Source: Hyphomicrobiales bacterium
GTDB taxonomy: Bacteria > Pseudomonadota > Alphaproteobacteria > Rhizobiales > Rhizobiaceae
Assembly: GCA_900465685.1 (NCBI GenBank)
Contig: UEGR01000013.1
Coordinates: forward strand, 124,001-188,000
Reading direction: 5' to 3'
Length of the DNA stretch: 64,000 nucleotides
The position numbers and the translations under genes were made by a program. Shown here piece by piece: positions 1-64,000 of this stretch. Position 1 is the stretch's first letter. Each line of letters opens with the position of its first letter. Under the pieces are notes generated by a model, which saw nothing but the letters and a program-made list of their open reading frames with translations, had not been told where the DNA came from and ran no database searches.

Positions 1-258
1 CTGTTTGATCCACCAAACTTCCTCGTGCTCGATGAGCCGACGAACCATCTCGATCTCGATACCAAGGAAATGCTCATCAAAGCGCTTTCAACTTATGAAG
101 GCACGATGCTTTTCGTATCGCATGATCGTCGCTTCTTGGCGGCGCTTTCCAATCGTGTGCTGGAACTTACTCCAGATGGTATTCAGCAATATGGTGGTGG
201 CTATACCGAATATGTTGAGAGCACCGGTCAGGAAGCGCCGGGTCTGCATGCTGGTTGA
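1..258 (+). CDS. ABC-F family ATPase, C-terminal end (partial)
   Basis: The reading frame is open from the first base and ends with TGA at 256-258, so only the last 85 codons are present. It carries the second-domain Walker B and D-loop (LDEPTNHLDLDTKEML) and the H-loop (FVSHDR). The motif LDEPTNHLD is diagnostic of ABC-F (Uup/EttA/YheS-type) proteins, which are soluble tandem-NBD ATPases that act on ribosomes rather than in transport. The sequence ends soon after a GGYxEY motif, with no long C-terminal coiled coil. The subgroup cannot be assigned from this fragment. Confidence 0.9.
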   Translation: MFDPPNFLVLDEPTNHLDLDTKEMLIKALSTYEGTMLFVSHDRRFLAALSNRVLELTPDGIQQYGGGYTEYVESTGQEAPGLHAG

Positions 259-374
259 AGAACCGGCAAAAGCATTTTATCGAACCTGTGCACCGTCCGC
301 TCGACGCTTTGTTCTCCGGTCGCTTCGGCGACAAGAGGGGTCGCAAGATCGCGCTATTAAGCTGGAAATCGGGG

Positions 375-1169
375 TCACTTCTTAACTGGAAACTGAAAAT
401 TGACGCCCGCAAATATCTGCCACTTCGGCGAACCGTCGCCTTGGTGCCAAACCGTATATTGCGGTTCTATAAACGCATTCATTGTAATGCCTTTTTCAAG
501 CTCGAAGACCTTGCCGATACCGAAACCAACCGGGATGTAGCCCTCGTTATCTTCCAGATTGAAACTCCATGTTGCTGTCGAGCGCAGATACCAGCCGTCC
601 TTTAAATTGTAATTGATGATCGGCTCGACGGTTGCCAGACTGACATTGTCTCTGTCGCCGTGGCCTGCGAACGAGGCCTGATAGGTTACCAGTCCGCCCA
701 AGAGGCCCCAGCTCTGTGGGGCAACGATGACGCCCGAGGCGCCAATTTGCCATTTGCCATTGCCGAGTGCGTCTTCTGTGGCGGTTGGGATGACCAGTAT
801 CGGTCCTGCACCCAATGTTATGTCGCCGTGCTTGGGAAGGATGAAAATATCCATCAGCGTGAGATCGCCCAGTCCCGTTACGTACCCATCGGGAAACTCA
901 GGCGCGGTGGCGATGGGCAATGTATATCGCAATAATTGCGGCAGGCCTGCGATGTCCGCCGGCACTAATCCACGCAGGAGAAACTGATTGGCGCGACGTC
1001 CGGGCAGCCCGAATAACTCGGCTGAATAGTAATTATGGAAGTTAACGGTAATCTTTGGTGTCAGGGGGTTATTGGCATCATTCACCGACTGATGTTCTTG
1101 TGCCATGACGACATTAATCACGACGACGGAGAACAGCAGGCCAAGACCTGTACGAACGAACACCGACAT
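375..1169 (-). CDS. Predicted outer-membrane beta-barrel protein with signal peptide
   Basis: 264 residues. A hydrophobic N-terminus ending near VMAQ (about residue 23) is a typical Sec signal. The rest alternates short amphipathic strands and turns rich in Gly, Asn and aromatic residues. It includes a GLGDLTLMDIF segment and a GVIVAPQSWGLLGGLVTYQASFAG segment, and ends with FAGVNFQFPVKK. This pattern resembles the barrel family annotated as MetA-pathway phenol-degradation/transport-like outer membrane proteins. The gene is divergent from the DUF1254 genes, across a region with two strong palindromes, and may be co-regulated with them. Barrel topology is well supported by pattern; the substrate is unknown. 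Confidence 0.75.
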   Translation of the reverse strand: MSVFVRTGLGLLFSVVVINVVMAQEHQSVNDANNPLTPKITVNFHNYYSAELFGLPGRRANQFLLRGLVPADIAGLPQLLRYTLPIATAPEFPDGYVTGLGDLTLMDIFILPKHGDITLGAGPILVIPTATEDALGNGKWQIGASGVIVAPQSWGLLGGLVTYQASFAGHGDRDNVSLATVEPIINYNLKDGWYLRSTATWSFNLEDNEGYIPVGFGIGKVFELEKGITMNAFIEPQYTVWHQGDGSPKWQIFAGVNFQFPVKK

Positions 1170-1397
1170 AGCGAACTTCCCCTAAATTCATATTGATAAA
1201 ATCGTATCTAAAAAGTGCTGAAAATGAAGTTTGTTACAGTAACAAACGCGATATTTATTCAGGTGTGCGTCGCAACTGAACCGCTTGATCGAGCGAGCTA
1301 AATTTATCGGTGTGCGGGAACTGACATTCGTTACCGTAACGTGCTTCATTTTTATCCGGGTTCCGTTCAGCTTATTCAAAACTGAGGAGATTGAACC
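1170..1397. promoter_or_regulatory. Divergent promoter region with two GTTAC-N-GTAAC operators
   Basis: The 228 bases between the barrel gene (leftward) and the DUF1254 genes (rightward) contain two palindromes with the same core. The first is the 19-bp GTTTGTTAC-A-GTAACAAAC at 1229-1247. The second is the 13-bp CGTTAC-C-GTAACG at 1329-1341. Their centres lie 97 bases apart. Two copies of one core in a divergent promoter suggest binding sites for a dimeric repressor, perhaps TetR-like. No matching regulator gene lies next to them, so the regulator is unknown. Confidence 0.6.
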
Positions 1398-1651
1398 TTG
1401 AAACGGATATCTTCTGTCTTTTTCGCCTCATCAATGGTTTTACGCTCTGCGCCGCCGAGACGCATACTGCGAAGAAAAACAGCGACGGCTTCACGGACAT
1501 TTACTTCGGACCGAAAAATCCCGATGTCGATGCGAACTGAATTGCGACAATTCCAGACAAGGGCTTTTCCACGATCTTAGGCCTTTACGGGCGGACGAAA
1601 GCTTCCTTCGACTGAGCCTGGAAATCTGACGACGCCGTAAAACTCAAGTGA
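1398..1651 (+). pseudogene. Remnant of a third DUF1254/DUF1214 gene
   Basis: A TTG start at 1398, behind GAGGAGA, opens a signal-like peptide (LKRISSVFFASSMVL). Reading then makes sense only in the next frame, from about 1442 to the TGA at 1649-1651. That frame reads AKKNSDGFTDIYFGP, then VDAN-stop-IATIPDKGFSTILGLYG, then SFD-stop-AWKSDDAVKLK. This matches the C-terminus of the downstream gene (KKNADGSTDIVFSP, NWIQTIPGKSWFTIFRLYG, WFDKSWKLEDF). The two in-frame stops replace a Trp and a residue before the W-K motif. About 400 internal codons are missing. It is a decayed paralogue 10 bases upstream of the intact copy. Confidence 0.8.
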
Positions 1652-1661
1652 GAACACAGCT

Positions 1662-3155
1662 ATGAGAAAGCACTTCCTGATTACTACGGCAATCCTCTGT
1701 CTGACATCAGGCCAGACGTTGGCCAAGGATTATAAGATGACGACGCCGATACCGGATGAGATCGTCACGCCAGATTCAGTCGATACGCGCATCGGCACGT
1801 TGAAGTTCAATGATGGTGTGCCGACAGTGGAGACAGCACAAAAGGTCTGGGACCAGCTCGATTTCAGTCGTGGTATTGAAGCCTTCCTCAATGGAATTCC
1901 CGGCGCCTCAATGGTGGCAATCCGAACGGGTCTGCGTGAAGTTGGTGCGGAACACGGAACAATTGGTGTCTTTTCAACGCTGATGGATTCGAAGTCGTTG
2001 TTCCTGACGCCCAACTCCGAAACCATCTATTTCTGGAGCTGGCTGGACCTCAACGATGGACCCATTGTGCTTGAAAGCCCGCCCGGCATTCTTGGGGTTA
2101 TTAATGACTTCTGGTTCCGATATGTGACCGATCTTGGCAATGCGGGCCCTGACAAGGGCAAAGGTGGGAAGTATCTCTTTGTACCACCTGGCTGGAAAGG
2201 CGAGAAACCAAAGGGCTATTTCGTGATCCAGTCTCCAACCTTCGGCAATCTTCTCTTTGGGCGCGCTTTCATGAAGGACGGCGATCCTGCACCGGGCGTC
2301 GCCAGCCTGAAGGCCAAGCTGCGGACCTATCCGTGGGCAAAGCGCGCCAAGCCCTCCGAGACGAAGTTTCTCGATTTGTCGGGTAGGGTCATGAACACCG
2401 TACACGCCAATAATTTCAAGTTCTTCGAGGAGGTCAACCAAATCATACAGGAGGAACCGGCGGGTGCGTACGGACCTGATATGACCGGAATTTTCGCAGC
2501 CATCGGTATGGAAAAGGGGAAGCCATTCGCCCCCGACGCAAGGCTGAAGAAAATTCTTGAAGATTCCGTCGCGGTTGGCAATGCAGCGGCTCGCAACATA
2601 GACTTTCGGCCTCGCGACCCCGCCGTGATGATCTATCCGGACCGCAAATGGACAACACCGTTCATTGGTGGCAGCTACGAATGGATGACGAAGAGCGGAG
2701 CGCGAAACTTCGATGCGCGCACGCTCTTCTACTACGCTGCAACGATCAATACGCCTGCTATGGCCGTGGCCATGCCGGGGATAGGTTCTCAATATGCTGC
2801 GGCAAACTTCGACAAGGATGGGAATCCTTTTGATGGTGCCAAAGCCTATCGCCTGCACGTTCCGGCAAATGTTCCAGCTAAGGATTTCTGGTCGGTTGTC
2901 GTCTACGACACGCAGACACGTTCCATGCTGCAGACGGACCAGCAGTTTCCGAGCCTGTCCAGCGAAAAAAACCTCAAGAAGAACGCTGATGGTTCTACCG
3001 ACATTGTCTTCTCGCCCGAGCGGCCTGCCGACACAACCAATTGGATTCAAACGATTCCCGGCAAATCATGGTTCACGATTTTCCGTCTCTATGGTCCGCT
3101 GGAGCCGTGGTTCGACAAATCGTGGAAACTCGAAGATTTCGCCGAGGTGAATTGA
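1662..3155 (+). CDS. DUF1254/DUF1214 exported protein
   Basis: 497 residues with a Sec signal (MRKHFLITTAILCLTSGQTLAK). The N-terminal half is DUF1254 (TPNSETIYFWSWLDLNDGP, then VINDFWFRYVTDLGNAGPDKGKGG). The C-terminal third is DUF1214 (AKAYRLHVPANVPAKDFWSVVVYD, TRSMLQTDQQFPSLSS, then IPGKSWFTIFRLYGPLEPWFDKSWK). Such two-domain proteins are common in Proteobacteria and are predicted periplasmic or secreted; no biochemical role is established. It begins just after a broken paralogue and is followed by another paralogue after 31 bases, so the two intact genes are probably co-transcribed. Confidence 0.9.
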   Translation: MRKHFLITTAILCLTSGQTLAKDYKMTTPIPDEIVTPDSVDTRIGTLKFNDGVPTVETAQKVWDQLDFSRGIEAFLNGIPGASMVAIRTGLREVGAEHGTIGVFSTLMDSKSLFLTPNSETIYFWSWLDLNDGPIVLESPPGILGVINDFWFRYVTDLGNAGPDKGKGGKYLFVPPGWKGEKPKGYFVIQSPTFGNLLFGRAFMKDGDPAPGVASLKAKLRTYPWAKRAKPSETKFLDLSGRVMNTVHANNFKFFEEVNQIIQEEPAGAYGPDMTGIFAAIGMEKGKPFAPDARLKKILEDSVAVGNAAARNIDFRPRDPAVMIYPDRKWTTPFIGGSYEWMTKSGARNFDARTLFYYAATINTPAMAVAMPGIGSQYAAANFDKDGNPFDGAKAYRLHVPANVPAKDFWSVVVYDTQTRSMLQTDQQFPSLSSEKNLKKNADGSTDIVFSPERPADTTNWIQTIPGKSWFTIFRLYGPLEPWFDKSWKLEDFAEVN

Positions 3156-3186
3156 ACCCGCATTATCCCGAACCCTGGAGAAGAAG

Positions 3187-4626
3187 ATGAAAAACCGCAT
3201 CGTTATGACAGCTCTTCTGGCTGCGTCGCTTTCTTCCGTCGCCTTCGCGCAGGATGCTGTCACATACAAGTTCGAAAGCGGATACCCCACCCCGGAAGCG
3301 AGCAAACGCGCGCAGGATGATGCCGATCTTCAGCGTGCGCTGGTGGCTTATCGCTTTTGGTACCCCACCGTTTCCGTCGAAGGTATTTTCAACGGTAATC
3401 GCGAGGCCGGGATCGAGGATAACGCCGCATATGGTGGTGCGGCTGCCGGCCCGCGTCAGGTGGGCTTCACACTGAACTCCGACACGCCCTACGGTTCCGC
3501 AACGCTTGACGTCTCGAAAGGGCCAATGGTGGTAGAATTACCAGTCGGCGCTTATATTGGTCTCGTCAACGATCACAATCAGAGCTGGGTGCTTGACATG
3601 GGCATACCGGGACCGGACGCAGGAAAAGGCGGTAAGCATCTGATTGTCGGGCCGGACTACAAGGGCAAAATCCCGAAAGGATACTTCGTCGGAAAGACAC
3701 AAACCTACAAGAACTTGCTTGCCGTACGTGCGTTGCCTGTCGGCGGAGATCAAGACAAAGCATTGAAGGCTTTGGAGGCGATCAAGATCTATCCTTTGGC
3801 TAACCCAAAACAACGTCTGAAATTCGTTGATACGACCAATATGGATTTGGACAGTACCTCACTCAAATGGGAGGACAATATCCAGTTCTGGCAAAAGCTG
3901 AACGACATCATCCAGCAGGAGCCGATTGTCGCGAAGTTCGAACCGATGTATGGCCTGCTTCAGGTGCTGGGCATTGAAAAAGGCAAGGAGTTCAAGCCGG
4001 ACGATCGGATGAAGGCAATCCTTGAGAAGGCCGCACGCCAGGCGCGCGACCAGATGCTGGTCTCGGCGTTTGACACGGCTCGCACTGACAAGCTCGCTTG
4101 GCCTGAGCGCAAGTGGGAATGGGTCGGTCTGGTTCCCGGAAGCGCCCAGTTTGAAACCCCGGCCGGGATTGATCTCGAAGCGCGTGACCGCTGGTTTGCG
4201 CAGGCAATCGTGACGTCACCTGCCATGTTCAGACGTACGCCTGGAGCAGGGTCGCTTTATTGGCTGGGCGTTCGTGACGGCAGCGGGGCGTGGCTCGACG
4301 GCGGCAAAACCTATAAGCTTTCGATCCCGCAACCTGTTCCGGGCAAGCTATTTTGGTCTGTAACCGCCTATGATGCACAGACGCGTTCAGAAGTGCAGAC
4401 CGATCAGGGCAAGGCGGCTCTTCGGTCGCTCTTCGAATTGAAAGATGCAAGCAAGAGCGAACCAACTGAACTTTACTTCGGGCCGACCGCACCTTCCGGT
4501 CAGGAAGGTCGCTGGATCAAGACGGTCCCCGGTCGCGGCTGGTTTGCCTATATTCGCATCTATGGGCCTGACAAGCCGGCTTTCGATGGAAGCTGGAAGC
4601 CTGCCGACTTTGAGGAAGTGAAGTAG
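3187..4626 (+). CDS. DUF1254/DUF1214 exported protein, second copy
   Basis: 479 residues, Sec signal MKNRIVMTALLAASLSSVAFAQ. The same architecture as the preceding gene: DUF1254 (TLNSDTPYGSATLDVSKGPMVVE, then GLVNDHNQSWVLDMGIPGPDAGKGG) and DUF1214 (TYKLSIPQPVPGKLFWSVTAYD, TRSEVQTDQGKAALRS, then VPGRGWFAYIRIYGPDKPAFDGSWKPADFEEV). A GGAGAAGAAG ribosome site precedes the ATG. The paralogues differ substantially, so the duplication is not recent. The broad role is unknown. A weak GC-rich inverted repeat (CCGGGG at 4664-4669, CCCCGG at 4681-4686) follows the gene without a T-run. Confidence 0.9.
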   Translation: MKNRIVMTALLAASLSSVAFAQDAVTYKFESGYPTPEASKRAQDDADLQRALVAYRFWYPTVSVEGIFNGNREAGIEDNAAYGGAAAGPRQVGFTLNSDTPYGSATLDVSKGPMVVELPVGAYIGLVNDHNQSWVLDMGIPGPDAGKGGKHLIVGPDYKGKIPKGYFVGKTQTYKNLLAVRALPVGGDQDKALKALEAIKIYPLANPKQRLKFVDTTNMDLDSTSLKWEDNIQFWQKLNDIIQQEPIVAKFEPMYGLLQVLGIEKGKEFKPDDRMKAILEKAARQARDQMLVSAFDTARTDKLAWPERKWEWVGLVPGSAQFETPAGIDLEARDRWFAQAIVTSPAMFRRTPGAGSLYWLGVRDGSGAWLDGGKTYKLSIPQPVPGKLFWSVTAYDAQTRSEVQTDQGKAALRSLFELKDASKSEPTELYFGPTAPSGQEGRWIKTVPGRGWFAYIRIYGPDKPAFDGSWKPADFEEVK

Positions 4627-4841
4627 GGCTCAGAAGATGATTTTGTAATTGAAGAAATTGGCGCCGGGGCCTCTCAGCGTCCCCGGTGTCTACCATATGA
4701 ACGCCTCTGTTCTCTCTTCCAGTCGGCGTGCTGTCGGACCAAATCGTCGCATCACTTCTGCTGCGCGATGACATCAACAGGATGTTGGAGCGGACCCGAA
4801 TTAGGTTGCGACCGAACCGAACAGTCGGTTAAAGAAGCAGT

Positions 4842-5336
4842 ATGACTGTTAGAGAGATTATCAAATATCCGGACATGCGTTTGCGAGCGCTTGCCGATCC
4901 TGTCACGACCTTCGGCGATGATCTGCGTGTTCTTGCGCGCGATTTGCTGGACACGATGCGTGCTGCGCCGGGGATTGGTATCACAGCACCTCATATCGGC
5001 GTATCGGCTCGAGTGGTTGTGCTGCAACTTTCCGGAAATGGCAGCGAGAAGACCTACATTAATCCCGAGATCGTGTGGGCTTCTGACGAGAAAATCGTCC
5101 ACGACGAAGGAAGCGTGTCCATGCCCGGTATTGTCGAGAAGGTCGAAAGACATGCTTGTATCCGTATTCGCTATCAGGATATTGACGGCAGCGAGCAGGT
5201 GGAAGAGTCCGATGGTTTGCTTGCGGTGTGCCACCAGCATGAAATTGATCAACTCAACGGCCTGTTCTGGATTCAGCGCCTGTCGAAGCTTAAGCGTGAT
5301 AGGCTGATCAAGCGCTACCAGAAAGCTCTCAAATAA
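4842..5336 (+). CDS. Peptide-deformylase-like protein with altered metal site
   Basis: 164 residues with the overall length and order of polypeptide deformylase. Motif 1 reads GIGITAPHIG (canonical GxGxAAxQ, so Gln is replaced by His). Motif 2 reads EGSVSMPG (canonical EGCLS, so the metal-binding Cys is Ser). Motif 3 reads QHEIDQLNG (canonical QHExDHLxG, so the second His is Gln). In active enzymes the Cys and both His bind the metal, so this copy probably cannot deformylate N-formyl-Met peptides. It stands alone between the DUF1254 pair and a convergent transporter. It may have a binding role or be a decaying paralogue. Confidence 0.85.
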   Translation: MTVREIIKYPDMRLRALADPVTTFGDDLRVLARDLLDTMRAAPGIGITAPHIGVSARVVVLQLSGNGSEKTYINPEIVWASDEKIVHDEGSVSMPGIVEKVERHACIRIRYQDIDGSEQVEESDGLLAVCHQHEIDQLNGLFWIQRLSKLKRDRLIKRYQKALK

Positions 5337-5390
5337 GCCGTTCAGAGACGGAGATGGGAAACGTTTCTATTCCCGTGCGGGGAAATGAAA

Positions 5391-7064
5391 CTAACCTCCC
5401 AGTGCCGCAGCAATGCCCACAATTACTGGCCCCATAAGTGGTAAGAGCACATTTGAGATGGCATAGGTAACTGTGTACCCGATCACCGGTGTAGAGTTTC
5501 CCGCCTGAGACACAAGTGCGCTGATCGTTGGCGTACTGCAATGCTGACCGGCGATTGCACCAAGAAGGATTGGTGTATCGATTTTCATCAGTTTTGAGCC
5601 AATAAAAAGCGACACCAACGCAGGCACGAACGAAACAACCAGGCCCAGCAGTGGGAGGATAAGCCCGTATTCGAGAATGAGCGCGATTGCATCGGGGCCG
5701 GCACTTAATCCTATGGCGGCTATAAAAACAGCCAATCCAAAATCTTTTGCAAACTCCGCCGCCGGAACTGGAAATCCACCACGTGCTGGATTTCTCATGT
5801 TGAGCCAGCCGAAAGCAAGGCCGGAAATCAACGCGCCGCCGCCAGATCCCAGCGATAGCTCCCAACCACGGATATTGAGCGAGAATTGACCTAAAAGAAG
5901 GCCTACGACGATACCGAGGCCGAGAAAGACAAAGTCAGTACTGCCGACTTTAGGCAATGGCTTGCCCAAAGTTTCAACAGCGCGGGAGACCGGTTTGTCT
6001 TGCCCATAGAGTGTCAAGACGTCGCCTTCATGGAGAACTGTACCCGGCAATGCCGGAATAGTCTGACCCAAACGTCGGACGTTGGAAATGAATACTCCGC
6101 GCTTTAGATCGGGCGAGGCTGACTGCCGCAATTGTCGGATCTGACGCCCGAAAGCTTCCTTTCGGATGAGAACGACTTCCCGCGTTACAAGCGCCAGACT
6201 GGTTCCGTCCGGCACGGGAACCTCCTGTCCGAAGAAATCCTGAACTGCTATCACCGCGTTGCGGCGGCCATGCACGATGACAATGTCATCTGGATTCAAC
6301 AGGAAGCTAGGGTCTGTTTGAAGGACTTTTTTATGTCGGCGCACACGTTCAATCGTTACTGCCCAGTTCCAGCTTTTCTCCAGATCGCCAACTGTCTGCC
6401 CCGCTAGTGCCCCCGCGCGGAAGGCCCTGGCGACGAACATGGGTAAGCCCTCAACCTGATCGTCGTCATCGTCTTCCGAGCCCAGTTTGCGGGCCAGTGT
6501 CTGCGCTTCGGTTCTAAGGTCGACTTTCAGAAGCATGGGTGCAAGCTGGGTGGTGAAAACAACAATTGCGATGAGGCCGAACAGATAGGTGAGGCTATAG
6601 GCCGTCGCAACGTTCGCCTGTAATTGTTCGATTTGTTCTGGTGAGATCGCGAGATGCGAGATCGCTTGCGACGCTGTTCCGATCACCGCAGATTCAGTTG
6701 CAGATCCGGCAAAAAGACCAGTCGCTGTTCCAATATCGAGCTTGAACAGAACAATCGCCATCGAAACCAGAATGGTGACGCAAACGACTTCAATTAAGGA
6801 GAATATTCCATAGCGCCACCCGCCTCGGATATTGGCGAAAAACTGAGGTCCTGCGGTGAAGCCCAACGCGTAAATGAAAAGGGTAAACGCGCTGTCTTTC
6901 AGGTCAGGCGAAATGCGTATGCCGAGCTGCCCTATGGCGAGCGCTGCCAGCAATGTCCCGCAAACCCCGCCCAGCCGAACCGGGCCAATACGCAGTTTGC
7001 CAATAAGGTAACCAATTGCAAGGGAGACGAAGAGCGCGATGACAGGGTCTTTAAGAAAATACAC
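5391..7064 (-). CDS. AspT/YidE-type membrane transporter with two RCK_C domains
   Basis: 557 residues. Two related blocks of hydrophobic helices (about residues 5-185 and 370-555) flank a soluble middle. The middle holds two TrkA-C (RCK_C) ligand-binding domains (AGQTVGDLEKSWNWAVTIERV...NPDDIVIVHG and RQIRQLRQ...LHEGDVLTLYG). The repeated membrane signatures (LGFTAGPQFF, GLFAGSATESAVIG, GAIAGQHCSTPTISAL) are typical of the aspartate:alanine exchanger (AAEx) family. The known member AspT exchanges aspartate and alanine across the inner membrane. Substrate cannot be told from sequence, and no decarboxylase lies nearby. Convergent with the deformylase-like gene. Confidence 0.88.
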   Translation of the reverse strand: MYFLKDPVIALFVSLAIGYLIGKLRIGPVRLGGVCGTLLAALAIGQLGIRISPDLKDSAFTLFIYALGFTAGPQFFANIRGGWRYGIFSLIEVVCVTILVSMAIVLFKLDIGTATGLFAGSATESAVIGTASQAISHLAISPEQIEQLQANVATAYSLTYLFGLIAIVVFTTQLAPMLLKVDLRTEAQTLARKLGSEDDDDDQVEGLPMFVARAFRAGALAGQTVGDLEKSWNWAVTIERVRRHKKVLQTDPSFLLNPDDIVIVHGRRNAVIAVQDFFGQEVPVPDGTSLALVTREVVLIRKEAFGRQIRQLRQSASPDLKRGVFISNVRRLGQTIPALPGTVLHEGDVLTLYGQDKPVSRAVETLGKPLPKVGSTDFVFLGLGIVVGLLLGQFSLNIRGWELSLGSGGGALISGLAFGWLNMRNPARGGFPVPAAEFAKDFGLAVFIAAIGLSAGPDAIALILEYGLILPLLGLVVSFVPALVSLFIGSKLMKIDTPILLGAIAGQHCSTPTISALVSQAGNSTPVIGYTVTYAISNVLLPLMGPVIVGIAAALGG

Positions 7065-7527
7065 TGCTGCCCCCAGCTACCCAATCTATATTCTAAAGAT
7101 AACGCATATCTAATATAATAATGTGTTTTTTCTGACTGTCTAGATTTGGGTGAAGCTTTTCACGGCGAATATTTTTTCAATTACTTGCAGTGGCCGTGCG
7201 CGACGGAGGCCCGTTTCTGGAGATGAAATTTTCCAAAACACAGTACCATCTTGTCGGGGTCTCCTGTTCGTTGAGCGATTGAATATCTTGATTTTTATCA
7301 GGAACTAAAGATCTTTGGGTCAGAAAATTGGCATGATCAATAGAAATATGAGGCTGCAATTTCTCTATTGAATAAATATCAAATCGAATTTAATTTTGAT
7401 TCTGATGATTTTACACTCAATTAGTTTTCGGAGATTCAATATTATTTCTATCTAAATTAGATAAACGAAGAATAAATGGGCGGTTACATTAGCCGTAAGC
7501 CCTGATAGTCATCAGCAGGTTTTTGGG
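7065..7527. promoter_or_regulatory. AT-rich 463-base divergent intergenic region
   Basis: No convincing gene is seen on either strand. The region is markedly more AT-rich than its surroundings. It holds an inverted repeat TATCTAA-A-TTAGATA at 7449-7463, about 65 bases before the 2Fe-2S subunit gene, a plausible operator for that operon. The leftward transporter promoter must also lie here, near the AT-rich stretch about 7095-7135. No riboswitch or RNA structure was recognised. Confidence 0.5.
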
Positions 7528-8073
7528 ATGAGTATGGAAAAGCGACCACTTACCCTCACGGTCAATGGCGCCATGGTTGGACCGATGGATGTCCCGCTTG
7601 GAATGCCTATGGTCGACTTTCTACATGAGTATCTCGACTTGACGGGAGCGCATTTCGGATGCGGTCAGGGCATTTGTCACGCCTGTACTGTCATAGAGAT
7701 AAGGCCTGACGGTACCAAGACCGAAAGCCGTACGTGCATTTACGATGCTCATTTCTTTGACGGCAAATCGATCCTCACGATTGAAGGTCATGCGAAGCGC
7801 GACGCGACCGGAGAAATTCTCGCGCTGACGCCCGTCCAACAGGCATTTATCGACCATTTTTCTTTTCAGTGCGGCTATTGCACGCCAGGTTTCGTCGCAG
7901 GCGCTACTGTTTTTATCGAGCAGCTCAAACGGCAACCTGTGAAGCGCGGCGATCTGGAAGCAGCGATCGAAGAAGCACTCGACGTTCATATCTGCCGTTG
8001 CACGGGTTATGTCCGTTATTATGAGGCCATCCGCGATGTCGCTTTGGCGACGCCGGGCTGTGTGATCGGCTAG
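7528..8073 (+). CDS. 2Fe-2S subunit of a xanthine-dehydrogenase-family molybdenum hydroxylase (IorA-like)
   Basis: 181 residues. The plant-ferredoxin-type 2Fe-2S centre uses Cys45, 50, 53 and 70 (GCGQGICHAC then SRTC). The C-terminal four-helix 2Fe-2S domain carries QCGYCTPG and HICRCTGY. It passes electrons from the molybdenum site to a partner, here most likely the cytochrome c encoded next. There is no signal peptide of its own, so it is probably carried out in complex with the Tat-signalled large subunit. The start may be 7528 or the ATG at 7534. It is first in an operon with the cytochrome, the large subunit and an XdhC-like protein. Confidence 0.92.
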   Translation: MSMEKRPLTLTVNGAMVGPMDVPLGMPMVDFLHEYLDLTGAHFGCGQGICHACTVIEIRPDGTKTESRTCIYDAHFFDGKSILTIEGHAKRDATGEILALTPVQQAFIDHFSFQCGYCTPGFVAGATVFIEQLKRQPVKRGDLEAAIEEALDVHICRCTGYVRYYEAIRDVALATPGCVIG

Positions 8074-8095
8074 TCGGGAGCGCTGCGGTCAAGGT

Positions 8096-8226
8096 ATGAA
8101 ACACAAGCGTCTTTATCACTTTGCTGTAGCTGTCGTGTTGATTGTCATCGCGGGGGGGCTGTCGGTGTTGTTGGGTGTGTTTCGCAACTCATCCTTGACG
8201 CCCGATCTGAAAACAGCCTTTCGGCG
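8096..8226 (+). other. Out-of-frame N-terminal membrane anchor of the cytochrome c gene, with G7 tract
   Basis: An ATG at 8096 opens MKHKRLYHFAVAVVLIVIAGG, a classic signal anchor, but in frame 2, whereas the cytochrome is in frame 1. A run of seven G lies at 8152-8158. Adding one G would join the anchor directly to the cytochrome frame (AGGAVGVVGCVSQLIL...ENSLSAVQMQALVPRG) with no stop. Either the tract is a real slippage or phase-variable site, the gene is mutated here, or the sequence has a homopolymer error. Without the anchor the cytochrome has no export signal. Confidence 0.7.
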
Positions 8227-9405
8227 GTGCAAATGCAAGCGCTTGTCCCTCGTGGACAGGAACTGGAGCGCGCCGCCGATTGTTTCGGCTGCCATTCTCT
8301 GCCGGAAGGTCCTATGGCTGCAGGTGGTGTGGCTATAAAAACTCCGTTCGGCACTTTGCATTCGACAAACATTACGCCCGACCCGACCTACGGTATTGGA
8401 AAATATAGCCGGGCGGATTTTCACCGCGTGATGAAGTATGGTGTAGCGCCGGGCCATCGCAATCTCTATCCGGCCATGCCGTTTCTGTTTACCCAGGTGA
8501 CGACGCCGGACGATATTGACGCGCTATATGCTTATCTGATGACGATACCGCCGATTGCTCTCCCCAATAAGCGCAATAGCGCCATCTTCCGCCTCCCCGT
8601 GCGGCCTTTCGTGAATTTCTGGGCGCTTCTCAATTTTCCCAAACGCGAAGCACCACAGAATGATCAGCGATCAGCGGACTGGAACAGAGGGGCTTATCTG
8701 GTTGAAGGGCTGGCGCATTGTGGCGGATGTCACACGCCGCTCAACCTCATGATGGCGCCCGACTTTGCACGCAATTTGCAGGGCGGCATATTGGAAGGTA
8801 TGGTTGCGCCTGACATTACCCAGCCGATGCTGACACGACAGGGCTTCGATATCCGCGCCTTGAGCCAGTATCTGAAGACGGGCATCGCTCGACAGGGAAC
8901 GTCGTTCGCTGACATGAACACGGTGACCCATTTTTCCACCAATGTCATGTCCGATGACGATATTCGCGCGATTGCCACTTATCTCCTGACGGACAAGGAC
9001 GGTAATATTCCGGCAGCAAAGCCAGCACCCCAAGTTTTGCCGCAGGCCGTGACACTGCCCAGAGATAGTGCCATGGACGAGGGCTGCATGGCCTATATTT
9101 CGGCCTGCGCAGGCTGCCATGGCTTGAAAGGTGAAGGCATACCGAACGTCGCGCCAGCCATGAAGGGCAATGGTATCGTGGCGTTGGATAGGCCGAATGC
9201 GTTGATCAACACGATCTTGAACGGCATTGCCACGCAGACATTCACAAACGGGCAGCGCATGTATGCCATGCCCTCCTTTTCCGACACCATGGACGAGAGC
9301 GAGATTGCGGCTTTGGTCAGCTGGATGCGCGCGCAATGGGGCGGGCAAGGCGGACATCCGGTTACTGGCGGGGAAGTCAAAGCGTTCCAACGCTCTGTTC
9401 GATAA
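8227..9405 (+). CDS. Triheme c-type cytochrome, partner of the molybdenum hydroxylase
   Basis: 392 residues from a GTG at 8227. Three haem-binding CXXCH motifs are present: CFGCH (residue 19), CGGCH (residue 165) and CAGCH (residue 294). This is the three-domain layout of the cytochrome subunits of alcohol/aldehyde dehydrogenases and of exported molybdenum hydroxylases. It should carry electrons from the 2Fe-2S subunit to the respiratory chain. The GTG start lacks a signal peptide. The natural N-terminus is almost certainly the anchor that begins at 8096, which is out of frame at a G7 tract. It lies between the small and large subunit genes. Confidence 0.9.
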   Translation: MQMQALVPRGQELERAADCFGCHSLPEGPMAAGGVAIKTPFGTLHSTNITPDPTYGIGKYSRADFHRVMKYGVAPGHRNLYPAMPFLFTQVTTPDDIDALYAYLMTIPPIALPNKRNSAIFRLPVRPFVNFWALLNFPKREAPQNDQRSADWNRGAYLVEGLAHCGGCHTPLNLMMAPDFARNLQGGILEGMVAPDITQPMLTRQGFDIRALSQYLKTGIARQGTSFADMNTVTHFSTNVMSDDDIRAIATYLLTDKDGNIPAAKPAPQVLPQAVTLPRDSAMDEGCMAYISACAGCHGLKGEGIPNVAPAMKGNGIVALDRPNALINTILNGIATQTFTNGQRMYAMPSFSDTMDESEIAALVSWMRAQWGGQGGHPVTGGEVKAFQRSVR

Positions 9406-9471
9406 TTTGCGGAGTTCATTTGACCGTATCATGGATGGCATTCCAGCGCGGTTGATTAAGGAGATAGATAT

Positions 9472-12399
9472 ATGGCTGCCGGAATGTCACGCCGTGATTT
9501 CATCAAATTGGGCACTTTTGCAGGTATATCCGTCCTCTTTGCGCGTCTTCCGAACGCGCAGGCGCTGGAGGTGCAATTGGGCCCGGCAAGGGCGGACTGG
9601 ATAGGTACCGACGGCAAGGCGCGTTATCGCTGGGATGCTGTGCGCAAGGTAACCGGCGGAAAGACCTTTGCCCGCGACTATCGCGCGCGCGACATTCCCG
9701 GCTGGACCAAGGAACAGGGACACGCGTTTTTCATCAAGGCGACGAAGGCCGACTGCACTTTCGAAGGCGTGGATCTGTCACTGCTCGGGGACGATCTCCA
9801 GCCTGATCGTTTGGTGTTGCATGAAGATCTGGAGCGGGACGGTATTCGAGTCCCACAAGTGTCAGATCTGGCGGAAGAGTTCTTCGGCAGGAACTTTCTC
9901 GTCCCGAAAGGCGAAACCCCGCCCTTGCTCGGCCATCCCGTTGCTTTGCTTGTCTACAGCGACTTCGAGCGTTTCGAACTGGCAAAGCGTATGTTACGGT
10001 TTGAAACGGACATCGTGCGTTATGGCGCCCAGACTGGCCCCAAACCGCCTAGGAACTATGGCGCGGCGCGTTATGTGCGCATGGGTGGGGAAACGCCCAC
10101 ATCGCCTTCCGTTTATTCATCCTTCCAGGACGCGACGATTTTCGGCAACTTCAAGGGTGACGAACCCGTATGGCCGGACGAAAGTCAGACAGGCATATTC
10201 GTTCCCCGCTCTGTGCAGACCCGGCATCGTGGCGGCGGTGCGCGCAATCCCGAAAAGGTGGGCCGCGAGACCTATGAGCCCATGCGGCGCGGCATGAATG
10301 CGGCCCATGAACTGGCCACCGAGATCGACGCGGCGCGGAAGAACCCCGATAAGATCGTTCTTGATCGCAAAGCCTTTTCCCAGTCCGTTGATCCTTCGGC
10401 GCTGGAAGCAGACAATGGCAACGCATGGTACGATAAAAAAACGCGAACATTGCATATCATCGCCGCTGTGCAATCGCCTTATGATGCGGCTCGCTTTGCC
10501 GCGATGATCGTCAAAGGCAACAAGACCTTTCCGGTCGAAGAGATTAAGCTCCTTTCCGGGACAACGGTGGGCTACGGTTCAAAGGACCACTCTATTTTCC
10601 CGCTCTATTGCGTCATGGCCGCTTTTTATGGTGGGGGTAAAGCCGTTCGTCTTGCCAATGATCGCTATGAGCAATTCCAGCTTGGGTTAAAGCGACACTC
10701 CATCCAAATGGATGTGACCCTCGTTGCCGACCGCAGTACAGGCCAGTTTGATATCATGAAAGGTCAATATGTCGCCAATGGCGGCGGCCGGGCCAATTAC
10801 TCATTTTCGGTGGCACAAGTGGCTGCTACGGCGGCGCAATCGATCTACTATCTGCCCAAGTCGGACTTCAGTTCTATCGCGCTGGCAAGCCGGGCAGTGG
10901 AGGCGGGTTCGATGCGCGGCTATGGCGCGCTTCAGGTCATGTCGGTGACCGAGCTGATGGTTGATGAGCTGGCGAATGAACTGGGCGTTGATGCTATCGA
11001 ACTTCGTCGGCGCAATGCCACCAAAGCTGGCTATCTAAACACGCAAGGCGCGCAGCCACTCGGTGATCCACGCAATATCGAAATGCTTGACAAGGCCGCG
11101 GCCAACTCGCTCTGGATCAATCGCGCTCAAGCCAAGAAGGATTATGATGCGGCGCATCCGGGGCGCCTCTACGGCATCGGCTTCGCACAGGTACAGAAGG
11201 ACTACGGCACAGGGGCGGACACCTCTGCGCTTGCACTGGAATTCGATGCTCAGGGGCGGTTGACCATGCGGCATTGCGTGCAGGAAATCGGCACTGGGGC
11301 AACGACGGCTCAACAGGTTCTGGTGCGTGATATCATCGGCAAGGTGCCGGATGACGTCGAGTTCGGCGTTACTGATTTTCCGCAGCTGCCTATCATTGCC
11401 GAACGCTCGCCCTACACGATCTCCCAAGTCCAGCAGGATGAAGCCGAGAAAAACCCGTTCTGGGTGCCTGCCACCTTACCCGCGATGAGCGCCTCCAACA
11501 GCGCCTATTTTTTGAGTTTCGGCACGCGCCAGGCGGCGCAGTTCCTGCTGGAAAACAGCATTTGGCCGGCTGCCCGTGCAATCTGGAGCGAGGGACCGGG
11601 CGGTGGAGAAATATCGGCAGGCAACATGACGTTTGCTGATATGCGCGTTGTGTCGGATGGCGTTGCGGGCGGGGGCATGGAAACTCTGTCCTTCGAGCGC
11701 ATTGCCCGCAAGGCCCATGCTCTGGGACTGATAACAGGCGTGGCGCTTCACTGTTTCAGCCGTTGGGAATGGGCGACGGCACAGTTCAGCATACCCGGCA
11801 CAGGCATGCGTGAGCTGCCCATTGACGCCTTGGCGGTCCGTTATGGCGACGGAGCGTCCGCCGAAACGAAGCGACGGATGACCACTGGTGGCTATGAATA
11901 TATCAAACGCAGCAAAGTCAGCTTTCCCCCAGTACAGCGCAACAATGCCGGGGTAACCACCTATGCGCCTGCGTCTTGCCTCGTGGAGTTGAACGTCAAC
12001 ACTTTTACCGGCGCGGTGGAGATTATGCAGCATCACAGCATTCTCGATCCCGGTAAAATCATCGTGCCCGAACTGGTTTCGGGTCAGCAGCAGGGCGGCT
12101 TGGCCATGGGAATTGGCCACGCACTTATGGAAGAGCTGCCACTTTATGAAGACGGACCGGGCGATGGAACGTGGAACTTCAACCGCTACACTTTGCCGAG
12201 GTCGAAGAATGTCGCTGTCTGGAGGCAAACTGCCGAATATCTGACGCCGCTTTCTGAAACGTCGCCGCCCAAAGGCATAGCGGAGGTGGTGACCATCCCG
12301 ATCATTCCGGCCATTGGCAATGCCATTGCGCATGCCACGGGCAAACGGTTCTACGAATTTCCGATCACGCCGGAAAAGATCAAGCAGCAACTGGGGTAG
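9472..12399 (+). CDS. Tat-exported molybdopterin-binding subunit (IorB-like aldehyde/isoquinoline oxidoreductase)
   Basis: 975 residues, longer than the roughly 730-800 usual for IorB. A twin-arginine signal (MSRRDFIKLGTFAG) marks export of the folded cofactor-loaded enzyme. Molybdopterin-contact segments of the xanthine-dehydrogenase family include GYGSKDHSIFPLYCVMAAFYGGG, SMRGYGALQV and CVQEIGTGATTAQQV. The C-terminal PPKGIAEVVTIPIIPAIGNAI sits where the catalytic Glu is found. It catalyses oxidative hydroxylation of an aldehyde or N-heterocycle; the substrate is unknown. With the 2Fe-2S and cytochrome subunits it forms a periplasmic three-subunit dehydrogenase. Confidence 0.9.
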   Translation: MAAGMSRRDFIKLGTFAGISVLFARLPNAQALEVQLGPARADWIGTDGKARYRWDAVRKVTGGKTFARDYRARDIPGWTKEQGHAFFIKATKADCTFEGVDLSLLGDDLQPDRLVLHEDLERDGIRVPQVSDLAEEFFGRNFLVPKGETPPLLGHPVALLVYSDFERFELAKRMLRFETDIVRYGAQTGPKPPRNYGAARYVRMGGETPTSPSVYSSFQDATIFGNFKGDEPVWPDESQTGIFVPRSVQTRHRGGGARNPEKVGRETYEPMRRGMNAAHELATEIDAARKNPDKIVLDRKAFSQSVDPSALEADNGNAWYDKKTRTLHIIAAVQSPYDAARFAAMIVKGNKTFPVEEIKLLSGTTVGYGSKDHSIFPLYCVMAAFYGGGKAVRLANDRYEQFQLGLKRHSIQMDVTLVADRSTGQFDIMKGQYVANGGGRANYSFSVAQVAATAAQSIYYLPKSDFSSIALASRAVEAGSMRGYGALQVMSVTELMVDELANELGVDAIELRRRNATKAGYLNTQGAQPLGDPRNIEMLDKAAANSLWINRAQAKKDYDAAHPGRLYGIGFAQVQKDYGTGADTSALALEFDAQGRLTMRHCVQEIGTGATTAQQVLVRDIIGKVPDDVEFGVTDFPQLPIIAERSPYTISQVQQDEAEKNPFWVPATLPAMSASNSAYFLSFGTRQAAQFLLENSIWPAARAIWSEGPGGGEISAGNMTFADMRVVSDGVAGGGMETLSFERIARKAHALGLITGVALHCFSRWEWATAQFSIPGTGMRELPIDALAVRYGDGASAETKRRMTTGGYEYIKRSKVSFPPVQRNNAGVTTYAPASCLVELNVNTFTGAVEIMQHHSILDPGKIIVPELVSGQQQGGLAMGIGHALMEELPLYEDGPGDGTWNFNRYTLPRSKNVAVWRQTAEYLTPLSETSPPKGIAEVVTIPIIPAIGNAIAHATGKRFYEFPITPEKIKQQLG

Positions 12400-12407
12400 T
12401 GCCGCAC

Positions 12408-13442
12408 ATGGACCTGTTCGATATCTCCAGCCCGACAAATGACAGTCAGGATGTTCTTTCGCTGGCGGAAGACTGGTTGCGGATGGGGCGACAGGTGGCG
12501 CTTGCCACAGTTGTGCAGACTTGGGGTTCCGCACCACGACGGACGGGCAGTCAACTGATTGTCGACGCCGATGGCTTGTTTCAAGGTTCGGTTTCTGGCG
12601 GCTGTGTGGAGGCGGAGGTTCTGGCGAGAGCAGCCGATGTCATCAGAACGGGCAAGCCCGACAGGGTCGTATCCGGCGTTGCGGATGAAACGGCGTGGCA
12701 GGCGGGATTGTCCTGCGGCGGATCAATCCGCATCTATATCGAGCGCGCCGACCGCAGTTTGCTACAGGCACTCAATGTAGAGCGTCGGGCGCGGCGGGCT
12801 GTTGCGGTGCTAACCGATCTGGATACGGGTACAAATCACCTTATCCGTAAAGGCGGCGAACTTCCGTCCGCATTTCAACCAACCATAGGGCACAATTTCG
12901 CGCGCGGTGTTTCGACCCTTGTGGAAGCGGATGGTAAAACGCTGTTTTGTAACATGCATCTTCCCAATCCGCGTTTTGTCATCATAGGCGCGGTCCACAT
13001 CGCGCAGGTGCTGGCGCCAATGGCGCGTATGGTTGGTTATGACGTCGAAATCATCGATCCACGCACGGCCTTTGCCACAAGGCAACGCTTTCCTGATAGC
13101 ACCCTTTATGCGGAATGGCCGCAGGATGTGTTTGCCGCGCTTCCGCTTGATGCTTATACGGCGGTGGCGGTCATGAGCCACGATCCGAAGATCGATGACG
13201 CCGCGTTGATCGCCGCCTTGCAGGCAGATTGCTTTTATGTCGGCGCTCTGGGCAGCCGCAAAAGCCACGCGAAGCGCCTGCAAAGGCTGGAGATGGCGGG
13301 CATGGATCAGGCCATGCTGGCGCGCATTGAAGGGCCGATTGGCCTTGCTATTGGAGCAACCAATCCGGCGGAAATTGCGGTTTCCATTCTGGCGCGGCTG
13401 GTCCAGTCCCTCCGGCAGCCAGAGATGCGGCTGGCCGCCTGA
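12408..13442 (+). CDS. XdhC/CoxI-family molybdenum-enzyme maturation protein
   Basis: 344 residues from the ATG at 12408, which has a TGGGG ribosome site at a suitable distance. A GTG at 12399 overlapping the previous stop is possible but poorly spaced. The N-terminal XdhC/CoxI domain has GSAPRRTGSQLIVDADG and GSVSGGCVEAEVL. The C-terminal Rossmann-like XdhC_C domain runs from about residue 180 (FVIIGAVHIAQVLAPMA) to YVGALGSRKSHAKRL. Family members bind the molybdenum cofactor and hand it, often sulfurated, to the hydroxylase. Its position at the end of the operon fits service to the large subunit before Tat export. Confidence 0.9.
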   Translation: MDLFDISSPTNDSQDVLSLAEDWLRMGRQVALATVVQTWGSAPRRTGSQLIVDADGLFQGSVSGGCVEAEVLARAADVIRTGKPDRVVSGVADETAWQAGLSCGGSIRIYIERADRSLLQALNVERRARRAVAVLTDLDTGTNHLIRKGGELPSAFQPTIGHNFARGVSTLVEADGKTLFCNMHLPNPRFVIIGAVHIAQVLAPMARMVGYDVEIIDPRTAFATRQRFPDSTLYAEWPQDVFAALPLDAYTAVAVMSHDPKIDDAALIAALQADCFYVGALGSRKSHAKRLQRLEMAGMDQAMLARIEGPIGLAIGATNPAEIAVSILARLVQSLRQPEMRLAA

Positions 13443-13595
13443 ATGTCACTCAACAATTACAATATGCTCGAAGGTCGTGAGATGGGCGCATTTTCTTTTT
13501 CTTGCAGAATTTGTCATCAGAAGCGCCTCTTAATTAAATTGATCAAGCGAAACTAAGGCCGAACCGAAACTTATGAACCTCTCCTTTCTGTAGTC

Positions 13596-13625
13596 TTGAC
13601 AGTTTTCCGATTCCGGCTCTACCTT
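13596..13625 (+). promoter_or_regulatory. Possible sigma-70 promoter of the ribose-type ABC operon
   Basis: TTGACA at 13596-13601 is followed after 18 bases by TACCTT at 13620-13625, 44 bases before the substrate-binding gene's ATG. The -35 element is a perfect consensus match and the -10 is weak. Inference from sequence only. Confidence 0.4.
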
Positions 13626-13668
13626 GAAATCATGCTGAGGCTCAACGCTGAAGCGAGGGGAGGAATTC

Positions 13669-14649
13669 ATGACTAAAGGTTCAATTTTTAATGGGCTGGG
13701 TCTAGGTTCAATTTCGCGACGCCAGTTTCTAACGACCAGTGCGGCCGGAGCAGGCGCGCTGTTTTTGCCGTCCTTGCCGTCTTTTGCAGCTGACAAGCCG
13801 AAAATTGGTCTTGTCATGAAATCGCTCGCAAACGAGTTTTTCAAGCAAATGCAGGCGGGTGCAGAAGAATACGCGGCCAAGAATACAGATAAGTTCAGCT
13901 TCGCCGCGGTTGGCATGAAAGATGAACGTGATTTTGCTGCGCAGGTTGATGCGGTGGAAAACTTCATCACACAGCAGTTCAATGTGATCGTTTTAGCGCC
14001 AGCCGATTCCAAAGCTATGGTCACACCTGTGAAAAAGGCGTTGGAAGCCGGTATTAAGGTCATCAATATCGACGTTGCGCTTGATGAAGAGGCGAAGAAG
14101 CAGGCCGGGATTGATCTGGCTTTCTTTGGGCCCGACAATCGCGAAGGCGCAAAATTGTCCGGCATGGCCTTGGCCAAAGAACTGGGTAAGGGCGGCAAGG
14201 TGGTTATCCTTGAAGGTAATCCGGAGGCTGATAATGCCAAGGAGCGTAAGAAGGGCTTCGATGATGCCGTAGCCGAGGGCGGCTTGACGCTGCTGGATTC
14301 CAAGACCGCGCATTGGGAAACAGAAGAAGCGAATACGCTTATGACGAATTTCCTGACGCAGTATCAGGATATTCAAGGCGTTATGGCGGCTAATGACTCG
14401 ATGGCTCTTGGCGTTGTGAAAGCGCTCGATGCTGCAGGAAAGTCGGGCCAGATCAAGGTTGTCGGTTTTGACAATATTCCTGCCGTCCAGCCACTGATCA
14501 AGGATGGCAAAATGCTGGCCACAATCGACCAGTTCGGCGCCCAGATGGCCGCAATGGGTATTGATTACGGCCTTAAAGAACTGGCGGGTGAAAAATTCTC
14601 CGGCTGGGTCAAGACCGATATCAAGCTGATAACGGCCAACGATCTCTAG
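13669..14649 (+). CDS. RbsB-type sugar ABC transporter substrate-binding protein
   Basis: 326 residues; GAGGGGAGG precedes the ATG. The N-terminus has a twin-arginine-like export signal (ISRRQFLTTSAAGAGALFLPSLPSFAA), less usual than Sec for this family. The mature part is a periplasmic-binding-protein type 1 fold: IGLVMKSLANEFFKQMQAGAEE, VIVLAPADSKAMV, GVMAANDSMALGVVKALDAAG, VVGFDNIPAVQPLIKDG. This is the ribose/galactose-type pentose-hexose binding group. It is the first gene of an SBP-ATPase-permease operon with no catabolic enzyme, so the sugar cannot be named. Confidence 0.93.
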   Translation: MTKGSIFNGLGLGSISRRQFLTTSAAGAGALFLPSLPSFAADKPKIGLVMKSLANEFFKQMQAGAEEYAAKNTDKFSFAAVGMKDERDFAAQVDAVENFITQQFNVIVLAPADSKAMVTPVKKALEAGIKVINIDVALDEEAKKQAGIDLAFFGPDNREGAKLSGMALAKELGKGGKVVILEGNPEADNAKERKKGFDDAVAEGGLTLLDSKTAHWETEEANTLMTNFLTQYQDIQGVMAANDSMALGVVKALDAAGKSGQIKVVGFDNIPAVQPLIKDGKMLATIDQFGAQMAAMGIDYGLKELAGEKFSGWVKTDIKLITANDL

Positions 14650-14666
14650 AAACTCGCACGATAGCA

Positions 14667-14697
14667 AGGCCGCAGCGTATCTACTTCGTTGCGGCCT
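14667..14697 (+). terminator. Intra-operon hairpin after the substrate-binding gene
   Basis: AGGCCGCA and TGCGGCCT form an 8-bp stem (14667-14674 with 14690-14697) between the binding-protein and ATPase genes. There is no T-run. Such hairpins commonly protect the upstream message or attenuate readthrough, giving more binding protein than membrane components. Confidence 0.5.
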
Positions 14698-14725
14698 CCC
14701 GCCATCAGAGCAGGCAGGAGCAGTC

Positions 14726-16231
14726 ATGCCATCAGCCGACGCGATCTTGAAACTGGATAACGTTGGCAAGATCTTTCCCGGCGTGGTTGCTCTGGACGGT
14801 ATCGACCTGCAACTGATGCGCGGCGAAACGCATATCATTCTTGGTGAAAACGGCGCAGGTAAGTCGACGCTCATCAAGCTGCTTGCTGGTATCTATCAAC
14901 CGGATACGGGCGAAATTTTCCTGAATGATCAGGCCTATAAGCCTAAAACGCCCCATGATGCGCAAGTCCAGGGCATTCGGATTGTTCATCAGGAACTCAA
15001 CCTGCTCCCCCATCTTTCCATCGCAGAAAATTTGATGCTGGAGAGCCTTCCGCGACGCTACGGTCTTGTGGATCGCACAGCGCTAAACAAGCGTGCTGCT
15101 GAGTTGCTGGACGAAGTTGGTCTGGGCCTCGACCCGCGCGTGCTCGTTTCCGAGCTGGGCGTCGCTCAAATGCAATTGGTCGAAATTGCAAAGGCGCTTG
15201 GCTATGACAGCAAGCTTCTGGTTCTGGACGAACCGACGGCGACACTGACCCCACCGGAAATTGAGCGGCTGTTCGCCATTATCGGGAGACTGAAGGCCAG
15301 AGGCGTAACGATCATTTACATTTCGCACCGCCTGCATGAAGTCTTCGAAATCGGTGATCGGGTGACTGTGTTGCGCAATGGTCGGTTGGTCGAAACGCGA
15401 TCATTACAGGGACTGACCGTGCCCCATCTGGTTCGCATGATGATTGGCAGGGATATCGCTGATGAATACGGCTTTGACCCGTCTATCGCGCCGGGTTCCG
15501 TCGCTTTGGAGGTTGAGAACGTTACGCGAGCGATGCAAGCTAACGCGGTGTCCTTTACAGTGCGCCGGGGCGAGATTCTTGGTGTGGCGGGTCTGGTGGG
15601 ATCGGGACGCACGGAAATCATGCGCGCGATCTTTGGCGCAGATCCAAAAGGTGGTGGGCAAATTCGTGTGGACGGCAAGCCTGTTAATATTCGCGATCCC
15701 AAGGATGCTGTCAGAAATGGACTAGGGTTCCTGACCGAAGACCGTAAGGGGCAGGGGCTGATGCTCGACATGCCCGTGGACTTAAATGCCACGATCACCG
15801 ATTTAAAGAAGATTTCGCATGGCGGATTGTTGGACAAAGGGGCCGAAAAAACGGCCGTTACGAAACTGGTTGAACAGCTGCGGATCAAGACGGCGTCGAT
15901 TGACACGTCAGTGCGCAATCTGTCAGGCGGAAACCAGCAAAAGGTCGTTCTTGCGAAATGGCTGTTTCGCGGTTCTTCCACTCTGATACTTGATGAGCCG
16001 ACGCGAGGTGTTGATGTTGGTGCGAGACGCGAAATCTATCAACTACTCTGGATGCTGGCTGCAAATCAGAAAGCGATCATCATGATCTCTTCGGATTTGC
16101 CGGAGCTCATCGGCATGTGCCACCGCATTATTGTATTCTCCAACGGCAAGCTGGTGGGAGAGCTGCCCCGGTCACAATTTGATCAGGAGCGTATTCTCTC
16201 ACTTGCCTATCAGGAGCATGTTCAAGCATGA
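14726..16231 (+). CDS. RbsA-type sugar ABC transporter ATPase (tandem NBD)
   Basis: 501 residues with two nucleotide-binding domains. The first has an intact Walker A (GENGAGKSTLIKLL, about residue 37), Q-loop and Walker B (LLVLDEPTATLT). The second has the degenerate Walker A (GLVGSGRTEIMRAIFG) typical of RbsA/MglA proteins but a full signature (LSGGNQQKVVLAKWL) and Walker B (LILDEPTRGVDVGA). It energises sugar uptake with the permease encoded next, which it overlaps by four bases (ATGA). Start chosen at the ATG behind GCAGGAGC. Confidence 0.95.
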   Translation: MPSADAILKLDNVGKIFPGVVALDGIDLQLMRGETHIILGENGAGKSTLIKLLAGIYQPDTGEIFLNDQAYKPKTPHDAQVQGIRIVHQELNLLPHLSIAENLMLESLPRRYGLVDRTALNKRAAELLDEVGLGLDPRVLVSELGVAQMQLVEIAKALGYDSKLLVLDEPTATLTPPEIERLFAIIGRLKARGVTIIYISHRLHEVFEIGDRVTVLRNGRLVETRSLQGLTVPHLVRMMIGRDIADEYGFDPSIAPGSVALEVENVTRAMQANAVSFTVRRGEILGVAGLVGSGRTEIMRAIFGADPKGGGQIRVDGKPVNIRDPKDAVRNGLGFLTEDRKGQGLMLDMPVDLNATITDLKKISHGGLLDKGAEKTAVTKLVEQLRIKTASIDTSVRNLSGGNQQKVVLAKWLFRGSSTLILDEPTRGVDVGARREIYQLLWMLAANQKAIIMISSDLPELIGMCHRIIVFSNGKLVGELPRSQFDQERILSLAYQEHVQA

Positions 16232-17238
16232 CAGATAAGCCGTCTATCTCCGAGAAGCCCGTTGCGCCTGATCGCCAGAAGTTGAAGCGTTTCCTGTTGC
16301 GAGACGCAGGCGTCTTTCTGGCTCTTTTATTGATCACGCTGGTATTTTCCCTCACCGCGCCCTATTTCGCCACGCCCGGCAACGCATTGAAGATATTCGT
16401 TCAGATTGCCATCAACACAGTTCTGGCGGCTGGCATGACTTTCGTTATCCTGACGGGCGGCATTGATCTCTCTGTTGGTTCGGTACTTGCTCTTTGCACG
16501 GTCGTTGGTTCGCTCATCATGACGTCGGGTCTGGAGCCGGCCTTATCAATACCGCTTGCCGTATTAGCCTGTATTGCAGTTGGCGGATTGTGCGGGTTCA
16601 TCAATGGAAAGGTGTCGACCTTCTGGAAGATACCTTCCTTTATTGTGACGCTTGGTATGTTGAATATCGCTGCTGGCGCGGCGCGCGTGGTGTCCAATAA
16701 CTCAACCATCACCGGACTGCCGCAAGGCTTCGTCGATTTCGGCAATCTCATAATCGGTGGTTTCCTGCCCTCGATCTTTCTTGTTGCCGTGGCCGTGATT
16801 TTCGTTGGCTGGTTCATTCTGCGGTTTACCGTCTTTGGGCGCATGATCTATGCAGTCGGGGCCAATGACGAGGCAGTGCGTCTGTCGGGACATAACCCCG
16901 ACGCCTATAAAATTGCTGCATTTGTTATTTCGGGAGTGACTGCTGGCATCGCAGCAATTGTCTATCTGTTGCGTTTGAATATTGGCAGCCCGATTGCCGG
17001 TGTAGGTTATGAATTGAATGCGATTGCAGCGGTCATTATCGGCGGAACCAGCCTTTTCGGAGGAAAAGGCTCCATTGTTGGTACACTCGCGGGTGCATGC
17101 ATTTTGCAAGTGCTGGCCACCGGCCTGCAGTTGCTTGGTATCGGCGACAATTACAAGCCGATCATCATTGGCGCAGTGATCATACTTGCCGTGATTGTCG
17201 ATACCTATCGTGAAAGATTGCTGCGGCGCATTCGTTGA
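16228..17238 (+). CDS. RbsC-type sugar ABC transporter permease
   Basis: 336 residues with about eight to ten hydrophobic helices. Diagnostic segments are GMTFVILTGGIDLSVGSVLAL and GVGYELNAIAAVIIGGTSLFGGKGS, the conserved permease signatures of the ribose/xylose branch. A short basic, Pro-rich cytoplasmic tail precedes the first helix. Translationally coupled to the ATPase gene by a 4-base overlap; last gene of the operon. Confidence 0.94.
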   Translation: MTDKPSISEKPVAPDRQKLKRFLLRDAGVFLALLLITLVFSLTAPYFATPGNALKIFVQIAINTVLAAGMTFVILTGGIDLSVGSVLALCTVVGSLIMTSGLEPALSIPLAVLACIAVGGLCGFINGKVSTFWKIPSFIVTLGMLNIAAGAARVVSNNSTITGLPQGFVDFGNLIIGGFLPSIFLVAVAVIFVGWFILRFTVFGRMIYAVGANDEAVRLSGHNPDAYKIAAFVISGVTAGIAAIVYLLRLNIGSPIAGVGYELNAIAAVIIGGTSLFGGKGSIVGTLAGACILQVLATGLQLLGIGDNYKPIIIGAVIILAVIVDTYRERLLRRIR

Positions 17239-17249
17239 TGCGCCGCAGC
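17220..17249 (+). terminator. Strong hairpin overlapping the permease stop codon
   Basis: GCTGCGGCGCA (17220-17230) pairs perfectly with TGCGCCGCAGC (17239-17249), an 11-bp stem with an 8-base loop that contains the TGA stop. No T-run follows, so termination is not certain. It lies between convergent genes and could act in both directions. Confidence 0.5.
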
Positions 17250-17293
17250 AATCCGGTTGGAAAGCTATGCTACAGTGATCTCGGCGGCCGCTT

Positions 17294-18481
17294 TCATGGG
17301 TGGGCGCCGCTTTCATTCAGGGATTTCTGGTTCTTTGTCTGGCTTTCCCACAAGCCGATACCGAAGAGAATGGCTGTTGTCAGCCATCCAAGGGTGAGTA
17401 GATCGGCGCTCTGCCCGAAAGGTGCAATGAGCGCCAACAAGATGACACCCCCGACATGGGAAAGTGGCACGCGGCCATAGACGACATATTTATAGATGGC
17501 GCTGCCAATCAAATAGATGGCGGGACCGATTGCTATTACGAGAGTTTCAGCGAGACTGGCATGTTCAGCGGGATGCTCCATGGCAAGATCATTGCCCACG
17601 GCGCTCACGATGATACCGAATATCAGGATGGCGTGAATATAGTGGAAGTAGGCGCCTATCTTCCCGGGATCACGGGCTTGCGTGATACGTGCGGTGGCAT
17701 CTTTGCTTGAGGTGCCAAAATAAAGCCACCACATGGCAATGGTACCGAGAAAAGTGGCGAGCATCGCGGATAGCTCGGCAATGTTCCAGTTTTCTGCACC
17801 TGCGAGTGTGGCTCCCGTCGCCAGCAGGCTTTCACCCAGCGCGACAATAACAAAGAGCTGGCAGCGCTCCGCAAGATGCCCGCCCTCGATGGTCCAGTCA
17901 CTGACCTGCGAACGCCCCATGCCGGGCAAAGCAAAGCCAATCATCGGCGAAACATATTCGCAAAGTGCTGCGACGACCCAAAGGGCCAGTCGCAATTCGC
18001 CATCTGCGAAGGCTCCGCCGATCCAGAAGCAGCCGGAGATGACAAGCCAGCCCAGCATTCGCCGGTAATTGGCAGTCAGCGGGTGATCACTTCCCAATTG
18101 CCAGACAATGAAGCCTGTTCGCCCAAGTTGCATTGCAACATAGCAACCAGCAAAAATAAGACCACTTTTGCCAAATGCGTCCGGTATCGAGGCCGCCATA
18201 ACCAGCGCCAGCGCCATACAGAAGAACAAAACAAATCGCAATTTTGGCTGCTCGGGGTTAAACCAGTTTGTGACCCAGCACGTATATTGCCAGCCGAGCC
18301 AGACCGCGAACCAGAGAACGAGTGTTTCTAGTGCACTCCAGGCTGTCAGGTGATGAAGCAGCGTGTGGCTGAGTTGTGTGACCGCGAAGACATAAACGAG
18401 ATCGAAGAAAAGCTCCTCATATGTAACATGCGCGTGATGGCCGTCTCGCAGACGCAAAAGTGGGTGAACTGATTGGCTCAT
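17294..18481 (-). CDS. Low temperature requirement A (LtrA) family membrane protein
   Basis: 395 residues, strongly hydrophobic with about ten to twelve predicted helices. The start matches the LtrA family: HVTYEELFFDLVYVFAVTQLSHTLLHHLT, containing the E-LFFDLVYV signature. Further motifs are GWQYTCWVTNWFNPEQ and GHLAERCQLFVIVALGESLL. The first member was linked to low-temperature growth in Listeria, but the molecular role remains unknown. Convergent with the RbsC-type permease and divergent from the repeat protein at 18846. Not obviously linked to either. Confidence 0.9.
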   Translation of the reverse strand: MSQSVHPLLRLRDGHHAHVTYEELFFDLVYVFAVTQLSHTLLHHLTAWSALETLVLWFAVWLGWQYTCWVTNWFNPEQPKLRFVLFFCMALALVMAASIPDAFGKSGLIFAGCYVAMQLGRTGFIVWQLGSDHPLTANYRRMLGWLVISGCFWIGGAFADGELRLALWVVAALCEYVSPMIGFALPGMGRSQVSDWTIEGGHLAERCQLFVIVALGESLLATGATLAGAENWNIAELSAMLATFLGTIAMWWLYFGTSSKDATARITQARDPGKIGAYFHYIHAILIFGIIVSAVGNDLAMEHPAEHASLAETLVIAIGPAIYLIGSAIYKYVVYGRVPLSHVGGVILLALIAPFGQSADLLTLGWLTTAILFGIGLWESQTKNQKSLNESGAHP

Positions 18482-18845
18482 GGATTATTCCCCAGAATGT
18501 GGAGCATCAGATAATGAGTGCCGAATTCGAAGAGGGCTAAAGGGGACGCCCGCCGTAGCGATCAAATGGAATATAGACATATCCGTTCCCCTTTACTCAA
18601 AGCGGCACTCGCAATTTTTACATTATCCTAGGTTGTAAAAAGCGGAAATACTTCAGAGATAACTTATTTTTAGCCGACGACATTTTTCAGGCGCTTTGTC
18701 GACTCCGACGCGCGATACATACCCTACCCATATGGATGTAGACGGATTGCCGGCTCTTCTTTTGTGACAATTCAAGGCACAATAGCTGTGGAGCAAAGGA
18801 TCCTTGAGAGCCTCGAGGGCCGGAAGCTGGTGAGGAGAAAGGGTG
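18482..18845. promoter_or_regulatory. 364-base intergenic region between LtrA gene and type I secretion locus
   Basis: No gene is supported here. AAAGGGGA near 18539 and TCCCCTTT near 18590 are complementary arms separated by roughly 45 bases, close to the LtrA start. The right half carries the promoter and leader of the first repeat protein, ending in GAGGAGAAAGGG before the ATG at 18846. No operator could be singled out. Confidence 0.4.
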
Positions 18846-19961
18846 ATGACTGAGCTACGTCCCATTTCTAACGAAAATGATAGCCTGAATGTCGGTGGTG
18901 TGCAAAACACAGCGTTGGGTACAGCTGCGGGGCATCTGGCACTCGTTCCGACGTGGCTGCCTTTCGATGTCGCATCGAGTACCCCCGGTAGTTCAGCAGG
19001 AAGTGGCGGAATGGGACTGAGCGTCGGTGTGATCAGCAGCGATGCTTCCGCTGTTTTCGTGCCCTCCAATACCGCAATCGCGGGTCCGGGCAGTGAAGCT
19101 GGCGCTGGACAGTTCAACAATGCCCTGATCAATCAGCATGTTGCTGAAATGGCGGGGATGGGCGGTGATGGCGGAAGCGGCAATGCCGCAATCGGTAGCA
19201 CGGAAGGGGCTACATCCAACCACGCGGGAAGCGGCGGCGATGGCATCTTTCTGGGCGGGCTTGTCAGCTCCGATGTTGCGGTCTTCGCCCCGGTCAATAC
19301 GGCGGTCGCGGGTGGGGCTCATTCCGTAGCGTCCGCAAATCAAACCAATAACGCGGCTTTTCTGCAAGGCGCAGATCAAATGGCAGGTATTGGCGGCTCT
19401 GGCGGTGATCATAACTATGCCGGGTCGGTATCCGCATCGCCGATACATACCGATACGGGCAGTACATATGTGTTCACCGGCGACAACTATGCCGGACATG
19501 GTGGTGCGGGCATTTTCGCAGGCACCATGATCGACGTGAATGTGGCGATCTTCTCGCCTATCAATATCGCCGTCGCCGCTGCTGGCGGCAATGCGGACGC
19601 ACATCAGACGAATAATGTGGTTTTCGATCAGGGTGGTACGCAGATCGCCGGGATTGGCGGTAATGGCGGCGGGTTCAACCTGGCGTCAGATACTATTTTT
19701 ACGGGCAATTCTGCTGCGGGAGGCGGTGGCAATGGTGTTTCGGCCGGAAGTCTGGTCGATGTGAATGTCGGCTATTTCCATCCGATCAATATTGCGGTTC
19801 CAGCTGGCGGAACGGCTGATGCCCAACAGGTAGATCATCTGCTTGTCGACCAGCATGCACTCCAATTGGCGGGCATTGGTGGTGCGGGTGGTCACGACAA
19901 TTTATCGGATACAAGCCATGATATGCTTGCACACGATATTCTTGCACTTCTGCATGCATGA
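18846..19961 (+). CDS. Four-repeat Gly/Asn-rich protein, predicted type I secretion substrate
   Basis: 371 residues from the ATG at 18846. Four repeats of about 63 residues follow a 50-residue N-terminus. They share the scheme AGxGGxG...VAxFxPxNxAVA...AxQxNN...QxAGIGGxGG..N. The protein has no Cys, no Lys and a single Arg, with many Gly, Ala, Asn, Asp and His. No N-terminal signal peptide. The C-terminus (SHDMLAHDILALLHA) is an amphipathic end, like non-RTX type I secretion signals. An ABC exporter and HlyD adaptor follow downstream. No family was recognised. I infer a secreted surface, matrix or binding protein; function unknown. Confidence 0.75.
   Translation: MTELRPISNENDSLNVGGVQNTALGTAAGHLALVPTWLPFDVASSTPGSSAGSGGMGLSVGVISSDASAVFVPSNTAIAGPGSEAGAGQFNNALINQHVAEMAGMGGDGGSGNAAIGSTEGATSNHAGSGGDGIFLGGLVSSDVAVFAPVNTAVAGGAHSVASANQTNNAAFLQGADQMAGIGGSGGDHNYAGSVSASPIHTDTGSTYVFTGDNYAGHGGAGIFAGTMIDVNVAIFSPINIAVAAAGGNADAHQTNNVVFDQGGTQIAGIGGNGGGFNLASDTIFTGNSAAGGGGNGVSAGSLVDVNVGYFHPINIAVPAGGTADAQQVDHLLVDQHALQLAGIGGAGGHDNLSDTSHDMLAHDILALLHA
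18996..19901 (+). repeat. Four protein-level repeats of about 63 codons
   Basis: Repeat units lie at about 18996-19184, 19224-19415, 19491-19679 and 19716-19901, with linkers of 13, 25 and 12 codons. The core alignments are FVPSNTAIAG, FAPVNTAVAG, FSPINIAVAA and FHPINIAVPA, and then MAGMGGDGG, MAGIGGSGG, IAGIGGNGG and LAGIGGAGG. The units have diverged but keep position and length, so duplication is old and the pattern is under selection. Confidence 0.8.
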
Positions 19962-20149
19962 TCCGCAAAAGCGGACCCACCCTAAAGTAGATATCCGAAT
20001 TTCTAGCTATTCGCACATGTACAATACGCGCACTCTTTAAGCGCGGTCGGCCACCCGATTTCGTTACGCCAACTTATGGGCGCTTTGGGTGACCAGGACC
20101 GGAGTTCAACCGAAACAGGGCAGGGGCCACAACAGGGAGGAATAAAGCG

Positions 20150-20746
20150 ATGCCTATTCCACAAGTATCCGACACAATTCATCTCAGTGACGTGCATGCC
20201 GGTGACGCCAATGCCGGTAACGGTGCTGATGGCTATAACTACGGTAATATCAACTACAATCCCAGTGCAGTCGTGGCCAACACCCAAAGCGTGGCAGGTG
20301 CTACTGTGGATGTGCACAGCGGCGATTCCCCGTGGTTAAGCGCCAGCTGGGACGCAGGCCATGCAGGTCATGGCGGTGGAGCAGACGCAGCCAATGGGTT
20401 CCTCGCCAATATCACCAATAACGGTGATGGCGGAGCTGGTGGTGATGCAAACTCCAATGGCAGCCTTGGCTCGTCAAGCGGTGGCAACGTGGGCGCAGCA
20501 ACTGCCGATACAAGCGCCGTTCAATATACCTCGCTTCTTGCCGATCAGCACGCCACTATTCTTGCAGGCGTTGGCGGTAATGGCGGTAATGGAAACATGG
20601 CACGCGGCGGCGATATCTCGGCTGCGCTCGTGCACTCAAATCCGGAAACCCACACCACAACGACGACTACCAATGATATCGCGAGCTTTGTTAATAGCTT
20701 CAACGACAATTTTCACGATATTGATCTGAGCCACATGCCGATCTGA
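20150..20746 (+). CDS. Second Gly/Asn-rich protein related to the repeat protein, predicted type I substrate
   Basis: 198 residues; a GGGAGGA ribosome site precedes the ATG. It has one unit resembling the neighbour's repeat end (LLADQHATILAGVGGNGGNGN against LLVDQHALQLAGIGGAGGHDN). The N-terminus is rich in Asn, Gly and Asp (HAGDANAGNGADGYNYGNINY). No Cys, no Lys and one Arg. The C-terminus, with a Thr run followed by FVNSFNDNFHDIDLSHMPI, resembles an uncleaved secretion signal. No N-terminal signal. Lies 188 bases after the first repeat protein and before a terminator-like hairpin and the ABC exporter. Function unknown. Confidence 0.72.
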   Translation: MPIPQVSDTIHLSDVHAGDANAGNGADGYNYGNINYNPSAVVANTQSVAGATVDVHSGDSPWLSASWDAGHAGHGGGADAANGFLANITNNGDGGAGGDANSNGSLGSSSGGNVGAATADTSAVQYTSLLADQHATILAGVGGNGGNGNMARGGDISAALVHSNPETHTTTTTTNDIASFVNSFNDNFHDIDLSHMPI

Positions 20747-20787
20747 TCGGTAGCTGGTTTATGCTTGGATCAAGAGAAATTCGATCT

Positions 20788-20822
20788 GGGAGCAACGGCT
20801 TAGGCCGCTGCTCTCCCGTTTT
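20788..20822 (+). terminator. Terminator-like hairpin before the ABC exporter gene
   Basis: GGGAGCA pairs with TGCTC-T-CCC (one bulged T), with an inner CGGC/GCCG stem and a GTTTT tail. Probably partly terminates the substrate transcript so that substrates are made in excess over the exporter. Confidence 0.6.
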
Positions 20823-20906
20823 ACCGGACTATGCCCCTAAGTTGAAGATGCGTTGCGAGCATTCGCACCGATTGTGCAGGCCCGGTATGTCAACGGAGAT
20901 TGGACG

Positions 20907-22625
20907 ATGACGGCGGCATTCGCGCAACCTCGTTATACGGTGACCCCTTTGGTCGCAGCGCTGCGTCGGTGTTACGGTGCCTTTGGTTTGGTGTTTGCCT
21001 ATAGTTGCGGATATAATATTTTCCTGCTCGCGCCTTCCATCTATCTCCTCCAGATTTATGATCGCGTTCTGTCGAGCCGCAGTGTCGACACTCTGCTGAT
21101 GCTGACGATCATCATCGCAGTGGCGGTCGTGGTCGGGTCGTTGCTCGATATCGTGCGCCGCGCTGCATTGTCACGGATCGGTAGCTGGCTCGATCACCAG
21201 TTGCGCCCTATTGTCATGAACGCATCGTTCGAATATGCGGCACGCGCTGACGCGGGAGCCGCTGCAGAACATTATCGCGACCTTTCGGTTCTACGCCAAT
21301 TTCTGGATTCACCGTCCTGCGCATTGTTGTTTGACCTGCCATGGGCTCCGGTTTTTCTCGCATTGCTCTTTCTGGTCCACCCGCTGCTTGGTTTTATCGG
21401 ACTGGGCAGCGCTGTGATCTTACTGTTTTTGGCGATGCTCAACGAGTTTGTGACACGGGAACTGAACGAACAGGCAAACCTCGCACAGGCGCGAAGCCAT
21501 TCCCGCTTTATAATGGCGCTGAAATATATCGGCGTTATTCGCGCGATGGGCATGCAGCAAGGCGCGGCGCACCTCATCTATCGAGATGCTGAAGCCGTCA
21601 GAGCGGCTCAGGACAGTGTGATAAGAAGGACCGAGATTGTTTTGGCATTTTCGAAATCGGTACGCACACTGACGCAGATTGTGATGATGGGTGCGGCGAC
21701 ATGGCTCGTGCTGCAAAACAACAGCAATCCCGGAATTATTTTTGTTGCCAGTCTGCTTCTCGGGCGTGGGCTGGCGCCGGTTGAGGGCGCGATTGGGGCC
21801 TGGCGGGCGCTGGCTTTTGTCCGCGGTGCGTTCAATCGCCTGAACCGGATGCTCACACTCATTGTTCCCGGAGAGGATAGACGAACCATTCTTGTGCCAG
21901 AACCCAAGGGCCAGCTGGTCCTCGATAATGTTGGCTATCGGTTGCCGTCATCGGATCGTTTCATTTTGCGGGGCGTATCGTTTCAAGTGGCGGCGGGCGA
22001 TTGCGTGGCGCTAATCGGTCCCTCTGGCTCGGGCAAATCCACACTTGGGCGAATTTTGGCGGGTGTTTCACGGCCGACATGTGGATGTGCCCTTTTGGGT
22101 GGCATCGACATTTCCTTGCTACGCCATTGCGACAATGCCCGTCACATTGGCTATCTTCCTCAGGACATCGAGCTTTTTGGTGGTGCGATCAAGGATGTTA
22201 TAGGTCGGCTCGATGGTTCGGACCCACAAAAGGTGATCGACGCCGCAAAACTGGTTGGGCTGCATGAGGCGATCATGCGGTTGCCGCAGGGCTATGAGAC
22301 GGATATCGGCGAAGGGGGCGCTCTTCTCCTCCGGGCGCAGCGCCAGCAATTGGGATTGGCGCGCGCTGCCTACGGAAATCCACCTCTTGTGGTGCTCGAC
22401 GATCCGAATTCAAGTCTCGACTATGAAGGCGAGCGCCTGTTGTTTGACGCGATTGAGCGCATGAAATGCAGGCAGATCACAATTGTCATCATCACCCATC
22501 GAATGGGCATATTGCCCGTGACGGACAAGATCGCCGTGATGCGGGATGGTATGGTCAGCGCCTTTGGTGATAGCGAGAAAATCTTCGATGCTTTCCTTCG
22601 CGTGCCCGCGAAAACTGGACCATGA
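20907..22625 (+). CDS. PrtD-type type I secretion ABC exporter with degenerate signature motif
   Basis: 572 residues from the ATG at 20907 (GGAG eight bases upstream). The N-terminal membrane domain (about residues 20-310) has NIFLLAPSIYLLQIYDRVLSSRSVDTLLMLT and DLPWAPVFLALLFLVHPLLGF, hallmarks of the PrtD/HasD/PrsD group. The ATPase domain has Walker A GPSGSGKST and Q-loop YLPQDIELFGG. The signature reads LLRAQ instead of LSGGQ, and Walker B reads VVLDDPNSSLD with Asp in place of the catalytic Glu. The H-loop His is present (ITHRMG). Predicted to export the neighbouring repeat proteins; the ATPase may be slow or altered. Confidence 0.9.
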   Translation: MTAAFAQPRYTVTPLVAALRRCYGAFGLVFAYSCGYNIFLLAPSIYLLQIYDRVLSSRSVDTLLMLTIIIAVAVVVGSLLDIVRRAALSRIGSWLDHQLRPIVMNASFEYAARADAGAAAEHYRDLSVLRQFLDSPSCALLFDLPWAPVFLALLFLVHPLLGFIGLGSAVILLFLAMLNEFVTRELNEQANLAQARSHSRFIMALKYIGVIRAMGMQQGAAHLIYRDAEAVRAAQDSVIRRTEIVLAFSKSVRTLTQIVMMGAATWLVLQNNSNPGIIFVASLLLGRGLAPVEGAIGAWRALAFVRGAFNRLNRMLTLIVPGEDRRTILVPEPKGQLVLDNVGYRLPSSDRFILRGVSFQVAAGDCVALIGPSGSGKSTLGRILAGVSRPTCGCALLGGIDISLLRHCDNARHIGYLPQDIELFGGAIKDVIGRLDGSDPQKVIDAAKLVGLHEAIMRLPQGYETDIGEGGALLLRAQRQQLGLARAAYGNPPLVVLDDPNSSLDYEGERLLFDAIERMKCRQITIVIITHRMGILPVTDKIAVMRDGMVSAFGDSEKIFDAFLRVPAKTGP

Positions 22626-22637
22626 AGGAGCATTACA

Positions 22638-24077
22638 ATGGCACTGGTCCATCTTGATGTTCCATTGAGGGTCGCAAACGCTTTCAAATCCCATATGGCG
22701 CTGGTTGCGCAGCAGCTGATATTGTGGCGGCTCGCGTCTCCGCCGATGCTTGCACATCAACGTAACACATTGCCAGCACCATTGACCTCCAGGCCAAGGC
22801 TGCGCGGGGTTGCCTGGACAGGAAATATGCTGGTTTTGACGTTCTTAGCCGGGTTTGGATTATGGGCAATGCTGGCGCCGCTCAAAAGTGCGGCGGTTGC
22901 GGTGGGTATCGTCGAAGCGGAGACCAGCCGTAAAACCATTCAGCATCTGGAAGGCGGCATTGTCCAGCAGATTTATGTCCACAATGGAGATTTGGTTTCT
23001 TCCGGGCAGGTGTTGATCAAGCTTGATGATACCAAGCCGAGGACGGAGCTTGTCGGTGTGCAAGGTCAATTGTGGGATGCTGAGGCAAGCCGCGCACGGC
23101 TGGTCGCGGAGCAGGGAAATGAGACAGAACTCGTGTTTCCGACTGAGTTGGTGCGACTTGTCTCGAAAAACCCGGCGGTAAACGCGATTGTGGTGGGGCA
23201 GCGTAGAATCTTTGAAGCACGGCGCGATGTCTACCAATCTGAAATCGCCATCACACATGAAAAAATGGAGCAGGTGAAGCAGGAGATCACCGGTCTGGTA
23301 GCCCAGAAACTGGCGCTGTCGTCGCGGGTGGAAATTACACGTCAGCAGTTGGACATGATTGATCCTTTGGTGAAGAAAGGTCTTGAACGCAAAACGAGCC
23401 TGCTGAACCTCGCGCGGGAAAAAGCGGACCTTGATGGACAATTTGGAGAAACGACGGCTCAGATTTCCCGTGCTTATCAGGTTATCAATGAGGCGCAGGC
23501 CAATCTCATCAAGCTGGAAAGCGACCGGCAAAACGAGATCGCAAAGGAACTGCGTGATACTGAAAACCAGCTGTTTCTGTTGAACGAACGATATCGCGCC
23601 ATTGATGATCAGTTGAACCGCACGGCGATCAAGGCACCAGAGACGGGAATTGTCATGGATCTGCGCATTCATACGACAGGCGGAGTGATTGGTGCAGGTG
23701 AACCGTTGCTCGATCTGGTGCCGCAGGATGGTAATATGGTTGTGTCCGCCCATGTCAGACCTGAAGATATCCATCTTGTCCATCCGGGTCTGAATGCGCA
23801 GGTGCACCTGTTGCCCTATGATCAACGGCGCGTGCCGCTTTTAAAAGGGAAGGTCACTTATGTTTCTGCTGATCGCCTGTTGGACAAAGTAACGGGTCAG
23901 CCCTTCTATGCCGCAACGATTCGTGTCACCGATGATGAATTGATGCAGGCAGGAGACATAGAAATGATCCCCGGAATGCCGGTTCAAGCTTTGATCGAGA
24001 CTGGTGAGAGCAGTGTCGCTCTTTACGCTGTCAGGCCGTTGCTGGATAGTTTCCATCGCGCTTTCCGCGAGAACTGA
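22638..24077 (+). CDS. HlyD/PrtE-type membrane fusion protein of the type I exporter
   Basis: 479 residues. An N-terminal cytoplasmic stretch of about 60 residues precedes a single transmembrane helix (NMLVLTFLAGFGLWAMLAPL). Then come a biotinyl-lipoyl-like half (KTIQHLEGGIVQQIYVHNGDLVSSGQVLIKLDD), a long coiled coil (about residues 180-320), and the closing half-motif (IKAPETGIVMDLRIHTTGGVIGAGEPLLDLVP) with a C-terminal barrel. It bridges the inner-membrane ABC exporter to a TolC-like outer-membrane channel, which is not encoded in the window. Starts 12 bases after the ABC gene. Confidence 0.93.
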   Translation: MALVHLDVPLRVANAFKSHMALVAQQLILWRLASPPMLAHQRNTLPAPLTSRPRLRGVAWTGNMLVLTFLAGFGLWAMLAPLKSAAVAVGIVEAETSRKTIQHLEGGIVQQIYVHNGDLVSSGQVLIKLDDTKPRTELVGVQGQLWDAEASRARLVAEQGNETELVFPTELVRLVSKNPAVNAIVVGQRRIFEARRDVYQSEIAITHEKMEQVKQEITGLVAQKLALSSRVEITRQQLDMIDPLVKKGLERKTSLLNLAREKADLDGQFGETTAQISRAYQVINEAQANLIKLESDRQNEIAKELRDTENQLFLLNERYRAIDDQLNRTAIKAPETGIVMDLRIHTTGGVIGAGEPLLDLVPQDGNMVVSAHVRPEDIHLVHPGLNAQVHLLPYDQRRVPLLKGKVTYVSADRLLDKVTGQPFYAATIRVTDDELMQAGDIEMIPGMPVQALIETGESSVALYAVRPLLDSFHRAFREN

Positions 24078-24088
24078 ACGCCGTCGGC

Positions 24089-24847
24089 CTATTGCACCGT
24101 GTTGATGCCGGGAGAATTTCTTGAGCCAAGCAGAAGCACCACCTCTGTTCGGTTCTGCACGCGCAACTTGCGCATGATATGTTGCAGATGCATCTTCACG
24201 GTATTGCCCGACATGTTGAGCTTTTCCGCAATAATCTTGTTTGAATGACCACGCTGAAGTTCGGTAAGTACATCGACTTCCCGCGGTGTAAAACCCGCTA
24301 TGGTTGCCTGTCTGGGAGTGGGGTTCATGGTTTCATTGTCATCGACATTTTGTTCTTCCAGAGCTGACTTGCCGGTGATGGAGATTGTCGGCTGGATGCT
24401 GGCCTGTGCGCCCAGCGGATGCGGACAGAATACTCCGCCCGCGAGCACCAACCGTACACCTGCCAATGCAATTTCTATTGGAAGAGACGATGTGAAGAAG
24501 CCTCGCACTCCCATTTTGATCGCTTCCGACTCCATGAGGATATCGTCCCGGTTGGAAAGCAAGGCAATGGAGGCTGCCGGGAAATGGGTTTGAGCCGCCA
24601 GCAAATCTTCCAGCAGGGTTGGACTGTCGATAGCCCGCCCCGCCAGATCCAGCGCGATAAGAGCGACATCCCTTCCAATTGCCTTGGCCAACTCGGCTGT
24701 AGAAGCCATATCGATAAAATCCCACCCGGCGAGTTCGTGAGCGAGGAATTTAACGACACATGTGCGTGCAAGCGTATGTTTGGCCACAATGATCATGGTC
24801 GGAAGGCTGCGCATTCTGCGCTGCTTTTTCTCAAGATCGGTTGACAC
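24089..24847 (-). CDS. LuxR/NarL-type response regulator-like protein
   Basis: 252 residues. The C-terminal GerE-type helix-turn-helix is clear (GFTPREVDVLTELQRGHSNKIIAEKLNMSGNTVKMHLQHIMRKLRVQNRTE). The N-terminal half resembles a receiver domain (IIVAKHTLARTCV...DVALIALDLAG...IALLSNRDD...GVRGFFTSS). The usual acidic pair after the first strand is replaced (VAKH), though the phospho-acceptor-like Asp remains. Phosphorylation is therefore doubtful. It converges on the HlyD gene with a 12-base gap, and no histidine kinase is near. Likely regulator of the secretion locus, by position only. Confidence 0.82.
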   Translation of the reverse strand: MSTDLEKKQRRMRSLPTMIIVAKHTLARTCVVKFLAHELAGWDFIDMASTAELAKAIGRDVALIALDLAGRAIDSPTLLEDLLAAQTHFPAASIALLSNRDDILMESEAIKMGVRGFFTSSLPIEIALAGVRLVLAGGVFCPHPLGAQASIQPTISITGKSALEEQNVDDNETMNPTPRQATIAGFTPREVDVLTELQRGHSNKIIAEKLNMSGNTVKMHLQHIMRKLRVQNRTEVVLLLGSRNSPGINTVQ

Positions 24848-25306
24848 TACAGGCTCCGCTTCTCCAATGACCGGAGGTCTTTTCCATCGCTCACGAGATT
24901 GATCGAATGCTGGATAATGTCGGAATAAAGCAGGTTCACATTGCGTTCTGAGTGAACGAAATTAACGCCATATCTTAACACAAGAGGGGGAAGCCGGATT
25001 TAAGCAATTTCCGGTTCATGCTATATAATTGGATTTATCACTTCCTAACTTATTGTGTTGATTTGGATTAATCTGCCCCCGGTCTTCAGCGGTTCAATTT
25101 GCAACTGCGGCGATGCTGAACACCTCGGGATCGTTGTCGGTCAGCGGAAATTGCCACGGTGCCAGAAATGGAGCGGGAATTTTTGCCTGTTTCCGGTTTG
25201 GTGGATGCGTTTCGTGATGGCCATCGGCGCTACAAGCGTGGTACGCAAAGAATAGGATAAGTGGCTGCCATCCGGGCAAGCACTGCGCCGGGATAGCAGA
25301 ACGAAA
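24848..25306. other. 459-base intergenic region, no supported gene
   Basis: It holds the promoter of the leftward LuxR-type gene, with an AT-rich stretch around 25000-25065, and the leader of the nucleotidyltransferase gene. Short open frames around 25055-25280 on both strands have no ribosome site and no recognisable family. A frame ending with TAA near 25258 (GLVDAFRDGHRRYKRG) could be a gene remnant, but nothing confirms it. Confidence 0.4.
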
Positions 25307-25915
25307 ATGAAGCGGGATATTACGGTCACAATTGCCGTGCTAGCTGCCGGACGATCATCACGCATGGGGGGGGCAAACAAGCTGCTCGCCATTTTTGACG
25401 GCAAACCATTGGTGCGCCGTTCCGTTGAGGCTGCAATGCAAGCCGATAGCGGTAGTGTCATCGTTGTCACCGGCCATATGGCGGAAGATATTGCGGCGGT
25501 GCTAAAGGGGCTGGACGTCGCTATCGTTCACAACCCGGATTACGCCAATGGTCTTGCGAGTTCGATCACGACAGCTCTTTTGGCAATACCGGCGGGGTCT
25601 GACGGGGTGATGATCCATCTGGGTGATATGCCCGCCGTCAATACGCAGCACATCCGCGCGATGATTGACAGTTTCCGCGAACATGAAGGAAATGCTGTCA
25701 TTCGCGCCGTTACTGACGCGGGCGAGCGGGGTAATCCTTGCATTCTACCACGACAGCTTTTTGACGCGCTTTCTGCTCTTCACGGCGATGTTGGTGCAAG
25801 GCATGTCATTGAGGCGAGTGGAATTCCCGTTATTGAAGTTTCAATCGGCGTCGCAGCCAGAATCGATGTCGATACGAGAGATGCAGTCCTGAAAGCAGGC
25901 GGTCTGATTGCTTGA
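25307..25915 (+). CDS. MobA/MocA-like nucleotidyltransferase
   Basis: 202 residues. The N-terminal NTP-transferase signature (VLAAGRSSRMGGANKLLAIFDGKPLV) and the metal-binding segment (GVMIHLGDMPAVNTQHI) place it with MocA/MobA-type molybdenum cofactor nucleotidyltransferases. MocA makes the cytosine dinucleotide form used by the xanthine-dehydrogenase family, so it could serve the hydroxylase at 7.5-12.4 kb, about 12 kb away. Its immediate neighbour is aconitase X, which needs no molybdenum. The signature is encoded partly by a G8 run (25366-25373), a possible slippage site. The exact substrate is an inference. Confidence 0.82.
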   Translation: MKRDITVTIAVLAAGRSSRMGGANKLLAIFDGKPLVRRSVEAAMQADSGSVIVVTGHMAEDIAAVLKGLDVAIVHNPDYANGLASSITTALLAIPAGSDGVMIHLGDMPAVNTQHIRAMIDSFREHEGNAVIRAVTDAGERGNPCILPRQLFDALSALHGDVGARHVIEASGIPVIEVSIGVAARIDVDTRDAVLKAGGLIA

Positions 25916-26044
25916 TTGTGCATCCGTCCTATCCAGAGCGTTGGACGTTCGTACAACAAGCCGCTTGACCCGCTTTCTAAATTGGAAGACCAGTATGGTT
26001 CTTCGCATCCATTCAACGATAGCAGCAGCAAGCGGTCATTCTCC

Positions 26045-27730
26045 ATGAACACAACAGCCCGAAGCATATTGGCCGGAACTGCCGAGGGGTCGATCCTCGC
26101 GACAACTGAGCCGCTCAGCTTCTGGGGCGGTGTCGATCCCGCTTCGGGCAAGATCATTGACGTACACCATCCGCTCCATGGGCAGAGCATCAAGGGCGTT
26201 GTGCTTATGATGCCATCGACGCGGGGGTCCTGCACAGGCTCCGGCGTGCTGCTTGACCTTGCGTTGAATGGCATGGCGCCTGCTGCGCTGATTTTCTGTC
26301 AAGTTGAAGACGTGGTGACGCTTGGAGCCTTGATCGCGGACAAGATGTTTGGTCAGTCATTGCCCGTCTTGCGTCTGGCGCCTGATGAGTGGGAGCGTTT
26401 GCGAAACGAGACTGAGGTCGCGATCACGCCAACGACCATAACTGCGCCCGGTTTTCGGTTGCCTCTTTCCACGTCGAAGGAAATGGGTCCCGCTCTTACA
26501 GATGCGGATCAAGCCATGATGGCGGGCCCAGACGGGGAAGTCACCAAACTCGCCATGGAAATCATCTGCGCCATGGCTGCAAACCAAGGGGCAGAACGCC
26601 TGATCGACGTCGCGCAGGCTCACATCGATGGCTGCATCTATGCCAGCCCGGCCAACTTGATCTTTGCGGAGAAAATGGCGGATTTGGGTGCTCGGGTCCG
26701 TGTTCCGACAACAATGAATGCTATCTCGGTTGATCGTGAGCGCTGGCAGGCGCAAGGTGTGCCTGCAAGTTTTGGACGGCCTGCCGCACGGCTTGCCGAC
26801 GCTTATGTGCGGATGGGATGCCAGAACACGTTTACCTGTTCGCCATATCTCCTGGATACAGCTCCGGAACAGGGTGAAATCATCGCATGGGCAGAAAGCA
26901 ATGCGGTCATTTATGCCAATACCGTGCTTGGGGCACGTACGGCGAAACATCCCGATTTCCTTGATCTTTGCATTGCGATTACCGGGCGCGCACCATTGTC
27001 CGGTGTATATCTCGATCAGCATCGGTTTGCGGAACGCATCATTTATATTGAGATGCCGGAAAAATCTGATGACGCATTCTGGCCACTGATCGGTTATCTG
27101 GCTGGCAAGGTTTCGCCGGACCGGATTCCTCTTTTGAGGGGGCTTGAGCATGCCAAGCCAACGGCAGAGAACCTGAAGGCTCTGTGTGCAGCCTTCGGTA
27201 CGACTTCCGCTGCACCTATGCTGCATGTTGAGGGTGTTACGCCAGAGGCGCATCTGATTTCACCCTCGGCTGACACGGCCCGCATCACGAAACACGATAT
27301 GGCGGAGGGCTGGCGGCTGTTGAACGACGGACCCGATGATGTGGAATTGGTTGCGATCGGTAGCCCACATGCTTCTCTTGAAGAGTGCCGAGCTTTTGCG
27401 GATGTATTGCAGGGTGGAAAAGCGGTTACGACCACTATTATAACTGCGGGACGCCAGGTTATTGCCTGCGCACGGGATGAGGGCACGCTGGAAAGACTGG
27501 AAGCCGCGGGCGTTCAGGTTATTCCAGATCTCTGCTGGTGTTCGATTTCTGAGCCGGTTTTCCCGGTTGCAGCCAAAGCGCTTATGACCAACTCCGGCAA
27601 ATACGCGCATTACGGTCCAGGACTATCCGGTCGTGCGGTGCGTTTCGGTAGTCTTGAGAGCTGTGCGCAGGCTGCCCGGACAGGTCGCGTAGCGCATGGC
27701 TTGCCGAAATGGCTAGATGTAAGCAGTTGA
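26045..27730 (+). CDS. Aconitase X, fused small and large domains (cis-3-hydroxyproline dehydratase candidate)
   Basis: 561 residues from the ATG at 26045; frame-open sequence upstream lacks a ribosome site. The N-terminal swivel domain (DUF126, about residues 20-130) holds [29 protein letters not shown] and [21 protein letters not shown]. The rest is the catalytic AcnX domain (DUF521), with [26 protein letters not shown] and a C-terminal DLCWCSI. Cysteines suit an Fe-S cluster. Characterised bacterial fused AcnX enzymes dehydrate cis-3-hydroxy-L-proline. No hydroxyproline reductase or transporter is adjacent, so the substrate is inferred. Follows the nucleotidyltransferase after 129 bases. 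Confidence 0.9.
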
Positions 27731-27809
27731 AACCGCGCGGTTGGTCCAGATTAAGGCTATCGCTGGTTTACATGGCAATTTGCCAAACCTAAAGCCTGTC
27801 ACTATGGCC

Positions 27810-29021
27810 TTAAGCAGAAGCTCCACTTTTCAAAAGAGCGGCAAAGCGCGGGTCAAAATGTCTGCTGATCTGCTCCAATGCCGCTCCCCGTGCAACCGCC
27901 CATATATCGGTTATCCCGACCAATAAACGCGGTAGCGGCCGCACTGGATAGTCAACACTGGAAGAAACGAGCGGCTCGATCCGGTCTACAAGCCGATTGG
28001 CCAATAGTTTCGGCGCTCCGCCGCACAGAATAACGGTTTGGGGATCGAAAATCGCCTCTATCGTATGGATGGCGGATCTGAGCTCCAAAGCTGCCCGTTC
28101 CAGCCACGCTTCCACGCGAGGGTCGTTCTGCATCAATATGGTTTCAAGTTCTGCGGATAGATCGGGTTGTGCCTCGTCGAGTTGCAGATGTTTGTAGAGT
28201 GACGAGAGAGAGGCATGGTGTTCCAGTGGTGTTCCCGGACCGCGATTGGCCATCAGCATGGTGCCAATTTCACCCGCATTGCCCTTGCTGCCTGTATAGA
28301 TTTCTCCATTCAGTATGAGACCGGCGCCAACGCCATATCCAATATAAACGCAGACAACATTATCGAGCCCGTCGGCGAGACCGACCATTTTTTCTGCACG
28401 CGCGCAGGCTGTGGCATCATTCTGCAATGTCACCGTCAGGCCGGTATTTTCGGTAAGCCTGTCGATCAATGGGAAAGATTGCCATGCGCTCATCACCCAT
28501 CGGTCATCCTCGGGAACCGGCGTGCCGAAAGGCCCCGGCATCGCGACGCCAAGCCCCGACATTCGGTAGTGTGCATAGGGAAACTCAAGCGCAAGCGCAG
28601 CCCGCACTTTGGCAATTTCCTCCAGAATGATAGTGCAACCCTCTTCAGGACTATCGGGTGGGAGGGCCGCTTCCCGACGCATGACTTCATCGCCGATCAA
28701 GTTGACGACGACAATCCGCGTCAAATGCCGGTCGATCTGGAGGCCCAATGCAAAGGCTCCCTCCGGCACCAGTCGATAAGGTGTCGCCGGTTGTCCGCGA
28801 CCTTGCCTGACGGCGTTCTCCGAACTCACCAAGCCGTCGCTTTCCAGACCTTCAATGAGGTTGGAGATGGTCTGTTTCGTGAGGTTTGTGGCACGCGCAA
28901 GCTCGGCGCGTGAAAGCGATCTGTTCTGACGCAGCGCGTCGATAATCACCCGGCGATTATGCGCACTTGTGCCTTCATGGTTGGTGCCGCTCGTGGCCCG
29001 AATGTCGCTCTTTCTTGGCAT
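27810..29021 (-). CDS. ROK-family transcriptional regulator (NagC/XylR type)
   Basis: 403 residues from the ATG at 29021, with GAGGGA upstream; a TTG two codons earlier is less likely. The N-terminal winged helix (SRAELARATNLTKQTISNLIEGLESDGLVSS) is followed by a ROK sugar-kinase-like domain (VCVYIGYGVGAGLILNGEIYTGSKGNAGEIG). In the zinc-binding region the usual Cys-rich motif is not evident. Members repress sugar operons and release DNA on binding a sugar or sugar phosphate. Divergent from the ABC-SIS-PfkB operon, with a palindromic operator between them. Confidence 0.92.
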   Translation of the reverse strand: MPRKSDIRATSGTNHEGTSAHNRRVIIDALRQNRSLSRAELARATNLTKQTISNLIEGLESDGLVSSENAVRQGRGQPATPYRLVPEGAFALGLQIDRHLTRIVVVNLIGDEVMRREAALPPDSPEEGCTIILEEIAKVRAALALEFPYAHYRMSGLGVAMPGPFGTPVPEDDRWVMSAWQSFPLIDRLTENTGLTVTLQNDATACARAEKMVGLADGLDNVVCVYIGYGVGAGLILNGEIYTGSKGNAGEIGTMLMANRGPGTPLEHHASLSSLYKHLQLDEAQPDLSAELETILMQNDPRVEAWLERAALELRSAIHTIEAIFDPQTVILCGGAPKLLANRLVDRIEPLVSSSVDYPVRPLPRLLVGITDIWAVARGAALEQISRHFDPRFAALLKSGASA

Positions 29022-29061
29022 CCTCAATCCCTCTTGACACCAATAGATATTTATAACACGT

Positions 29062-29084
29062 TTAAGTCAATGGATTTGACTTAA
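29062..29084. promoter_or_regulatory. Palindromic operator between ROK regulator and sugar operon
   Basis: TTAAGTCAA at 29062-29070 and TTGACTTAA at 29076-29084 form perfect 9-bp inverted arms around a 5-base spacer. It sits 41 bases upstream of the ROK gene and about 110 bases before the binding-protein gene. The site also supplies TTGAC-type -35 boxes in both directions, so a bound repressor would block both promoters. Confidence 0.65.
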
Positions 29085-29192
29085 TAAAGAACATGAACAT
29101 TTAACGGTGGAACAACAGCTCTGAATTCATGGCAGTGAGGCAAATGTGCGGGGCACTTTGCACGGGCCGAAGTCAAGTTAACGGGAGGTAAC

Positions 29193-30431
29193 ATGCTTAA
29201 ATCAATTCACACGATCCTGCTGGGTACGCTGGCCGTATCCGCTTTCTCCATCCCCCACGCTTTTGCCGAGACGACCTTGAACGCTCTGTTCATGGCGCAG
29301 GCCGCTTATAGCGAAGCGGATGTGCGCGCGATGACGGACGCCTTTCAGGCGGCCAATCCGGATGTGAAGGTCAATCTGGAATTCGTGCCCTATGAAGGCC
29401 TGCATGACAAAACGGTTCTGGCTCAAGGCTCGGGGCAGGGCTATGACGTTGTGCTGTTCGATGTGATCTGGCCAGCCGAATATGCAAGCAACAATGTGCT
29501 TGTCGATGTCTCGTCGCGCATTACGGACGAGATGAAGAAGGGCGTTCTGCCGGGTGCGTGGACAACGGTTCAGTATCAGGACAAATATTACGGCATGCCG
29601 TGGATTCTGGACACCAAGTATCTGTTCTACAATAAGGAAATCCTTGAGAAGGCTGGTATCACCAACCCGCCAAAGACCTGGGCCGAACTTAACGATCAGG
29701 CTAAGATCATCAAGGACAAGGGCTTGCTGGCATCGCCAATCGCGTGGAGCTGGGCGCAGGCCGAAGCTGCCATTTGCGACTATACGACCTTGGTGAGCGC
29801 CTATGGGGGCGACTTCCTGAAAGACGGCAAGCCTGCCTTCGATAAAGACGGCGGACTGGATGCCCTCAAATATATGGTAGACAGTTATAAATCTGGCCTC
29901 AGCAACCCCAATTCGAAAGAGTTCCTCGAAGAAGACGTGCGCAAGGTCTTCCAGAACGGCGACGCCGCTTTCGCTTTGAACTGGACCTATATGTACAGCA
30001 AGGTCAATGATCCCGCAGAAAGCAAGGTTGTTGGCAAAGTGGGTGTCGTGCCTGCGCCAGGCGTTGACGGCAAGAGCAAGGTTTCGGCCGTCAACGGTTC
30101 GATGGGGCTTGGTATCACGACCACCAGCAAACATCCCGACGACGCATGGAAGTACATCGTCTTCATGACATCGCAGAAAGTCCAGAACGACTATGCGAAA
30201 CTGTCTTTGCCAATCTGGGCATCGTCCTATGATGATCCGGCTGTGTCCAAGGGTCAGGAAGAGCTGATTGCAGCTGCAAAGCTCGGTCTGGCTGCCATGT
30301 ATCCGCGCCCGACGACACCGAAGTATCAGGAAATGTCCACGGCATTGCAGCAGTCCATTCAGGAAGCCCTGCTGGGACAGTCTTCGCCTGAAGACGCCCT
30401 CAAATCCGCAGCTGAAAACAGCGGACTCTAA
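29193..30431 (+). CDS. Sugar-type ABC transporter substrate-binding protein
   Basis: 412 residues; GGGAGG precedes the ATG. Sec signal (LLGTLAVSAFSIPHAFAE) and a type 2 extracellular solute-binding fold of the MalE/UgpB cluster: NALFMAQAAYSEADVRAMTDAFQAANPDVKVNLEFVPYEG, then GMPWILDTKYLFYNKEILEKAGI and GDAAFALNWTYMYSK. First gene of the operon SBP-permease-permease-SIS-PfkB-ATPase. The enzymes encoded with it suggest a sugar or sugar-amine (Amadori-type) ligand. Confidence 0.93.
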   Translation: MLKSIHTILLGTLAVSAFSIPHAFAETTLNALFMAQAAYSEADVRAMTDAFQAANPDVKVNLEFVPYEGLHDKTVLAQGSGQGYDVVLFDVIWPAEYASNNVLVDVSSRITDEMKKGVLPGAWTTVQYQDKYYGMPWILDTKYLFYNKEILEKAGITNPPKTWAELNDQAKIIKDKGLLASPIAWSWAQAEAAICDYTTLVSAYGGDFLKDGKPAFDKDGGLDALKYMVDSYKSGLSNPNSKEFLEEDVRKVFQNGDAAFALNWTYMYSKVNDPAESKVVGKVGVVPAPGVDGKSKVSAVNGSMGLGITTTSKHPDDAWKYIVFMTSQKVQNDYAKLSLPIWASSYDDPAVSKGQEELIAAAKLGLAAMYPRPTTPKYQEMSTALQQSIQEALLGQSSPEDALKSAAENSGL

Positions 30432-30440
30432 GATGTTGAC

Positions 30441-30475
30441 GGGAGTGGGTGCGCGTGCATCCACTCCCTTCTTTT
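30441..30475 (+). terminator. Hairpin with T-run after the substrate-binding gene
   Basis: GGGAGTGG (30441-30448) pairs with CCACTCCC (30461-30468), extended inward by GTGC/GCAT with a G-T pair, and followed by TTCTTTT. It looks like a leaky intrinsic terminator that sets a high ratio of binding protein to permeases. It also shows that the permease gene starts downstream, at 30497. Confidence 0.72.
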
Positions 30476-30496
30476 ATACAGGCTGAGGTGCAAACA

Positions 30497-31381
30497 ATGT
30501 CCGGCAACTGGATGACAATGCGAGCGTGGTTGCTGATGCTCCCGTTACTCGCCGTCATGATCTGCGTGATCGGCTGGCCAATGTTTGAAACGGTCCGTCT
30601 GTCATTCACAGATGCAAAGCTTGTCGGCACTGGCGGCGAATTTGTTGGTATCGCCAATTACGTCAAGATGCTGTCCAGCTCTAATTTCCAGCGAGCCTTC
30701 TGGACGACGACCTGGTTCTCCCTCATCTCGGTCACGGCTGAAATGGTTCTTGGTGTTCTGGCTGCACTTTTGTTGAACCAGCAGTTTTATGGGCGCACCA
30801 TTCTACGTGCCTTGCTCATTTTACCTTGGGCGCTACCAACGGTGGTTAATGCAACGCTTTGGCGTCTCATCTATAATCCTGAATATGGTGCTCTCAATTC
30901 ACTGTTGACCCAGCTTGGCATCATTTCGGAATACCAGTCATGGCTCGGTGAACCTTCAGCCGCAATGACGGCCCTGATCGTTGCCGACTGCTGGAAGAAT
31001 TTCCCGCTGGTAGCCCTCATTGCATTGGCCGCGCTGCAAGCAGTGCCACGAGACATAACGGCCGCATCACTTGTGGATGGCGCGGGTCCGTTGAACCGCT
31101 TCCGGTTTGTCATTCTGCCATATCTCGCAGGGCCGTTGATGGTCGCACTTGTCCTCCGCACGATTGAGGCATTCAAGGTCTTTGATATCATCTGGATTAT
31201 GACGCGCGGCGGCCCGGCCAATTCAACACGAACATTGTCTATTCTCGTTTATCAGGAAGCCTTTTCCTTCCAGCGGGCCGGGTCGGGCGCGTCGTTGGCG
31301 CTCATTGTGACGCTGATCGTTACGGTTCTGGCTTTGGGTTATGGATTTCTGGTGCGCAAAACGGCTGGAGCGGCAACGTAA
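30497..31381 (+). CDS. Sugar ABC transporter permease (MalF-type)
   Basis: 294 residues from the ATG at 30497, behind GAGGTG. Six hydrophobic helices. The MalF-type cytoplasmic EAA loop reads AASLVDGAGPLNRFRFVILPYLAGPL, preceded by LPWALPTVVNATLWRLIYNPEYGALN. It overlaps the next permease by one base (TAATG). Partner of the MalG-type permease and the ATPase at 34166. Confidence 0.94.
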   Translation: MSGNWMTMRAWLLMLPLLAVMICVIGWPMFETVRLSFTDAKLVGTGGEFVGIANYVKMLSSSNFQRAFWTTTWFSLISVTAEMVLGVLAALLLNQQFYGRTILRALLILPWALPTVVNATLWRLIYNPEYGALNSLLTQLGIISEYQSWLGEPSAAMTALIVADCWKNFPLVALIALAALQAVPRDITAASLVDGAGPLNRFRFVILPYLAGPLMVALVLRTIEAFKVFDIIWIMTRGGPANSTRTLSILVYQEAFSFQRAGSGASLALIVTLIVTVLALGYGFLVRKTAGAAT

Positions 31382-32226
31382 TGGAACGTCGAAGCCCAAT
31401 CGCTACTTTCTTCGTCTACTTCGCAGCACTGGTGCTGGCAGTCGTGATCCTCGCGCCGTTGTTCTGGCTTTTTGTCATGAGCATTTCGCCAATGGCGGAT
31501 TTGTCCGTGCGTCCGCTCAAATGGTGGCCCACGACGGTCGACTTTTCACGTTATCAGGCTCTGTTGTCCACTGTGCCGAACAGCGCGGGTGCAGCCTTTG
31601 TGGCGTCGATGTATAACAGTCTGAGAGTGGCTGGCATGGCAACATTGGTCGCGATTCTCGTTGCAATTCCCGCCGGTTGGGCCGTTTCGCGAACGTCGCG
31701 CATTGGATGGTCGCTGACATTGGTTATTGGAACCTACATGCTGCCCCCGGTGGCGCTCGCCGTGCCGCTTTACATGGTCCTCGCAAAACTTGGTCTACTG
31801 AATTCGGTGTTTGGCCTCGCGCTGGTGTATCTCACCATTCTCGCGCCTTTCACCACATGGCTGATGAAATCCGGTTTCGATGGTATCCCACAGGAGATTG
31901 AGCAGGCAGCTATGATTGATGGGGCGAGCCTTTTCCAGACATTGCGCATCATCACCCTGCCGCTGGCATTGCCTATTGTTGCAACATCGGCGCTGTTTGC
32001 CTTTTTGCTCGGCTGGGATGAATTTTTCTATGCGCTTTTGTTCACTTCTGATCAGCGAGCGCGAACATTGACCGTTGCCATTGCGGATCTCGCTGGCGGG
32101 CGTGTTTCCGATTACGGCCTGATTGCAACCGCTGGCGTTCTGGCTGCTTTGCCACCGGTGATTGTCGGCCTTTTGATGCAGCGCGCGCTTATATCCGGCC
32201 TGACTAGTGGCGGTGTGAAAGGATGA
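31381..32226 (+). CDS. Sugar ABC transporter permease (MalG-type)
   Basis: 281 residues with six helices. The EAA loop reads IEQAAMIDGASLFQTLRIITLPLALPIVATS and the conserved LGWDEFFYALLFT follows. The N-terminal FVMSISPMADL segment is typical of MalG-type partners. Starts on the A of the previous stop and overlaps the SIS gene by four bases (ATGA), so the permeases and the SIS protein are translationally linked. Confidence 0.94.
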   Translation: MERRSPIATFFVYFAALVLAVVILAPLFWLFVMSISPMADLSVRPLKWWPTTVDFSRYQALLSTVPNSAGAAFVASMYNSLRVAGMATLVAILVAIPAGWAVSRTSRIGWSLTLVIGTYMLPPVALAVPLYMVLAKLGLLNSVFGLALVYLTILAPFTTWLMKSGFDGIPQEIEQAAMIDGASLFQTLRIITLPLALPIVATSALFAFLLGWDEFFYALLFTSDQRARTLTVAIADLAGGRVSDYGLIATAGVLAALPPVIVGLLMQRALISGLTSGGVKG

Positions 32227-33245
32227 TAATGAACACGCAAAAGCAGCGTCCAGAAGGACTTGTCGCAATCGATAAGGAAATGGCGCGCCAATTCAGTGAT
32301 GCTCTGATTTCCTTCGAGGACAATCGGGAGCAGGCCGATAAAATCGCCCAGAGTTTGCGCAAGACCGGCAAGCTGTTGCTGTTGGGCATGGGCGGGTCGC
32401 ACGCTGTCAGCCGTGCGGTGGAGCCGCTTTATCGCGCCCATAATATTGATGCAATTGCGATACCGCTTTCGGAACAACTTGGTGCGGCCCTGCCCATTGA
32501 GGGCAAGACCGTTTTGGTTACATCACAGTCTGGCGAAAGCGCTGAGGTCGTGCGCTGGTTCGCCGAGAAGAAGGGCAATGCCGATATATTCGGCCTGACG
32601 CTCGACGCCGGGTCGTTTCTCGGCAAGAAGGTTGATTGTCTGGTGGGAAATGGCGGCGGAGAACTGGCATTTGCCGCAACCCGCAGCCTGACGATCAGCT
32701 TTGCTCTGCATTTGGCCATACTCGCGGCGCTGGGCGACGATCCGGATGCGGTGCTGAATGTATTGAAATCGCCACAGACTGTTGCGATTGATGCAGCACT
32801 TGCCTGCATAGCCGACGTCGATACGATTGTGACGTCAGGGCGCAGTCTTCAAGGCGTAGCGGAGGCGATCGCGCTGGGTTTTACGGAGCTTTCGCGCGTG
32901 CCGAGCTATTCTCTGGAAGGTGGTCAACTGCGCCACGGTCCTATGGAAATGCTCTCGCCCAAGGTTGGCGTCGTCCTGTTCAAAGCTGATGATGCGACCG
33001 CACCGCTGGTGACAGCAATGGCGCAGTCTGTTGTCGCGGCCGGTGCGAAACTGGTGGTGTTCGATGCTTCGGGCGAGCCGCCTGTTCCGGGAGCAGTGAC
33101 AATTTCCTTTCCCGCAGCGAGTGGGCTTGCCGCCATATTCGAGATATTGCCCGCGGCACAGCGGCTTATGATGGCTTTCGCCGACATGCGTGTCGAGAAC
33201 GCCGGAACGCCGGTCCGCTCTTCCAAGATCACGCGGAGTGAATGA
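32223..33245 (+). CDS. SIS-domain sugar phosphate isomerase or deglycase (FrlB/FraB-like)
   Basis: 340 residues, the usual length of FrlB and AgaS-type proteins. Two SIS domains: GKLLLLGMGGSHAVSRAVEPLYR with VLVTSQSGESAEVVRWF, then IVTSGRSLQGVAEAIALGFTEL with SLEGGQLRHGPMEML. The latter corresponds to the ESGEFRHGP region of fructoselysine-6-phosphate deglycase, keeping its Glu and His. No glutaminase domain, so it is not GlmS. Followed by a PfkB kinase. I infer cleavage of a phosphorylated Amadori compound; an aldose-ketose isomerase is the main alternative. Confidence 0.85.
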   Translation: MIMNTQKQRPEGLVAIDKEMARQFSDALISFEDNREQADKIAQSLRKTGKLLLLGMGGSHAVSRAVEPLYRAHNIDAIAIPLSEQLGAALPIEGKTVLVTSQSGESAEVVRWFAEKKGNADIFGLTLDAGSFLGKKVDCLVGNGGGELAFAATRSLTISFALHLAILAALGDDPDAVLNVLKSPQTVAIDAALACIADVDTIVTSGRSLQGVAEAIALGFTELSRVPSYSLEGGQLRHGPMEMLSPKVGVVLFKADDATAPLVTAMAQSVVAAGAKLVVFDASGEPPVPGAVTISFPAASGLAAIFEILPAAQRLMMAFADMRVENAGTPVRSSKITRSE

Positions 33246-34169
33246 GTGAGGCCAATCGCAATTATCGGCAACGTCAATGTCGACATGATCCTCGGTCCCA
33301 CTGCAGCCTGGCCGCAACCGGGAACCGAGAACATTGTCAGCCATGATGAGTTGCGCGTCGGTGGCTCGGCGGGCAATTCGGCACTGACGCTTATGGCGCT
33401 GGATGTGCCGTTTCAGATAGCTGCCAATACCGGCTCAGACCAGTTTGGGCGTTGGCTTGCCGAGCATTTTGGTGATCATGCCCGGCATTGGGCGGTGTTT
33501 GCAGGCAAGACCACTTTGTCCGTTGGCTTGACGCATCCAGATGGTGAGCGGACGTTCTTCACGACGCTCGGCCATCTGCCGCATTTTTCCATTGAAGATG
33601 CTTTGGCGGGACTTGACGGTCAGGCTCTGTCTGGTGGGCTGGCACTGCTGTGCGGAAGCTTTCTGACCGACAGGTTGGCCGATGCCTATGACCAGTTTTT
33701 TGATTGGGCTGATCATCACAACATCGACGTGGCCCTTGATACTGGCTGGCCCGTTGAAGGTTGGACTGAACGGAACCGAAGCCGCGCACTTTCATGGTTG
33801 AAACGCGGCAAGTTCGCGATGTTCAATGAGGTTGAGACGGTCAATCTTGGAAATTCGGCTGACCCTATAGAGGCTGCACGCAGTCTAGCGCAGATTATGC
33901 CGAACGATGCACTTTTCATCGTCAAATGCGGCCCGAACGGTGCTTTTGCCGTGGAATGTGATGGCAGTGTCATATCGGTGGATGCGCCTCAGTTGACGGT
34001 TATCGACACGATTGGTGCGGGCGATGTTTTCAATGCGGCTTTCCTGGCGTCTTTCGCCAAGGGGCAGACGGTTGAGGCCAGTTTGCGCGCCGCCACACGC
34101 AGCGCGTCCCGGGCAATTTCTACAAACCCACGGGCCTACACATCGGACATCGAAGGAGCGCTTGTATGA
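33246..34169 (+). CDS. PfkB-family carbohydrate kinase (FrlD-like candidate)
   Basis: 307 residues from a GTG directly after the previous stop. PfkB signature 1 is represented by VGGSAGNSALTLMALDV and signature 2 by DTIGAGDVFNAAFLASFAKG with the catalytic Asp. The N-terminal strand IAIIGNVNVDMILGP is typical of ribokinase-like folds. Expected to phosphorylate the imported compound with ATP before the SIS enzyme acts. The kinase and SIS pairing within an ABC operon parallels frlD-frlB. Overlaps the ATPase gene by four bases. Confidence 0.92.
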   Translation: MRPIAIIGNVNVDMILGPTAAWPQPGTENIVSHDELRVGGSAGNSALTLMALDVPFQIAANTGSDQFGRWLAEHFGDHARHWAVFAGKTTLSVGLTHPDGERTFFTTLGHLPHFSIEDALAGLDGQALSGGLALLCGSFLTDRLADAYDQFFDWADHHNIDVALDTGWPVEGWTERNRSRALSWLKRGKFAMFNEVETVNLGNSADPIEAARSLAQIMPNDALFIVKCGPNGAFAVECDGSVISVDAPQLTVIDTIGAGDVFNAAFLASFAKGQTVEASLRAATRSASRAISTNPRAYTSDIEGALV

Positions 34170-35236
34170 GCACCCTGACTATAAACAATGTATGCAAGAG
34201 CTTTGGACCGACTGACATCCTCAAGGGTATCGATCTGTCACTGGCCAGTGGTGAGTTTCTGGTTCTGCTCGGCGCTTCCGGCTCCGGCAAGTCCACATTG
34301 CTCAACATTATTGCAGGTCTGGCAGAGCCGACCAGCGGCGACATTCGCATCGATGAGCGCTCTATCGTTGGTGTTCATCCCAAGGACAGGGACACGGCGA
34401 TGGTGTTTCAGTCCTATGCGCTGTACCCAAATCTGAATGTAAGACGCAATATTGGCTTCGGTCTCGAAATGCGCAAAGTGCCAGCCGCAGAACGGGAGAA
34501 GGCTGTTCTGGACGCGGCGCGCCTTCTCCAAATTGAGAGTCTGCTGGATAGAAAGCCTGCACAGCTTTCTGGCGGGCAACGCCAGCGTGTTGCAATAGGG
34601 CGCGCACTGGTGCGGCATCCGAAGTTGTTCCTATTCGATGAACCCCTGTCCAACCTCGATGCAAAACTGCGCATGGAGATGCGCGCCGAGTTGAAGCGGT
34701 TACATCAACTCATGAAGACCACCATGGTTTATGTCACGCATGACCAGATTGAAGCGATGACATTGGCGACGCGCATTGCTGTGATGCGCAACGGACGTAT
34801 CGAGCAACTGGATACACCGGAAAATGTCTATAACCGGCCAGCGACCCTTTATGTGGCGACATTTGTTGGTGCTCCGCCGATGAATATGCTGGAAGCCAGC
34901 TTCACTGGGGATCGTCTGACCATCGATGGCACTGAAACCAGTATTCCGGTGGGCAGCCTACCGCGCGTTGACCATGGCAAACGAGTCCTGCTGGGCGTTC
35001 GGTCAGAAGCAGTCGGTCGAGAGCGCAAAGAACAAAGTGTCGTTTTGCGGATGAAATGCGATATTGCAGAACTCACCGGTCCCGAATTGATCGTCACCGG
35101 GACTGTCGGTTCGCAAAGGCTCGTGGCAGCGTTGCCGCCAAGTCACAAAGTACAGCCGGGTGAAGAGTTCGACGTCATGCTCGATCCCGAGAATGTTCAT
35201 CTCTTTGATCCCGAGACCGAATTGCGGCTCAACTGA
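34166..35236 (+). CDS. MalK/UgpC-type sugar ABC transporter ATPase
   Basis: 356 residues. Walker A GASGSGKSTLLNIIAGL, Q-loop MVFQSYALYPNLNVRRNIGFGL, signature LSGGQRQRVAIGRAL, Walker B LFLFDEPLSNLDAKLR, H-loop VYVTHDQIEAMTLA. The C-terminal third is the MalK-type regulatory OB/TOBE domain, ending GEEFDVMLDPENVHLFDPETELRLN. Last gene of the operon; it powers the permeases at 30497-32226. Confidence 0.94.
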   Translation: MSTLTINNVCKSFGPTDILKGIDLSLASGEFLVLLGASGSGKSTLLNIIAGLAEPTSGDIRIDERSIVGVHPKDRDTAMVFQSYALYPNLNVRRNIGFGLEMRKVPAAEREKAVLDAARLLQIESLLDRKPAQLSGGQRQRVAIGRALVRHPKLFLFDEPLSNLDAKLRMEMRAELKRLHQLMKTTMVYVTHDQIEAMTLATRIAVMRNGRIEQLDTPENVYNRPATLYVATFVGAPPMNMLEASFTGDRLTIDGTETSIPVGSLPRVDHGKRVLLGVRSEAVGRERKEQSVVLRMKCDIAELTGPELIVTGTVGSQRLVAALPPSHKVQPGEEFDVMLDPENVHLFDPETELRLN

Positions 35237-35241
35237 TCGTT

Positions 35242-35260
35242 CCGACCATCGTATGGTCGG
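35242..35260 (+). terminator. Hairpin between convergent operons
   Basis: CCGACCAT (35242-35249) and ATGGTCGG (35253-35260) form an 8-bp stem with a 3-base loop just after the ATPase stop codon and before the convergent SorC gene end. No T-run, but its position between convergent genes suits a bidirectional terminator. Confidence 0.55.
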
Positions 35261-35264
35261 TAAA

Positions 35265-36209
35265 TCAGTCCAATAGCTTCATCGCGGTCTCTTCGTCGGT
35301 AATAAGTCCGTTGATGATTTGACCGCGCAACGCCGACAGCAATGGTTGCACTTTGCGCGCGCCAGACGCCACGCAAATGCGCTGTCTGCTGACATTGATC
35401 TGCGGCGCGACGCTGGTGATCCGCAAATTTGTGGCGCCATTGACGATCTTTCCGTCGATATCAAATGCCCAGCCGCAAATTTCGCCAACGCCACCGAGCC
35501 TATTGAGCTCAAAAAGCTCATCGCGGCTGAGAAAACCTTCTTTGGCGAGTGGAGAATCCGCAGCCAGATCACTAATGCCTGTCAGCCAGAGATCGGCGGT
35601 TGATGCCAGCTCGTGAACACGCCGCACTGGCTCAATCGCCAGCAAGGCATCCCTTTCTTCCACTGATGAAAGATAGAGCGGCAAGAGGAGAGGGTAATGC
35701 TGTGCGCTGACCGTTTCTGAAAGCTTGATCAAGGCGTCGAACGGGCTTGCCGATCCGTCAATGCCAATATGTCCCACCAGTGATACCAGACGATGGACGG
35801 AGCCATTGAGCGGAGAAACGCGCTGGACAGTGGCGCGCATAGTACGGCCGGTGCCAAGTGCCATCACAATGGCAGTTCTGGACCGCAACTGCCGCTCTAT
35901 GAAAACGGCAGCGGCTTCAGGGACGGTCGTTGAGCCTTCCGGCCAAGTCCCCTCCGAGGGAACAACGTCGCAATAAGCCAAGTCGAATTTCTCCGACAGC
36001 CCACCAGCGAGTTCCATGCAATTTGCGATAGGATGGTTCATCCGAAACGTGATTAGCCCTTCGGATCGGCATTGCGAAACAAATCGCTGTGCCGTTGGGC
36101 GCGAAACGCCCAGCATCTGGGCGATCTCGTCCTGGGTTTTGCCAGCAATATAATACAGCCAACCCGCTCTAGCGGCATCGTCGAGTCTGGGTTTGTCGTT
36201 ATCGGCCAT
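35265..36209 (-). CDS. SorC/DeoR-type sugar-binding transcriptional regulator
   Basis: 314 residues. An N-terminal helix-turn-helix (DEIAQMLGVSRPTAQRFVSQCRSEGLITFRM) is followed by a SorC sugar-phosphate-binding domain (ALGTGRTMRATVQRV; SLVGHIGIDGSASPFDALIKLSE; GVGEICGWAFDIDGKIVNG). These are cytoplasmic repressors or activators sensing phosphorylated sugars. It overlaps the upstream HAD phosphatase gene by 11 bases, so both are one transcript that diverges from the UgpB-type gene at 37118. It may control that transporter, the SIS/PfkB operon, or both. Confidence 0.92.
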   Translation of the reverse strand: MADNDKPRLDDAARAGWLYYIAGKTQDEIAQMLGVSRPTAQRFVSQCRSEGLITFRMNHPIANCMELAGGLSEKFDLAYCDVVPSEGTWPEGSTTVPEAAAVFIERQLRSRTAIVMALGTGRTMRATVQRVSPLNGSVHRLVSLVGHIGIDGSASPFDALIKLSETVSAQHYPLLLPLYLSSVEERDALLAIEPVRRVHELASTADLWLTGISDLAADSPLAKEGFLSRDELFELNRLGGVGEICGWAFDIDGKIVNGATNLRITSVAPQINVSRQRICVASGARKVQPLLSALRGQIINGLITDEETAMKLLD

Positions 36210-36918
36210 CGGCGGAAATATCTCTTAGTAAGGAAGGCAGGTCGGCAGCATGCGTTAAAATGTGATCTGCACCGGCATTACGCAATGTTTCAGTATTGTC
36301 CAGTACCGAATAATGGCTCCCACCGGTAAATCCGACAGCCGTCATGCCCGCAGCCTTGGCGGCTTTAACGCCGCTGGGGCTGTCTTCAATAACGACGCAT
36401 CGCGGGGCCGACACACCCATCTGTCTGGCCGCATAAAGAAAGAGGTCTGGAGCAGGCTTGCCGTGTTTCACCATCGTTGTGCTGAAGATATTGCCTTCGA
36501 AAAGTGGCAGCAGACCTGTTTGTCCCAATGATATCTGAAGTCGTTCCTCATCGCTAGATGACGCCACGCAGCGGGGCAGTGGTATCGCTTCAATCGCCGA
36601 ACGAATTCCATCGACGGCAACCAGTTCCTGTTCAAAGCGCGCAAAAAGGTACTCTCGCCAGCTTGAAACAAAGGTGTCGGGGAGTGGCTTGTTCATTTGT
36701 TCCGTGAAGGCATCCGTCACCGCCGATGCCGGGCGTCCCAGGAAAGTGCGCAAGGCATAGTCGAGGTCCGTGGGTACGCCGTGCCTGCTCAGCACATCGG
36801 CCACTGCGCCACAGCTGATGATCTCGCTGTCGACCAACACGCCGTCACAGTCAAAAATGATCAGATCAAAGGCGAGCGGGGCAGGGTTCATTGGGGTGAT
36901 ATCCATCGAGCGACTCAT
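36199..36918 (-). CDS. HAD-superfamily hydrolase (beta-phosphoglucomutase-like phosphatase)
   Basis: 239 residues from the ATG at 36918; ATGs at 36906 and 36891 are also possible because no clear ribosome site selects one. HAD motif I is FDCDGVLVDSEIISC. The cap domain follows (VADVLSRHGVPTDLDYALRTFLG). Motif II is the Ser in VASSSDEERL, motif III the Lys in KHGKPAPDLFL, motif IV VIEDSPSGVKAAKAAGM. It probably dephosphorylates a sugar or polyol phosphate in the cytoplasm. Transcribed ahead of the overlapping SorC gene. Confidence 0.9.
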   Translation of the reverse strand: MSRSMDITPMNPAPLAFDLIIFDCDGVLVDSEIISCGAVADVLSRHGVPTDLDYALRTFLGRPASAVTDAFTEQMNKPLPDTFVSSWREYLFARFEQELVAVDGIRSAIEAIPLPRCVASSSDEERLQISLGQTGLLPLFEGNIFSTTMVKHGKPAPDLFLYAARQMGVSAPRCVVIEDSPSGVKAAKAAGMTAVGFTGGSHYSVLDNTETLRNAGADHILTHAADLPSLLRDISADGR

Positions 36919-36996
36919 GAGAAAATGATTGATATGTGAGCGTATGATAAACACGGTGCGTCTGGAAGAGCAATATACCTTTGCGCGGAGACCCGA

Positions 36997-37076
36997 ATAT
37001 AAGCACGTTATATGCCATAATAAGTAAACATTCGGACGATTCAAATTATGGGCTGGACAAACGCTGATCAGAGCGT
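36997..37076. promoter_or_regulatory. Divergent region with two inverted repeats
   Basis: ATATAA-GCACG-TTATAT (36997-37013) and ACGCT-GATCAG-AGCGT (37061-37076) lie between the HAD-SorC operon and the UgpB-type gene. Either could be the SorC-family regulator's site. The second lies 41 bases before the rightward ATG, where a repressor would block transcription. Confidence 0.45.
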
Positions 37077-37117
37077 ATGCTCAACATAAAAGCACTTGAT
37101 CGAGATGGGAGGATACG

Positions 37118-38422
37118 ATGAAGCGTCTTTTAGTGGCTTCCTTGATGTTGGGCTGTTCGATGCTGTCCAGCATAACGGCTGAGGCAAAAACGCAGATCGA
37201 ATTCTGGCATGCGATGGGAGGCGTGCTCAATGATCGCGTGAATGAACTTTCGAAGAAGTTCAATGAATCTCAGGATGAGTATGAGATTGTCCCGGTCAAT
37301 AAGGGCAAATATGAAGAGCTCATCAATGCGATGATTGCAGCCTATCGCGCGAAGCGCGCGCCGGTCATTGTGCAAACCAATGAACGCGCATTTTTGACCA
37401 TGCTGAACTCATCGGCAGTAATACCCGTCGCCGATCTGATGGCCAAGGAAGGCTACACCATCGACTGGAGTACGGTGATTGCGCCGGTTGCCGCTTACTA
37501 TAGCGACAAGGGCAAGTTGCAGGCTCTGCCATTCAACTCGTCAACGCCAATCCTTTGGTACAATCAGGATCATTTCAAGGCCGCAGGCTTTGAAAAGCCA
37601 GCTGATAACTGGGATGAGCTGACACAACAGTTGCACGCGATCCATGACAAGGGCATTTCGAAATGCGCCATGGTTTTGCCGGGTGACTATGAGTGGAGCT
37701 TTCTCGAAAACTACGCTGCCGTGAACGACTACCCCTATGGCACAAAGCGCAACGGCATTGACGGTATCGATACCGAGTTTGTTTTCAACAAGTCTCTGAC
37801 CCGTCAAGTGGAGCGCATGCATGACCTCGTTTCGAGCGGGGTCATGGAGATCGCGGGTCAGGGAATTCAGCCGGTTCAGTTGTTCACCTCAGGCACCTGT
37901 TCGACGATTATTGCATCGACAGCGTCTCATGCTGCGGTGGAGGCTTCAGCAAAATTCCCGTGGAATGCGACTTTCCTCCCCCATGAAAAGGATCGTACAG
38001 CACATAATAGTGTCATCGGTGGCGGTGCTTTATGGGCAATGAAGGGTCATTCCGACGATGAATATAAAGGCGCTGCCGCTTTCTTCGACTTTCTTGCAAA
38101 GCCGGAAACTCAGGTGTGGTGGAGCAAAAACACCGGCTATGTTCCCGTTACGACGACGGCCTATGAAGCATTGAAAAGCGAAGGCTATTTCGAGCAGCAT
38201 CCAACCCGCGCCATTGCGATTGAACAGCTTATGCGCAAGCCGAACTCCGATAATTCGCTGGGCTTCCGCTTCGGTAACTCCAATCAGGCCAATATCTTCA
38301 TTATGGAAGAAGTGATGGCAGCCTCACTGGGGCAAAAGCCGGCACAGGAAGCGTTGGATTCCGCTGTCGCGCGCGGCAACGAAGTGCTTCGCCGCTTTGA
38401 AAAGCTAAGCGCAGGAAAATAA
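37118..38422 (+). CDS. ugpB: UgpB-type glycerol-3-phosphate ABC transporter substrate-binding protein
   Basis: 434 residues, close to E. coli UgpB. Sec signal MKRLLVASLMLGCSMLSSITAEAK. The UgpB-type start KTQIEFWHAMGGVLNDRVNELSKKFNESQ and the segments GKYEELINAMIAAYRAKRAP and LQALPFNSSTPILWYNQDHFKAAGF support it. The conserved late region KGAAAFFDFLAKPETQVWWSKNTGYVPVTTTAYE is also present. GGGAGG ribosome site. Periplasmic receptor for sn-glycerol-3-phosphate or glycerophosphodiesters. The adjacent phosphodiesterase gene supports this ligand. Affinity for another sugar-phosphate cannot be excluded. Confidence 0.9.
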   Translation: MKRLLVASLMLGCSMLSSITAEAKTQIEFWHAMGGVLNDRVNELSKKFNESQDEYEIVPVNKGKYEELINAMIAAYRAKRAPVIVQTNERAFLTMLNSSAVIPVADLMAKEGYTIDWSTVIAPVAAYYSDKGKLQALPFNSSTPILWYNQDHFKAAGFEKPADNWDELTQQLHAIHDKGISKCAMVLPGDYEWSFLENYAAVNDYPYGTKRNGIDGIDTEFVFNKSLTRQVERMHDLVSSGVMEIAGQGIQPVQLFTSGTCSTIIASTASHAAVEASAKFPWNATFLPHEKDRTAHNSVIGGGALWAMKGHSDDEYKGAAAFFDFLAKPETQVWWSKNTGYVPVTTTAYEALKSEGYFEQHPTRAIAIEQLMRKPNSDNSLGFRFGNSNQANIFIMEEVMAASLGQKPAQEALDSAVARGNEVLRRFEKLSAGK

Positions 38423-38426
38423 GGCA

Positions 38427-39377
38427 ATGAAAGCACAAGGTGGAGGTGCTTTCCGTCTGCGCTCCCCTTTGGGGGAGCGGCAGGAAAGCGGCCTGAAGCG
38501 GGCGCATTTTCGAGAATGGAAAACGCCAGTCCTATTGCTGGCGCCACAAATGCTCGTCCTGCTGTTCTTCTTCTTCATTCCGTCATTCAGGGCGCTCATC
38601 CAGGCGTTTCAGCTCAATGATCCGTTTGGCGGTTCGGTGCAATGGGTTGGTTTCTCGAACTTTGCGGCATTGCTCGCCAGCCCGTCCTACTGGATGTCGG
38701 CCAAAATGACGCTCTGGTTCACGCTGGCGCAGAATGCAATCACGCTTTCGGTTGCGTTGCTGTTTGCTTTCGCGACAAACCATGTCATTCGTGCGCGTGG
38801 CGCCTATCGCACGATCTTGTTGCTGCCCTATGCTATCGCTCCCGCAGTTGCGGGCATAATGCTGGCATTTCTGTTCAACACCCGTGTCGGACCCATCGCG
38901 CAAATACTGCACATGCTGGGTATCGGTTGGGACCCGACGAAGAACACCACCGATGCGATGATCCTTATCATCCTTGCGGCATCCTGGAAGCACATCTGTT
39001 ACAACTACATTTTTCTCGTCGCCGCCCTGTTGGCCGTACCGCGTTCGATCCTGGAATCTGCCGCTATCGATGGCGCGGGCCCCATTCGGCGGTTCCAGCG
39101 CATTTCCCTGCCAATGATCGCGCCGACGCTGTTCTTCCTGATTGTCATCAACTTCGTCTACGGTCTGTTTGACACATTTGCGATTATCGATGCCACCACA
39201 CGAGGCGGACCGGCAGGGGCGACGTCGATCCTCGTCTATAAGGTCTATCAGGATGGCTTCGTCAATCTGGACATGGGCTCGTCTGCTGCGCAGTCGGTCA
39301 TTTTGATGATACTCGCTCTCGCCCTCACATTCGCGCAGTTTCGCCTGGTCGAACGGCGCGTCAATTATGCGGTGTAA
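38427..39377 (+). CDS. ugpA: UgpA-type ABC transporter permease
   Basis: 316 residues. A hydrophilic N-terminus of about 30 residues precedes six helices. UgpA-like features are LLLAPQMLVLLFFFFIPSFRALIQAFQLNDPFGG and the EAA loop LESAAIDGAGPIRRFQRISLPMIAPTLFFL, followed by GLFDTFAIIDATTRGGPAGATSILVYKVYQDGF. Starts four bases after ugpB; three-base gap to ugpE. Confidence 0.92.
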   Translation: MKAQGGGAFRLRSPLGERQESGLKRAHFREWKTPVLLLAPQMLVLLFFFFIPSFRALIQAFQLNDPFGGSVQWVGFSNFAALLASPSYWMSAKMTLWFTLAQNAITLSVALLFAFATNHVIRARGAYRTILLLPYAIAPAVAGIMLAFLFNTRVGPIAQILHMLGIGWDPTKNTTDAMILIILAASWKHICYNYIFLVAALLAVPRSILESAAIDGAGPIRRFQRISLPMIAPTLFFLIVINFVYGLFDTFAIIDATTRGGPAGATSILVYKVYQDGFVNLDMGSSAAQSVILMILALALTFAQFRLVERRVNYAV

Positions 39378-39380
39378 ATC

Positions 39381-40265
39381 ATGAATGAACGCACACCGAT
39401 ATTGGACGTGGTTTGCCATGCGGTTCTCATAATCGGGATCGTGTTGGTTTGCCTGCCACTTTATTTCGTGGTGGTCACGGGTTCGCTGAGCCAGCAGGAC
39501 GTGTTGAAAGTCCCGATGAGTTGGCTGCCGGGCGATCAGTTTTTGGTCAATTCGCTGGAAGTTCTGACAACGATCAATTTCGGGCAGCTTTTGTTGAACA
39601 CGTTTATCGTGGCGCTCGGAATTACCGTCGGAAAATTGGCTCTGTCGGTGCTTGCCGCCTTTGCAGTCACTTATTTCCGCTTTCCGTTCCGAATGACCGC
39701 CTTCTGGCTGATCTTCATATCAATGATGCTGCCGATTGAGGTGCGTATTGTCCCAACCTATGAATCAGCAGCCAATATGGCGCTGCCGCTGAACATCATC
39801 TTTGCCTGGCTCGGCATTTCGGTCGAGCTGAACTGGAATATGGTGAACACCTATCCCGGGCTTATCCTGCCGATCATCGCTTCCGCAACGGCGACATTCT
39901 TGTTCAGGCAGTTCTTTCTGACAATTCCTGACGATCTGTGTGAAGCAGCGCGGATTGACGGCGCCAAGCCGATGCAATTCTTCTTCCGCATTCTGCTTCC
40001 ACTGTCCCGGTCGAACATCGTGGCATTGTCGATCATTCTCTTCCTGATGGGCTGGAACCAGTATCTGTGGCCCTTGTTGATGACGACAGACCCCAATATG
40101 GCAACCGCCGTTGTGGGTTTGAAACAGGTCATGCCGCAGTCGGATGGTCTTCCGACATGGCACCTTCTCATGAACGCCTCGCTTTGGACCATGCTTCCGC
40201 CCGTGCTGGTGATCCTCATCATGCAGCGATGGTTCGTGAAGGGTCTCGTCGACAGCGGCAAATAA
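39381..40265 (+). CDS. ugpE: UgpE-type ABC transporter permease
   Basis: 294 residues, six helices. Conserved UgpE stretches include YFVVVTGSLSQQDVLKVPMSWLPGDQFLVNS and YPGLILPIIASATATFLFRQFFLTIPDDLCEAARIDGAKPMQFFFRILLPLSRSN, the latter being the EAA loop. The ending ILIMQRWFVKGLVDSGK is also characteristic. Pairs with UgpA. Confidence 0.92.
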   Translation: MNERTPILDVVCHAVLIIGIVLVCLPLYFVVVTGSLSQQDVLKVPMSWLPGDQFLVNSLEVLTTINFGQLLLNTFIVALGITVGKLALSVLAAFAVTYFRFPFRMTAFWLIFISMMLPIEVRIVPTYESAANMALPLNIIFAWLGISVELNWNMVNTYPGLILPIIASATATFLFRQFFLTIPDDLCEAARIDGAKPMQFFFRILLPLSRSNIVALSIILFLMGWNQYLWPLLMTTDPNMATAVVGLKQVMPQSDGLPTWHLLMNASLWTMLPPVLVILIMQRWFVKGLVDSGK

Positions 40266-40287
40266 TGAACAATTGGAGAATATGAAA

Positions 40288-41052
40288 ATGGTGAAGATCA
40301 TTGGCCATCGCGGTGGGCGCAATCTGTGGGCCGAAAATAGTATCGCGGGCTTTCAAAACCTGCTCGCTTTGGATGTCGATGCAGTGGAACTCGACGTCCA
40401 TTTGAGTTCCGATGGTGTGCCGGTTGTGATCCATGACCCATTGCTCGATCGCACCACCAATGGCAGAGGACCAGTTCAGGCGCAAAGCGCAGAGGCGCTT
40501 GGAAAAGTCCTCTTGAACGATAGCCGCGGTCAAACCATACCCACTCTAGCGGATGTTCTGGATATCTTCGCTCCCACCAGGCTGGAGCTTGAACTCGAGA
40601 TCAAGATTGATGAGCGGGGGAGACCATATCCCGGTATGCCCGAAAAGATCATCACGCTTGCTCAAGAGCGCAATATGCTGGATCGTGTCTTCCTCACCTG
40701 CTTCGTGCCGGAAGTGCTGGAAGATGTCCGTATGAAATTTCCAGACCAGCAGTTGCTGATGTCGATCGACCGGCGCTCGGCGGAGTTTTTCGGTGGATTT
40801 GAAAAAGTGCTCAAGCGCGGCAACGATGTTGCAACGGTATTGGCTTTCGAGAAAAGCTTGCTGGAGATTGTATTGGACCAATGTGTGGCTGAGGTTGGGA
40901 CGCCAAGGCTTGGATGTTGGGTGCCAAACACAGAAACCGAGCTTGAACATTGGTTGAGCAAGCCAATCGGTCAGCTGACGACGGATCGCCCCGATCTTGC
41001 AGTTCTTGTCGCGGGCCGACACTCATCACCGGCTAATCGGCAGAAAGGGTGA
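40288..41052 (+). CDS. ugpQ: Glycerophosphodiester phosphodiesterase within the ugp operon
   Basis: 254 residues from the ATG at 40288, nine bases after GGAG; a TTG at 40273 and ATG at 40282 are poorer starts. GDPD motifs: IIGHRGGRNLWAENSIAGFQNLLALDVDAVELDVHLSSDGVPVVIHD, containing the catalytic His pair (HRG and HD) and the metal-binding E-D acids. Then ELELEIKID. It hydrolyses imported glycerophosphodiesters to glycerol-3-phosphate and an alcohol. No signal peptide, so cytoplasmic like UgpQ. Its place between ugpE and ugpC is the usual operon arrangement. Confidence 0.92.
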   Translation: MVKIIGHRGGRNLWAENSIAGFQNLLALDVDAVELDVHLSSDGVPVVIHDPLLDRTTNGRGPVQAQSAEALGKVLLNDSRGQTIPTLADVLDIFAPTRLELELEIKIDERGRPYPGMPEKIITLAQERNMLDRVFLTCFVPEVLEDVRMKFPDQQLLMSIDRRSAEFFGGFEKVLKRGNDVATVLAFEKSLLEIVLDQCVAEVGTPRLGCWVPNTETELEHWLSKPIGQLTTDRPDLAVLVAGRHSSPANRQKG

Positions 41053-41056
41053 GTTG

Positions 41057-42124
41057 ATGGCCTCGGTCGAACTTCGTTCAATTCACAAGACCTATGGCAA
41101 TGTGGAAGTCATTCCCAGCATCGATCTTTCGATTGCGGATGCAGAATTCGTTGCGCTTGTCGGACCTTCCGGATGTGGCAAATCAACGTTGCTGCGCATG
41201 ATTGCCGGTCTCGAACAAATCACATCCGGTGATCTGCATATTGGCGACAGGAATGTGAACCGCGCCAATCCCAGCGAGCGCGATGTTGCCATGGTTTTCC
41301 AGAATTATGCGCTTTATCCGCATATGTCTGTCTTCGACAACATAGCGTTCAACCTTCAATTAGCGGGCCGACCGAAAGCGGAAATTCGGGATCGGGTCGG
41401 TGAAGCGGCGCGGATGCTGGATCTGACAGCACTATTAGACCGCAAGCCGCATCAATTGTCCGGAGGCCAGCGCCAGCGTGTCGCAATGGGGCGCGCCATT
41501 GTGCGAAAGCCTTCTGTCTTTCTGTTTGACGAGCCGCTCTCAAATCTCGATGCAAAATTGCGCGTATTGATGCGTGCAGAGATCAAGGAGCTGCACCAGA
41601 AGGTGAAGATTACGTCGATTTATGTCACGCACGATCAGATCGAAGCAATGACATTGGCGGATAGAGTCGTGGTGTTGAACAAAGGGCGGATCGAACAACA
41701 GGGCACGCCCATGGAACTCTACACGAAGCCCGCTAATGTCTTCGTCGCAGGCTTTATTGGTTCGCCCTCGATGAACTTTCTAAACGCAACGGTGGAGCAA
41801 GGTTCAGCAGGCATCGCTATCCTGTTGGAAAACGGCGCAAAATTGGACATGCCCGATAGCAACCTTGATAAAGCCGGCAAGGTTGTGCTGGGGTTGCGCC
41901 CTGAACATCTGGAAGTCCGGCGCGATGGCGGTATTCAAGCAAAAGTGCGCCTGATTGAACCAACCGGGGCTCAAACGCATGTTGTGCTTGAGGTAGGCTC
42001 AGAGAAATTGACGGCTGTCGTTGATAGCGAGATGCCGCTGACGGTGGGTGAGGTGGTTGGTCTGGATATCGCACGCGAACGGGTACATCTATTCGATCCG
42101 TCCAGTGGTGCACGTATCAACTGA
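41057..42124 (+). CDS. ugpC: UgpC-type ABC transporter ATPase
   Basis: 355 residues from the ATG at 41057, with AAAGGGTGAG upstream. Walker A GPSGCGKSTLLRMIAGL, signature LSGGQRQRVAMGRAI, Walker B VFLFDEPLSNLDAKLR, H-loop VYVTHDQIEAMTLA. C-terminal MalK/UgpC regulatory domain (IGSPSMNFLNATVEQG, LGLRPEHLEVRRDGG). Last gene of the ugp-type operon, separated from ugpQ by four bases. UgpC and MalK-like ATPases can be interchangeable, so it might also serve other permeases. Confidence 0.93.
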   Translation: MASVELRSIHKTYGNVEVIPSIDLSIADAEFVALVGPSGCGKSTLLRMIAGLEQITSGDLHIGDRNVNRANPSERDVAMVFQNYALYPHMSVFDNIAFNLQLAGRPKAEIRDRVGEAARMLDLTALLDRKPHQLSGGQRQRVAMGRAIVRKPSVFLFDEPLSNLDAKLRVLMRAEIKELHQKVKITSIYVTHDQIEAMTLADRVVVLNKGRIEQQGTPMELYTKPANVFVAGFIGSPSMNFLNATVEQGSAGIAILLENGAKLDMPDSNLDKAGKVVLGLRPEHLEVRRDGGIQAKVRLIEPTGAQTHVVLEVGSEKLTAVVDSEMPLTVGEVVGLDIARERVHLFDPSSGARIN

Positions 42125-42226
42125 AAGGACTATCTCCTAAACAGCACTAGGCGGAACTCATTTCAAAATTGAGGCCGGTGGGAAGCCATGCTTCGGCGGA
42201 ATCGAATTTTTGTAACCAGTCCGTCT

Positions 42227-43093
42227 TTATCTGTCCGTTTTGGTCAGGTGGGTAATGAAGAGTTGGAAAAGCTCTGATTGACTCGATATGGATAGCCGCT
42301 TGTAAATATTGTGGCGGTGTATCTTGGCTGTGCCTTCCGAGATATTCATATGACGCGAAATCGAGATATTGCTATGGCCGCGCAGGATCAGCTTTGTGAT
42401 TGATTGCTGCGCGGGCGTTAGCTGACCTTGGAATGCGCCCAGAAACGTTTCCTCAATATCCTCTTTTGCATATTCATAATTGATATAGCTCGCATTGCTG
42501 CGGCAATGGGTAGAGATAGAAGCAGCAATAACCGGCTCAATCTGTCTTAGATTATCCAGTTCAGAACCCGTGAACGCGTTGCTTCCGTGGTTTCGCATCA
42601 GCGAATAAACAGCCGCGGTTCGATGGCGCAATGGCACGATAATGCCTATTTCCTCCACCAGCGCGCCGGCTTCGGATGAAACACAGGGATGGATATCCTT
42701 TGCGATCACAAAATCCGATGTGAAGAAGCTGTCGGGCGCGAGTTCGCCCATTCGCCACACGCCAGATGTGTGTTCATTGATCGACGCGACATAAAACGGA
42801 TCAAGCAGATAGCCGCCCCGCAAATATGTTTCCAGTGTCTTGCGCGGTACGGAACTGCAATAGCCGTCATGGAGAAAAAGCGGGGTGTTGTTGAAGCTGA
42901 ACAGGAAAATGCAGCTCATGTCGAATTGCACCCGGCCACCGATAGTTTGGTCGAGTGTCTGACCCAGCCCGTCCGTTCCGATGGACCGGATTATCTCTGA
43001 CAGTCCGTTGGCATCCAGCGGAAACACGGTTTCTCCTCCCGTATAACTTTCGGCATATCGACGCATCTGCGTATGATTTCTAGACTTCGCCAC
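42227..43093 (-). CDS. LuxR-family transcriptional regulator with unknown N-terminal sensor
   Basis: 288 residues. The C-terminal GerE helix-turn-helix is LTPAQQSITKLILRGHSNISISRHMNISEGTAKIHRHNIYKRLSISSQSELFQLFITHL. The first 200 residues have no receiver Asp. They look like a globular GAF-like or autoinducer-like sensor (RVQFDMSCIFLFSFNNTPLFLHDGY, SSEAGALVEEIGIIVPLRHRTAAVYSLMRN). Divergent from the dehydrogenase gene at 43166, which it may regulate. The signal is unknown. Confidence 0.85.
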   Translation of the reverse strand: MAKSRNHTQMRRYAESYTGGETVFPLDANGLSEIIRSIGTDGLGQTLDQTIGGRVQFDMSCIFLFSFNNTPLFLHDGYCSSVPRKTLETYLRGGYLLDPFYVASINEHTSGVWRMGELAPDSFFTSDFVIAKDIHPCVSSEAGALVEEIGIIVPLRHRTAAVYSLMRNHGSNAFTGSELDNLRQIEPVIAASISTHCRSNASYINYEYAKEDIEETFLGAFQGQLTPAQQSITKLILRGHSNISISRHMNISEGTAKIHRHNIYKRLSISSQSELFQLFITHLTKTDR

Positions 43094-43165
43094 AAAAGCA
43101 AGAGTTCGGCGGATGTATCGAACCGATTGGGGAAAATAGTTGGACTTGGTCCAGAAGGAGGAAAC

Positions 43166-43933
43166 GTGGCTGGTCGTTTGTCAGGAAAAGTGGCGCTTAT
43201 AACAGGTGGCGCGGGAGGATGCGGTCTCGCAGCCTCGGAACTCTTCGCTGCGGAAGGGGCGAAGGTCGGTATTGTGGACTTGCCGTCTAGCCCAGGTGCA
43301 GATGTTGCAAAAAAGCTCAACGAAGCCGGTCACGAGGCGGTCTTTGCGCCAGCCGATGTCTCGGATGCCGCGCAGGTCGCATCGGCAGTGGAGAAAATTA
43401 TCGGGGCTTTCGGGCCGATAACGGTTCTGATGAACCATGCAGGCACACTGGCGGCAGGTCCGTTTCTCGAAACAAGTGAAGAGGAATGGGACCGCCTTAT
43501 GGCGATCAATGTGAAAAGCATGTTCCTCGTCTCAAAGGCCGTACTGCCATCGATGATCAATGCGGGTGGCGGTAGCATTATCTCTACGTCGTCGATTTCA
43601 GGCGTCGTCGGAACGCCCATGGAAGTGCTTTATTGCACGACCAAAGGGGCCTGCCACATGTTCGCACGCGCCCTTGCGGTGGAGTTTCGCGACAGGAATA
43701 TTCGGAGCAATGCGATCTGCCCCGGCTTCATTGCCACGGCGCACGGTCGCAAGGAATTGGCGGTGCTGCAAAGCTTCGGCGTCGATGTTTCGGAAGACGC
43801 AATCAAGACTGCGCAAGGACGGCTGTGCCTGCCATCCGAAGTCGCTTCAGCAGCGCTCTTTCTTGCAAGCGATGAGGCAAGCTTCATCAACGGAGCGCAT
43901 ATCTTCGCGGATAATGGCTACACTGCCATCTGA
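43166..43933 (+). CDS. Short-chain dehydrogenase/reductase
   Basis: 255 residues from a GTG at 43166 preceded by a strong AAGGAGG. Classical SDR features: cofactor loop ALITGGAGGCGLAASELFA, NHAG in place of NNAG, catalytic Ser in IISTSSISGVV, and YCTTKGA holding the Tyr-xxx-Lys pair. The ending SDEASFINGAHIFADNGYTAI is typical of FabG-like members. IVDLPS after the second strand carries an Asp that suggests NAD preference. Followed by a sugar-lactone oxidase gene, so an alcohol or sugar substrate is plausible. Confidence 0.93.
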   Translation: MAGRLSGKVALITGGAGGCGLAASELFAAEGAKVGIVDLPSSPGADVAKKLNEAGHEAVFAPADVSDAAQVASAVEKIIGAFGPITVLMNHAGTLAAGPFLETSEEEWDRLMAINVKSMFLVSKAVLPSMINAGGGSIISTSSISGVVGTPMEVLYCTTKGACHMFARALAVEFRDRNIRSNAICPGFIATAHGRKELAVLQSFGVDVSEDAIKTAQGRLCLPSEVASAALFLASDEASFINGAHIFADNGYTAI

Positions 43934-44001
43934 CAAAGCCGTGTCGCTTCTGGCGACGCCGAACGCCCACAACAGCAATAAGCAAAAAGATGGGAACGAG
44001 A

Positions 44002-45252
44002 ATGTCAAAGCAGAGCAATATGAGTGCAGGTGGCCACTGGCGCAATTGGGTCGGCAATCAGTCCTGTGTAACTTCCGCCATGGGCGCTCCTGCAAGTGAA
44101 GCCGAACTTTGCGATATGGTCAATTCTGCAACGTCTCAAGGATTGAATGTCCGATGTGCGGGGTCCGGTCACTCCTTCACGCCCGTTGTGGCTACCAGCG
44201 GGCTTATGCTCACGCTTTCAGGCATGAAAGGGGTGAAAAATGTGGACCATAATCGCAAGCGGGTGACTGCGGCGGCAGGTACGACCATTAACGAGCTTGG
44301 GCGATATCTCAAGAACAATGGTCTATCGATGGTCAATCAGGGCGATATTGACAGTCAGGCCTTGGCTGGCGCGCTAACAACCGGCACGCATGGCACGGGC
44401 GCAAAACTGTCCAATCTGGCATCATCGATTGTCGGCATGAACATCGTCCAGCCCAACGGTGCCATTTTGACCGTCGACGAAACCACGCCGGATCTCTTGC
44501 GTGCGAGCCGCGTTTCAATTGGTACACTCGGTGTGATTTCCGAGATTACCTTGCAACTGATGGATTCATATAACCTCTATGAAAGGCTCTGGCGGGAGGA
44601 TTTCGATGCATGCATGGACATGCACGACGAACTTGCCTCCAAACATAGGCACTTCAGCTTCTTCTGGTGCCCGACGGAAAAAAGCCGTCATTGCTATTGT
44701 CTTCCGGACACGGCTTCAACCTCACGCTCGGGAAAGACAACCGATGTCTGTGAAATGAAGATTATGGACATCACCGACCAGCCGCCAATGAGCCGCGGGT
44801 TTGAAAAGGTCGCATACAGTTCGGAGATTTATCCGATCGAGTATGTGCCAAACTTCCACGAGCTTGAATATGCGGTGCCTGTTGCTCATGGCAAAGAGGC
44901 GGTCAAGGAAGTCCGAAAACTGATGCTGGAGAAATATCCAGAGTGCATCTACCCCATCGAGTATCGCTTTACGGCTGGTGATGATGCGTGGATGAGTCCC
45001 TTCTTTGAACAGGACAGCGTGACTGTGTCGGTCTCTGGTGAGCCTGGAACGGACTATTGGCCCTATCTCAGAGACGTGGATAAAATTCTGCGGGATTTCG
45101 GTTCCCGTCCGCATTGGGGCAAGCTTCACTTTCTGACTGGCGCGGATGTGACGTCGATTTATCCAAAAGCCGATGAATTTCGCGCCCTGCGCCGTAAGCT
45201 GGACCCACAGGGTTATTTCCTGAATGACCATCTGACACAATTGTTCAGATAG
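44002..45252 (+). CDS. FAD-dependent sugar-lactone oxidase (D-arabinono-1,4-lactone oxidase family)
   Basis: 416 residues from the ATG at 44002 (GGGA six bases upstream); ATG at 43990 is an alternative. The N-terminal FAD-binding type 4 domain contains VRCAGSGHSFTPVVATSGLMLTL, whose GHS His is the usual covalent flavin site in aldonolactone oxidases. GTHGTGAKLSNLASSIVGM is also typical. The C-terminal ALO domain ends with SRPHWGKLHFLTGADV, carrying the family's HWxK active-site motif, and LDPQGYFLNDHLTQLF. It oxidises an aldonolactone or polyol with O2 or another acceptor. Probably co-transcribed with the dehydrogenase gene. Confidence 0.88.
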   Translation: MSKQSNMSAGGHWRNWVGNQSCVTSAMGAPASEAELCDMVNSATSQGLNVRCAGSGHSFTPVVATSGLMLTLSGMKGVKNVDHNRKRVTAAAGTTINELGRYLKNNGLSMVNQGDIDSQALAGALTTGTHGTGAKLSNLASSIVGMNIVQPNGAILTVDETTPDLLRASRVSIGTLGVISEITLQLMDSYNLYERLWREDFDACMDMHDELASKHRHFSFFWCPTEKSRHCYCLPDTASTSRSGKTTDVCEMKIMDITDQPPMSRGFEKVAYSSEIYPIEYVPNFHELEYAVPVAHGKEAVKEVRKLMLEKYPECIYPIEYRFTAGDDAWMSPFFEQDSVTVSVSGEPGTDYWPYLRDVDKILRDFGSRPHWGKLHFLTGADVTSIYPKADEFRALRRKLDPQGYFLNDHLTQLFR

Positions 45253-45258
45253 GCGACC

Positions 45259-45849
45259 TCAGCGCTTGCGGCAGGTGCACGGTTCGTAGCCACCGGCAAA
45301 CAGGCGCCCTGGTTTCATGCCGATCATCGCCGGAACTTCGCTCAAGACCTGTGCACCCAGCGAACGCGCAATCGAGATCGTGGTTTCGGCGCAGATGGCT
45401 GCGTCTTCAGCCGCATTGTGATGCTTGAAGGTAAGGCCCAGATGAGACGCCAGAACATTCAATTTGTGCGACCCGAGATCGGGCCAGACCTTTTGCGCCA
45501 TCTTGACCGAACATAGATACTGAAATTCTGGATAGTTCTGCCGATACTGATCAAGACAGGCGCGCCAGACGCTGAAATCGAAGGCGGCATTGTGAGCGAT
45601 CATTGTGGCGCCCGCAAAATCTTCCGCGAATTCGTCCATGACTTCGGGAAACTCTCCGGCATCTTCCACATGTTCGGGACGAATGCCGTGGATCGCAATG
45701 TTGAAAGAGGAAAAGCGCATGTCCTTCGGTCGGATAAGGCGCTCTTCAACACGCACGACGCGACCATCTTCAATCCATGCCAATCCTACGGAACAAGCGC
45801 TTCCACGCTGTTCATTGGCCGTTTCAAAATCAACTGCGATGGTTTTCAA
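45259..45849 (-). CDS. DnaQ-like DEDDh 3'-5' exonuclease
   Basis: 196 residues from a TTG at 45849, which has GGAG seven bases upstream; ATG starts further out (45894, 45927) run toward the hairpin after ssuA. Exonuclease motifs: ExoI IAVDFETAN, ExoII HNAAFDFSVWRA, ExoIII HNAAEDAAICAE with the DEDDh His. The C-terminus ends CTCRKR. Related to polymerase III epsilon-type proofreading or RNase T-like nucleases, but it is a stand-alone small protein, probably in repair or RNA turnover. Convergent with the lactone oxidase gene, six bases apart. Confidence 0.88.
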   Translation of the reverse strand: MKTIAVDFETANEQRGSACSVGLAWIEDGRVVRVEERLIRPKDMRFSSFNIAIHGIRPEHVEDAGEFPEVMDEFAEDFAGATMIAHNAAFDFSVWRACLDQYRQNYPEFQYLCSVKMAQKVWPDLGSHKLNVLASHLGLTFKHHNAAEDAAICAETTISIARSLGAQVLSEVPAMIGMKPGRLFAGGYEPCTCRKR

Positions 45850-45915
45850 GGTATGCTCCGGCTGGCTTTGCCAAGCTTCTACCGTCAAGCGCACCATTTG
45901 GCAAAACCAAAGCAT

Positions 45916-45950
45916 CACCTGCACCAATTCGAGAGAAATTGGTGCAGGTG
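45916..45950 (-). terminator. Terminator of the sulfonate operon
   Basis: CACCTGCACCAATT (45916-45929) and AATTGGTGCAGGTG (45937-45950) form a perfect 14-bp stem with a 7-base loop, just past the ssuA stop in the leftward direction. On that strand it is followed by a T-rich but broken run (TGCTTTGGTTTT). Confidence 0.75.
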
Positions 45951-45962
45951 AGAACGTGCAGG

Positions 45963-46910
45963 TTATTTCAGTTCGACAACGGCTGCCTTGATATCCGGCT
46001 TTTGCGGAATGATGCCGCTTTTGGTGTACCAGTCGGCAATTTTTCCGATCTGTTCAACGTCTGCCGTCGTAACCGCTGTGGTCGGAACGGCATTGTTCTC
46101 ACCGATCACTTTGCCGAGTTCGGCTGGGATGTTCATTTCCTTTGCCCAGATGGTGCCTGCGTCTGTCTTGTTTGCCACGGCCCAGGCATTGTCCTTTTTC
46201 AGGACGTCGAAAATGGCCTGAAGCTCGTCGGTATTCTTGTCGGCAAATGCGCGACTTGAAACGAGAACGACGGCATTGTCCGAGCCGATGGCCGCGCCAT
46301 CCGCGATCACCTGACCACCATAGGACTTCTCAGCGATTGCCACGAAGGGGTCCCATGTTGCCCAGGCATCGACATGTCCCTGCACAAAGCTTGGACCACT
46401 GTCGCTTGGGCTAAGATAGACGCGCTCGACGCTTTTCGGATCGACGCCGTTTTTCTCCAACCCCTGCATCAGCAGATACTCGCCTGTACCGCCTCGGTTG
46501 ACCGCAACCTTCTTACCGGCCAGATCCTTGATCGACGTGATGCCTGCATCCTTTTTGGCGACGATCCCTTCAGAGCCGGGCGACATTTTCTGATAGCCGA
46601 AGATCGTCAGTGGAATATTTGCAGCCAGTGCCGCAATGGCCGATGTGGAGCTGCCAGCCGTGATATCGATGCTGCCCGCGTTCAGTGCTTCAAAAGCGGG
46701 AGCCGCAGCGGGAAATGGGCCAGCCCATTCCACCTTGATGCCTTTTTCCGCGAGCGCTTTTTCCAGTGTGCCACGCGATTTTGCCAGGGTAATATCATTG
46801 GGGCCGCGAAGCCATCCGATACGGACAACCTGATCGGCGGCGAAAGCGGTTGTGCTCGCAAGCGTCATTGCCACACCGGTAAGGGCGGCCAGAATTTGAA
46901 GTCTTTTCAT
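45963..46910 (-). CDS. ssuA: Aliphatic sulfonate ABC transporter substrate-binding protein
   Basis: 315 residues. Sec signal MKRLQILAALTGVAMTLASTTAFAA. SsuA-family segments: VVRIGWLRGPNDITLAKSRGTLEKALAEKGIKVEWAGPFPAAAPAFEALNAGSIDIT, TSAIAALAANIPLTIFGYQKMSPGSEGIVA, KDLAGKKVAVNRGGTGEYLLMQGLEKNGVD, and VDAWATWDPFVAIAEKSYGG. Periplasmic receptor for alkanesulfonates or related organosulfur compounds. Last gene of the leftward ssu operon, 16 bases after ssuB. Confidence 0.92.
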   Translation of the reverse strand: MKRLQILAALTGVAMTLASTTAFAADQVVRIGWLRGPNDITLAKSRGTLEKALAEKGIKVEWAGPFPAAAPAFEALNAGSIDITAGSSTSAIAALAANIPLTIFGYQKMSPGSEGIVAKKDAGITSIKDLAGKKVAVNRGGTGEYLLMQGLEKNGVDPKSVERVYLSPSDSGPSFVQGHVDAWATWDPFVAIAEKSYGGQVIADGAAIGSDNAVVLVSSRAFADKNTDELQAIFDVLKKDNAWAVANKTDAGTIWAKEMNIPAELGKVIGENNAVPTTAVTTADVEQIGKIADWYTKSGIIPQKPDIKAAVVELK

Positions 46911-46926
46911 TGATTATCTCCGCTTT

Positions 46927-47637
46927 TCAAGGGTGCAGGACGGGATGCCGGACGCCAAGCGCTTCCAGCAATTCGGTTTCGATGGCGGCAGCGCGTTTGT
47001 CTGTTCTCTGCCTTGGATGATCGATATCGACACGCAGATCGCGAATGAATCGCCCCTGATCGAGAACGAGAATCCGGTCGGCGAGAGCCACTGCCTCCCA
47101 GACATCATGCGTCACCAGCAGGGTCGCAGGTCTGTGTTTGCGCCAGAGATTGAAGACCAGATCGTGCATGCGAAGACGCGTCAACGCATCGAGCGCTGCA
47201 AATGGTTCGTCGAGCAAAAGCAGTTCCGGCTCGCGAACCAGCGCCCGTGCCAAGGCAGCCCGCTGTGCTTCACCGCCAGACAGTGTCAAAGGCCAGGCAT
47301 CGACCCGATGAGACAGGCCAACATCGGCAATCGCTTGAAGTGCTTTGCCGTTGCTGCGGGCGTTCGCTACGCCAAGCGCAACATTGTCGATCACGCTCTT
47401 CCACGGCATCAGCCGCGGTTCCTGAAAGACGACGGCACGGCGTTGCGGAATTTCCAATGCATTAGCCGGCGCTTCGTCGAGCCCCGCAAGCACACGCAGC
47501 AGCGTGGATTTTCCAGAGCCGCTCCTGCCAAGCAGAGCCACGAATTCTCCCGGTGCTATGCTCAGATCGATATTGTCGAGAACCGTCGGGCCGCCGAACG
47601 ACCGCGACAGGCCACGAATTTTAACGATGTCGCTCAT
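46927..47637 (-). CDS. ssuB: Sulfonate ABC transporter ATPase
   Basis: 236 residues from the ATG at 47637, which overlaps the ssuC stop by four bases. Walker A GRSGSGKSTLLRVLAGL, Q-loop AVVFQEPRLMPWKSVIDNVALGV, signature LSGGEAQRAALARAL, Walker B LLLLDEPFAALDALTR, H-loop LLVTHDVWEAVALADR. The MPWKSV and VWEAV wording is typical of SsuB/TauB. Energises uptake with SsuA and SsuC. Confidence 0.94.
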   Translation of the reverse strand: MSDIVKIRGLSRSFGGPTVLDNIDLSIAPGEFVALLGRSGSGKSTLLRVLAGLDEAPANALEIPQRRAVVFQEPRLMPWKSVIDNVALGVANARSNGKALQAIADVGLSHRVDAWPLTLSGGEAQRAALARALVREPELLLLDEPFAALDALTRLRMHDLVFNLWRKHRPATLLVTHDVWEAVALADRILVLDQGRFIRDLRVDIDHPRQRTDKRAAAIETELLEALGVRHPVLHP

Positions 47638-48467
47638 GATACCACCGCCGGACGCCAGCGCAGGGCATAGGCTTCGATAGCACGCACCAGCCCATCCGTC
47701 AGCAATCCCATGAGCGCATAGACCAGAAGGCACACCACGATGACGTCGGTTTGCAGAAAGTCACGCGCATAGGTGATGATGTAACCAATGCCACTGGACG
47801 CATTGATTTGTTCCGCCACCACGAGGCTAAGCCACGCGATGCTCAGTCCATAGCGCACGCCGACAAGCAGGGAGGGCAGGGCGCCGGGGATCACGACATG
47901 TCGAATGATTTCCAGCGTGCCGAGATTGAGGGTACGCCCAGCCTCGATCAGCTTGCGGTCAACGCTGCGAATGCCGCCATGAAGCGTCAGATAGATCGGG
48001 AAAACGGAGCCAAAGGCAACCATGCCGATCTTGGGCGCTTCACCAATGCCGTACCAAAGGATGAAGAGTGGCAAGAGGCCCAGAAACGGCATTGCCTTTA
48101 GCATCTGCACGGGCGGGTCGATGATCGTTTCACCAAGCCGGGAAAGCCCGGCGAAAAGCGCCAGAGCAACACCTATGACGAGTGCTATGGAGAAGCCAGC
48201 AATGACACGCAGGAACGACACCGCGAGACCGGTCGCCAATTCTCCTGATGCCAGCAGTCGCAAGCCAGTCGCTGCAATGTCGACAGGTGACGCCAGTGTG
48301 CGGGCCGACAGAAGCCCGGTGACGCTCGCCAATTGCCACAAAATAAGGATGGCGATAGGCGATACGAGCCTCAGCATCCATTGGGGGAAGCGCAGGCCTG
48401 TTTTGGCGCTGCTGGCTGGAGGAGAACCGACACCAGCCGCTTTCTCCAAAGCGCTTGTATCAGCCAT
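47634..48467 (-). CDS. ssuC: Sulfonate ABC transporter permease
   Basis: 277 residues; a hydrophilic N-terminus of about 30 residues is followed by about six helices. The permease loop reads EAGRTLNLGTLEIIRHVVIPGALPSLLVGVRYGLSIAWLSLVVAEQINASSGIGYIITYARDFLQTDVI, which is distinctive for SsuC/TauC. Overlaps ssuD by eight bases and ssuB by four, indicating tight coupling. Confidence 0.94.
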   Translation of the reverse strand: MADTSALEKAAGVGSPPASSAKTGLRFPQWMLRLVSPIAILILWQLASVTGLLSARTLASPVDIAATGLRLLASGELATGLAVSFLRVIAGFSIALVIGVALALFAGLSRLGETIIDPPVQMLKAMPFLGLLPLFILWYGIGEAPKIGMVAFGSVFPIYLTLHGGIRSVDRKLIEAGRTLNLGTLEIIRHVVIPGALPSLLVGVRYGLSIAWLSLVVAEQINASSGIGYIITYARDFLQTDVIVVCLLVYALMGLLTDGLVRAIEAYALRWRPAVVS

Positions 48468-49593
48468 TGGCGGCCTTTCCAGTCAGGTCCCGGTCAAACA
48501 GGGTTGACCATGTAAACTGCTTGCGCTCGGCGACGGGGCGTTCAACGGGCAGACGCGGCAAAACCATCTCGCCGAAGCGATATGCTTCCTCGAGCAGAGG
48601 CATGCCGGAGAGGATGAACGTGTCGACACCAACGGCCTGATAGGCTTCGAGTGTGCGAATGACCGTGTCCGGTGAGCCGACGATTGCCGTGCCCGGGCCG
48701 GGGCGCACGAGACCAATGCCAGCCCAGAGATTGGGCGAGATTTCAAGGTCGCGCAGATTGTCCGGTTTAACGCCGCCGTGCATTGCAGTCATGCGCTGTT
48801 GGCCAACGGAGTCCGTGTTGGAGACGAAGCGCTTGTTGCCAGCCATAGCCGCCTCATCCATCTGGTCGTAAAGATCGGCGGCAGCTTCCCAGGCTTTCGC
48901 GTCGGTCGAGCGCACAATCACATAAAGGCGGATACCGTATTTCAGTTCGCGCCCATGGGCTGCGGCACGTGCTTTGACCTGCTTGACCTTCTCACCCATC
49001 TGTTCGGGTGTTTCGCCCCAGGAAAGATAAGTGTCGACGTGTTTTGCCGCGACTTCGATGGCACTGTCAGACGAACCGCCAAACCAGAGCGGCGGTGGGG
49101 CGATCGACGAACCGGCCGGAAGGGCAAGTTTTGCGCCTTCGGTCTGGAAGTATTTGCCCTTATGGGTGACGCTTTCGCCCGCCATGAGACGATGCCACAG
49201 GGTCAGATATTCATCGGCCATCAGATAACGTTCGTCATGCGGCAGCATCATGCCGTAAGCGCCAAGCATCTTGGCGTCGCCCGAGACAACATTCAGCATC
49301 AGCCTGCCGTTGGAGAACTCCTGAAATGTCGCCGCCATTTTGGCAAGCAGCGTTGGTGCTACAAGACCCGGATGGAAGGCCAGCAGAAACTTCATGCGTT
49401 CCGTATAGGGCAATAGCGCACCGGCGAGTGGCCAGACGTCATGAGCGCCGGTGGCAAAAAGCGCGCCCGTATAGCCCAGATGGTCATAGGCCTGGGCAAG
49501 CTGCTTGTAATAGCCGTAATCGACGACGCGCGATCCCTCGGGCTTCCAGGGATAAGCGCCGTCTGGGGCGCACATGTACCAAAGGACGTTCAT
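48460..49593 (-). CDS. ssuD: FMNH2-dependent alkanesulfonate monooxygenase
   Basis: 377 residues (E. coli SsuD is 381). Luciferase-like TIM barrel with SsuD-specific stretches: GSRVVDYGYYKQLAQAYDHLGYTGALFATG, LWFGGSSDSAIEVAAKHVDTYLSWGETPEQMGEKVKQVKARAAAHGRELKYGIRLYVIVR, and TDSVGQQRMTAMHGG with DLEISPNLWAGIGLVRPGPGTAIVGSP. It releases sulfite from alkanesulfonates using reduced flavin and O2. No SsuE-type flavin reductase gene is in the window, so a reductase elsewhere must supply FMNH2. Confidence 0.94.
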   Translation of the reverse strand: MNVLWYMCAPDGAYPWKPEGSRVVDYGYYKQLAQAYDHLGYTGALFATGAHDVWPLAGALLPYTERMKFLLAFHPGLVAPTLLAKMAATFQEFSNGRLMLNVVSGDAKMLGAYGMMLPHDERYLMADEYLTLWHRLMAGESVTHKGKYFQTEGAKLALPAGSSIAPPPLWFGGSSDSAIEVAAKHVDTYLSWGETPEQMGEKVKQVKARAAAHGRELKYGIRLYVIVRSTDAKAWEAAADLYDQMDEAAMAGNKRFVSNTDSVGQQRMTAMHGGVKPDNLRDLEISPNLWAGIGLVRPGPGTAIVGSPDTVIRTLEAYQAVGVDTFILSGMPLLEEAYRFGEMVLPRLPVERPVAERKQFTWSTLFDRDLTGKAANG

Positions 49594-50444
49594 GCTCTTT
49601 CTGCCTTGTTATGCTCTGCAATAATTTCGACTTTGCGACTGATCGCTGCGTGGCGGAGCAGTATGTCCGCTTCCGCCTGCTGCTCGCGCAAAAGAATGTT
49701 GTCAGCGGGCACGATGTGCCAGTTGCGCTCCAGGATCACCCGTGTCCAGGCGCGGCGCTCGTTGTCGTCGGCGTCCTTCGCAAGAAGGGCTGCGGCCTCT
49801 TCCGGATGCGCAATTATTTCCTGTCCGATCCGCGCGAGTTCTGCGGCAAAGGCATCGATAACGTCGTCCGGCAGATTGCGCTGCCCAATGGTCCAGAAGA
49901 CCGAGCGGTTGGGAATGGTGGTGCCGCAATGCAGCAGGACGTGAAATTCGCCACTGGCCAGCGCCTGTTCGAGATGTGGGGCCATGGCGATCCACGCTGC
50001 TACCTTGCCCGCGCGCAGAAGATCCCGCGAGGGGGTTGCCAGAAGATCATGACGCTGCACGTCATCGAGGCTAAGGCCCACCTGTTCCAGACTTTTTGCC
50101 AGAAAGTAGGTGTGAAACGAGCCGTCGACGAGTGCAACATCACGCCCTTTTAGGTCGGCGACGGTCTGGATGTCGGTATCCTTGGCAACCAGTATCGCGC
50201 CATTGGCGGGCCGCGGAGCAGATGCTGCTGCATAGGTCACCGGGAGGCCGGATTCGGCTGCGAGAATAGGCGGTGTCGATCCTGTGCCGCCGATGTCGAT
50301 ATCGCCTGCAACGAGCTTCCTGGCGGTATCACGACCCTCAGGATAAAGTACGAATTCCGGCTGTAGATCGGCAAAGGCACCCGGCCAGCGGGATGCAAGC
50401 GTTAGATGCAGGTTGTTAGGATGAAAGCCGATCTTGAATGCCAT
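49590..50444 (-). CDS. SsuA-like substrate-binding protein without signal peptide
   Basis: 284 residues from the ATG at 50444. The fold matches the SsuA/NMT1-type binding family (FKIGFHPNNLHLTLASRWPGAFADLQPEFVLYPEGRDTARKLVAGDIDIGGTGSTPPILAAESGLPVTYAAAS, VADLKGRDVALVDGSFHTYFLAKSLEQVGLSLDDV). The N-terminus goes straight into the first strand with no signal sequence or lipobox. It is the promoter-proximal gene of the ssu operon and overlaps ssuD by four bases. It may be a cytoplasmic sulfonate-binding protein or sensor, or a diverged enzyme of this fold. Export is not predicted. Confidence 0.85.
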   Translation of the reverse strand: MAFKIGFHPNNLHLTLASRWPGAFADLQPEFVLYPEGRDTARKLVAGDIDIGGTGSTPPILAAESGLPVTYAAASAPRPANGAILVAKDTDIQTVADLKGRDVALVDGSFHTYFLAKSLEQVGLSLDDVQRHDLLATPSRDLLRAGKVAAWIAMAPHLEQALASGEFHVLLHCGTTIPNRSVFWTIGQRNLPDDVIDAFAAELARIGQEIIAHPEEAAALLAKDADDNERRAWTRVILERNWHIVPADNILLREQQAEADILLRHAAISRKVEIIAEHNKAERA

Positions 50445-50470
50445 GAATACGCGATCCGGTTGCAAATTCG

Positions 50471-50488
50471 TTATATAAATTTATATAA
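50471..50488. promoter_or_regulatory. Perfect 18-bp AT palindrome between ssu operon and ArsR gene
   Basis: TTATATAAATTTATATAA is its own reverse complement. It lies 26 bases upstream of the leftward operon start (50444) and 110 bases before the ArsR-type ATG (50599), where a dimeric ArsR/SmtB regulator would overlap the leftward promoter. AT-rich palindromes of this kind are reported targets for BigR-type regulators. Confidence 0.7.
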
Positions 50489-50598
50489 TGGGATTCAGGC
50501 AGGCACCGAAGGAAGGCTTGATTAAACCTTCGGCAAAACTTGGAAAACCATTCCGTGTTTGCCCGGTTTTTGAGATTGGACAACAGGACGCGTCGATA

Positions 50599-50988
50599 AT
50601 GAACGAGGAAGTCACGTCTAAGGGGCATGTGCCCAAGGTAAAATGTCGCGCGATTGGCGCTGCGTCCGATTTCCTGAAAGCCATATCCAATCCGGTGCGG
50701 CTTTCGATCCTGTGCGTCTTGCTGGAAGGCGAACGCACGGTGAGCGATTTGGAAGAAATGCTGGATGTTCACCAGCCAACCTTGTCACAGCAGCTTGGCG
50801 CGTTGCGCGAAGCAGGGATCATTGAAGGCAGACGCGAAGCGCGCGCTGTTGTTTATCGGGTGGCAGACCCGCGCGCTGGTCAGATTATCGGCCATTTGCG
50901 CTTGCTGTTTTCCGATCCTGGCGCTTCGGCAATATGGAAGGGTGCACAGCTTGGTGCGCCCGCACCATCAGAAATGGTGGATAGCTGA
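50599..50988 (+). CDS. BigR-like ArsR-family transcriptional regulator
   Basis: 129 residues from the ATG at 50599. The winged helix is close to BigR/SqrR sulfur sensors (FLKAISNPVRLSILCVLLEGERTVSDLEEMLDVHQPTLSQQLGALREAGIIEGRREARAVVYRVAD). Only Cys16 and Cys39 are present. Cys39 matches the first sensing Cys of BigR, but the second (near LFC in BigR) is Ser here (LRLLFSDPG). The disulfide or polysulfide switch known for BigR may therefore not work or may use Cys16. Divergent from the ssu operon, so a sulfur-responsive repressor is likely. Confidence 0.88.
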   Translation: MNEEVTSKGHVPKVKCRAIGAASDFLKAISNPVRLSILCVLLEGERTVSDLEEMLDVHQPTLSQQLGALREAGIIEGRREARAVVYRVADPRAGQIIGHLRLLFSDPGASAIWKGAQLGAPAPSEMVDS

Positions 50989-51001
50989 ACAGGTCAGCTA
51001 T
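50981..51001. terminator. Short hairpin between convergent ArsR and autotransporter genes
   Basis: ATAGCTGA (50981-50988) and TCAGCTAT (50994-51001) form an 8-bp stem with a 5-base loop. The left arm contains the ArsR stop codon, and the right arm precedes the autotransporter stop. No T-run. Confidence 0.4.
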
Positions 51002-51017
51002 TCCCGCTTGAAACGGC

Positions 51018-53651
51018 TTACCAGTTCACGCGCATGCCGAGCTTTCCGTTCCATGCGTAATTATCGGCATCAAACGTGGTGCTGTAACTGACATTGCCGT
51101 AGAGCGACATATTCTTGGTAATTTGCCTTGTGGCGCCGCCTCCGATTTCGATCCATGTCTCTTCGAGATCGGACTTGAACGGAACAAACCCGGTTGCGGA
51201 CGAAATGTCGACCTGAGCCTTCGCCGTGAATTCGTGCCAGAGATTGACACGACCCCAAACTGTCGCCAGACGCGCTGGCTCGGTTGTGGTTGCTTCCTCA
51301 ACGGCCCATGTGCGGGATATGCGGGCACCGATACGTCCCGCCAGAGAATTCAAATCGTCGTACCGAATGTCGGCGGCGCCATCATTGAAGTCATCGAAGT
51401 TGATGGTTTGCCAGATGAGTTGCGCCTGCGGTTCGATTTGCCACTGGTTGCCGAGATCAAAGGGATAGCCGCCCTCAAGCGAGGCCGCAAAACCGAACCC
51501 TTTGACATCCTGATCAGGGAAGCCAAATTCCGTGGCCCGGTTTGAACTGGTTGTCATGTTGTACCAGGTGCCTTGCAGGACGCCATCGAGATACCAGCCA
51601 TTGTCTCCAAGACGCGTCCAGTAGCCACCGATGGAGTATGCATCGAAATCATTGCGCCCTGCATCGCGCGTTTCGATCAGCCGGTTCTGGGTCACATCCA
51701 TGCGTCCGTGACCATAAGCGATATACATGCCGGCATGATCGGTAACGCCGTCGGCTTCGTGACGATAGAAATCGAGCCCGGCCTGTATTGCGCCAAACCG
51801 GTAGTCGTATTCGGGCGCGCCATCGTAAATGCCATTGGTGTCGCCGTTACGGTGCCCCGAATGACCCAGTCCCCGAACCCAGTAGCCGTTGAATTTCGGG
51901 TCAGCGCCAATATCCGTGCGGCCTTTAAGTTGTTCCTCTTCGCCGACGCGCTCATGATAGGAACCTATCAACTGCCTGCCATAAATCGCTCCGATCGAGG
52001 GGATCGCGGCATAAAGAGACACTTCAGGACGATAATCAGGCGTCGGGTCCGGGATTGGCGGCACCGGTGGACTTGGTGGGGCCGGAGGAATCGGAGGGGT
52101 GGGTGGCACCGGCGTGATTTCCGACCGGAGATACCAGTTCTCTTCGCCAGAAGCGTCAACGCTGCTTCGATAAAGCGAATATTCGTAAGGGCCTGCCACG
52201 ACCGGTGCGACGAGGTGGAACGCTCCGGCGCTGGTCGTTCCGTCGTTGACCGTATCGACAACGAGAATGCCGTTTCCCGTGGTGAGCGCCCCTTGTCCGC
52301 CCGCATTGGCGATCAGCAACCGGCTCGAACCGGATGCAGTGCCGCCGTCGATGATCAGGCGGTCGGACGGGGAACCATCCGTATCAAGATAGGTATTGAG
52401 GCCAATCTGGCCCGCATTGCCGGTATAGTTGCCGACAGTCAATGTCTTGTAAGTGCTGCCGTCGGGCGCGCTGAACTGAATGAGACTATCAGTGTTGGTA
52501 AGTTCGGTGATGTTCGAGTTGCCAGTGACGTTCCATTTTGAATTATCGGACAAGGACAGGTTTGATGTGCTGCCGGCTTCTGTCTGGGCTGCTCCTGTCA
52601 GCTGAGAGTCGGATGCCGTTAAATCGAGACGCGCTTCACTGGCTACCTCGAGAACATTGGAATTGCCGGTGACGGATGACGAGGTCAGATCGAGGTCGAG
52701 AAATGCCGTACCGCCAAAGACGCGAATAGCTGTCGCATTGGCTGCAGTTATTTCAGCGCCTGAAATCTGCGCCGTGTTATTGCCTGCTGCGCCATAAAGC
52801 GCGCGCGCGCTGGTTCCTACTGTCGAAATCGAACCGCCGGTCATCGTCAGATTGCTATTGCCACTCAGATAGATGCCAGAAGCAGATGCTCCTGTCGTGC
52901 TGACAGATGTGTCAGTCAAGGTGACGGTTGCGGCAGTGCCGGTTTGAATGCCAGTCGCACTGCTCTCGATAGACGAGTTGGTCAGTGAAAGAGTGCCTTG
53001 CAAGACGACAGCGCCGCGCTCGGCGCCAGAAATTACTGTCAGTCCTGTGCCAGTTATGCTGGAGCCCGGAGCATCGATCCAAAGCGCGAGGCCGCTTCCT
53101 GTTTCGACCATACTGTCGATAAGTGTAATCTGACTGTCGGAAAAGGCTGCGACACCCGTCGCGATCAATGCGTTGATGGTACTGTTACGCATCTCGATGC
53201 GGCCTGTAGTTCCAGCGATAATGCCGTAACCCACATTGTCGATCTGGATATCAGTCCCGTCGGCGGTGACAAGGCTACCGCCAGAGGAGACGATTCCATC
53301 GGCACCGCTGCCCGTCGTATGGATTGTTGTGCCGTTGTAGAGATTTATTTGAGAACTCCGCAGGGCCTGTGCGCCGATGGCATTGCCGCCGCCAGTTGTA
53401 ATCGTGAGGGGTGAAAAGCTCTGAATATTGCCGCCGTTGCGCGACAGCAGCGCAATGCCATCGGTTCCGCCCGTCGTTCCTGTATCAATGGTGCCCGAGG
53501 CGGTGACGGTGACACCGTCGGCCAAAACCTGCTGAGCCATAGCTAGACGCGGTGAAAACGACAGCGTGCACAAGAAAGTCGCAGAAGAAAGCAGACTGAC
53601 CAGCAGCCGACTGACAGACTTGTGTGGCATTACAGATGACAGGTTGAACAT
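51018..53651 (-). CDS. Pertactin-like autotransporter
   Basis: 877 residues from the ATG at 53651 (GGAGAGG upstream). Order: extended signal peptide ending LAMAQQ (about residue 40); a beta-helix passenger (about 40-520) of repeated G-S-T-N-rich rungs such as ITLIDSMVETGSGLALWIDAPGSSI and LSLTNSSIESSATGIQTG. Then a proline-rich linker with about nine PP or PxPP steps, ending near residue 580. Last comes a C-terminal translocator barrel of about 280 residues, ending GKLGMRVNW with the usual terminal aromatic. Predicted outer-membrane anchored surface protein with adhesin-type passenger; no protease triad seen. Ligand unknown. Confidence 0.93.
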   Translation of the reverse strand: MFNLSSVMPHKSVSRLLVSLLSSATFLCTLSFSPRLAMAQQVLADGVTVTASGTIDTGTTGGTDGIALLSRNGGNIQSFSPLTITTGGGNAIGAQALRSSQINLYNGTTIHTTGSGADGIVSSGGSLVTADGTDIQIDNVGYGIIAGTTGRIEMRNSTINALIATGVAAFSDSQITLIDSMVETGSGLALWIDAPGSSITGTGLTVISGAERGAVVLQGTLSLTNSSIESSATGIQTGTAATVTLTDTSVSTTGASASGIYLSGNSNLTMTGGSISTVGTSARALYGAAGNNTAQISGAEITAANATAIRVFGGTAFLDLDLTSSSVTGNSNVLEVASEARLDLTASDSQLTGAAQTEAGSTSNLSLSDNSKWNVTGNSNITELTNTDSLIQFSAPDGSTYKTLTVGNYTGNAGQIGLNTYLDTDGSPSDRLIIDGGTASGSSRLLIANAGGQGALTTGNGILVVDTVNDGTTSAGAFHLVAPVVAGPYEYSLYRSSVDASGEENWYLRSEITPVPPTPPIPPAPPSPPVPPIPDPTPDYRPEVSLYAAIPSIGAIYGRQLIGSYHERVGEEEQLKGRTDIGADPKFNGYWVRGLGHSGHRNGDTNGIYDGAPEYDYRFGAIQAGLDFYRHEADGVTDHAGMYIAYGHGRMDVTQNRLIETRDAGRNDFDAYSIGGYWTRLGDNGWYLDGVLQGTWYNMTTSSNRATEFGFPDQDVKGFGFAASLEGGYPFDLGNQWQIEPQAQLIWQTINFDDFNDGAADIRYDDLNSLAGRIGARISRTWAVEEATTTEPARLATVWGRVNLWHEFTAKAQVDISSATGFVPFKSDLEETWIEIGGGATRQITKNMSLYGNVSYSTTFDADNYAWNGKLGMRVNW

Positions 53652-53774
53652 TCGCACCTCTCCGTCCCACTCGTCGGAGATTAGCTCATGATTCTTTAGG
53701 TGGAAAAAGCTTGTTACAGTAAAGTACGCTCGTTCTGACGCGCATAAGATGGATAATTGTCCAGATAACGGCGA

Positions 53775-54692
53775 TCAATCTCGACTTTTTTCTTTGTCGG
53801 AAAGCGCTGTATACTCATCAGCAAGAAAGTCGAGGAGCGCGCGAACGGAGGGGAGAAGACCCCGGCGTGACGGAAATGCGGCGTGGATTATGCCGGTACG
53901 CGGCGCCCAACCGGGCAGGACGTCGACGAGTTGTCCGGCTTTCACATCCTCTTCAATCACCATCGTGGGAAACTGGCAAACGCCAATACCTTGAAGGGCG
54001 GCCAGTCGTAATGCCACCATGTCATCGGTGATCAGCGAGGGCTTGTAAGGGATTTCAGCCGTTGCGCCGTTCGGGCCTTGTAGGTTCCATTCGAAGTTGT
54101 TTTTGGACGATCCCCAGGCAAGACCGGGCATATTGGCAAGGTCGGCTGGCGCTGGTCGGTGACCGTCCGGGAAAAATTTCGGACTTGCCACCAGTCGTTG
54201 GCGGCTGTCCGCTAGTTTGCGGATGATGAGATCGCTATCGTCGAGCGGAGGAAACCGCACCCGAATGGCAAGATCGAAGCCCTCGCGGATGACATCCACC
54301 CGTCGATTAGTGCTTTCCAGTTCCACTTTCACTTTGGGATATTTCGCCATAAAACGCGCAATCATTTCTCCGACCTGAAAATAGATCACAGAGGCTGGGC
54401 AACTCACACGCACCGTGCCTTTCGGTTCCACTTGCATGCGGGCAATGACGTCGAGAGCCGCATCGGCCTCGACCATCATGGCAAGGCAATGGCGATAAAA
54501 CTCCTGACCGAGTTCGGTCACTGCGAACTGTCGGGTGGTGCGTTGGATGAGACGAACGCGAAGATCTTCTTCCAGCAGGCCGATCCGGCGGCTCAGACGA
54601 GAACGCGGTAGGCCAAGCTGTCTGGCTGCGGCTGAAAAGCCGCCAAGTTCCACGACTTTCACGAATAGGCGCAGATCATTGAGATCGGTCAC
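53775..54692 (-). CDS. LysR-family transcriptional regulator
   Basis: 305 residues. N-terminal helix-turn-helix (LNDLRLFVKVVELGGFSAAARQLGLPRSRLSRRIGLLEEDLRVRLIQRTTRQFAVTELG) and a LysR-substrate domain (GTVRVSCPASVIYFQVGEMIARFMAKYPKVKVELESTNRRVDVIREGFDLAIRV). Divergent from the YcaC-like hydrolase gene, which it probably controls. A palindrome, TGTCCTG-TTTT-CAGGACA, lies 15 bases upstream of its start. Confidence 0.94.
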   Translation of the reverse strand: MTDLNDLRLFVKVVELGGFSAAARQLGLPRSRLSRRIGLLEEDLRVRLIQRTTRQFAVTELGQEFYRHCLAMMVEADAALDVIARMQVEPKGTVRVSCPASVIYFQVGEMIARFMAKYPKVKVELESTNRRVDVIREGFDLAIRVRFPPLDDSDLIIRKLADSRQRLVASPKFFPDGHRPAPADLANMPGLAWGSSKNNFEWNLQGPNGATAEIPYKPSLITDDMVALRLAALQGIGVCQFPTMVIEEDVKAGQLVDVLPGWAPRTGIIHAAFPSRRGLLPSVRALLDFLADEYTALSDKEKSRD

Positions 54693-54706
54693 GGCTGCTC
54701 TTTCAT

Positions 54707-54724
54707 TGTCCTGTTTTCAGGACA
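54707..54724. promoter_or_regulatory. Palindrome in the LysR/hydrolase divergent promoter
   Basis: TGTCCTG (54707-54713) and CAGGACA (54718-54724) are perfect inverted arms around TTTT, next to the LysR start. A second inverted repeat, GCTGT-TCAC-ACAGC, lies at 54796-54809. Paired sites are usual for LysR regulators: an autorepression site and an activation site. Confidence 0.55.
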
Positions 54725-54833
54725 GATTAACCCGAAATCCGATCTACAGGCCAGTTTGTTTCATTCCTATCTTGCTCTCAGACGATGAATTCAACGCTGT
54801 TCACACAGCAAACGAGTGAAAAGGAGGACTAAA

Positions 54834-55514
54834 ATGAGCAGCCCAGCAAACTTCCATGGTGAGCGTCCGGTAATCGATCCGAACGATGCAGTCATGCTTC
54901 TGATCGATCATCAAAGCGGTCTGTTTCAGACTGTTGCAGACATGCCAATGCCGGTCCTGCGTAATCATGCAGCAGCGCTTGCCCGCATGGCGACGCTGAC
55001 GAAGATGCCGGTCATCACGACGGCATCTGTGCCGCAGGGGCCCAATGGCCCGCTGATTCCCGAGATTCATGAGAACGCGCCCCATGCTCAATATGTGGCA
55101 AGGCGAGGCGAGATCAACGCTTGGGACAATTCCGAGTTCGTCAAGGCAGTTAAGGCGACCGGTCGCAAAACGCTTATTATCGCAGGTACAATTACCAGCG
55201 TTTGCATGGCGTTCCCGGCCATCAGCGCGGTTCAGGACGGATATAAAGTATTCGCTGTCGTCGACGCGTCCGGCACCTATTCCAAGATGGCGCAGGAAAT
55301 CACCTTGGCACGCATTGTTCAGGCCGGAGTCGTGCCGATGGACACGGCCGCGGTGGCGTCGGAACTCCAGAAGACATGGCATCGCGACGATGCGCAGGAA
55401 TGGGCGAATGTCTACACGAAGATTTTCCCTCCCTACCAGCTTCTGATCGAGAGCTACATGAAGGCTCAGGACGTCGAAAAAAACAACGAGCAGCTCGATT
55501 CACAGCGCAGCTGA
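54834..55514 (+). CDS. Isochorismatase-family hydrolase, YcaC-like
   Basis: 226 residues; AAGGAGG precedes the ATG. Close in wording to E. coli Yca[99 protein letters not shown]. The catalytic Asp (LLIDHQ) and nucleophilic Cys (TSVCMAF) are present. The usual Lys position falls in ARRGEINAW and appears to be Arg, as in YcaC-type members. Substrate unknown. Divergent from a LysR gene and closed by a strong terminator. Confidence 0.9.
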
Positions 55515-55524
55515 TCAGAACGAG

Positions 55525-55554
55525 AAAGGGCGGCAATCATTGCCGCCCTTTTTT
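55525..55554 (+). terminator. Strong intrinsic terminator after the YcaC-like gene
   Basis: AAAGGGCGGCAA (55525-55536) pairs perfectly with TTGCCGCCCTTT (55540-55551) around a 3-base loop and runs into six T. A classic rho-independent terminator starting 11 bases after the stop. Confidence 0.93.
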
Positions 55555-55735
55555 GCAATTGAAGCGTCTGATTTGACTATATTCCTCTACGGCGCCTGCT
55601 TCGGATGGGGATTGCTTAAATTTATACGATCATATGAATTGGAGATGCATAATCAAACTATCATGTGATTGACGGTTGATCGCTATTCACGAAATTATAG
55701 CCCATCTACATAGCTTATATGCAAGGGAGGTTTGC

Positions 55736-57763
55736 ATGTGGAGGGTTGGAATTGACGTTGGCGGTACTTTTACGGATTTGTTTGCCTGGGAGGAAAAGAC
55801 CGGCAATCAGGTTACCGCTAAAGTCCTGACAACAAAGCAGGATCGTTCCATCGCAGTCCTTGAATCCATTGAAAAAGCCGGGATCGATATTTCGGATATT
55901 TCATATCTGATGCACGGTACGACGACTGCGACCAATGCGCTGATCGAGCGCAGCTATCCCGATGCTGCGTTCATCACGACGGACGGCTTTCGTGACACGA
56001 TCGAAATAGGACGCCAGCATCGTCAGTACCTATACGATCCCTATCAGACAAAGCCCAAGCCGGTTATTAAGCGGCGATACCGGTACACGATCCCGGAGCG
56101 CGTGAATGTTCGCGGTGAATCCGAGCGTCCGATGGATGTCGGCGCGGCACGTGAGGTCGCTTCCAGAATTAAAGAGGCGGGCATCCAGTCGGTTGGTATC
56201 GGCTTTATCAACTCCTATGTCGGTGCGCAGCATGAAGAACAAATGCGCGATATTCTGCTTGAATATTGCCCGGAAATTCATGTTGTTCTCTCTGCGGAAA
56301 CGCGTCCGATTTTCCGCGAACATGGTCGCTTTGTAACGACTGCCGTTCGTGCGGCGTGCATGCCGGTCATGGTCAAATATATGGACGATCTGGAGAACCG
56401 CCTTGGTCAGCACGGCTTTGGTGGAAAACTCCTGATCCTGAAGAGCAGCGGCGGTGTCATGTCGGCTGGTGCGGCACGCCAGCACCCGGAAGACATGCTG
56501 GAATCCGGTCCGGCTGGCGGTGTGGCCTATGCCGGGTATCTTACCAAGCAGAGCGGCTTTGAGCGCATCTTGCATACCGACGTCGGCGGTACGAGCTTCG
56601 ATGTTTCCATCGTCGAGAATGGCAAAGGCCTGATTACGCGCGATCACGAACTTGAGTGGGAAGTGCCGATCGTCGTTCCCATGCTTGACATCCACAGCGT
56701 GGGTTCGGGTGGTGGCTCCATCGGTTGGGTTGATCAGGGTGGTTCCTTGCGTGTGGGTCCCAAAAGTGCCGGTTCCGAGCCGGGGCCGGTATGCTATGGC
56801 AGGGGCGGTACGCAGCCGACAATCACCGACGCCAATTTGATCCTTGGTCGTCTCGATCCGACGCTGAATGGCAAGTTTGATCTGGACGCAGTGGCCGCTG
56901 AAAGGGCTATTTCCGCACTTGCGGAGAAGATCGGACTGTCCACGCTTGCGACCGCCGAAGGCATGATCCGTATCGGTTGCGAATACATGGCTCAAGCCGT
57001 CAAAAAAGTTCTCGTTGCCCGTGGTCGTGATCCGCGTGATTTCGTCTATGCGAGCTTCGGTGGCGCAGGTGCGTTGCATGCCTGTATTGTGGCCAAGTCG
57101 ATGAATATTCCAAAGGTCATCGTTCCGCCTCATGCAGGTGTCGCTTCAGCATTTGGGGCAACAGCAATGGATCTGCGTCAGGATATTGAGCAGTTCTATT
57201 ATTCGCCGGTCAAGGAAGCGGACCTGGGCAAAATCAATGCCATCCTTGCGGATTTGGAAGAGAAAGCCACACAAGCCTTGCTGGATCAGGGTTTCCAGAA
57301 CAAGAGTGATATCGAACTCATCAGAACGGCCCAGATGCGTTATGTCGGGCAGTCCTATGAGGTGGAAACACCCTTGCCGCAAGGCGTGCTAACGGTCGAA
57401 CAGTTACCTGATATCGAGAACGATTTCCATGCTGTTCACAAGCAGGAGTTTGGCGTCAGTTCTGAAGACTTTGCGCCGACTTTTGTTTCCTTCGGCGTAA
57501 CCGCTATTGGCCGGATGGAGGATCCGCCAGCAGTCGAAATCGCGCAGTCTTCAGGCGAAGAGATTCTCAAAGGCCAACGCGATGTCTATTTCGATGGCGA
57601 ATGGACCAGTTGCAACGTCTATGACGGTGAAGCGCTGGGTGCCCGACACGAGATCACCGGTCCAGCAATCATCGAATATGAGCACGCTTGTACGGTCCTG
57701 CCGCCAAAGACGCAGGCGCATGTCAACACGACAGGTTCGCTTGTCATCGACATTGAAATCTGA
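55736..57763 (+). CDS. HyuA-type hydantoinase/oxoprolinase, ATP-binding subunit
   Basis: 675 residues from the ATG at 55736, behind AAGGGAGG. N-terminal Hydant_A_N (WRVGIDVGGTFTDLFAWEEKTG, MHGTTTATNALIERS) and the actin-like hydantoinase A domain (LIVKSSGG-type LLILKSSGGVMSAGAARQHP, ESGPAGGVAYAGYL, HTDVGGTSFDVSIV, GSGGGSIGWVDQGGSLRVGPKSAGSEPGPVCYGRGG). These enzymes use ATP to open cyclic amides such as N-methylhydantoin, 5-oxoproline or related lactams, together with HyuB. The next genes encode HyuB and an FAD amine oxidase. Confidence 0.94.
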   Translation: MWRVGIDVGGTFTDLFAWEEKTGNQVTAKVLTTKQDRSIAVLESIEKAGIDISDISYLMHGTTTATNALIERSYPDAAFITTDGFRDTIEIGRQHRQYLYDPYQTKPKPVIKRRYRYTIPERVNVRGESERPMDVGAAREVASRIKEAGIQSVGIGFINSYVGAQHEEQMRDILLEYCPEIHVVLSAETRPIFREHGRFVTTAVRAACMPVMVKYMDDLENRLGQHGFGGKLLILKSSGGVMSAGAARQHPEDMLESGPAGGVAYAGYLTKQSGFERILHTDVGGTSFDVSIVENGKGLITRDHELEWEVPIVVPMLDIHSVGSGGGSIGWVDQGGSLRVGPKSAGSEPGPVCYGRGGTQPTITDANLILGRLDPTLNGKFDLDAVAAERAISALAEKIGLSTLATAEGMIRIGCEYMAQAVKKVLVARGRDPRDFVYASFGGAGALHACIVAKSMNIPKVIVPPHAGVASAFGATAMDLRQDIEQFYYSPVKEADLGKINAILADLEEKATQALLDQGFQNKSDIELIRTAQMRYVGQSYEVETPLPQGVLTVEQLPDIENDFHAVHKQEFGVSSEDFAPTFVSFGVTAIGRMEDPPAVEIAQSSGEEILKGQRDVYFDGEWTSCNVYDGEALGARHEITGPAIIEYEHACTVLPPKTQAHVNTTGSLVIDIEI

Positions 57764-57777
57764 GGGAGGAGACAGTG

Positions 57778-59553
57778 ATGGATAGCCAAACCACTCAACA
57801 TGATGTCGATAACGACATTGATCCGATCACCTTTGAAGTCATGCGCAGCATTTTCGAGTTTGCCAGCGACCGCATGGCGACCGTGCTTCAACGCTCATCC
57901 TTTTCGCCAATTCTGGCAGATATGCTTGATTTCTCCAATGCAATCTACGACGCCGACCTGCAATTGTTGAGCCAGGCTGCAAACTGCCCGGTGCATCTTG
58001 CGGCGATGAAGTTCAGCGCGGAGGAAGCCGTCAATAGCATCGGCAAGGAGAATGTTCTCGAAGGCGATGTGCTGGTTCTAAACGACCCGTATCGTGGTGG
58101 TACCCACATCAATGACATCACCTTCACCAAGCCGATCTTCTACAAAAAGCAACTGATTGGTTATGGGGTCAGCCGTGGTCATTGGATGGATCTGGGCGGC
58201 GGCGGTGCCGGTGGCCAGTCCTTCAGTACCCATATTGCTGCTGAGGGTTTGCGCCTGCCGCCGTTGAAAATCTACTCGCAGGGAAAACTCAACGAAGACC
58301 TGATTGCGATTATCCTGAACAATACGCGCACGCCTCACTTCATCAAGGGCGATATTCAGGCGCATCTCGGTGCACTGCTGGCTGCCGAACAGGAAATGCA
58401 GCGCGCCTGTGATCGCTACGGCGTTGAAATTGTCCAGAAAGCCATGAAGAAAATACAGGCTTATACGGAAAAGATGGTTCGCGAGAGCATTCGCACGATC
58501 CCCAATGGTATCTATGAGGCGGAAGACTATGCCGACACGGACGGCATTAGCCAGCAGCGTGTGAAGGTTAAGGTCAAGTTGGAAATCGGTGATACGTCGA
58601 TCAAAGTCGATTTCACGGGAACCGACCCAATCTGCCAGGGTGCGATCAACTCACCCCGTGCCAATACAATGTCTGCGGCGCTTTATTCATTGCAGTTCTT
58701 CCTGGCGCCTGATGCTCCGCAAAATCAGGGCCTGTTCAATCCGATCGAGGTGGTGCTTCCAGAAGGTTGCTGGCTGAATGCCCAATGGCCCGCGCCGACT
58801 ATCGGTTGTACCACGCTAACGGCATCCAAAATCACCAGTGCAATCTGGCAGGCCTTGGCAAAGGCCATTCCGGAACGGGTGACCGGGTCCACGTGTTCGG
58901 ATGCGAATTGGTTCGTTGCAAGCTGCACCGACGGTCAGGGCAAGACGGATGTCTTTTCCGATCTTCCGGCTGGCGGTTGGGGTGGAACGCCTTATTCGGA
59001 TGGCATGAACGTCACAATGGATCCGCTCGGCAACTGCATGAACATGGCTGCGGAAACGGCTGAACTGTTCTTCCCGATTGCCTATGAAGCTTTTGAGCTG
59101 AGAAGCGATTCAGCAGGCGCGGGTCGGTATCGCGGCGGATTGGGTGCCCGGTTCAAAGTGCGCTTCTTTGGCGGGGGTGAACTCGGCATGGAAACATCGC
59201 GCACTTTGGCTGGAAGTCCAGGCGCAGCGGGCGGTCTACCAAGCGTTGTGCAACGTGCGAGCCATATAGGAGCTGACGGTTCGGCAGCGGTGATTGGCGG
59301 CATCGATGGCGATGGCGTGTGGCATAATCCACTGTTGGCCTCGCATAAATTCGCAGCCGGCGAAACATTCATGTTCGAAAGCACCGGCGGTGGAGGTTGG
59401 GGCAACCCCAAGACGCGCGCAGTTAACGATGTGCTGGAAGATGTGTTGGATGAGTACATCACCGTAGACGCCGCCAAGGAACTCTATGGTGTGATCATCG
59501 ATCCCAAGACGCTGAAGCTCGACGAAGCCGCTACTCTCGCCTTGAGAGCCTAG
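57778..59553 (+). CDS. HyuB-type hydantoinase/oxoprolinase subunit
   Basis: 591 residues. Hydantoinase B family throughout: DPITFEVMRSIFEFASDRMATVLQRSSFSPILADMLDFSNAIYDAD, VLVLNDPYRGGTHINDITFTKPIF, GVSRGHWMDLGGGGAGGQSFSTHIAAEGLRLPPLKIY and GAINSPRANTMSAALYSLQFFL. The C-terminus has DSAGAGRYRGGLGARFKVRF. Forms the hydrolytic complex with HyuA. Fourteen bases separate the genes; GAGGGAGGAGA provides the ribosome site, and a GTG one codon earlier is equally possible. No fusion of A and B as in eukaryotic 5-oxoprolinase. Confidence 0.94.
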   Translation: MDSQTTQHDVDNDIDPITFEVMRSIFEFASDRMATVLQRSSFSPILADMLDFSNAIYDADLQLLSQAANCPVHLAAMKFSAEEAVNSIGKENVLEGDVLVLNDPYRGGTHINDITFTKPIFYKKQLIGYGVSRGHWMDLGGGGAGGQSFSTHIAAEGLRLPPLKIYSQGKLNEDLIAIILNNTRTPHFIKGDIQAHLGALLAAEQEMQRACDRYGVEIVQKAMKKIQAYTEKMVRESIRTIPNGIYEAEDYADTDGISQQRVKVKVKLEIGDTSIKVDFTGTDPICQGAINSPRANTMSAALYSLQFFLAPDAPQNQGLFNPIEVVLPEGCWLNAQWPAPTIGCTTLTASKITSAIWQALAKAIPERVTGSTCSDANWFVASCTDGQGKTDVFSDLPAGGWGGTPYSDGMNVTMDPLGNCMNMAAETAELFFPIAYEAFELRSDSAGAGRYRGGLGARFKVRFFGGGELGMETSRTLAGSPGAAGGLPSVVQRASHIGADGSAAVIGGIDGDGVWHNPLLASHKFAAGETFMFESTGGGGWGNPKTRAVNDVLEDVLDEYITVDAAKELYGVIIDPKTLKLDEAATLALRA

Positions 59554-59581
59554 GCTACCGTATCAACCCGGCGAATAGCAT

Positions 59582-59606
59582 GCGCGGCACCTTTGTGGTG
59601 CCGCGC
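59582..59606 (+). terminator. Intercistronic hairpin after HyuB gene
   Basis: GCGCGGCAC (59582-59590) pairs perfectly with GTGCCGCGC (59598-59606) around a 7-base loop. No T-run follows, so it more likely stabilises the hyuAB message or attenuates expression of the oxidase gene than fully terminates. Confidence 0.5.
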
Positions 59607-59670
59607 GACGGGAAAACTTCGGCCGAATCCATCCTCCAGACCGGATCTGAGTGAGAAGGCAGAAATCATT

Positions 59671-61074
59671 ATGAAATTCCGGTTCTCAAAACCGCTTAAA
59701 CGAAGCTTCTGGCAGGAATCCATTGATCCTATCGCCCCTTGCGAGCCGTTGCAGGGGAACGAGCGGGCCGATATCGCGATTGTCGGTGGAGGCTTCGTAG
59801 GTCTGTGGACCGCGATTACTATCAAGCAACATGAGCCGGATTGCCGTGTTGTTGTTCTGGAAGCGGACGTGTGCGGCGGCGGCGCGTCTGGGAGAAACGG
59901 TGGCTTCGTCATGTCCTGGTGGCCGAAAATCGGCACGCTGAGGTCGTTCTGTAGCGAACAGGAAGCACTTTTTCTGGGTCAAAGCTCGGAAAAGGCGATC
60001 TACGAACTTGATGAGTTTTGCCAGGCCCACAACATCGACGCGCATTTTGTGCAGAAGGGATGGCTCTGGACTGCCACAACGCCAGCCCATGTCGACTCAT
60101 GGAATGGAACCCTTGAGGCGTGCGAACGATTGGGGGTCAGGCCTTTTGAACGTCTCTCGAACGATGAGATCAGACGACGCACGGGTTCTACAAAGCATCT
60201 GTCAGGTGTTTTCGAAGCGTCCAATGCAACAGTACAGCCCGCAGCACTGGTGCGAGGCATGCGCCGCGTTGCGATGGAACTTGGCGTCATTATTCACGAG
60301 AATTCACCCGTTAATCAGATCGAGGCAGCCTCACTCCTTCAGCTGAAAACGGACCGGGGCGCGGTGTCAGCCGAAAAGATAGTGCTGGCAACAAATGCAT
60401 GGTCTGCTTCTATACCCGAACTTGCCCGGCTGATTACTCCGGTCAACAGTGCAATTGTGGTGACGTCACCACTTGGCGATGATCTTGACGAGCTTGGCTG
60501 GGTTGGGGGTGAATCGATTACGGACTCACAACTGATGGTTGATTATTATCGTACCACGCGGGATGGGCGTATCGCTTTTGGTAAAGGCACAGGCGCGATC
60601 TCGTTTGGCGCGGAGATCAATGGTGTCTTCAGTGAAGACCAGAAAAGCATAGATCTCACCAAAGCGGATTTGCTCTCGACTTACCCGACTTTGGCTGGCC
60701 GCGCCGTCAGTCACAGCTGGTCTGGGCCGATTGATCGGACTTACGACAGCCTGCCTGTTTTCGGTGTTCTGAAGGGGCATCGAAACATTTTCTACGGCAT
60801 AGGCTGGAGCGGTAACGGCGTTGGTCCAAGCCGGATGGGTGGACGCATTCTTGCAAGTTTGGCGCTTGATCGTGATGACGAATGGAGCCGGTCATCCTTG
60901 GTTGGCCGCCAGTGCAGGGCGTTTCCGCCTGAGCCGCTACGTTATCTCGGCGGAAATCTGGTGCGAAACGCTGTTATTCGCAAAGAGCGGGCCGAGATGC
61001 GCGGTGTCAAGCCAGCTGTTATTGACAAGGTTCTGGCGGGACTCGCCCCTTCGGGCCTTGAAGACAAATCGTGA
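59671..61074 (+). CDS. FAD-dependent amine/amino-acid oxidase (DAO family)
   Basis: 467 residues from the ATG at 59671. The N-terminal extension FSKPLKRSFWQESIDP precedes a Rossmann FAD site (ADIAIVGGGFVGLWTAITIKQHEPDCRVVVLEADVCGGGASGRNGGFVMSWWPK). The layout resembles the gamma-glutamylputrescine oxidase (PuuB/OrdL) and sarcosine-oxidase relatives. The C-terminal FAD contact is NIFYGIGWSGNGVGPSRMGGRILASLAL. It probably oxidises an amine or N-methyl amino acid released by the hydantoinase. Cytoplasmic, no signal. Confidence 0.92.
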   Translation: MKFRFSKPLKRSFWQESIDPIAPCEPLQGNERADIAIVGGGFVGLWTAITIKQHEPDCRVVVLEADVCGGGASGRNGGFVMSWWPKIGTLRSFCSEQEALFLGQSSEKAIYELDEFCQAHNIDAHFVQKGWLWTATTPAHVDSWNGTLEACERLGVRPFERLSNDEIRRRTGSTKHLSGVFEASNATVQPAALVRGMRRVAMELGVIIHENSPVNQIEAASLLQLKTDRGAVSAEKIVLATNAWSASIPELARLITPVNSAIVVTSPLGDDLDELGWVGGESITDSQLMVDYYRTTRDGRIAFGKGTGAISFGAEINGVFSEDQKSIDLTKADLLSTYPTLAGRAVSHSWSGPIDRTYDSLPVFGVLKGHRNIFYGIGWSGNGVGPSRMGGRILASLALDRDDEWSRSSLVGRQCRAFPPEPLRYLGGNLVRNAVIRKERAEMRGVKPAVIDKVLAGLAPSGLEDKS

Positions 61075-61084
61075 GGAGATGGTG

Positions 61085-61426
61085 GTGTCGCCAGTTTTAA
61101 TGCGCATTGACGATGAAGGCGCCTTTAGCGCTCACACGCCTGTTGGGACACCGACGAGCACCACGGTCGCACAGGTGCGAACGGCTGGCGCCCTTCAAAT
61201 CCCGGAAGGCAGTTCTGGGATATGGGAATGTACGCCGGGGTGCTTTCGTCGCGGCGTCGCGCAAGCTGAGTTTAGCTATTTCATCGAAGGGGCTGGCTGC
61301 TTTCGCGGCGATGACGGCACAATGGTGGAGTTTCGCGCTGGCGATACCATCTATTTTGCCGCCAACACGAAAGGCGAGTGGGACATCCGGCAGACTGTGC
61401 GCAAAGCCTATGTTATTTTCGGCTAG
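61085..61426 (+). CDS. Small cupin protein (DUF861/EutQ-like)
   Basis: 113 residues from the GTG at 61085, six bases after GAGGAG; ATG at 61079 is adjacent to that site. A single cupin barrel: IWECTPGCFRRGVAQAEFSYFIEGAGCFRGDDGTMVEFRAGDTIYFAANTKGEWDIRQTVRKAYVIFG. The EFSYFIEG and FRAGDTIYFAANTKGEW segments are typical of the DUF861 cupins. These often sit beside amino acid or amine oxidases and may handle an unstable product or act as small enzymes. The activity is not known. Its start lies just after the oxidase stop. Confidence 0.88.
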   Translation: MSPVLMRIDDEGAFSAHTPVGTPTSTTVAQVRTAGALQIPEGSSGIWECTPGCFRRGVAQAEFSYFIEGAGCFRGDDGTMVEFRAGDTIYFAANTKGEWDIRQTVRKAYVIFG

Positions 61427-61523
61427 GTGAGCTTAATGGGCAGAAAGGCGGCAAACGATAACTGGCTTTAAAATTGTTTCGGAAATACAATTCGATGGAA
61501 CATTACGTCAGTCGAGTTGATCC

Positions 61524-63032
61524 ATGCCTTTACGGATAGCAGACATCATCAGTATGCCGGAACTGCGCACGCGCGCGGTCGGCGGTGAACAGGGTTTGGA
61601 CCGCCTCGTCCGCTGGGCCCATGTTTGTGAATTGTCTGACCCTACCGAGTGGCTGGGTGATGGCGATCTGCTGATGACCACTGGAATTGGAATTCCCGCT
61701 GATCCCGATGCTCAGGTTAGATATATAGAGGCGCTTTCGGAAGCGAGCCTGGCCGGCATGATGATCGGCGAGGATATGCAGGCTCCGGCTAACCTCGACG
61801 CTCTTAAGGAAACAGCAACACGGTTGGGCTTTCCATTGTTGTTGACTCATTATGGCGTGCCGTTCTCGAGTGTCACTAGAGCCGTGATCGATGCTGCTCG
61901 CGTAGAGGAATTTGAGCGACGCAATGCGATTGCGCGGGTGTGTGTCAGTGCGCGGATGGCCATTGAAGGCCTTGGTCTTGAAGAACTCTTGCAGCGTCTG
62001 GGAAAAGATGTGCGTGCGGAATTGTCCTTATGGGACCCGCAGACCCATGAAGTATGGTTGCCTAAACAGACCGAGCTATCTGAAAAACTTCGTGAATTTC
62101 TCATTCAACAGAAGCCGGACGCCACAAATACCCAGCCGGTAGTCCGTAGACATGCAATGGAAGGCGGCGAAACCCTTGCCATTTCAATACCGTCGCGAAG
62201 GCGATGTGTCTTGCTGGCGCACCGCAATGGTCAGGACTATGTCGATTACAGCCTGTTGAACTATATGGCAGCGGTGCTTGGTATCGCGCTTGAGCGCTTG
62301 CATGTGGAGTGTGAGCGCAGCCTTCGTTCCGGTGCGGAACTCATGGAGGAGCTGTTTCAATTGCGCCTCTCTCGCCATCAGGCGAGCAAACGCGTTGAGC
62401 AATTTGGGCTTCAGCTGGATGATGCACATCTCGTTGTTGTGCGGCGGGGTGCGATTCAATTTGTCGAACTGGCATCATTGTTCGAGAGAAGTGATGCAGC
62501 GGTGCTGCCCTATCCGTTGGGAGAAGAGCTGGTATTGATGACGCAGCGTGGCTTTGCGCCGCAGATTGCCACCATTCTTGAAGCGGAACTGGGTGTCAGT
62601 AATCCCGTTGGAAACTGTGATCGCCTCCAAGAAGCGCTTCGCGAAGCGCGACTTGCGCTTGCGCACGCCAACTCCACCCGACCTGCCGTGTTCTACGCGG
62701 AAGTCGCCGATAGATTACCTTGGCTGCCGCAGAATCTGGATGAAGCAATGCAGACCTTCCGCCAGGTTCTCGGGCGTCTCGCGGATCATGATGAAGAGTC
62801 ACGGGCTTCATTGCTGCTCACATTGAAGATATTTCTCGAACAGAACCGTTCCTGGCAGGCGTCGGCTGAAAAGCTGCATATTCACAAGGCAAGTTTGGTC
62901 TATCGAATTCGTCGCATCGAGGAATTAACCGGGCGGTCGCTTAGCAACACAGCCGATGTAACAGCCATGTGGTTGGCATTACAGGCTGCGGAGATTTTGG
63001 GACTTCCTCAAATGCGCGTTGTGAAAGCCTAG
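61524..63032 (+). CDS. PucR-family transcriptional regulator
   Basis: 502 residues. The N-terminal PucR domain (LRIADIISMPELRTRAVGGEQGLDRLVRWAHVCELSDPTEWLGDGDLLMTTG) binds a catabolite in related regulators. The C-terminal HTH_30 (LLLTLKIFLEQNRSWQASAEKLHIHKASLVYRIRRIEELTGRSLSNTADVTAMWLALQAAEIL) binds DNA. PucR regulators typically activate purine, hydantoin or amine catabolic operons. Downstream of the cupin in the same direction, so it is the likely activator of the hyuAB-oxidase-cupin genes. Convergent with the enoyl-CoA hydratase gene, five bases apart. Confidence 0.93.
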   Translation: MPLRIADIISMPELRTRAVGGEQGLDRLVRWAHVCELSDPTEWLGDGDLLMTTGIGIPADPDAQVRYIEALSEASLAGMMIGEDMQAPANLDALKETATRLGFPLLLTHYGVPFSSVTRAVIDAARVEEFERRNAIARVCVSARMAIEGLGLEELLQRLGKDVRAELSLWDPQTHEVWLPKQTELSEKLREFLIQQKPDATNTQPVVRRHAMEGGETLAISIPSRRRCVLLAHRNGQDYVDYSLLNYMAAVLGIALERLHVECERSLRSGAELMEELFQLRLSRHQASKRVEQFGLQLDDAHLVVVRRGAIQFVELASLFERSDAAVLPYPLGEELVLMTQRGFAPQIATILEAELGVSNPVGNCDRLQEALREARLALAHANSTRPAVFYAEVADRLPWLPQNLDEAMQTFRQVLGRLADHDEESRASLLLTLKIFLEQNRSWQASAEKLHIHKASLVYRIRRIEELTGRSLSNTADVTAMWLALQAAEILGLPQMRVVKA

Positions 63033-63037
63033 TCAAG

Positions 63038-63820
63038 CTATCGACCTGTATAGAGGGTCGGTTTCTTATCGATAAAGTTCCTGACCGCGTCGCGAAAATC
63101 CTGAGTGTAGGTCGCCTCTATGAAAGCTGCCTGCTCTGCTTCCAACTGCTCGGACAAGGTGAGGTCGTTTACCATAAGTCGTTTGAACAGGCCATAAGCA
63201 TGGGTTGGTCCACTCGCGATTTGGCTCACCAGTTCGCTAACCCTTGTGGTGAATTCATCATCGTTGATTATTTCATTGACGATGCCCAGCTCATAGGCCT
63301 GTGCGGCAGTGAGTTTCTGTCCCCGCAGCATAAAAGCGAATGCTGCCTGTCGCCCCAGCCTGTGCTTCAAAAACCATGTTCCGCCGCAGTCCGGTACGGT
63401 CGCCAGCTTGTCATAAGCGAGAACGAATTGGGCTGTTGTATTGGATATAACGTAATCGCAACCGAGAACCAGGCTAAGGCCCGCGCCAGCCGCGGGGCCC
63501 TGAACCACAGCGATAACTGGAACGGGGCAAGCCTGCAACGCCAGGATTGCCGGATGCATGTGGCGCAAGAGTGCTTTCAACGCGAGATCAGCCTTGTCGG
63601 GATCATTGGCAAAAGCCACAATATCTCCGCCTGCGACGAAGGCGCGTCCAGCGCCGCGGAGCACAATGCAACGCAGACCCTTCGCCGCAAGAGCTGCGTC
63701 GACGGCATCCTTGAACGCCTCTGCCATTGCTTCATTGAGCGCGTTCAACTTGTCTGGACGATTAAAGGTTATGGTTGCAACGCCAGTATCGGCGTCCATA
63801 TTTAGCAGGACTGGGCTCAT
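63038..63820 (-). CDS. Enoyl-CoA hydratase/isomerase family protein
   Basis: 260 residues. Crotonase fold: VATITFNRPDKLNALNEAMAEAFKDAVD, the oxyanion-hole segments RAFVAGGDIVAF and VVQGPAAGAGLSLVLGCDYVISNTTAQFVLAYDKLATVPDCGGTWFL. The catalytic region has Pro-Asp-Cys-Gly-Gly at the second acidic position and PaaG-like wording (GPAAGAGLSLVLGCD). It acts on an acyl-CoA in beta-oxidation or aromatic-acid breakdown. No other CoA gene is nearby, so its pathway is unknown. Confidence 0.92.
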   Translation of the reverse strand: MSPVLLNMDADTGVATITFNRPDKLNALNEAMAEAFKDAVDAALAAKGLRCIVLRGAGRAFVAGGDIVAFANDPDKADLALKALLRHMHPAILALQACPVPVIAVVQGPAAGAGLSLVLGCDYVISNTTAQFVLAYDKLATVPDCGGTWFLKHRLGRQAAFAFMLRGQKLTAAQAYELGIVNEIINDDEFTTRVSELVSQIASGPTHAYGLFKRLMVNDLTLSEQLEAEQAAFIEATYTQDFRDAVRNFIDKKPTLYTGR

Positions 63821-63874
63821 GTTCGTCGTTCTCTTTTTTGGGTGCCGGTTTCGATAAGTGTGTCTTAGCTCGGA

Positions 63875-64000
63875 TCATTTGGGCCGTTTGATCGTCAGCG
63901 TTGTGCTTGCCAGAATGATTGCGGTGCCAAGTAGGGCGCCGGTGCCGGGGGGGATTTGCCAGACGGCCCAAGTGACGACCATCGACCAGGGCAGGCTGGA
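63875..64000 (-). CDS. EamA/DMT-type transporter, C-terminal end (partial)
   Basis: The last 41 codons of a leftward gene that enters from the right edge. It reads SSLPWSMVVTWAVWQIPPGTGALLGTAIILASTTLTIKRPK, a final pair of helices like the end of EamA (drug/metabolite transporter) proteins. The G7 run at 63947-63953 is in-frame here. The window edge cuts the gene, so the family is a moderate-confidence call. Confidence 0.65.
   Translation of the reverse strand, partial: SSLPWSMVVTWAVWQIPPGTGALLGTAIILASTTLTIKRPK

What the first reader, a model, noticed from the sequence alone, without database searches (positions are those of the whole stretch)
18846..24847. Type I secretion locus with lysine- and cysteine-free repeat proteins and its own regulator
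Two neighbouring genes encode Gly/Asn/Asp/His-rich proteins with no Cys, no Lys and a single Arg each. The first has four 63-residue repeats (AGxGGxG...FxPxNxAVA...QxNN...QxAGIGGxGG), and the second has one related unit. Neither has an N-terminal signal, but both lie directly upstream of a PrtD-type ABC exporter and an HlyD adaptor, with a LuxR-type regulator convergent. No RTX nonapeptide is present, so these look like a distinct class of type I substrates. Their acidic, His-rich, repeat-built nature suggests surface-layer, matrix or metal-binding use. I know of no described system matching this.
Basis: partly seen in the sequence, partly recalled or inferred. Interest (0 to 1): 0.8.

Follow-up and report, generated by a model that had tools for sequence, protein, structure and literature searches.

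The report
Orphan exporter and its glycine-rich cargo
Soil and root bacteria share a five-gene set that appears to export two glycine-rich proteins through a dedicated pump whose ATP-binding motif is consistently abnormal; in one root-nodule bacterium that pump was reported in 2008 with no known cargo.

Summary
P1 (371 aa) has four 62-64-residue repeats; P2 (198 aa) carries one related, split unit. Both lack Cys and Lys, have one Arg, and precede a PrtD-type ABC exporter and an HlyD adaptor, with a convergent LuxR-type regulator.

The set is a conserved module. All five genes were found in 133 of 136 P1-positive loci (Bradyrhizobium 51/52, Rhizobium 75/76, the window's genus 7/8), in two gene orders; the three exceptions sit at contig ends. 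No module exporter was found in 44 P1-negative genomes of the same genera.

In R. leguminosarum 3841 this exporter is TobDE, reported in 2008 as an 'enigmatic' type I system without substrate. P1 and P2 are its likely cargo; few Lys/Arg residues make them poor targets for trypsin mass spectrometry.

New here: 134 of 134 module exporters have Arg at position 3 of the ABC signature (LLRAQ, FSRGY, LPRGF), against 0 of 50 other PrtD exporters read. All 83 Rhizobium and window-genus copies also have Asp for the Walker B Glu.

'Lysine-free' is not conserved. Secretion and function are inferred.

The parts
18735..18783 (+). Conserved upstream block of P1 (GATGTAGAC..., CCGGCTCTTCTTTT, ...GGCACAAT); candidate promoter or regulator site
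   Evidence: With <=2 mismatches: CCGGCTCTTCTTTT in 6 of 6 loci of the window's genus, 55 of 76 Rhizobium (most often at -90), 0 of 52 Bradyrhizobium; GATGTAGAC-N3-ATT in 5 of 6, 55 of 76, 1 of 52; the GGCACAAT part in 6 of 6, 0 of 76, 0 of 52; none of the three upstream of P2. Function not tested; rows are related.
18846..19961 (+). P1, 371-aa Gly/Ala/Ser/Asn-rich repeat protein, predicted type I substrate
18996..19184 (+). P1 repeat core 1 (residues 51-113)
19224..19415 (+). P1 repeat core 2 (residues 127-190)
19491..19679 (+). P1 repeat core 3 (residues 216-278)
19716..19901 (+). P1 repeat core 4 (residues 291-352)
20150..20746 (+). P2, 198-aa protein with one P1-like unit split by an insertion; homologues annotated 'PE-PGRS family protein' in five plasmid records
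20907..22625 (+). P3, PrtD-type ABC exporter, orthologue of TobD
   Evidence: TIGR01842, 544.7 bits against cut-off 510.15; tree
22326..22340 (+). Degenerate ABC signature LLRAQ (residues 474-478) where other PrtD exporters mostly have LSGGQ or LSAGQ
22401..22403 (+). Walker B catalytic position is Asp499 instead of Glu
22638..24077 (+). P4, HlyD-type adaptor, orthologue of TobE
   Evidence: TIGR01843, 367.5 bits against cut-off 208.65; linkage
24089..24847 (-). P5, NarL/LuxR-type regulator with an atypical receiver-like N-terminus
   Evidence: GerE HTH; no Response_reg Pfam hit at E<=1; the usual phospho-Asp position reads D, N, S or G across the 18 homologues aligned

Best explanation
The five genes form one dedicated type I secretion module, orthologous to the substrate-less TobDE exporter of R. 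leguminosarum 3841. TobD/TobE (P3/P4), with an outer-membrane TolC-like channel encoded elsewhere (inferred), export P1 and P2 in one step using C-terminal signals (inferred from the tails). Outside the cell P1 folds as a repeat protein, and P2, which has a single split unit, acts as a partner or cap (inferred). The most likely use is a surface or matrix component in soil and root life (inferred, about 40%). P5 controls P1, perhaps through the conserved upstream block (inferred). The ABC subunit keeps Walker A, Q-loop and H-loop but has an Arg-bearing signature; if it is a homodimer, both ATP sites are non-canonical, suggesting slow or regulated ATP turnover. Shown by sequence: module linkage, joint absence, orthology, conservation and the motif change. 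Not shown: secretion, structure, function.
For: Linkage in 133 of 136 P1 loci, in two gene orders: P1>P2>ABC>HlyD> <P5, and <HlyD<ABC<P2 P1>P5>. Of 17 plasmid records with P1 I examined 14: 12 have all five genes; in the other two the module is decayed and the module ABC is not found; several of these records are the same replicons as loci among the 136. In 44 P1-negative genomes of the same three genera no match to P3 exceeds 41% identity (38 have a match at E<=1e-70, 6 have none), whereas module ABCs in the loci are at least 52% identical to P3. Module ABCs form one side of a branch with 100/100 support, 42 module against 26 other sequences. All five genes have low dN/dS. The Q-loop Gln and H-loop His are invariant in the 10 module and 1 other ABC aligned. 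Strain 3841: contig G950:C1 is 5,057,142 bases, the chromosome length in PMC1557990 Table 1; its three above-cut-off PrtD genes lie at 91.5, 670.9 and 3,854 kb, in the order of RL0072, RL0623 and RL3658 in PMC2275737. Tryptic peptides of 700-4000 Da: window P1 0, P2 0; 3841 P1 1, P2 2. Recurrent tails such as HSALVDDILSFMHS and HLLSDLHL.
Against: No secretion data. In 2008 tobD mutants, also combined with toaD and prsD, showed no effect of their own on supernatant gels, growth on plates, biofilm rings or pea nodulation (PMC2275737 passages; nodulation is reported there for the single mutants); the authors also considered that Tob may not export protein. 3841 P2 has 3 Lys and two usable tryptic peptides, so trypsin alone does not hide it. 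No TolC gene is in the module. The rows are related, so counts are not independent events.
Confidence: 0.72

Rival explanations
1. The Arg-signature ABC does not work as a homodimer; it pairs with a canonical PrtD subunit encoded elsewhere, giving a mixed exporter.
For: 34 of 34 module-positive genomes tested (of 136) have at least one further PrtD. In the window's genus, 7 of 7 module-positive genomes (own; six) against 10 of 16 negatives (a different query and threshold) have one; Fisher p 0.12.
Against: The module carries its own HlyD and no second ABC. A canonical partner would leave one defect in each site, unlike the known asymmetric exporters described in PMC7756269 (passages), where signature and Walker B defects fall in the same composite site. 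Other PrtDs are common anyway (43 of 61 genomes of an order-wide draw have one above cut-off), so co-occurrence says little.
Confidence: 0.2
2. The exporter is catalytically dead and the locus is decaying.
For: Signature and, in one clade, Walker B depart from consensus. Two plasmid loci and one assembly of the window's genus are visibly broken.
Against: dN/dS of the ABC is 0.036-0.037 in three comparisons. Arg at signature position 3 recurs in 134 of 134 copies, with Walker A intact in the 132 copies read. In the two decayed plasmid loci the module ABC is not found rather than kept with the odd motif.
Confidence: 0.06
3. P1 and P2 are diffusible secreted factors (metal-binding, signalling or antagonistic) rather than structural.
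For: Small (36 and 19 kDa), acidic, some His (4-5%). A 2021 study of nodulation in R. leguminosarum lists a chromosomal 'PE-PGRS family protein' and a hypothetical protein with the same strain distribution among genes tied to the ability to form nodules (PMC8457355 passage); not verified to be P2 and P1.
Against: No enzyme, toxin or binding family was found. The repeat-built architecture fits a structural role better (judgement).
Confidence: 0.3

Closest known systems
TobDE of Rhizobium leguminosarum bv. viciae 3841 (RL0623/RL0622; PMC2275737, passages read)
   Same: Orthologous exporter pair; the paper also notes a B. japonicum homologue at 52% identity with similar surrounding genes
   Different: The passages read name no substrate or regulator and do not mention the signature motif; the two Gly-rich neighbours are not named there
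PrsDE/PrtDEF-type T1SS with RTX or Rap substrates
   Same: PrtD-type ABC plus HlyD adaptor
   Different: P1 and P2 have no RTX match; the ABC signature carries Arg, unlike PrsD and ToaD of 3841
Asymmetric ABC exporters with one degenerate site (reviewed in PMC7756269, passages read)
   Same: Signature deviation with Walker B Glu to Asp
   Different: Here both changes lie in one ABC polypeptide, so a homodimer would have two degenerate sites
Curli (CsgA/CsgB/CsgD), recalled
   Same: Two repeat proteins plus a LuxR-type regulator with an atypical receiver (resemblance only)
   Different: No Curlin match; window P1 and P2 match no Pfam family at E<=1; type I instead of CsgG export

Membership tests
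Type I secretion system (PrtD/HlyD type) | PrtD-type ABC protein | tested here: met
   Window P3 above the TIGR01842 cut-off. In one search, 8 of 22 Bradyrhizobium module ABCs fall just below it (491-507 bits against 510.15).
Type I secretion system (PrtD/HlyD type) | HlyD-family adaptor | tested here: met
   TIGR01843 above cut-off
Type I secretion system (PrtD/HlyD type) | TolC-like outer-membrane channel | not tested
   None in the module; the genome was not searched for it
Type I secretion system (PrtD/HlyD type) | Secretion of the linked proteins through a C-terminal signal | not testable with these tools
   Recurrent tails; no experiment
TobDE | Orthology and position in strain 3841 | tested here: met
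RTX proteins | Ca-binding nonapeptide repeats | tested here: not met
   No Pfam match at E<=1
Canonical ABC exporter | LSGGQ-type signature | tested here: not met
   Arg at position 3 in 134 of 134
Canonical ABC exporter | Walker A intact | tested here: met
   GPSGSGKS, GSSGSGKS or GASGSGKS in all 132 copies read of 134
PE-PGRS (annotation label of P2) | PE domain | tested here: not met
   No Pfam family in any of 16 P2 proteins at E<=0.1
Curli subunits | Curlin repeat | tested here: not met
   No Curlin match in the window proteins or in 14 P1 and 16 P2 members at E<=0.1
Two-component response regulator | Receiver domain with conserved phospho-Asp | tested here: not met
   No PF00072 hit at E<=1; position varies D/N/S/G in 18 homologues

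The most novel reading that the evidence does not exclude
A whole clade of protein exporters in Hyphomicrobiales runs as symmetric ABC homodimers in which both composite ATP sites are permanently degenerate (Arg in the signature; in one clade also Asp for the catalytic Glu), so export is driven by slow or binding-only ATP cycling, and this is tied to a single cargo family of Gly-rich repeat proteins.
Probability: 0.45. Interest if true: 0.82.

Novelty: new variant of a known kind. Interest (0 to 1): 0.62.

Why it matters
It offers cargo for a type I exporter reported as substrate-less in 2008 and a reason why standard proteomics could miss it, which makes an open question directly testable in a strain for which a tobD mutant is published. 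If the ABC works as a homodimer, it would be a conserved natural exporter with two non-canonical ATP sites, a case that bears on how ATP binding and hydrolysis drive protein translocation.

Tried and rejected
Solved structures: P1 alone and the P1 profile matched only ribosomal protein L6 (best E 0.0027 and 0.019), judged a Gly-rich chance match; the P2 profile matched nothing at E<=0.1. Pfam on the family members: DUF4774 (4 of 14 P1 members, best E 0.0055) and Abhydro_lipase (1 of 14, E 0.0064), not taken as real; P2 none of 16. NCBIfam gave P2 one weak hit (yjeF_nterm, E 0.052, 13 bits against a cut-off of 89), rejected. PADLOC: only generic ATPase and HTH matches to P3 and P5, rejected as defence evidence. 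Phage records: 42 with distant ABC matches, all under 60% identity; the best-ranked covers 97% of P3 at 37%. Tandem Repeats Finder found no DNA arrays in the window. Class-wide search with the P2 profile: 1 of 385 genomes, the window's own. Order-wide search with a P1 profile made from the window's genus: 6 of 397, own included. A heterodimer partner was sought by co-occurrence and is not decided. No palindromic operator was sought systematically or established. Literature: 10 searches in an open-licence library; in their listings and the passages read I found no paper naming a TobDE substrate or this signature variant in PrtD exporters, but most subscription papers are not held. Passages were read of PMC2275737, PMC7756269, PMC8457355 and PMC1557990; of all other papers only search listings were seen.
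Full report
WHAT IS THERE. The window lies in a member of the genus that public records call Brucella or Ochrobactrum (G000:C17; named relatives). P1 has four repeat cores of 62-64 residues, z 9.3-15.7 against shuffles; P2 matches P1 above shuffles (148 against a maximum of 112 in 200) and reads as one unit split by an insertion. P3 and P4 pass the PrtD and HlyD models; P5 has a LuxR-type HTH. Neither P1 nor P2 matches Pfam, NCBIfam (one weak chance hit for P2) or PADLOC families, or a convincing solved structure.

IT IS A MODULE. P1 was found in 8 of 60 genomes of the 'relatives' draw, own included, in 52 of 146 genomes of genus g43 (Bradyrhizobium) and in 76 of 148 of genus g27 (Rhizobium, which here includes a record named Sinorhizobium sp. 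B11), one match per genome in the last two. In wider draws it is rare: P1 in 6 of 397 genomes of the order, own included, P2 in 1 of 385 of the class. I fetched all 136 genus-level loci. All five genes are present in 51 of 52, 75 of 76 and 7 of 8; the three exceptions end at a contig edge. Two gene orders occur: P1, P2, ABC, HlyD co-directional with P5 convergent (51 Bradyrhizobium, 11 Rhizobium, 7 of the window's genus), and P1 divergent from P2-ABC-HlyD with P5 downstream of P1 (64 Rhizobium); one further Rhizobium locus cut by the contig end lacks P5. Conserved membership despite rearrangement speaks for function. Of 17 plasmid records with P1 I examined 14: 12 have all five genes; Phyllobacterium A18/5-2 and Rhizobium CC1099 have decayed modules in which the module ABC is not found. 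Several of these plasmids are replicons already among the 136. Conversely, I searched 44 P1-negative genomes with P3 (16 of 26 of the window's genus, 14 of 94 Bradyrhizobium, 14 of 72 Rhizobium): the best match is 41% identical and six genomes have none at E<=1e-70, below the 52% minimum of module ABCs against P3. So exporter and cargo come and go together in what was sampled.

IT IS TobDE. PMC2275737 (passages read) describes four type I systems in R. leguminosarum 3841. Two, ToaDE and TobDE, were 'enigmatic': no secreted protein depended on them, and TobD had a B. japonicum homologue at 52% identity with similar surroundings. Genome G950 has a contig of 5,057,142 bases, the published 3841 chromosome length (PMC1557990 Table 1), and three above-cut-off PrtD genes at 91.5, 670.9 and 3,854 kb, in the order of RL0072, RL0623 and RL3658. 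The middle one is the module ABC (LLRAQ). P1 and P2 are therefore the obvious candidates for the missing cargo. They would be hard to see by the methods used there, SDS gels and tryptic MALDI. In silico, window P1 and P2 give no tryptic peptide of 700-4000 Da; 3841 P1 gives one and P2 two, so P2 is poor but not invisible. Poor Coomassie staining of proteins with few basic residues is recalled, not tested. Against this: that study found no phenotype for tobD mutants, single or combined.

THE EXPORTER IS ODD. Walker A is intact in all 132 copies read, but the signature reads LLRAQ (LLRSQ once) in 76 of 76 Rhizobium and 7 of 7 copies of the window's genus, and FSRGY, LPRGF and close variants in 51 of 51 Bradyrhizobium: Arg at position 3 in 134 of 134 (one of these is the broken B. 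cytisi copy, read in one piece). The Walker B catalytic Glu is Asp in the 83 Rhizobium and window-genus copies and Glu in the 51 Bradyrhizobium copies. Control: of the 77 PrtD matches I read 50 (30 given as loci, 20 chosen by me). LSAGQ and LSGGQ dominate; single or few copies read ISGGQ, VSGGQ, VSAGQ, LSEGQ, LAAGQ, PSGGQ or LSGGM. 0 of 50 have Arg and 50 of 50 have the Walker B Glu. Of the other 27, two are module members, one is the window genome's second PrtD (LSGGQ) and 24 were not read. The ten best P3 relatives in P1-negative genomes (LSGGQ or LSGGF), and PrsD and ToaD of 3841, also lack Arg. Module ABCs form one clade, 42 against 26 sequences, 100/100 (17 Bradyrhizobium and 18 Rhizobium drawn at random, strain 3841, 6 of the window's genus; the controls are every second one of the 50 plus the window genome's second PrtD; one drawn row was dropped by the script's filters). 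dN/dS of the ABC is 0.036-0.037, so this is not decay. In asymmetric exporters reviewed in PMC7756269 (passages) the signature and Walker B defects fall in one composite site; here they are in one polypeptide, so a homodimer would have two degenerate sites. A mixed dimer with another PrtD is not excluded: 34 of 34 tested module genomes have one.

REGULATION. P5 lacks a recognisable receiver in Pfam and its usual phospho-Asp varies. Upstream of P1, CCGGCTCTTCTTTT (<=2 mismatches) occurs in 6 of 6 loci of the window's genus and 55 of 76 Rhizobium, but 0 of 52 Bradyrhizobium; the neighbouring GGCACAAT part is confined to the window's genus. Whether P5 binds there is unknown.

CORRECTIONS TO THE FINDING. 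Lys-free composition is local: Rhizobium P1 has median 1 Lys, Bradyrhizobium P2 4-16. 'PE-PGRS' is only an annotation label. The surface, matrix or metal role remains open; I put a structural role at about 40%.

LIMITS. No experiment, no structure model, related sequences counted as rows, an open-licence library only. Outer-membrane channel not searched.

Noticed in passing
window:25916-27730 (+): cis-3-hydroxy-L-proline dehydratase (NF051439, 909 bits against cut-off 700), next to a MocA-like gene at 25307-25915 that scores below its model's cut-off.
   Followed up: no
window:9472-13442 (+): 975-aa molybdenum hydroxylase-like protein scoring far below every equivalog cut-off listed, followed by an XdhC-like protein, also below cut-off.
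   Followed up: no
window:51018-53657 (-): 879-aa protein with an autotransporter beta-barrel domain (TIGR01414), another predicted surface protein.
   Followed up: no
L035:3244-3516, L037:3257-3535, L043:3392-3670: A small ORF annotated 'transposase' sits just beyond HlyD in three of the four annotated Rhizobium-type plasmid loci (not listed); the L037 product was translated.
   Followed up: partly
L017 (Brucella cytisi LMG 22713): Several module genes are interrupted in this assembly; error or real decay cannot be told apart.
   Followed up: no
L040 (Phyllobacterium A18/5-2), L048 (Rhizobium CC1099): Decayed modules: L040 keeps pieces of P1 and P2, L048 pieces of P1 and HlyD; the module ABC is not found in either stretch.
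   Followed up: partly
PMC8457355, table passage: Nodulation candidates PAFN15 ('PE-PGRS family protein') and PAFN16 (hypothetical) are chromosomal with identical strain distribution; they might be P2 and P1 but this was not verified.
   Followed up: no
L269, L276: Two of the ten nearest non-module PrtD relatives, both in Bradyrhizobium genomes, carry LSGGF, a last-position change also seen in some Bradyrhizobium module copies.
   Followed up: no
L037:11619-11975: PLSDB's gene table marks a 'hypothetical protein' near the module of Rhizobium sp. CCGE532 as a predicted OXA-type gene; looks like an automatic call, not examined.
   Followed up: no
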